Of a stretch of 14,456 bases of DNA, positions 1 through 14,456 are shown piece after piece. The number at the start of each line of letters is the position of its first letter. Position 1 is the stretch's first letter. Both the position numbers and the translations under genes were made by a program. The notes under the pieces were generated by a model that saw only the letters and a program-made list of their open reading frames with translations, did not search any database and was not told the origin of the DNA. The stretch is from Actinomycetota bacterium. GTDB taxonomy: Bacteria > Actinomycetota > Humimicrobiia > Humimicrobiales > Humimicrobiaceae. The stretch lies in NCBI GenBank assembly GCA_018897225.1, contig JAHILC010000087.1, positions 1 through 14,456 of the forward strand, written 5' to 3'.

Positions 1-257
1 TAATCTATATCTATTTTTTTGCAAGCTTCCTCCGCTGCAATCATACAGGCTTTATTTAGTTCCTCCTTGTAAACAAGCGCTCTTCCAATATCGGTAACCA
101 AACCTATGAGCAAAATAAAAAGCGGCATGAGAATTGCGGTAAAAATTAAAACATTGCCGGGGCTGCCCTGTTTGCTGTATTTACCCTGCTTAGCCTGGCT
201 GCCCTGATTTTCTCGATTACAGCGCAATTTTTTAAAATTCAACTTTTCCAAAATCAT
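1..257 (-). CDS. TadG-like pilus protein, N-terminal part (runs off window)
   Basis: An open frame of 85 codons starts at an ATG at 257 and continues through the left edge, so the C-terminus is missing. The start lies 26 nt inside the 3' end of the repeat-protein gene upstream, which suggests translational coupling; a GGTGG sequence precedes it. After a polar, Gln/Lys-rich leader comes a pseudopilin-like segment, GNVLIFTAILMPLFILLIGL, then a helix with charged residues (YKEELNKACMIAAEEAC). That layout fits the N-terminal domain of TadG-like Flp assembly proteins. The glutamate expected at +5 of a prepilin cleavage motif is Phe here, unlike in Flp and TadE of this operon, so it may be a membrane-anchored minor component rather than a processed pseudopilin. 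The family call rests on this segment and the position after tadE; the truncated length prevents checking for a C-terminal VWA domain. Confidence 0.65.
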   Translation of the reverse strand, partial: MILEKLNFKKLRCNRENQGSQAKQGKYSKQGSPGNVLIFTAILMPLFILLIGLVTDIGRALVYKEELNKACMIAAEEACKKIDID

Positions 258-1506
258 TGCCACCCAACCATTTATTTGCATCCGAAGCAGTCCCTTCTTT
301 TTTGATGTTTATGGATCTGTAACCATTTATTGGATTGCTGAAATAGACATGAACACTTGCCCCACTGGTCGAATATAGGTAAACATGCAGGATGCTTTCT
401 ATCCCGCCAGCAAAATCAAATTTAGCGCTTGCTTCGACAGATCCCTGGGAGGATTCCAAAACCTGACTATTGAATATCTCAACTTTGTCTGTACCTTTCT
501 CCTTGTACCTGCACACTTCTTCATAAATATACAACCTGCCTATTTTATTAATAGTATCAGGCATGCCAGTTTCGGGATTAAAAAGTTTCCAGCTGACCTT
601 AAGGTACATACTGCAGTCATTGCCTTGCGAGTCTTTATGCCACTTTGTAAAAATATATTTAGGATTTTTTTGGACTGCTACTTCGCCGTGAATAGGCTCT
701 GTAAAATAACCATCTGTAACCCATTTTTTTACATTTTCATAATGGCTTGTATTTACCCATTGCCTGTCTTTATATTCCTCCCAATAGCCCTGCTGGACCC
801 TGTATGAAGTGTCAACCCAGTACCTGCCTGTTCTTGTCTCCCAGTGAGAGCTATCAACAAGCCTGTAAGCAGTATAAGCCTGCAAATAACCGGAGCTGAC
901 CCATACAGAGTAATACTGTCTTACCTTTACATACTTCCTTATATAAACCCATTTTACCGCATAAATCCATCCACCCCTGCTTGGCCTGTAATCTATGACA
1001 TACTTTTCGGCAACATATTTTTCGCCATTATATGTTACCAGCTGAAGCCCTTGTGGCCTGGCTGCAAAAGAATAAACGCTCCAGCCATAACTTGTAGTAC
1101 CCTCAAATATTGTAAAGTTTACGGGAATTAAAACCTCCACGTCTCTATACCTGGTTTCATAATGCGACGTGTCCACGTATCTATATGCTGTATAAGGATC
1201 AAATCGTTTGGATTCTATCCATACTTTATATTCACCTGTCTTCCAATATCCTTGCGAGACAACATAAGATGAATCTACCCACCTTTTATTGACTACATCC
1301 TTGTAATAACCGTCATTGACCCAAACAGCGCAAGTTTCCCAGTGGGAAGTATCCACCCATACTGAAGAACCTTCAGGAACATCCACCTTCAGCCAGCTAT
1401 CTGAGAATAAATTTTGCGGGAAAATAAAAACTATCAAAAAAACAACTGCTAGAAATACTTTTGATATAAATATTTTATTTATTATTTTTTTTATTTTTTC
1501 TTCCAT
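232..1506 (-). CDS. Secreted aromatic-rich repeat protein inside the tad operon
   Basis: I do not recognise a named family. The 424-residue product has a charged N-terminus, one hydrophobic signal/anchor segment (about residues 14-36), then an extracytoplasmic region very rich in Trp, Tyr and Val. A short unit recurs: WVDTSHWET (50-58), WVDSSYVVSQGYW (76-88), YVDTSHYET (110-118), LVDSSHWET (216-224), WVDTSYRVQQGYW (230-242), WVNTSHYE (250-257), with WV(N/T)DGY(Y/F) partners at 62-68 and 262-268. Two similar super-blocks (about 49-120 and 199-268) flank a non-repetitive stretch. The C-terminal third (about 275-424) lacks repeats and looks beta-rich. There are four cysteines (59, 298, 332 and one neighbour region) but no catalytic motif I can see. 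It lies 18 nt after tadE and overlaps the TadG-like gene, so it is co-transcribed with the pilus genes. A surface or pilus-tip binding role is inference only. Confidence 0.8.
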   Translation of the reverse strand: MEEKIKKIINKIFISKVFLAVVFLIVFIFPQNLFSDSWLKVDVPEGSSVWVDTSHWETCAVWVNDGYYKDVVNKRWVDSSYVVSQGYWKTGEYKVWIESKRFDPYTAYRYVDTSHYETRYRDVEVLIPVNFTIFEGTTSYGWSVYSFAARPQGLQLVTYNGEKYVAEKYVIDYRPSRGGWIYAVKWVYIRKYVKVRQYYSVWVSSGYLQAYTAYRLVDSSHWETRTGRYWVDTSYRVQQGYWEEYKDRQWVNTSHYENVKKWVTDGYFTEPIHGEVAVQKNPKYIFTKWHKDSQGNDCSMYLKVSWKLFNPETGMPDTINKIGRLYIYEEVCRYKEKGTDKVEIFNSQVLESSQGSVEASAKFDFAGGIESILHVYLYSTSGASVHVYFSNPINGYRSINIKKEGTASDANKWLGGNDFGKVEF

Positions 1507-1524
1507 CTCTTAATTTCCTTTTTC

Positions 1525-1971
1525 TTATTCTTTTTCCTCAATTTGCATTACAGATTCTCCAACAATATCAATATAAGCATTCCCATCAGGCGAAAATGGA
1601 AAGATCTTTGCAAAAAATACAGGAATTTTATAAACAACTTGAACACTTACGATATCACCCGGGTCGGTACCGCTAATATTAATCTTTGCTTTTAGCCTGT
1701 CGCTAAAACTCCAGCCAGGAAGAGTTGATTTTGCATAATTTTCAATTGAGCCAATCGCTGCCTGCTCAGGATTATCAGCAAGAGTTGCAGCCCGGCTTGC
1801 TTCATAAGATGCTGAGTTAACGGCCACCTTGGCGTTAAGAATAAATCCGAACTGTACTATTCCTGACAAAAGAAGCAGGAAAAGTGGCATTATCAAAGCA
1901 AGCTCAAGCATGACATTACCATATTCACCTGACTGGTTTTTAGCTTTAGGTTTTATTAATTGCTTTTTCAT
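1525..1971 (-). CDS. tadE: TadE-like pseudopilin
   Basis: This 148-residue protein has the TadE pattern. A short polar leader ends at Gly18, followed by NVMLELALIMPLFLLLL with Glu23 at +5 after the predicted cleavage. That is the prepilin-peptidase motif used by Flp-type pilins. A single N-terminal transmembrane helix (about 19-45) precedes an extracytoplasmic domain that starts NAKVAVNSASYEASRAA, the conserved amphipathic segment of TadE/TadF proteins. In known Tad systems, TadE is processed by the TadV peptidase and helps assemble the Flp fibre; no peptidase gene is in this window. The gene is 26 nt after flp, with AGGT upstream of its ATG. Length and context fit the family well. TadE and TadF are hard to tell apart without alignment. 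Confidence 0.88.
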   Translation of the reverse strand: MKKQLIKPKAKNQSGEYGNVMLELALIMPLFLLLLSGIVQFGFILNAKVAVNSASYEASRAATLADNPEQAAIGSIENYAKSTLPGWSFSDRLKAKINISGTDPGDIVSVQVVYKIPVFFAKIFPFSPDGNAYIDIVGESVMQIEEKE

Positions 1972-1997
1972 TCTTACCTGTGTCTATTGGAAGCTAT

Positions 1998-2189
1998 TTA
2001 AAGGCTGCTTACTATGGTCTGAAATACGGATTGAAGCTTGTCTCCAAGCGTTGTTACAACTGCTATGCAAACAATCACAACAAGAGCAATATAAAGTGCC
2101 ATTTCTATCAGAGTTGCTCCCTTTTTATCACCTGCAATATATGCAATACATGCTGCAATTGATCTTGAGAATCTTTTTTGCTTTTTCAT
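1998..2189 (-). CDS. flp: Flp-type pilin, major pilus subunit
   Basis: The product is 63 residues. A basic leader ends at Gly24 and is followed by ATLIEMALYIALVVIVCIAV, so cleavage would leave a mature peptide of about 39 residues with Glu at +5. This is the Flp/Fap pilin signature, although the usual Tyr after the Glu is Met here. The hydrophobic helix is followed by the short polar tail (GDKLQSVFQTI) normal for Flp1-type subunits. Position between tadC and tadE supports the call. The ATG has the strongest Shine-Dalgarno in the operon (AAGGAGAG, 5 nt spacing), consistent with a subunit made in excess. A 45-nt gap separates it from tadC, where most neighbours overlap; I saw no terminator or clear promoter in it. 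Confidence 0.93.
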   Translation of the reverse strand: MKKQKRFSRSIAACIAYIAGDKKGATLIEMALYIALVVIVCIAVVTTLGDKLQSVFQTIVSSL

Positions 2190-2234
2190 TTTTCTCTCCT
2201 TACTATTTTTTATTTTTTAAAGAATCCAAATAAA

Positions 2235-2960
2235 TTAAAAAAGTATTTGTAGTTGCGGAATTACTGGTATTAAAAAAAGTGCAATAACAGGAATAAAAAT
2301 GAAAATAAATATTACTATAATTAAATTGCTTTCCAGTTTTTCTGCTTTCATTTTTAAAAAATCTCTCTGGTTTTCTCTCATAACTCTTGATAAATCCTTT
2401 AGAATATCTTTTACAGGATTGCCGATTATCTCGGATTGGGCCAGAACTTTAATTAAGTTTTTAAATTCGCTGCAGAATGAAAGTCTTGCAATAATATTAA
2501 AAGCTTCGGGCTTGCTATGCCCCTCTAAAATCTTTGTATGAAGCATCCTGAAAAGCTTGCTTGTTTCGCTGTTATAATTTCTGGAAATATAAGTCATTGC
2601 CTCATCAAGAGTCAGTCCTGCTTTAATCAAGGAAGAAAGCATATCTACAATATCAGGAAGCTCGCCAAGTATCTTTTTTCTTATAATTAATATTTTGTTT
2701 TTAATAACTTCTACAGGTAAAAGATAAAAGATAATAGCCGACAGAAGAGAATAGAGAATGAAATTCTTTCCAAATAAAAAACCTGAAAAAATAAAAATAA
2801 TTGCTGAACTAAAAGCTAAAATCAACCTTACGTGTATCAACCCTTCAATAGAGCTTATCCTGATTCCAAGCACTTTTATTATCCCTTGATCTTCAAATAA
2901 AAGAGCCAGATCCTGGGCAAGGCTTGTATTTTTTATATTGCCTGGCAAATTCAGTTTCAT
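2235..2960 (-). CDS. tadC: Tad pilus platform protein TadC (GspF/T2SSF family)
   Basis: A 241-residue inner-membrane protein. Two hydrophobic segments lie at about 43-83. Then comes a cytoplasmic T2SSF-type domain (about 100-205) beginning LGELPDIVDMLSSLIKAGLTLDEAM, which is typical of TadB/TadC platform proteins, and a C-terminal hydrophobic hairpin (about 211-240). In Tad systems TadB and TadC form the platform on which the TadA ATPase drives pilin insertion. The ATG overlaps the tadB stop by 4 nt (ATGA), with GGAGAGGG upstream. It is somewhat shorter than many TadC proteins, but all expected parts are visible. The TadC rather than TadB assignment follows gene order (A-B-C). Confidence 0.88.
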   Translation of the reverse strand: MKLNLPGNIKNTSLAQDLALLFEDQGIIKVLGIRISSIEGLIHVRLILAFSSAIIFIFSGFLFGKNFILYSLLSAIIFYLLPVEVIKNKILIIRKKILGELPDIVDMLSSLIKAGLTLDEAMTYISRNYNSETSKLFRMLHTKILEGHSKPEAFNIIARLSFCSEFKNLIKVLAQSEIIGNPVKDILKDLSRVMRENQRDFLKMKAEKLESNLIIVIFIFIFIPVIALFLIPVIPQLQILF

Positions 2961-3934
2961 TTTAAGCCACTGCCCTCTCCTGTTAAATTAACTAACTTGT
3001 TGATCAGCAAAATTCCAATAAAGTAGCTGACAGCAGAGTAAATTAAAATAAGCAACCCTACTTTCGACAATAAATTTTCCAGAAAATTCTTATTAATAAA
3101 AGAAGCTATTAGAAGCGAAATTATAGGTATAACCATAATGATATATGAAGTATATTTTGGACCTGAACTCAATATCCTTATATAATTGCTGATGCCTTTC
3201 TTTTCCCTTGTATACTCAATCTGGCTTTTTAAGAATTCAATCAAATCAACACCTTTTTCATTGGCAGCAATAAAACCCATCAAAGTTATTCCAATTATTT
3301 TACTTCGGCTTCTTTTTATCATTTTTTCCAAAGCCGCATTTAACAAAACACCTTTTCTGGTATCATTGATAACTGTTTCAAATTCCTTCTTTAAAGGGTC
3401 CTCAGCATTTTCTGTAGTTTTTTGAATGGCAACAAGAACATTTGGTGTTGCATATAAATTTCCTACAAGATCAATTAAAAAACTTTCCAGTTGGTCTTCC
3501 TTTCTGGCATTTTCCCTCCGGCCACGCAAGTTTATGAAAATAAAAATTAAAACCAGGCAAAAGCTCCCAAGCAGCAAAGATAATAAGATACCTTGCTTTA
3601 AAAAGAGGCCAGGGATGATAATTGCAGAAACTAAAATCGAAATAACAATTAAAAAAGTTCTTGCATCCATATTTATAGAATTACTTTTAAGCCAATCTTC
3701 AACCATACAAACAACTGATCTTGCTTTCCTTTTTTTCCCACCCCAACTCCCACTCCGATCCCCAGCGCCATAAATGTCGCTAAAAAAATTGTCCTCGAGT
3801 TTAGCGCTGCTGCCATATCGAGTCAATCTTTTTATGATGTCTCTTTTCCTTTCTACAAAATACAGGGAAAGGCTGCTAAATATGTATAAGAAACCAAGAA
3901 TTATAATTGCAGTAATTGTTATAGACAGCTTAAT
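2957..3934 (-). CDS. tadB: Tad pilus platform protein TadB (GspF/T2SSF family), probable non-standard start
   Basis: An inner-membrane platform protein partnering TadC. The first ATG/GTG/TTG in frame is a TTG at 3826 (289 residues), but the frame stays open upstream to a TGA just above position 3934. The 36 added codons encode a transmembrane segment and basic stop (SITITAIIILGFLYIFSSL, then ERKRDIIKR), which is how TadB proteins normally begin. The best-placed initiator is ATT at 3934, with AGGTG 7 nt upstream; CTG at 3928 is the alternative. I therefore extended the gene, giving about 325 residues, the usual TadB size. The extension overlaps tadA by 16 nt. Further on there are two hydrophobic segments (about 90-125 in the long form), the T2SSF domain (EDQLESFLIDLVGNLYATPN onward) and a C-terminal membrane hairpin. 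The family is secure; the exact start is not. Confidence 0.85.
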   Translation of the reverse strand: MKLSITITAIIILGFLYIFSSLSLYFVERKRDIIKRLTRYGSSAKLEDNFFSDIYGAGDRSGSWGGKKRKARSVVCMVEDWLKSNSINMDARTFLIVISILVSAIIIPGLFLKQGILLSLLLGSFCLVLIFIFINLRGRRENARKEDQLESFLIDLVGNLYATPNVLVAIQKTTENAEDPLKKEFETVINDTRKGVLLNAALEKMIKRSRSKIIGITLMGFIAANEKGVDLIEFLKSQIEYTREKKGISNYIRILSSGPKYTSYIIMVIPIISLLIASFINKNFLENLLSKVGLLILIYSAVSYFIGILLINKLVNLTGEGSGLK

Positions 3935-5109
3935 TTGTAATCACCTGCCTCGTTTAAATGCTTATCGACTAGTACTATTTCACTGATTTTCCTGTTTTTT
4001 ATGTTCAAGTTTTCATCTTTTTCACATTCCAGAAATAAAACCGTATCAATTGCTCTTGATACTATTTTTTTAACCACGCTGCTGCTCAAGTTAGACTTGT
4101 ATTCCATTGCAAGCATTTCAAGCCTGAGCAGCCCATCATAGGCCGAATCAGAATGTATGGTACTGAAACTTCCACGATGTCCCGTATTTAATGCCTGAAG
4201 CATTTGATAGGCAGCCATGCAATCTCTTACCTCACCTACAATAATTCTATCTGCCTTCATTCGGAGAGTTTCGTAGACAAGCCTATCCTGGCTAATATCA
4301 TTATCTGCTTCCCTTGATTTTGGCCTTGTTGTCAGCATCCTTACGTACGGATGGCTACCCAGTTTAATTTCAGGCAAGTCCTGAATTATATTAATGATTT
4401 CACTTTTGGGTATTAATTTTGCAAGCGTGTTAAGCAACGTAGTTTTGCCTGAACCCATTGAACCTGCAATTAAAATATTTTTTTTATCCTGAATCAAGCC
4501 CTTAAGTACACTAAATATCCCGTTGTTAAACATTCCGAGCTCAAGTAAATCCTGGAGCTCAAAATCAAGGCAGTTAAAAACTCTTATAGATATATAAATC
4601 CTGTCAGAGACAGGCGGAATTACTATCGAGCATCTGCTTCCATCATAAAGCTCAGTGTTTAAAAATGGCATTCTCTGGTCAACAGTCTTGCCAGAGCTTG
4701 CTTTAATGCGATCAATTATCAATAGTACTTCATCGATACTGCCAAATACTTCCCCCAGATACTTCTTTTCACCATTACTTATCACAAGCATTTCCCTGTC
4801 TTGAATAAAAATGTCAGTTACTTTCTTGTCTGAAAGATATTTTTCCAGCACTCCCAGGCCAAATATTTCAGAAATAGCATATTCCAGAAAATCCTGGCTT
4901 ACTTCGAACTCAAGCAATGGAAATCTTCTATAAATTTCACTATTTATAAGCATGAATAATTTGTCTTTGTATTCTGCCCTGTTGAGTGAAAAAGGGTTCA
5001 GGAAATCCTTATCATTTTTAACTTTATCCTTAACAGCAGTTATTATTTCTTTTTCCTGTTCGGGATTAAATATTTGATTTTTATCCAATAACCTATCTTT
5101 TAAGCTCAT
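3919..5109 (-). CDS. tadA: Tad pilus assembly ATPase TadA/CpaF (type II/IV secretion ATPase)
   Basis: A cytoplasmic hexameric motor ATPase that powers Flp pilus assembly through the TadB/TadC platform. In 396 residues it shows an N-terminal domain (about 1-120), Walker A GSMGSGKT (216-223), an acidic box IIQDLPEI (241-248), Walker B RIIVGEVRD (288-296) and the histidine box TGHRGSFSTIHS (309-320). The upstream stretch DRIKASSGKTVDQRMPFLNT, with DGSRCSIVIPP after it, is typical of the CpaF/TadA branch of VirB11-like ATPases. All catalytic motifs look intact. Its ATG overlaps the stop of the upstream ParA-like gene by 4 nt, and its 3' end overlaps the proposed tadB start, so it sits in a tightly coupled operon. 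Confidence 0.95.
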   Translation of the reverse strand: MSLKDRLLDKNQIFNPEQEKEIITAVKDKVKNDKDFLNPFSLNRAEYKDKLFMLINSEIYRRFPLLEFEVSQDFLEYAISEIFGLGVLEKYLSDKKVTDIFIQDREMLVISNGEKKYLGEVFGSIDEVLLIIDRIKASSGKTVDQRMPFLNTELYDGSRCSIVIPPVSDRIYISIRVFNCLDFELQDLLELGMFNNGIFSVLKGLIQDKKNILIAGSMGSGKTTLLNTLAKLIPKSEIINIIQDLPEIKLGSHPYVRMLTTRPKSREADNDISQDRLVYETLRMKADRIIVGEVRDCMAAYQMLQALNTGHRGSFSTIHSDSAYDGLLRLEMLAMEYKSNLSSSVVKKIVSRAIDTVLFLECEKDENLNIKNRKISEIVLVDKHLNEAGDYKLSCL

Positions 5110-5891
5110 CCTTGATTTCCGTTTAACCTGGATAGTATTTTGCTTAGCTGCTTATAAAGCCTTGTTTTAAAAATCTTATTTTTATTAAATACAAAAAGAG
5201 ACTTGTCGTATCTTGGGTCGTAAGATATAAAAGCTTCTACGGGAAAGTCTGCAATTTTTGCAAAATCCCATATTTTAAAAAGCTTAAATAACTTCTTTTT
5301 ATTAATAATGACTTTGATTTTATCTTTTGAAATGGCGAATTTCTCAGTTAAAATACAAAACAGGCTTGAAATTCTTGAAAAGCTTTCGAGAGAATGCTCA
5401 CTTACAAGCAAGATAACATCTGATAGCCTTAAAACATCAAGAAGAGTGCCATTAATTACTGTCTGAGTATCTATAACAATACAGTCATATTCGCTGGTTA
5501 AGAACTTAAAAAGCCTGTGCACATCTGTTTCTTTTATCCTCTCAGCAACTAATGGATCTGAAACACCTTTCATAACATCGAGGTTTTTAAAAATATTCTT
5601 TACATAATACCCAAATTTTTCCGGAAACCTTAAGGCTAGTTCAAAAGATTTTTCAGATTCAATGTCAAAAACTGCTCCAAAATCACCAGGCGAGCTATCA
5701 ACTTCCAGCAGCAAAGTCCTCTTATGCAGCTCTTTTGCAAAACATAATCCTGCAGTTATGGCAATTGAAGTTTTTCCTGCTCCGCCTTTATTGGAAATCA
5801 CGGAAATTATGCAGCACTCTGGATTTTTAGCAGGAAGGACTTTATTATTTTTCAACTCAAGGTAGCTGTCAATAATTACAAGATTTTCCAT
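5106..5891 (-). CDS. ParA/MinD-family ATPase of the tad locus (TadZ-like)
   Basis: A 261-residue P-loop ATPase with a complete deviant Walker A motif, KGGAGKTS (35-42), including both the signature lysine and the canonical P-loop lysine. It is followed by LLEVDSSPGDFG (61-72) and a Walker B-like CIVIDTQ (137-143). There is no receiver-like N-terminal domain, only about 28 residues before the ATPase fold. Proteins of this family in Tad clusters (TadZ/CpaE) help place the pilus machine at a cell pole or membrane site; this is inferred from the family, not visible in the sequence. It lies between cpaB and tadA and overlaps tadA by 4 nt. The operon also encodes a longer CpaE-like protein with a degenerate Walker A, so this may be the active ATPase partner of an inactive or weaker paralogue. 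Confidence 0.85.
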   Translation of the reverse strand: MENLVIIDSYLELKNNKVLPAKNPECCIISVISNKGGAGKTSIAITAGLCFAKELHKRTLLLEVDSSPGDFGAVFDIESEKSFELALRFPEKFGYYVKNIFKNLDVMKGVSDPLVAERIKETDVHRLFKFLTSEYDCIVIDTQTVINGTLLDVLRLSDVILLVSEHSLESFSRISSLFCILTEKFAISKDKIKVIINKKKLFKLFKIWDFAKIADFPVEAFISYDPRYDKSLFVFNKNKIFKTRLYKQLSKILSRLNGNQG

Positions 5892-5905
5892 AAAATTTAT
5901 TAACC

Positions 5906-6649
5906 TTAATTTTTTTCCACAATAATTTTGTATTTATCTTCTTTAGTTATACGTGAAATAAGCGGGGCTTCTTTTATACTGCATTTGATATAAATATAAT
6001 AGGTGTCTTTACTGTTGTTTGAGATTACATTTTTTTCCTTATTTGCAATTTTTTTAATTTCAACTATCTCAAGGTTCCTAATAACTATCTGGCTGCTTAC
6101 TACTACTATCTTTTCAGAAACCTGTAAAACATCAGAATTAAGATAATTATTTTCAGCATTGCTGTCTTTCAATCCTTCATCGGTGGCTGAATTGTTATAA
6201 TAAAATGAATTTGCAAGATCCTTATCCATCTCAGTTGAGACAATTGAAATAGTACTGCCTTTTTTAAGCTCATCAAGTATCGGCTCCGGGTAGCTTACAT
6301 TTAAAGCCAGCAGAACTTCCCCTTTTTTCAGGCTGTCAGTAATGCTTTGGTTTGGGTTTTCCTCAAAAATATCATTTGTTATCGGGTCATCTTTCTTTCT
6401 ATCAATCATCACAACTTTTCCAATTAAATCCGATTTTTTAGTTAAATAATTCTTGGGAAGAGCTGACTTTAAATAAGTCCTGATGCAAATATCGGCGTCG
6501 CTTATAAAATCTCCTGCGCTTAAATCTTTGGCAGCAACTATTATTTCCTGCCTATCCAAATAATTGCTTAAAAAAAGATAAGTCCCAGCTCCGATAATTA
6601 GCGCGCCGATGACTGCAAGCCATAAATATTTTTTATAGGAAAAGTTCAT
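5906..6649 (-). CDS. cpaB: Pilus assembly protein CpaB/RcpC (SAF domain)
   Basis: A 247-residue protein with an N-terminal membrane anchor (about 8-29) and then a SAF domain: EIIVAAKDLSAGDFISDADI (35-54) and LIGKVVMIDRKKDDPIT (75-91). This is the layout of CpaB/RcpC proteins, which act at the cell envelope in Flp pilus assembly or secretion. A second conserved block follows (EVLLALNVSYPEPILDELKKGSTISIVS, about 111-138). The stretch at about 145-175 is rich in Asn, Ser, Asp and Tyr and looks like a low-complexity insertion. AAGGA overlapping the cpaE stop codon serves as ribosome-binding site for its ATG, 13 nt downstream. No secretin (CpaC/RcpA) gene is adjacent, which may mean a single-membrane envelope or that it lies elsewhere. 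Confidence 0.85.
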   Translation of the reverse strand: MNFSYKKYLWLAVIGALIIGAGTYLFLSNYLDRQEIIVAAKDLSAGDFISDADICIRTYLKSALPKNYLTKKSDLIGKVVMIDRKKDDPITNDIFEENPNQSITDSLKKGEVLLALNVSYPEPILDELKKGSTISIVSTEMDKDLANSFYYNNSATDEGLKDSNAENNYLNSDVLQVSEKIVVVSSQIVIRNLEIVEIKKIANKEKNVISNNSKDTYYIYIKCSIKEAPLISRITKEDKYKIIVEKN

Positions 6650-6662
6650 TTAAAAAATATCC

Positions 6663-8039
6663 TTAATCATATGTTAATAAATCAAGAACCTTGTTAGTTA
6701 AATTTCCAAAGTTTTTTAGAACATCAAAATTGAAGTTGCTAAAATCAGTTCTACCATTCAAAAAATTATCTTCTTCAAGAAAGACGAGTTCCTTCAAATT
6801 AAAAAACTGCCTGAGCTGATTTTTTGTATATGTAAGCCCGTTGCCATTTCGCGTTCTGTTTATTACCAGTATTTTTTCGAGGTCTTCGTAAATAAACCTG
6901 TTATTGATACTTATAAGCCTGCCGATGCTGCCCAGCGTGTTATCAGATATCATTATTACAAGATCAGCTATATCAAGAACGCCAAGATACATTTCATTAA
7001 TAAGGTTTGGCAGGTCAAAAATAATTAGATGGTATTTTCTTTTAGCAATATCAATTAAGCTGTAAATATCCTGGAGATCCATTTTCTTTGCCAGCTCATA
7101 AGTAGGAGGAGGTTGAAGCAAATCAAAATTTTCTGCAATTTTTACTATGGCATTGTCCATGGCACTCCTGTTGTAACCTTCTGTAAAAACAATCATATTC
7201 GGGGATTTTGGAATGTTTAAATAATATCCTGTATCGCTTCCACCTTCGGAGAAATTCAAATCAACCAGCAGGGTTTTCATCTTCCTGAAAGTATGAGCAA
7301 GAAATATTGAAAGGATAGTGCTGCCTACACCGCCTTTTGCTTTTGTAAAAATTATTATTTTTTGTTTTATAGCCTTTGTGTTTTTATTAATGTTATTTTC
7401 TTCTGCAATATTGTTTTCTTCCTTAATGTTGTTTTCTTCTGCAATATTACTTTCTTCTGCAAAGTAATCTTCATCCTGGGTTAAAGGTTTTTCAGAATTG
7501 GCTGGTTCAGTTCTTTCAGTACCTGGTAAAATATGATTTGGGCTGGACTTATTAACCTTAACTGAGGGTTTATTTATATTAACTGGAGGTTTACTTATAT
7601 TAGTCAGAGGTTTACTTATGATGCGGTTTTTTGATCTAAAAAGACCTGCAAAGCTGTCTTTAATTCCCAATCTTTTCTTTTGGGATTCTTTGCCGGTTTT
7701 TATTTCTAATTCTCTTGCCAGTAAGCTCTCGACTTCTGCAGCTTCAAGAGGGCACTTGAGATCTTTCCCTATTATATATACCTTAGACTTCTTTTTAGCG
7801 GCTTTTTTGGTAATTTCTTCAGTATTTGGAATTTTCCTGCTTAAAATCAAAATGTCTACTTTTTCATATTCCAGAATAAAGTTTACCGCAAATTCACTGC
7901 TTAGGTTTATAAAATTGAAGTCTCTTTTTATCTGAGAAACTGTCTCAAAAGTTTCCCAATCCACATCCGCCACAATGACATTTAATCGACCTTCAAATTC
8001 ATTTAACAGATTGTTTTTTACAAAAAGTCTTTTATTCAT
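6663..8039 (-). CDS. cpaE: CpaE/TadZ-like protein with degenerate Walker A and repetitive linker
   Basis: First gene of the tad operon, 458 residues. The N-terminal part (about 15-115) looks like the receiver-like domain of CpaE/TadZ: alternating strands such as LNVIVADV and VDILILS, with KVYIIG later. A long low-complexity linker follows (about 137-225). The C-terminal MinD/ParA-type domain (about 226-458) carries AKGGVGSTIL, in which the canonical P-loop lysine is serine, then TLLVDLNFSEGGSD (256-269) and HLIIFDLPN (337-345). Loss of that lysine is common in CpaE/TadZ proteins, which bind nucleotide atypically. It probably localises the pilus machine. The ATG is preceded by TTTCTCTCC, so there is no Shine-Dalgarno, although promoter and frame clearly point to this start. 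The separate canonical ParA-like protein two genes downstream makes a pair of MinD-family proteins in one operon. Confidence 0.85.
   Translation of the reverse strand: MNKRLFVKNNLLNEFEGRLNVIVADVDWETFETVSQIKRDFNFINLSSEFAVNFILEYEKVDILILSRKIPNTEEITKKAAKKKSKVYIIGKDLKCPLEAAEVESLLARELEIKTGKESQKKRLGIKDSFAGLFRSKNRIISKPLTNISKPPVNINKPSVKVNKSSPNHILPGTERTEPANSEKPLTQDEDYFAEESNIAEENNIKEENNIAEENNINKNTKAIKQKIIIFTKAKGGVGSTILSIFLAHTFRKMKTLLVDLNFSEGGSDTGYYLNIPKSPNMIVFTEGYNRSAMDNAIVKIAENFDLLQPPPTYELAKKMDLQDIYSLIDIAKRKYHLIIFDLPNLINEMYLGVLDIADLVIMISDNTLGSIGRLISINNRFIYEDLEKILVINRTRNGNGLTYTKNQLRQFFNLKELVFLEEDNFLNGRTDFSNFNFDVLKNFGNLTNKVLDLLTYD
7389..7457 (-). repeat. 18-nt tandem repeat in the cpaE linker
   Basis: About four units encode a six-residue repeat of the form EE(S/N)NI(A/K), residues 195-217 of the CpaE-like protein. 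Units are nearly identical at DNA level (TTTTCTTCTGCAATATTG type on the plus strand), so copy number could change by slippage without breaking frame. The product is an acidic, Asn-rich, presumably disordered segment just before the ATPase domain. Confidence 0.8.
7536..7619 (-). repeat. 21-nt tandem repeat in the cpaE linker
   Basis: Four units encode a seven-residue repeat (I/V)(S/N)KPxx(N/K), residues 141-168: ISKPLTN, ISKPPVN, INKPSVK, VNKSSPN. It is basic and Pro-containing, the opposite charge to the acidic repeat that follows. The units are diverged at DNA level, so this repeat looks older than the 18-nt one. Confidence 0.8.
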
Positions 8040-8119
8040 GGAGAGAAATAGATAAAAATTTATAAATATTTAATAAAAATATTAATGTATAATATTCATT
8101 TTAGCTAAGATGTGAAGAT

Positions 8120-8148
8120 AGAATAAAGCATTACGAAGTATTTGTCAA
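8120..8148 (-). promoter_or_regulatory. Sigma70-type promoter for the tad operon
   Basis: On the minus strand a perfect -35 TTGACA (8143-8148) is followed after exactly 17 nt by -10 TATTCT (8120-8125). It points at the cpaE start about 80 nt downstream, leaving a leader of roughly 70 nt. No competing gene occupies the site. It is the only good promoter I found upstream of the ten-gene cluster. Confidence 0.65.
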
Positions 8149-8169
8149 TAGTTTTAATACGATATTTTA

Positions 8170-8205
8170 ATATTATTTTTTAGTTAAAAAAACTATTAAT
8201 AATAT
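8170..8205. repeat. AT-only inverted repeat between the methyltransferase gene and the tad promoter
   Basis: Two matched arms, ATATTATT (8170-8177) with AATAATAT (8198-8205), and TAGTT (8181-8185) with AACTA (8191-8195), form one imperfect hairpin with an A5/T5 loop. It lies about 30 nt after the methyltransferase stop and 22 nt upstream of the tad -35 box. There is no T-run after the stem on the minus strand and no GC pairs beyond two, so it is a poor intrinsic terminator. It may be a weak terminator or a protein-binding site. Confidence 0.4.
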
Positions 8206-8234
8206 CTTTTCATGATTCTTTAAAGTATTTTAAT

Positions 8235-9239
8235 CTAGCGTTTAAAGCTTTTTGCAAACCTAGAAATTTCCTTTAAATTTTCAAGAGGAGTTGTCAATGG
8301 GACAGCGCATTCCGGGCCAATTATATCAATGCCGCAATTAATGGCGTAAGTAACTTCCCTTCTGACATCTTCAAGTCCCTTAAAAAGCAGTGTAAGCGGA
8401 TTATTTATATTTCCTATCAATGCAATTCTCCCATTATTTACCCCTGCCGCCTTGCAGGCATCTACCTTGGAATCAAAGTGAAAAGCATCAACACCGGTCT
8501 GGCAAATATACTCAATCCTGTCCAGGGTGTCGCCGCAAATATGAAGCATGGTTGGAACTTTTATTTCTTTTGCAAGCATAGAATGTATGGGAATTAAAAA
8601 ATCCCTGTAGGCGCCAGGACTGCATAAATCCATTGTTGCATGATCGGCAACTGTTAAGATGTCGGCACCGGCATTTATCTGGGCATCAGCAAAAAGCAGG
8701 GTGACTTCGCTTAGCTTTCTTAAAATATCTTTGACTTCGGATGGGTTGTCTTGGGTTTTTATCAGGAATTTTTCCACACCAAAAAAATGATATCCCAGAG
8801 TCCATGGACCAAACACTTTGCCGGCAACCGCAACGTCAGGATAACTTTTTTTAAGCATGCTTATGCATTCAAGAACTGCTTTTACCGCGTGGTTTAGAAC
8901 AAAGTCTTTTTTTATATCAATATCTTCATAACTTTTCCAAATATTTCCTCTTATCTGCGGCATCATATCTTGCCTGCCCCAATCTACTTTGCAGCCTATA
9001 GCGTAAGATTCTATTACAACAGAAAAAATCGGCATTATTATGTCATATTCAAGAATTTCATAATTTGCTCTTGCAAGTTCAAACATTTTCCCGGCATCGT
9101 AATGTGCTTCAGGGAAAAATGAGCCTGTCATTTCCATTTGTTCGATAGTAGTAGAAGATACAGGATTTCCAACACCCGGCCTGGGATTTTTTAACTTATC
9201 CTTAGAAAGGATATTTAAGATGATTTCTTTAGGAGTCAT
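8235..9239 (-). CDS. UroD-superfamily corrinoid methyltransferase (MtaA/CmuA-like)
   Basis: A 334-residue soluble TIM-barrel-type protein. It resembles the MtaA/MtbA/CmuA branch of the uroporphyrinogen decarboxylase superfamily, which moves methyl groups between a methylated corrinoid protein and a thiol or other acceptor. The zinc-site pattern of that branch is present: LHICGDT with His233 and Cys235, and GPECAVPLTTPLENL with Cys311. Also visible are VAGKVFGPWTLG (138-149) and the ADHATMDLCSPGAYRDFL region (198-215). True UroD enzymes lack this His-x-Cys...Cys set. The methyl donor and acceptor cannot be told from sequence; no corrinoid protein or substrate-specific MtaB/MttB gene lies beside it, so it is an orphan here. 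It reads toward the tad operon and is separated from it by a 195-nt gap holding the tad promoter. Confidence 0.8.
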   Translation of the reverse strand: MTPKEIILNILSKDKLKNPRPGVGNPVSSTTIEQMEMTGSFFPEAHYDAGKMFELARANYEILEYDIIMPIFSVVIESYAIGCKVDWGRQDMMPQIRGNIWKSYEDIDIKKDFVLNHAVKAVLECISMLKKSYPDVAVAGKVFGPWTLGYHFFGVEKFLIKTQDNPSEVKDILRKLSEVTLLFADAQINAGADILTVADHATMDLCSPGAYRDFLIPIHSMLAKEIKVPTMLHICGDTLDRIEYICQTGVDAFHFDSKVDACKAAGVNNGRIALIGNINNPLTLLFKGLEDVRREVTYAINCGIDIIGPECAVPLTTPLENLKEISRFAKSFKR

Positions 9240-9268
9240 AAAGTTTTCACCATATTGAAATGTTGCTC

Positions 9269-9342
9269 GCTATTTTAATAGAAAAGCTTGGAAAGCTTGG
9301 CTCCCCTTTCCTTTCGGGCTTTGAGCATATTTACTATTTCAT
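9269..9342 (-). pseudogene. Decayed second copy of pfkA with internal deletion
   Basis: Two pieces of pfkA are joined in frame. Positions 9299-9342 match 11051-11094 (pfkA codons about 202-215) at 41 of 44 bases. Positions 9269-9297 match 10655-10683 (the last pfkA codons, stop and tail) at 29 of 29. The joined reading is EIVNMLKARKERGA followed by KLSKLFY and a stop, so codons 216-338 are missing. Two of the three mismatches are synonymous (AAA/AAG, AGA/AGG) and the third is Val to Met, a pattern expected if the copy diverged as a working gene before it was lost. An internal ATG at 9328 would give only 17 residues and has no ribosome-binding site. Confidence 0.8.
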
Positions 9343-9388
9343 CATTTTAACATATTTTTAAATTTATAATTTTATTCATGTTTTAAAC

Positions 9389-9412
9389 CCACAAATATCG
9401 ACAATCTTGTGG
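9389..9412. promoter_or_regulatory. Short inverted repeat in a divergent intergenic region
   Basis: CCACAA (9389-9394) and TTGTGG (9407-9412) form a perfect 6-bp inverted repeat with a 12-nt spacer, between the minus-strand methyltransferase gene and the plus-strand protease gene. The arms are two helical turns apart, as in many dimeric repressor sites. TAAAAT follows at 9413 and could be a -10 element, but I saw no matching -35. The rest of this 273-nt gap holds the pfkA remnant and AT-rich sequence. Confidence 0.25.
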
Positions 9413-9512
9413 TAAAATTAAGCAGAGTAAAATAAAAAACAAATAATAAAATAAGTGAATAAATAGGTTTATAGAAAATAAACAAAGCAAATAATCATAT
9501 GGGGAGGTTAAA

Positions 9513-10637
9513 ATGTTCAGATCATCCATAAAACTTTTTAAAATTTTTGGAATAGAAATAAGGCTGGATTACAGCTGGTTTATCATTTTTGCTCTTTTTG
9601 CATATTATTTTGGTTTCAGCTATTTTCCTTCTGTATTGCCTGGTTTAAACACCAGTCTTCTGGTAATAGTTACCATAATAACGGTTTTGCTTTTCTTCTT
9701 TTCTATCCTATTTCATGAAATGAGCCACTCAATCGTTGCAACGAAAATGGGTATTCCAGTTGAAAGGATTTCTCTTTTCATTTTTGGTGGAATGGCACAG
9801 ATTGAAAAAGAGCCCGATAAACCTAAAACAGAGTTTTTAATGTCAATAGCTGGTCCACTTGCAAGCTTTGTCCTAGCTGGTTTGTTTGGAATTATATGGG
9901 CTTTTACAAAAAGTATTGCTCCAGTAGCAGCCTCTGCACGATACCTGACGCTAATTAATATTGTGCTTGGAGTGTTTAATCTTCTGCCGGGATATCCGCT
10001 TGACGGCGGCAGGGTATTGAGATCAATAATTTGGAAGGTAACTAATAATCTGAAAAAAGCTACTTTTATTGCTTCAACCGTCGGAAGAGTAATAGGCTTT
10101 TTAATGATTGCAGTTGGAATTTTCTTTATCTTTGCGGGTAATTTTATAAATGGAATCTGGTTAGCATTTATTGGATGGTTTTTGCAGTCTTCAGCTTATA
10201 TGAGCTACAGGCAGTTAATATTTGATACCTCCGTTAAAGGCTATAAGGTTAAGGATATGATGAATGAAAACATGGTCATGGTAACAGATGATCTTACGCT
10301 TGACCACCTGGTAAATAACTTTTTCATGAAATACAGATATGGAAGATTTCCAGTTGTCGAAGACGTAGATACTGAAAAATTTGTTGGTGTGGTTTCAATT
10401 CATGATGTTAAAAGCATCAGACAGGAAGAATGGAATACAACCACAGTAAGAGAAATTTTAGAGGAAGTGTCTGATAAAGAAATAATCAGCATGGATGCTG
10501 AAGTTTCTGAAGCAATAAAACAAATGAATAAAAACAACTTAAGCCATCTCGTAATTCTATCAGGTAAAAAACTGATAGGAATGATTACTAAAAGTGATAC
10601 AATGCAGTTTATTCAACTACTATCAGAGCTACATTAG
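9513..10637 (+). CDS. M50 site-2-type membrane zinc protease with two CBS domains
   Basis: A 374-residue membrane metalloprotease of the M50 (site-2 protease/SpoIVFB-like) family that would cleave substrates within the membrane. Motifs: HEMSH (68-72) in a transmembrane helix, the zinc-site HExxH; IAGPLASF (112-119); and NLLPGYPLDGGRVL (156-169), the second conserved motif with the zinc-ligand Asp164. About six hydrophobic segments span 20-228. The C-terminal part holds two CBS domains (about 247-302 and 311-365), which in related proteases sense adenine nucleotides. The ATG has a strong GGGGAGG site 6 nt upstream. It is the only plus-strand gene in this block and ends 23 nt from the convergent pfkA. 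It is bracketed by direct copies of the pfkA 3' end, so it may have entered or been carried by a duplication. The substrate is unknown. Confidence 0.92.
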   Translation: MFRSSIKLFKIFGIEIRLDYSWFIIFALFAYYFGFSYFPSVLPGLNTSLLVIVTIITVLLFFFSILFHEMSHSIVATKMGIPVERISLFIFGGMAQIEKEPDKPKTEFLMSIAGPLASFVLAGLFGIIWAFTKSIAPVAASARYLTLINIVLGVFNLLPGYPLDGGRVLRSIIWKVTNNLKKATFIASTVGRVIGFLMIAVGIFFIFAGNFINGIWLAFIGWFLQSSAYMSYRQLIFDTSVKGYKVKDMMNENMVMVTDDLTLDHLVNNFFMKYRYGRFPVVEDVDTEKFVGVVSIHDVKSIRQEEWNTTTVREILEEVSDKEIISMDAEVSEAIKQMNKNNLSHLVILSGKKLIGMITKSDTMQFIQLLSELH

Positions 10638-10654
10638 ATTCTAGAAAGATATGT

Positions 10655-10683
10655 GCTATTTTAATAGAAAAGCTTGGAAAGCT
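10655..10683. repeat. 29-bp direct repeat (pfkA 3' end), second copy of 9269-9297
   Basis: These 29 bases, covering the last pfkA codons, the stop and six bases beyond, are identical and in the same orientation at 9269-9297. The two copies lie 1,386 bp apart and flank the M50 protease gene. Identity ends abruptly on both sides. Confidence 0.9.
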
Positions 10684-11695
10684 CATACAGGTCAAGGTCC
10701 ATAGGCTTTCGCTCTGTCAATGCTTTTTCCAGCGGCACTGCAGTAATTTTTCCATTATTCATCACTACAAGATTTCCAAATTTACCTTCATGAATAAAAT
10801 CAACGGCAGTTGCCCCCAGCCTTGTTCCAAGCAACCTGTCAAATGCAGTGGGCTTTCCGCCTCTCTGAAGGTGCCCCAGCACTGTCACCCTGCATTCAAA
10901 TCCAGTCCTTTTTTCCAGCTCATCGGCGATGGTTTTACCAATGCCGCCAAGCTGCACGTGGCCAAAATTATCCACTGTATCGCTTGCGCAAATAGGACCC
11001 TCACAATTTGCAGGTTTTGCTCCTTCCGCAACAACAATCATGCTGCTGTTGGCTCCTCTTTCTTTTCGGGCTTTGAGCACATTTACTATTTCATTATAAT
11101 CAAAATCAACTTCAGGTATAAGAATGACATCTGCACCCCCTGCGATTCCGCCGCACAATGCAAGCCATCCTGCATCCCTGCCCATAACTTCAACAATCAT
11201 TACCCTGTTGTGTGAAAATGCGGTGGTATGAAGCGCATCAATTGCATTAGTTACTATTTCAAGTGATGAATCAAAACCAATAGAATAATCGGAATATGCT
11301 ATGTCATTATCAATAGTTTGCGGTATTCCTACTCCTTTTATACCGTATTGTTTGCTGAGCTTAAACATTACGCCGTTCGTATCATCTCCGCCAATGGTGA
11401 TAATTGCATCAAGGGCAAACTTGGCGATATTTGCTTTTACATTTTCAACTCCATTTTCTATTTTAAAAGGATTGGTTCTTGATGTGCCAATTATGGTGCC
11501 GCCTATTGCAAGTATTTGCGCAACATCCTTTCTTTCAAGCTCGGCAGCATTGCCTTTTACAAGGCCTTCCCAGCCATTTCTGATTCCAACCACTGTATAT
11601 CCATAGTGCTGGGATCTTACAAAAATTGCCCTTAGCGCTGCGTTGATCGCAGGAGAATCTCCACCGCCTGTTAATACACCAATTCTTTTAATCAT
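10661..11695 (-). CDS. pfkA: 6-phosphofructokinase, phosphoryl donor uncertain
   Basis: A cytoplasmic glycolytic enzyme phosphorylating fructose 6-phosphate at C1. All family blocks are present in 344 residues: GVLTGGGDSPAINA (6-19), GGTIIGTSR (65-73), IGGDDTNG (101-108), PQTIDND (125-131) with the catalytic Asp, VEVMGRDAGWLAL (168-180), and GHLQRGGKPTAFDR (274-287). Donor choice is usually read from two sites. GGDDT, with Asp as the second acidic residue, is the pattern of PPi-dependent and actinobacterial-type enzymes, against GGDGS in E. coli-like ATP enzymes. PPi enzymes, however, have Lys in PKTIDND and E. coli has Gly, whereas this protein has Gln126. ATP versus PPi therefore cannot be settled. 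The ATG has GGGAG 9 nt upstream. A partial, decayed second copy lies about 1.3 kb away. Confidence 0.95.
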   Translation of the reverse strand: MIKRIGVLTGGGDSPAINAALRAIFVRSQHYGYTVVGIRNGWEGLVKGNAAELERKDVAQILAIGGTIIGTSRTNPFKIENGVENVKANIAKFALDAIITIGGDDTNGVMFKLSKQYGIKGVGIPQTIDNDIAYSDYSIGFDSSLEIVTNAIDALHTTAFSHNRVMIVEVMGRDAGWLALCGGIAGGADVILIPEVDFDYNEIVNVLKARKERGANSSMIVVAEGAKPANCEGPICASDTVDNFGHVQLGGIGKTIADELEKRTGFECRVTVLGHLQRGGKPTAFDRLLGTRLGATAVDFIHEGKFGNLVVMNNGKITAVPLEKALTERKPMDLDLYELSKLFY

Positions 11696-11744
11696 TTCTA
11701 ACTGCTCCCTTCCTTATAATAAAATTTAATTATTTTATTGCTTA

Positions 11745-11775
11745 TATTTTACCTGGTTTTTATGTATTTTACCTG
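11745..11775. promoter_or_regulatory. Two direct repeats upstream of pfkA
   Basis: TATTTTACCTG occurs at 11745-11755 and again at 11765-11775, exactly 20 bp apart and so on the same face of the helix. They lie 50-80 bp upstream of the pfkA ATG, where an operator or activator site would act. On the minus strand the units read CAGGTAAAATA, and each contains a TAAAAT that could double as a -10 box. No binding protein can be named. Confidence 0.35.
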
Positions 11776-11829
11776 ATTCTATAAAAATTATTATCTAAAT
11801 AATTATAGAAATTATTTCGGAATTATACC

Positions 11830-11857
11830 TTGACATACTGTTATTTTGATGCATAAT
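11830..11857 (+). promoter_or_regulatory. Promoter of the truncated transposase gene
   Basis: TTGACA (11830-11835), a 16-nt spacer and CATAAT (11852-11857). Transcription would start near 11865, downstream of the ATG at 11846 and upstream of the ATG at 11891, which supports the latter as start. The -35 box overlaps the candidate left terminal repeat, a common arrangement in insertion sequences. Confidence 0.5.
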
Positions 11858-12299
11858 TTCCTTATAATAACATTTTATCAAGGATATGAAATGAATTATA
11901 AGGAATTTTTAAAGAAGTTTCCAGATGAAAAGTCTATAATAGATTATTTCATCAAGATAAGATACCCAGAGGGTATTAAGTGTCCAAAATGTGGTAATAC
12001 TAAAGTCTATCAAAAAAAAGCAAGACCAAAAGTATTTGATTGTAATTTTTGTGGTAATAGTTTTTCAATATTTAAAGACACAGTATTTGAAAAGACAACA
12101 ACCGATTTGCAAAAATGGTTATTTGCAATTTCGAAGTTTTTAAATGCAAAGAAAGGAGTGAGCGCAAAACAGCTTCAAAGAGAAATCGGAGTTACTTATA
12201 AGTGTGCCTGGAGAATACTGCACCAGATAAGAAAAGCTATGGCAGAAGAAAATCCGCAAGGATTTGCGAATGGACAATTTAGTGTTTGACCGTTTGTCA
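11831..12299 (+). mobile_element. Remnant or deletion derivative of an IS1595-family element
   Basis: The segment carries the N-terminal half of an IS1595-type transposase. It is bounded by a candidate 13-bp imperfect inverted repeat: TGACATACTGTTA (11831-11843) against the complement of 12287-12299 (TGACAAACGGTCA), 10 of 13 matching. The gene's stop codon falls inside the right repeat. I see no matching 8-bp target duplication at the borders, so the ends are tentative. Confidence 0.4.
11891..12289 (+). pseudogene. IS1595-family transposase, truncated before the catalytic domain
   Basis: The 132-residue product (from the ATG at 11891) begins MNYKEFLKKFPDEKSIIDYFIK. It then has a zinc ribbon, CPKCGNTKVY...FDCNFCGNSFSIFKDTVFE, and the helical region KWLFAISKFLNAKKGVSAKQLQREIG followed by TYKCAWRILHQIRKAM. 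These match the N-terminal zinc-ribbon and HTH part of IS1595-family transposases. Full-length relatives continue into a DDE-type catalytic domain whose first Asp lies just after this point; here translation ends at NGQFSV, so no catalytic residue remains. I found no continuation in another frame downstream. A second in-frame ATG at 11846 would add 15 residues, but 11891 has AAGGA 7 nt upstream and lies after the predicted transcript start. The product could still bind DNA, but as a transposase it is inactive. Confidence 0.85.
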
Positions 12300-12333
12300 T
12301 AATAATCCTTTCTTCTTGTTTAAAATAGTAAAC

Positions 12334-12362
12334 TTGACAAATTATTTAAGAATTGTTAAATT
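12334..12362 (+). promoter_or_regulatory. Plus-strand promoter upstream of a candidate small RNA
   Basis: A perfect TTGACA (12334-12339), a 17-nt spacer and TAAATT (12357-12362; 4 of 6 to consensus). It lies after the transposase stop and points into a stretch with no open frame that ends at the hairpin terminator at 12408-12435. Confidence 0.45.
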
Positions 12363-12368
12363 TATAAC

Positions 12369-12440
12369 AGAAATTGATAAGGAGCGACATTCCTAAAGGG
12401 ATTTCACAAAAAGCGACTTTAAAAAGTCGCTTTTTGCTTT
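12369..12440 (+). ncRNA. Candidate small RNA containing a complement of the tRNA anticodon arm
   Basis: Predicted from a promoter (TTGACA/TAAATT) and a strong terminator about 70 nt apart, with no ORF between. The RNA would hold a small stem-loop, AGGA-GCGACAU-UCCU, at 12380-12394. Its 7-nt loop is fully complementary to the anticodon loop (AUGUCGC) of the neighbouring minus-strand tRNA, and the 13 bases GGAGCGACATTCC are an exact copy of that part of the tRNA locus. No known RNA family is recognised. Transcription is inferred, not shown; the copy could instead be scar DNA from an integration or duplication. Confidence 0.3.
12408..12435. terminator. Strong bidirectional intrinsic terminator
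   Basis: A perfect 13-bp inverted repeat, AAAAAGCGACTTT (12408-12420) and AAAGTCGCTTTTT (12423-12435), with a GCGAC core and a T-run at the end on either strand. On the minus strand it lies 5 nt after the tRNA CCA end and would terminate tRNA transcripts. On the plus strand it would end the candidate small RNA. Confidence 0.85.
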
Positions 12441-12525
12441 TGGTAGGGCTGGCGAGATTCTAACTCGCAAGGGTTTCCCCAACGGAGCGACATTCCATCG
12501 CGTCTACCAGTTTCGCCACAGCCCC
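12441..12525 (-). tRNA. Class II, leucine-type tRNA with GTC anticodon (odd)
   Basis: The 85-nt sequence folds as a tRNA with encoded CCA: acceptor GGGGCTG/CAGCCCT (G1-U72 wobble), discriminator A73, D-arm GCG-AAACTGGTAGA-CGC, anticodon arm ATGGA-ATGTCGC-TCCGT, long variable arm TGGGGAAACCCTT, T-arm GCGAG-TTAGAAT-CTCGC. The long variable arm, GGTAGACGCG stretch and A73 are leucine-type. With U33 in place the anticodon is GTC (12489-12491), which would read aspartate codons. T-loop position 56 is A where C is nearly invariant, so the G19-C56 contact is lost. Other tertiary pairs (U8-A14, A15-U48, G18-U55) are possible. It has its own promoter and terminator and lies just downstream of gatB. 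It could be an unusual working tRNA, a tRNA with a non-ribosomal role, or a pseudogene. Confidence 0.75.
12484..12496. repeat. 13-bp repeat: tRNA anticodon arm, also at 12381-12393
   Basis: GGAGCGACATTCC at 12484-12496 (the minus-strand anticodon loop and inner stem) is repeated exactly and in the same orientation at 12381-12393. Flanking bases do not match. A 13-base exact match of mixed composition within about 300 bp of AT-rich DNA is very unlikely by chance. Confidence 0.85.
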
Positions 12526-12563
12526 ACGTATCTATATTTTTATTATATTAGATAATTTGGATT

Positions 12564-12592
12564 ATTATAAGATACAATATAATTATAGTAAA
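12564..12592 (-). promoter_or_regulatory. Promoter of the tRNA gene
   Basis: On the minus strand TTTACT (12587-12592) is followed after 17 nt by a perfect TATAAT (12564-12569). The start would be about 30 nt upstream of the tRNA 5' end. This would allow transcription independent of gatB. Confidence 0.5.
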
Positions 12593-12623
12593 TAGTAACA
12601 GTACATTAAGGGATAATACCGAA

Positions 12624-14105
12624 TTATTTTAACTTTTTAAGCAATATTTCGTTTACAAGCTTGGGATTAGCTTTTCCTCTGGTTTGAGCCATTACCTGGC
12701 CTACCAGAAATCCTAAGGCTTTAACTTTGCCGCTCCTGAACTGCTCTACGGTCTCGGGATTTTCGCCTATGACCTTATCGATAACACTTTCAATCATACC
12801 CTCATCACTTATCTGCTCAAGGCCTTTACTTTCAATTATATTTTGAGGGTCAGCCCCGGTTGCAAACATTTCCTCAAAAACTGATTTTGCAATTTTTGAG
12901 CTTATTTTACCGCTGTCAATCATCTCCAGCATACAGGTGAGCTTTTCGGGTGTTATTTTTGATGCACTTATTAAAATACCTTCTTTGTTTAAAAGTGCGC
13001 TAAAATCACCCATCAGCCAGTTGGCCACGGTCTTTGCATTGCTATAAAGAGCGCAGCATTTTTCAAAATATTCTGCCAGATTCCTGTCTGCAACCAGAAA
13101 CCTGCAGTCATAAATTGAAATTCCAAATTGGGAGACAAACCTTGCGGTTTTTTCAAAAGGAAGCTCCGGAATTGCAGCCCTTATTTCCTTTACGGTACTT
13201 TCCTCAATATGCATTGGAACAAGATCGGGCTCAGGGAAATACCTGTAATCGTGAGCCTCTTCCTTTGAGCGCAGAGCTTTTGTCGAATCAGTAATGTGGT
13301 CATAGTGCCTGGTTTGCTGAATCACTTTCTTGCCTGATTCTAAAAGTTCAACCTGCCTTGCAACCTCATATTCAAGCCCTTTTTGCAAGAATTTAAAGGA
13401 GTTCATGTTTTTAATCTCCGCTTTTGTTCCGAGACCTTCAGTTCCTGCGAGCTTGACTGAAACATTAGCATCGCATCGCAGACTCCCTTCCTCCATGCTG
13501 CAGTCGCTAACATCAAGATATAGAAGCAAATTACGCAAGCTGATAAGGTACTCCTTTGCTTCTGCAGGCGAACCAATATCAGGTTCTGTGACTATTTCGA
13601 TAAGCGGCGTGCCGGCACGGTTGAAATCAACAATACTGGCTGCAGATTCGCTGATTCTTCCCGAAGTACCCGTATGGATAAGCTTGCCTGTATCTTCTTC
13701 AAGATGAACCCTGGTAATTCCAACTCTCCTGATATAATCGCCCATATCAACATCAAGATATCCCCTGCTGCTGATTGGTAAATCATACTGGGATATCTGG
13801 TAATTCTTCGGCATATCGGGATAAAAATAATTTTTCCTGTGAAATATTGAATAATTATTGGTCGTGCAGTTTAATGCAAGGGCAATTTTGATAGCATAAT
13901 CTATAGCCTTTTTATTAATAACAGGAAGTGTTCCGGGATGCCCAAGACAGACAGGGCATGTGCATGTGTTGGGATCAGCCCCAAAAGAAAGCTTGCAGCC
14001 GCAGAACATTTTAGTAGCTGTGGAAAGCTCCACGTGGGTCTCAAGCCCAATGACAGTTTCATATTTGCTATCAATTTTTTTATAAGTATCTTTTTGCTGG
14101 TTCAT
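12624..14105 (-). CDS. gatB: Aspartyl/glutamyl-tRNA amidotransferase subunit B
   Basis: GatB is the kinase/tRNA-binding subunit of GatCAB, which converts Asp-tRNA(Asn) and/or Glu-tRNA(Gln) to Asn- and Gln-tRNA using ammonia delivered from GatA. The 493-residue sequence has the classic blocks: TVIGLETHVEL (17-27), the zinc site Cys35-x-Cys37 with CTCPVC (48-53), FYPDMPKNYQISQYDLP, RVHLEEDTGKLIH, VDFNRAGTPLIEIVTEPD and EGSLRCDANVSV. A C-terminal tail domain (about 345-493) ends GFLVGQVMAQTRGKANPKLVNEILLKKL. Length is normal for the family and nothing is missing. It starts 12 nt after the gatA stop, so the two are co-transcribed, with no strong ribosome-binding site between them. Its presence implies an indirect route to Asn- and/or Gln-tRNA in this organism. 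Confidence 0.97.
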   Translation of the reverse strand: MNQQKDTYKKIDSKYETVIGLETHVELSTATKMFCGCKLSFGADPNTCTCPVCLGHPGTLPVINKKAIDYAIKIALALNCTTNNYSIFHRKNYFYPDMPKNYQISQYDLPISSRGYLDVDMGDYIRRVGITRVHLEEDTGKLIHTGTSGRISESAASIVDFNRAGTPLIEIVTEPDIGSPAEAKEYLISLRNLLLYLDVSDCSMEEGSLRCDANVSVKLAGTEGLGTKAEIKNMNSFKFLQKGLEYEVARQVELLESGKKVIQQTRHYDHITDSTKALRSKEEAHDYRYFPEPDLVPMHIEESTVKEIRAAIPELPFEKTARFVSQFGISIYDCRFLVADRNLAEYFEKCCALYSNAKTVANWLMGDFSALLNKEGILISASKITPEKLTCMLEMIDSGKISSKIAKSVFEEMFATGADPQNIIESKGLEQISDEGMIESVIDKVIGENPETVEQFRSGKVKALGFLVGQVMAQTRGKANPKLVNEILLKKLK

Positions 14106-14117
14106 TCTAATATTTAA

Positions 14118-14456
14118 CTATAACCCTTCAGGAATCTTATTAAATCCAAGTGCTTTTTCCAGGCTGTAAGCAGCCCTGAAAATATTATCTTCCCTTAAAA
14201 TATTACCGATTATCTGCAGGCCCATTGGGAGATTGTCCTTTGAAAGCCCGCTCGGTATTGAAATTGCAGGCAGGCCCGCAAGATTTACCGGAATTGTACA
14301 GATATCGGATAAATACATCGTCAGTGGGTCTTCAATTTTTTCACCAATTTTAAAAGCAGTCGTGGGAGATGTTGGCGAAATAAGCACATCGTATTTTTCG
14401 AAAGCCTTCCTGAAATCTTCAATAATAAGGGTCCTTACACGCTGGGCTTTTTCATA
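14118..14456 (-). CDS. gatA: Glutamyl/aspartyl-tRNA amidotransferase subunit A, C-terminal part (runs off window)
   Basis: The frame is open from the right edge to a stop at 14118, giving the last 112 residues of GatA, the amidase subunit that releases ammonia from glutamine for GatB. Visible are [65 protein letters not shown] and the end PMGLQIIG...[15 protein letters not shown], which match the GatA C-terminus closely. An internal ATG at 14387 is not a gene start; the homology continues upstream of it to the edge. The catalytic Ser-Ser-Lys residues lie outside the window. The gene directly precedes gatB. Confidence 0.95.

What the first reader, a model, noticed from the sequence alone, without database searches (positions are those of the whole stretch)
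12441..12525. Leucine-like class II tRNA carrying an aspartate (GTC) anticodon
The D-arm, long variable arm and A73 are leucine-type, but position 34-36 reads GTC. LeuRS in E. coli does not read the anticodon, so if charged with Leu this tRNA would put Leu at Asp codons. It also lacks C56 in the T-loop, yet stems are intact and it has a promoter, encoded CCA and terminator. It may be a deliberately altered tRNA (mistranslation, non-ribosomal aminoacyl transfer, decoy for anticodon nucleases) or a decaying gene with preserved stems.
Basis: partly seen in the sequence, partly recalled or inferred. Interest (0 to 1): 0.7.

Follow-up and report, generated by a model that had tools for sequence, protein, structure and literature searches.

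The report
Miscoding tRNA with antisense RNA partner
A bacterial gene for a leucine-type transfer RNA carries the code word for aspartate, and beside it lies a likely second small RNA that would pair with exactly that code word, which suggests a poison-and-antidote pair made only of RNA.

Summary
Window 12441-12525 (-) is a complete class II tRNA with leucine-type body and A73, but anticodon GUC. It looks foreign: about 63% identical to the host's four tRNA-Leu found, 75% to phage-type tRNA-Leu. It sits with a truncated IS1595-type transposase inside an insertion between gatB and pfkA.

New here: a 13-nt copy of the anticodon arm lies 103 nt away (3 of 3000 shuffles). Read on the other strand it is a hairpin whose 7-nt loop is the exact complement of the anticodon loop. 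It lies between a promoter-like site and a terminator-like palindrome, so it could be a roughly 74-nt antisense RNA.

My pattern scans found nine other A73 leucine-like tRNAs with GUC. Two have a predicted antisense RNA gene of their own, one with an 18-nt perfect match and a relative in another genome; two have a convergent promoter-like site; two have the longest flanking inverted repeats of 1239 tRNAs; three have none of these.

Best reading: a miscoding tRNA kept silent by antisense RNA, like an RNA-only toxin-antitoxin pair. Toxicity, charging and expression are untested, the statistics are post hoc, and A56 may mean that this copy is weakened or decaying.

The parts
12441..12525 (-). class II tRNA gene, leucine-type body, A73, anticodon GUC, A56, encoded CCA
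12482..12498 (-). anticodon arm AUGGA-AUGUCGC-UCCGU (anticodon GUC at 12491-12489)
   Evidence: coordinates by my count
12380..12394 (+). antisense hairpin AGGA-GCGACAU-UCCU; 12381-12393 is a 13-nt exact copy of the anticodon arm, so the + strand RNA is its exact complement
12334..12362 (+). promoter-like site TTGACA-17-TAAATT with TG before the second hexamer (predicted promoter of the antisense RNA)
12369..12442 (+). predicted antisense RNA, about 74 nt (start and end inferred from promoter-like site and terminator)
   Evidence: inference
12407..12436. palindrome, terminator-like on the + strand and by inference also for the tRNA strand
12564..12592 (-). promoter-like site TTTACT-17-TATAAT upstream of the tRNA (weak evidence)
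11846..12289 (+). truncated IS1595-type transposase: Pfam zinc-ribbon domain found, ORF ends at 147 aa
12624..14105 (-). gatB (Pfam GatB_N, GatB_Yqey), right flank of the insertion
10661..11695 (-). pfkA (Pfam PFK), left flank of the insertion; next to gatB in relatives

Best explanation
The locus is a horizontally acquired two-RNA unit. RNA 1 is a phage-type leucine tRNA with anticodon GUC; if charged with leucine it would put leucine at GAC/GAU aspartate codons and harm the cell. RNA 2 is an antisense RNA of about 74 nt on the opposite strand. It presents a hairpin loop that is the exact complement of the anticodon loop and, by loop-loop pairing (perhaps followed by RNase III cleavage), keeps the tRNA from decoding. 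It thus works like an RNA-only (type VIII-like) toxin-antitoxin pair with a tRNA as the toxin. Shown: the tRNA's structure and anticodon, its foreign-looking body, the insertion, the 13-nt antisense copy, the promoter- and terminator-like sites, and comparable arrangements at some other tRNAs of this rare class. Inferred: transcription of both RNAs, leucine charging, toxicity, neutralisation. This copy lacks C56 and may already be weakened.
For: Antisense copy: a match of 13 nt or more arose in 3 of 3000 flank shuffles; modelled energies -23.9 kcal/mol for the 13-bp duplex and -9.0 for the 7-nt loops. Of 1256 distinct tRNAs compared with their 300-nt flanks, 4 have an antisense match of 12 nt or more on their own strand, two of them A73-GTC (L523 18 nt, L520 12 nt); the window's 13 nt lies on the opposite strand. 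L520: TTGACA-17-GATAAT and a terminator-like site, complement in register over 41 columns. L523: TTGACG-17-TAGACT, 18-nt perfect complement. Genome G414 keeps that RNA, 40 of 46 nt, with the same promoter hexamers, while the following stem differs on both sides. A promoter-like site within 150 nt downstream: 6 of 10 A73-GTC tRNAs, 189 of 1223 overall, 0 of 25 G73 GTC tRNAs (16 distinct). The two longest flanking inverted repeats (11 nt) of 1239 tRNAs belong to L089 and L124, both A73-GTC. Foreign-looking body; insertion.
Against: No expression or charging data. A56 removes the G19-C56 contact that matters for E. coli leucylation. In AT-rich DNA a promoter-like site is common (178 of 965 tRNAs at GC 50% or less). 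I saw the window's repeat first and chose the tests afterwards; the group is small. L111, L146 and L524 of the ten show none of the features I count, nor do two further GTC hits, L134 and L594. A looser complementarity scan of the 35 tRNAs (140 tests) put L523, L520 and the window among its top four, but seven tests reached 0 of 60 shuffles, including L146 and the G73 tRNAs L519 and L511, and L111 through a neighbouring tRNA. No copy was detected in the host family. The antisense RNA of L523 was found in 2 of 395 genomes of its phylum, itself included; that of L520 in none of 37 other genomes of its order, where matches cover only the tRNA part. I saw no likeness between the three antisense RNAs, and they differ in strand.
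Confidence: 0.4

Rival explanations
1. A decaying phage-type tRNA-Leu left behind with IS debris: the anticodon and C56 have drifted, the stems happen to be still intact, and the 13-nt copy is a chance repeat or a recombination scar.
For: Found in no other genome searched; next to a truncated transposase; A56 in none of the other tRNAs read for it; lowest tRNA score in the genome.
Against: All stems intact and CCA encoded; a 13-nt match arose in 3 of 3000 shuffles; two other tRNAs of this class have antisense copies.
Confidence: 0.32
2. The pair is real but is not an addiction module: the antisense RNA tunes a tRNA used for controlled mistranslation, or the antisense RNA acts elsewhere and the tRNA is its sponge.
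For: Same anatomy as for the best explanation; G414 keeps the antisense RNA with no tRNA within the 3-kb stretch read.
Against: A lone antisense RNA is also what an orphan antitoxin would look like; nothing here separates the two.
Confidence: 0.12
3. The tRNA is charged with aspartate and simply adds a class II tRNA-Asp.
For: G34, U35, C36, C38 and G10 of the bacterial aspartate set are present (set from PMC9976931 passages); phage contigs do carry class II tRNAs with GUC and G73.
Against: G73 and G1-C72 of that set are missing (A73, G1-U72); the host already has tRNA-Asp(GUC).
Confidence: 0.07
4. A decoy for anticodon nucleases or for the queuosine enzyme that acts on GUN anticodons (recalled), with the second hairpin as another decoy if read from the tRNA strand.
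For: UGU in a 7-nt loop; on the minus strand the second copy is an anticodon-arm mimic; phage tRNAs are proposed to counter anticodon nucleases (PMC10264068 passages).
Against: The copy lies beyond the palindrome for the tRNA strand; in L523 the copy on the tRNA's own strand is the complement, so a mimic reading does not fit both.
Confidence: 0.09

Closest known systems
Type VIII (RNA-RNA) toxin-antitoxin pairs: SdsR/RyeA, CreTA
   Same: toxin and antitoxin both RNAs; SdsR and RyeA are mutually cis-encoded and each drives the other's degradation (PMC6610125 abstract); CreT acts on translation by sequestering a tRNA (PMC12737573 passages)
   Different: here the predicted toxin is itself a tRNA; no CRISPR part seen; toxicity untested
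Nematode nev-tRNAs
   Same: class II leucine-type body with non-leucine anticodons, leucylated in vitro, no mistranslation detected in C. elegans (PMC4300185 abstract)
   Different: eukaryotic, Gly(CCC)/Ile(UAU); no antisense RNA mentioned in the abstract that I read
allo-tRNAs
   Same: bacterial class II tRNAs with diverse anticodons; GUC is named among the predominant ones of the 8/4 type (the same passage also lists GUC among those found once); one pseudogene overlaps a transposon-related ORF (PMC7609411 passages)
   Different: 8/4 or 9/3 acceptor domain and serine identity; here 7/5 and leucine-type with A73
B. cereus tRNAOther pseudo-tRNA
   Same: extra tRNA-like gene at a genomic island, poorly charged, function outside translation (PMC3399842 abstract and passages)
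   Different: part of a longer regulatory RNA; no antisense partner mentioned in the passages read
Class II viral tRNAs with GUU/GUC and G73
   Same: leucine-type D arm with Asn/Asp anticodon
   Different: G73, so predicted Asn/Asp acceptors; none of 25 GTC members (16 distinct) has the downstream promoter-like site

Membership tests
bacterial tRNA-Leu (as acceptor) | A73, A14, A15-U48, G18G19, A20a, G18-U55, U54-A58 | tested here: met
   sequence laid out, numbered by hand; rules from PMC9976931 passages, A14 from its mitochondrial leucine passage
bacterial tRNA-Leu (as acceptor) | G19-C56 tertiary pair | tested here: not met
   A56
bacterial tRNA-Leu (as decoder) | anticodon NAA or NAG | tested here: not met
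   GUC
bacterial tRNA-Asp | G34 U35 C36, C38, G10 | tested here: met
bacterial tRNA-Asp | G73 and G1-C72 | tested here: not met
   A73, G1-U72
allo-tRNA | 8/4 or 9/3 acceptor domain | tested here: not met
   7/5
type VIII toxin-antitoxin | two RNA genes, one antisense to the other | tested here: inconclusive
   13-nt antisense copy with promoter- and terminator-like sites; transcription not shown
type VIII toxin-antitoxin | one RNA is toxic, the other neutralises it | not testable with these tools
   needs expression in a laboratory strain

The most novel reading that the evidence does not exclude
A new kind of RNA-only toxin-antitoxin unit in which the toxin is a complete tRNA that would write leucine at aspartate codons, and the antidote is an antisense RNA (or a convergent transcript or a flanking self-complement) aimed at that tRNA. 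It arose several times in bacteria and phages and moves between genomes.
Probability: 0.33. Interest if true: 0.92.

Novelty: new variant of a known kind. Interest (0 to 1): 0.7.

Why it matters
If true, cells carry a weapon that acts by changing the genetic code itself, held in check by base pairing with the anticodon. It would explain how intact leucine-type tRNAs with GUC can persist in unrelated bacteria without ruining their proteins, and the prediction can be tested directly in laboratory E. coli with two small RNA genes.

Tried and rejected
Conservation in close relatives: the searches showed no second genome of the genus, and the family gave nothing. Synteny: no tRNA by ARAGORN in 28 relatives' gatB loci. 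An integrase attachment-site reading of the repeat: rejected because after the copy the sequence does not continue as a tRNA 3' half (by eye). IS passenger: one other, partial, transposase match in the genome, so element ends could not be set. The 17-nt imperfect inverted repeat 12292-12308 / 12559-12575 is one of several that the tool lists in this AT-rich DNA; not taken as evidence. A link between the L524 and L089 neighbour proteins: no similarity. Neighbours of A73-GTC tRNAs include an Mrr-type restriction protein (L521) and DUF3800 (L520), and near the G73 tRNA L526 a DUF3990 protein; suggestive of mobile or defence islands, not tested. Phage records: five weak matches, to tRNA-Leu and tRNA-Tyr; for L124 seven weak ones. 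Looser viral patterns added two GTC hits (L134 with an odd anticodon arm, L594 with a broken acceptor stem by my count), neither with an antisense match. The L522 upstream hairpin with loop TTGTCAT was seen and not followed. The 44 GTT matches became 40 because my second pattern was slightly narrower.

Full report
Observation. The tRNA at 12441-12525 (-) is real. ARAGORN and Rfam agree. In the genome held (344 contigs, 83% complete) it is one of 22 tRNAs found and the lowest scoring, 46.6 bits against 53.9-73.9 for the other 21. Body: leucine-type D arm, variable arm that can pair as GGG-GAAA-CCC, A73, encoded CCA, anticodon loop AUGUCGC. The host has four normal tRNA-Leu and a normal tRNA-Asp(GUC). 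Free folding of the bare sequence prefers another structure by about 3 kcal/mol (-32.1 against -29.2 for the cloverleaf).

Origin. Identity to the four host tRNA-Leu is 62.5-63.6%, but 75% to phage-type tRNA-Leu with the same D arm; the GTC tRNAs L124 and L521 are among the five closest of 1256 compared, helped by the shared anticodon. In the 22 relatives' loci (of 28 fetched) that show both gatB and pfkA the gap is 2-314 nt; here it is 928 nt. The extra DNA holds a truncated IS1595-type transposase (zinc ribbon) and the tRNA. No copy of the tRNA was detected in the family: DNA search over 34 relatives, ARAGORN on 28 relatives' gatB loci. So it is most simply an acquired insertion.

How rare is it. 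A pattern for leucine-type tRNAs with GUC found 25 stretches in 2.9 million viral contigs and 8 in 84,980 genomes; tRNAs that depart from the pattern are missed. Laid out with the window and L111 (from an earlier pattern of which 80 of 98 stretches were listed), the 35 fall into two groups. Ten have A73, all different: window, L089, L111, L124, L146, L520, L521, L522, L523, L524. Twenty-five (16 distinct) have G73; 22 of these are from viral contigs, and 21 of the 25 loci show no other tRNA by ARAGORN, though loci are only parts of contigs. Of the ten A73 tRNAs, eight have complete acceptor, anticodon and T stems; L124 has 4 of 5 anticodon pairs and L146 3 of 5. In 396 genomes of the phylum, a pattern for any anticodon without A35 hit only this tRNA and one with GUG.

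Charging prediction. Leucine identity in E. [quoted passage not shown] the contacts named include G19-C56 (PMC9976931 passages). The window tRNA has the rest but A56, so weak leucylation is expected. Bacterial aspartate identity needs G73 and G1-C72 besides the anticodon, C38 and G10; the first two are missing. The other nine A73 tRNAs have C56 and should be better leucine acceptors.

The antisense copy. GGAGCGACATTCC at 12381-12393 repeats the anticodon arm. A match of 13 nt or more between the tRNA and its 250-nt flanks arose in 3 of 3000 dinucleotide-preserving shuffles. On the + strand it reads as the complement of the tRNA: hairpin AGGA-GCGACAU-UCCU, loop fully complementary to the anticodon loop. 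The promoter-like TTGACA-17-TAAATT lies before it and the palindrome after it. The predicted RNA folds into a stem carrying that hairpin, then the terminator-like hairpin. Because that hairpin should stop this RNA before the tRNA, it would need its own copy of the complement (inference).

Other A73-GTC tRNAs. In L523 (Gemmatimonadales MAG) the sequence downstream on the tRNA's strand holds an 18-nt perfect complement of the D-stem and anticodon arm, with TTGACG-17-TAGACT before it. A GC-rich stem follows, but the terminator scan found none there. Genome G414, of the same family, keeps this RNA: 40 of 46 nt, the same two promoter hexamers 17 nt apart by my count, and a stem changed on both sides; ARAGORN finds no tRNA in the 3,045 bases read. 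It is in 2 of 102 family genomes and 2 of 395 phylum genomes, L523's own included. In L520 (Phycisphaerae MAG) a TTGACA-17-GATAAT site starts about 15 nt after the tRNA and a terminator-like site follows. The sequence matches the tRNA's complement in register over 41 columns: 12 nt exact, a diverged middle, then 9 nt exact. None of the 37 other genomes of its order has more than the tRNA part. L521 and L522 have convergent TTGACA sites that could read through the tRNA as cis-antisense. L089 and L124 have 11-nt flanking inverted repeats, the two longest of 1239 tRNAs. L111, L146 and L524 show none of these.

Controls. Antisense matches of 12 nt or more on the tRNA's own strand: 4 of 1256 tRNAs (L523, L520, L409, L322). 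Same-sense matches of 13 nt or more are commoner, but by my reading of that listing they are T-arm, 5' or 3' pieces; only the window's covers the anticodon loop. A looser complementarity scan on the 35 tRNAs is less clean: L523, L111 (a neighbouring tRNA), L520 and the window lead, but L146, L519 and L511 also reach 0 of 60 shuffles in 140 tests. Downstream promoter-like site: 6 of 10 A73-GTC (4 of 10 at 10 of 12 matches), 189 of 1223 overall, 11 of 258 at GC above 50%, 178 of 965 at GC 50% or less, 0 of 25 G73 GTC. Hypergeometric values are 0.0015 for 6 of 10, 6e-5 for both top flanking repeats in the group, and 3e-4 for two of four antisense tRNAs. These are post hoc: I saw the window's repeat first and chose the features afterwards, and the background includes the ten.

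Reading. Intact leucine-type tRNAs with GUC should be harmful if charged, yet in seven of the ten an arrangement that could silence the tRNA lies next to it. The simplest single account is a miscoding tRNA kept in check by base pairing, comparable in logic to RNA-RNA toxin-antitoxin pairs (PMC6610125 abstract, PMC12737573 passages). For the window copy I put this at 0.4, because A56 and the IS debris allow decay. Eight searches of the open-access library listed nothing that by title or abstract describes a tRNA toxin with an antisense antidote; subscription journals are mostly missing there.

Noticed in passing
viral loci L270-L348: Class II tRNAs with leucine-type D arm but Asn (GTT) or Asp (GTC) anticodon recur in viral contigs: 44 GTT and 11 GTC (3 of these A73) among 82 matches in a capped sample. 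Of 40 GTT re-read, all have G73, 5/5 anticodon pairs and 7/7 acceptor pairs; 37 have U1-A72. They look like class II tRNA-Asn/Asp.
   Followed up: partly
L303, L508, L518; L335; L509: G73 GTC tRNAs standing alone close before the next phage ORF: 21 nt before a 733-aa ORF in L303, L508 and L518, 22 nt in L335, 11 nt in L509.
   Followed up: no
L541 (G308): A leucine-type tRNA with GUG anticodon, the only other non-A35 hit among 396 phylum genomes.
   Followed up: no
L023 and L010 (own genome): The last 21 nt of tRNA-Leu(GAG) and of tRNA-Ser(UGA) are repeated 149 and 31 nt downstream, like attachment-site scars.
   Followed up: no
L183-L260: 50 of 80 viral loci with the D-arm GTGGCGAAACTGGTAGACGC have no ARAGORN tRNA containing it; many look like 5' tRNA-Leu halves, as at prophage ends, others like tRNA-like elements with odd middles (L215, L233, L247).
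   Followed up: no
L146, L134, L160, L165; L282, L301, L316, L317, L330: Phage tRNA-like elements with good D and T arms but poor anticodon stems; at least two recurring sequence families by eye.
   Followed up: no
L111 14066-14143: ARAGORN calls a tRNA-Ser(ACU), 78 nt and so class I in size, next to the GTC tRNA in a viral contig.
   Followed up: no
window 1998-8039: Minus-strand genes that look like a Tad/Flp pilus cluster: Flp pilin, two T2SSF proteins, a T2SSE ATPase, a SAF-domain protein, an AAA ATPase.
   Followed up: partly
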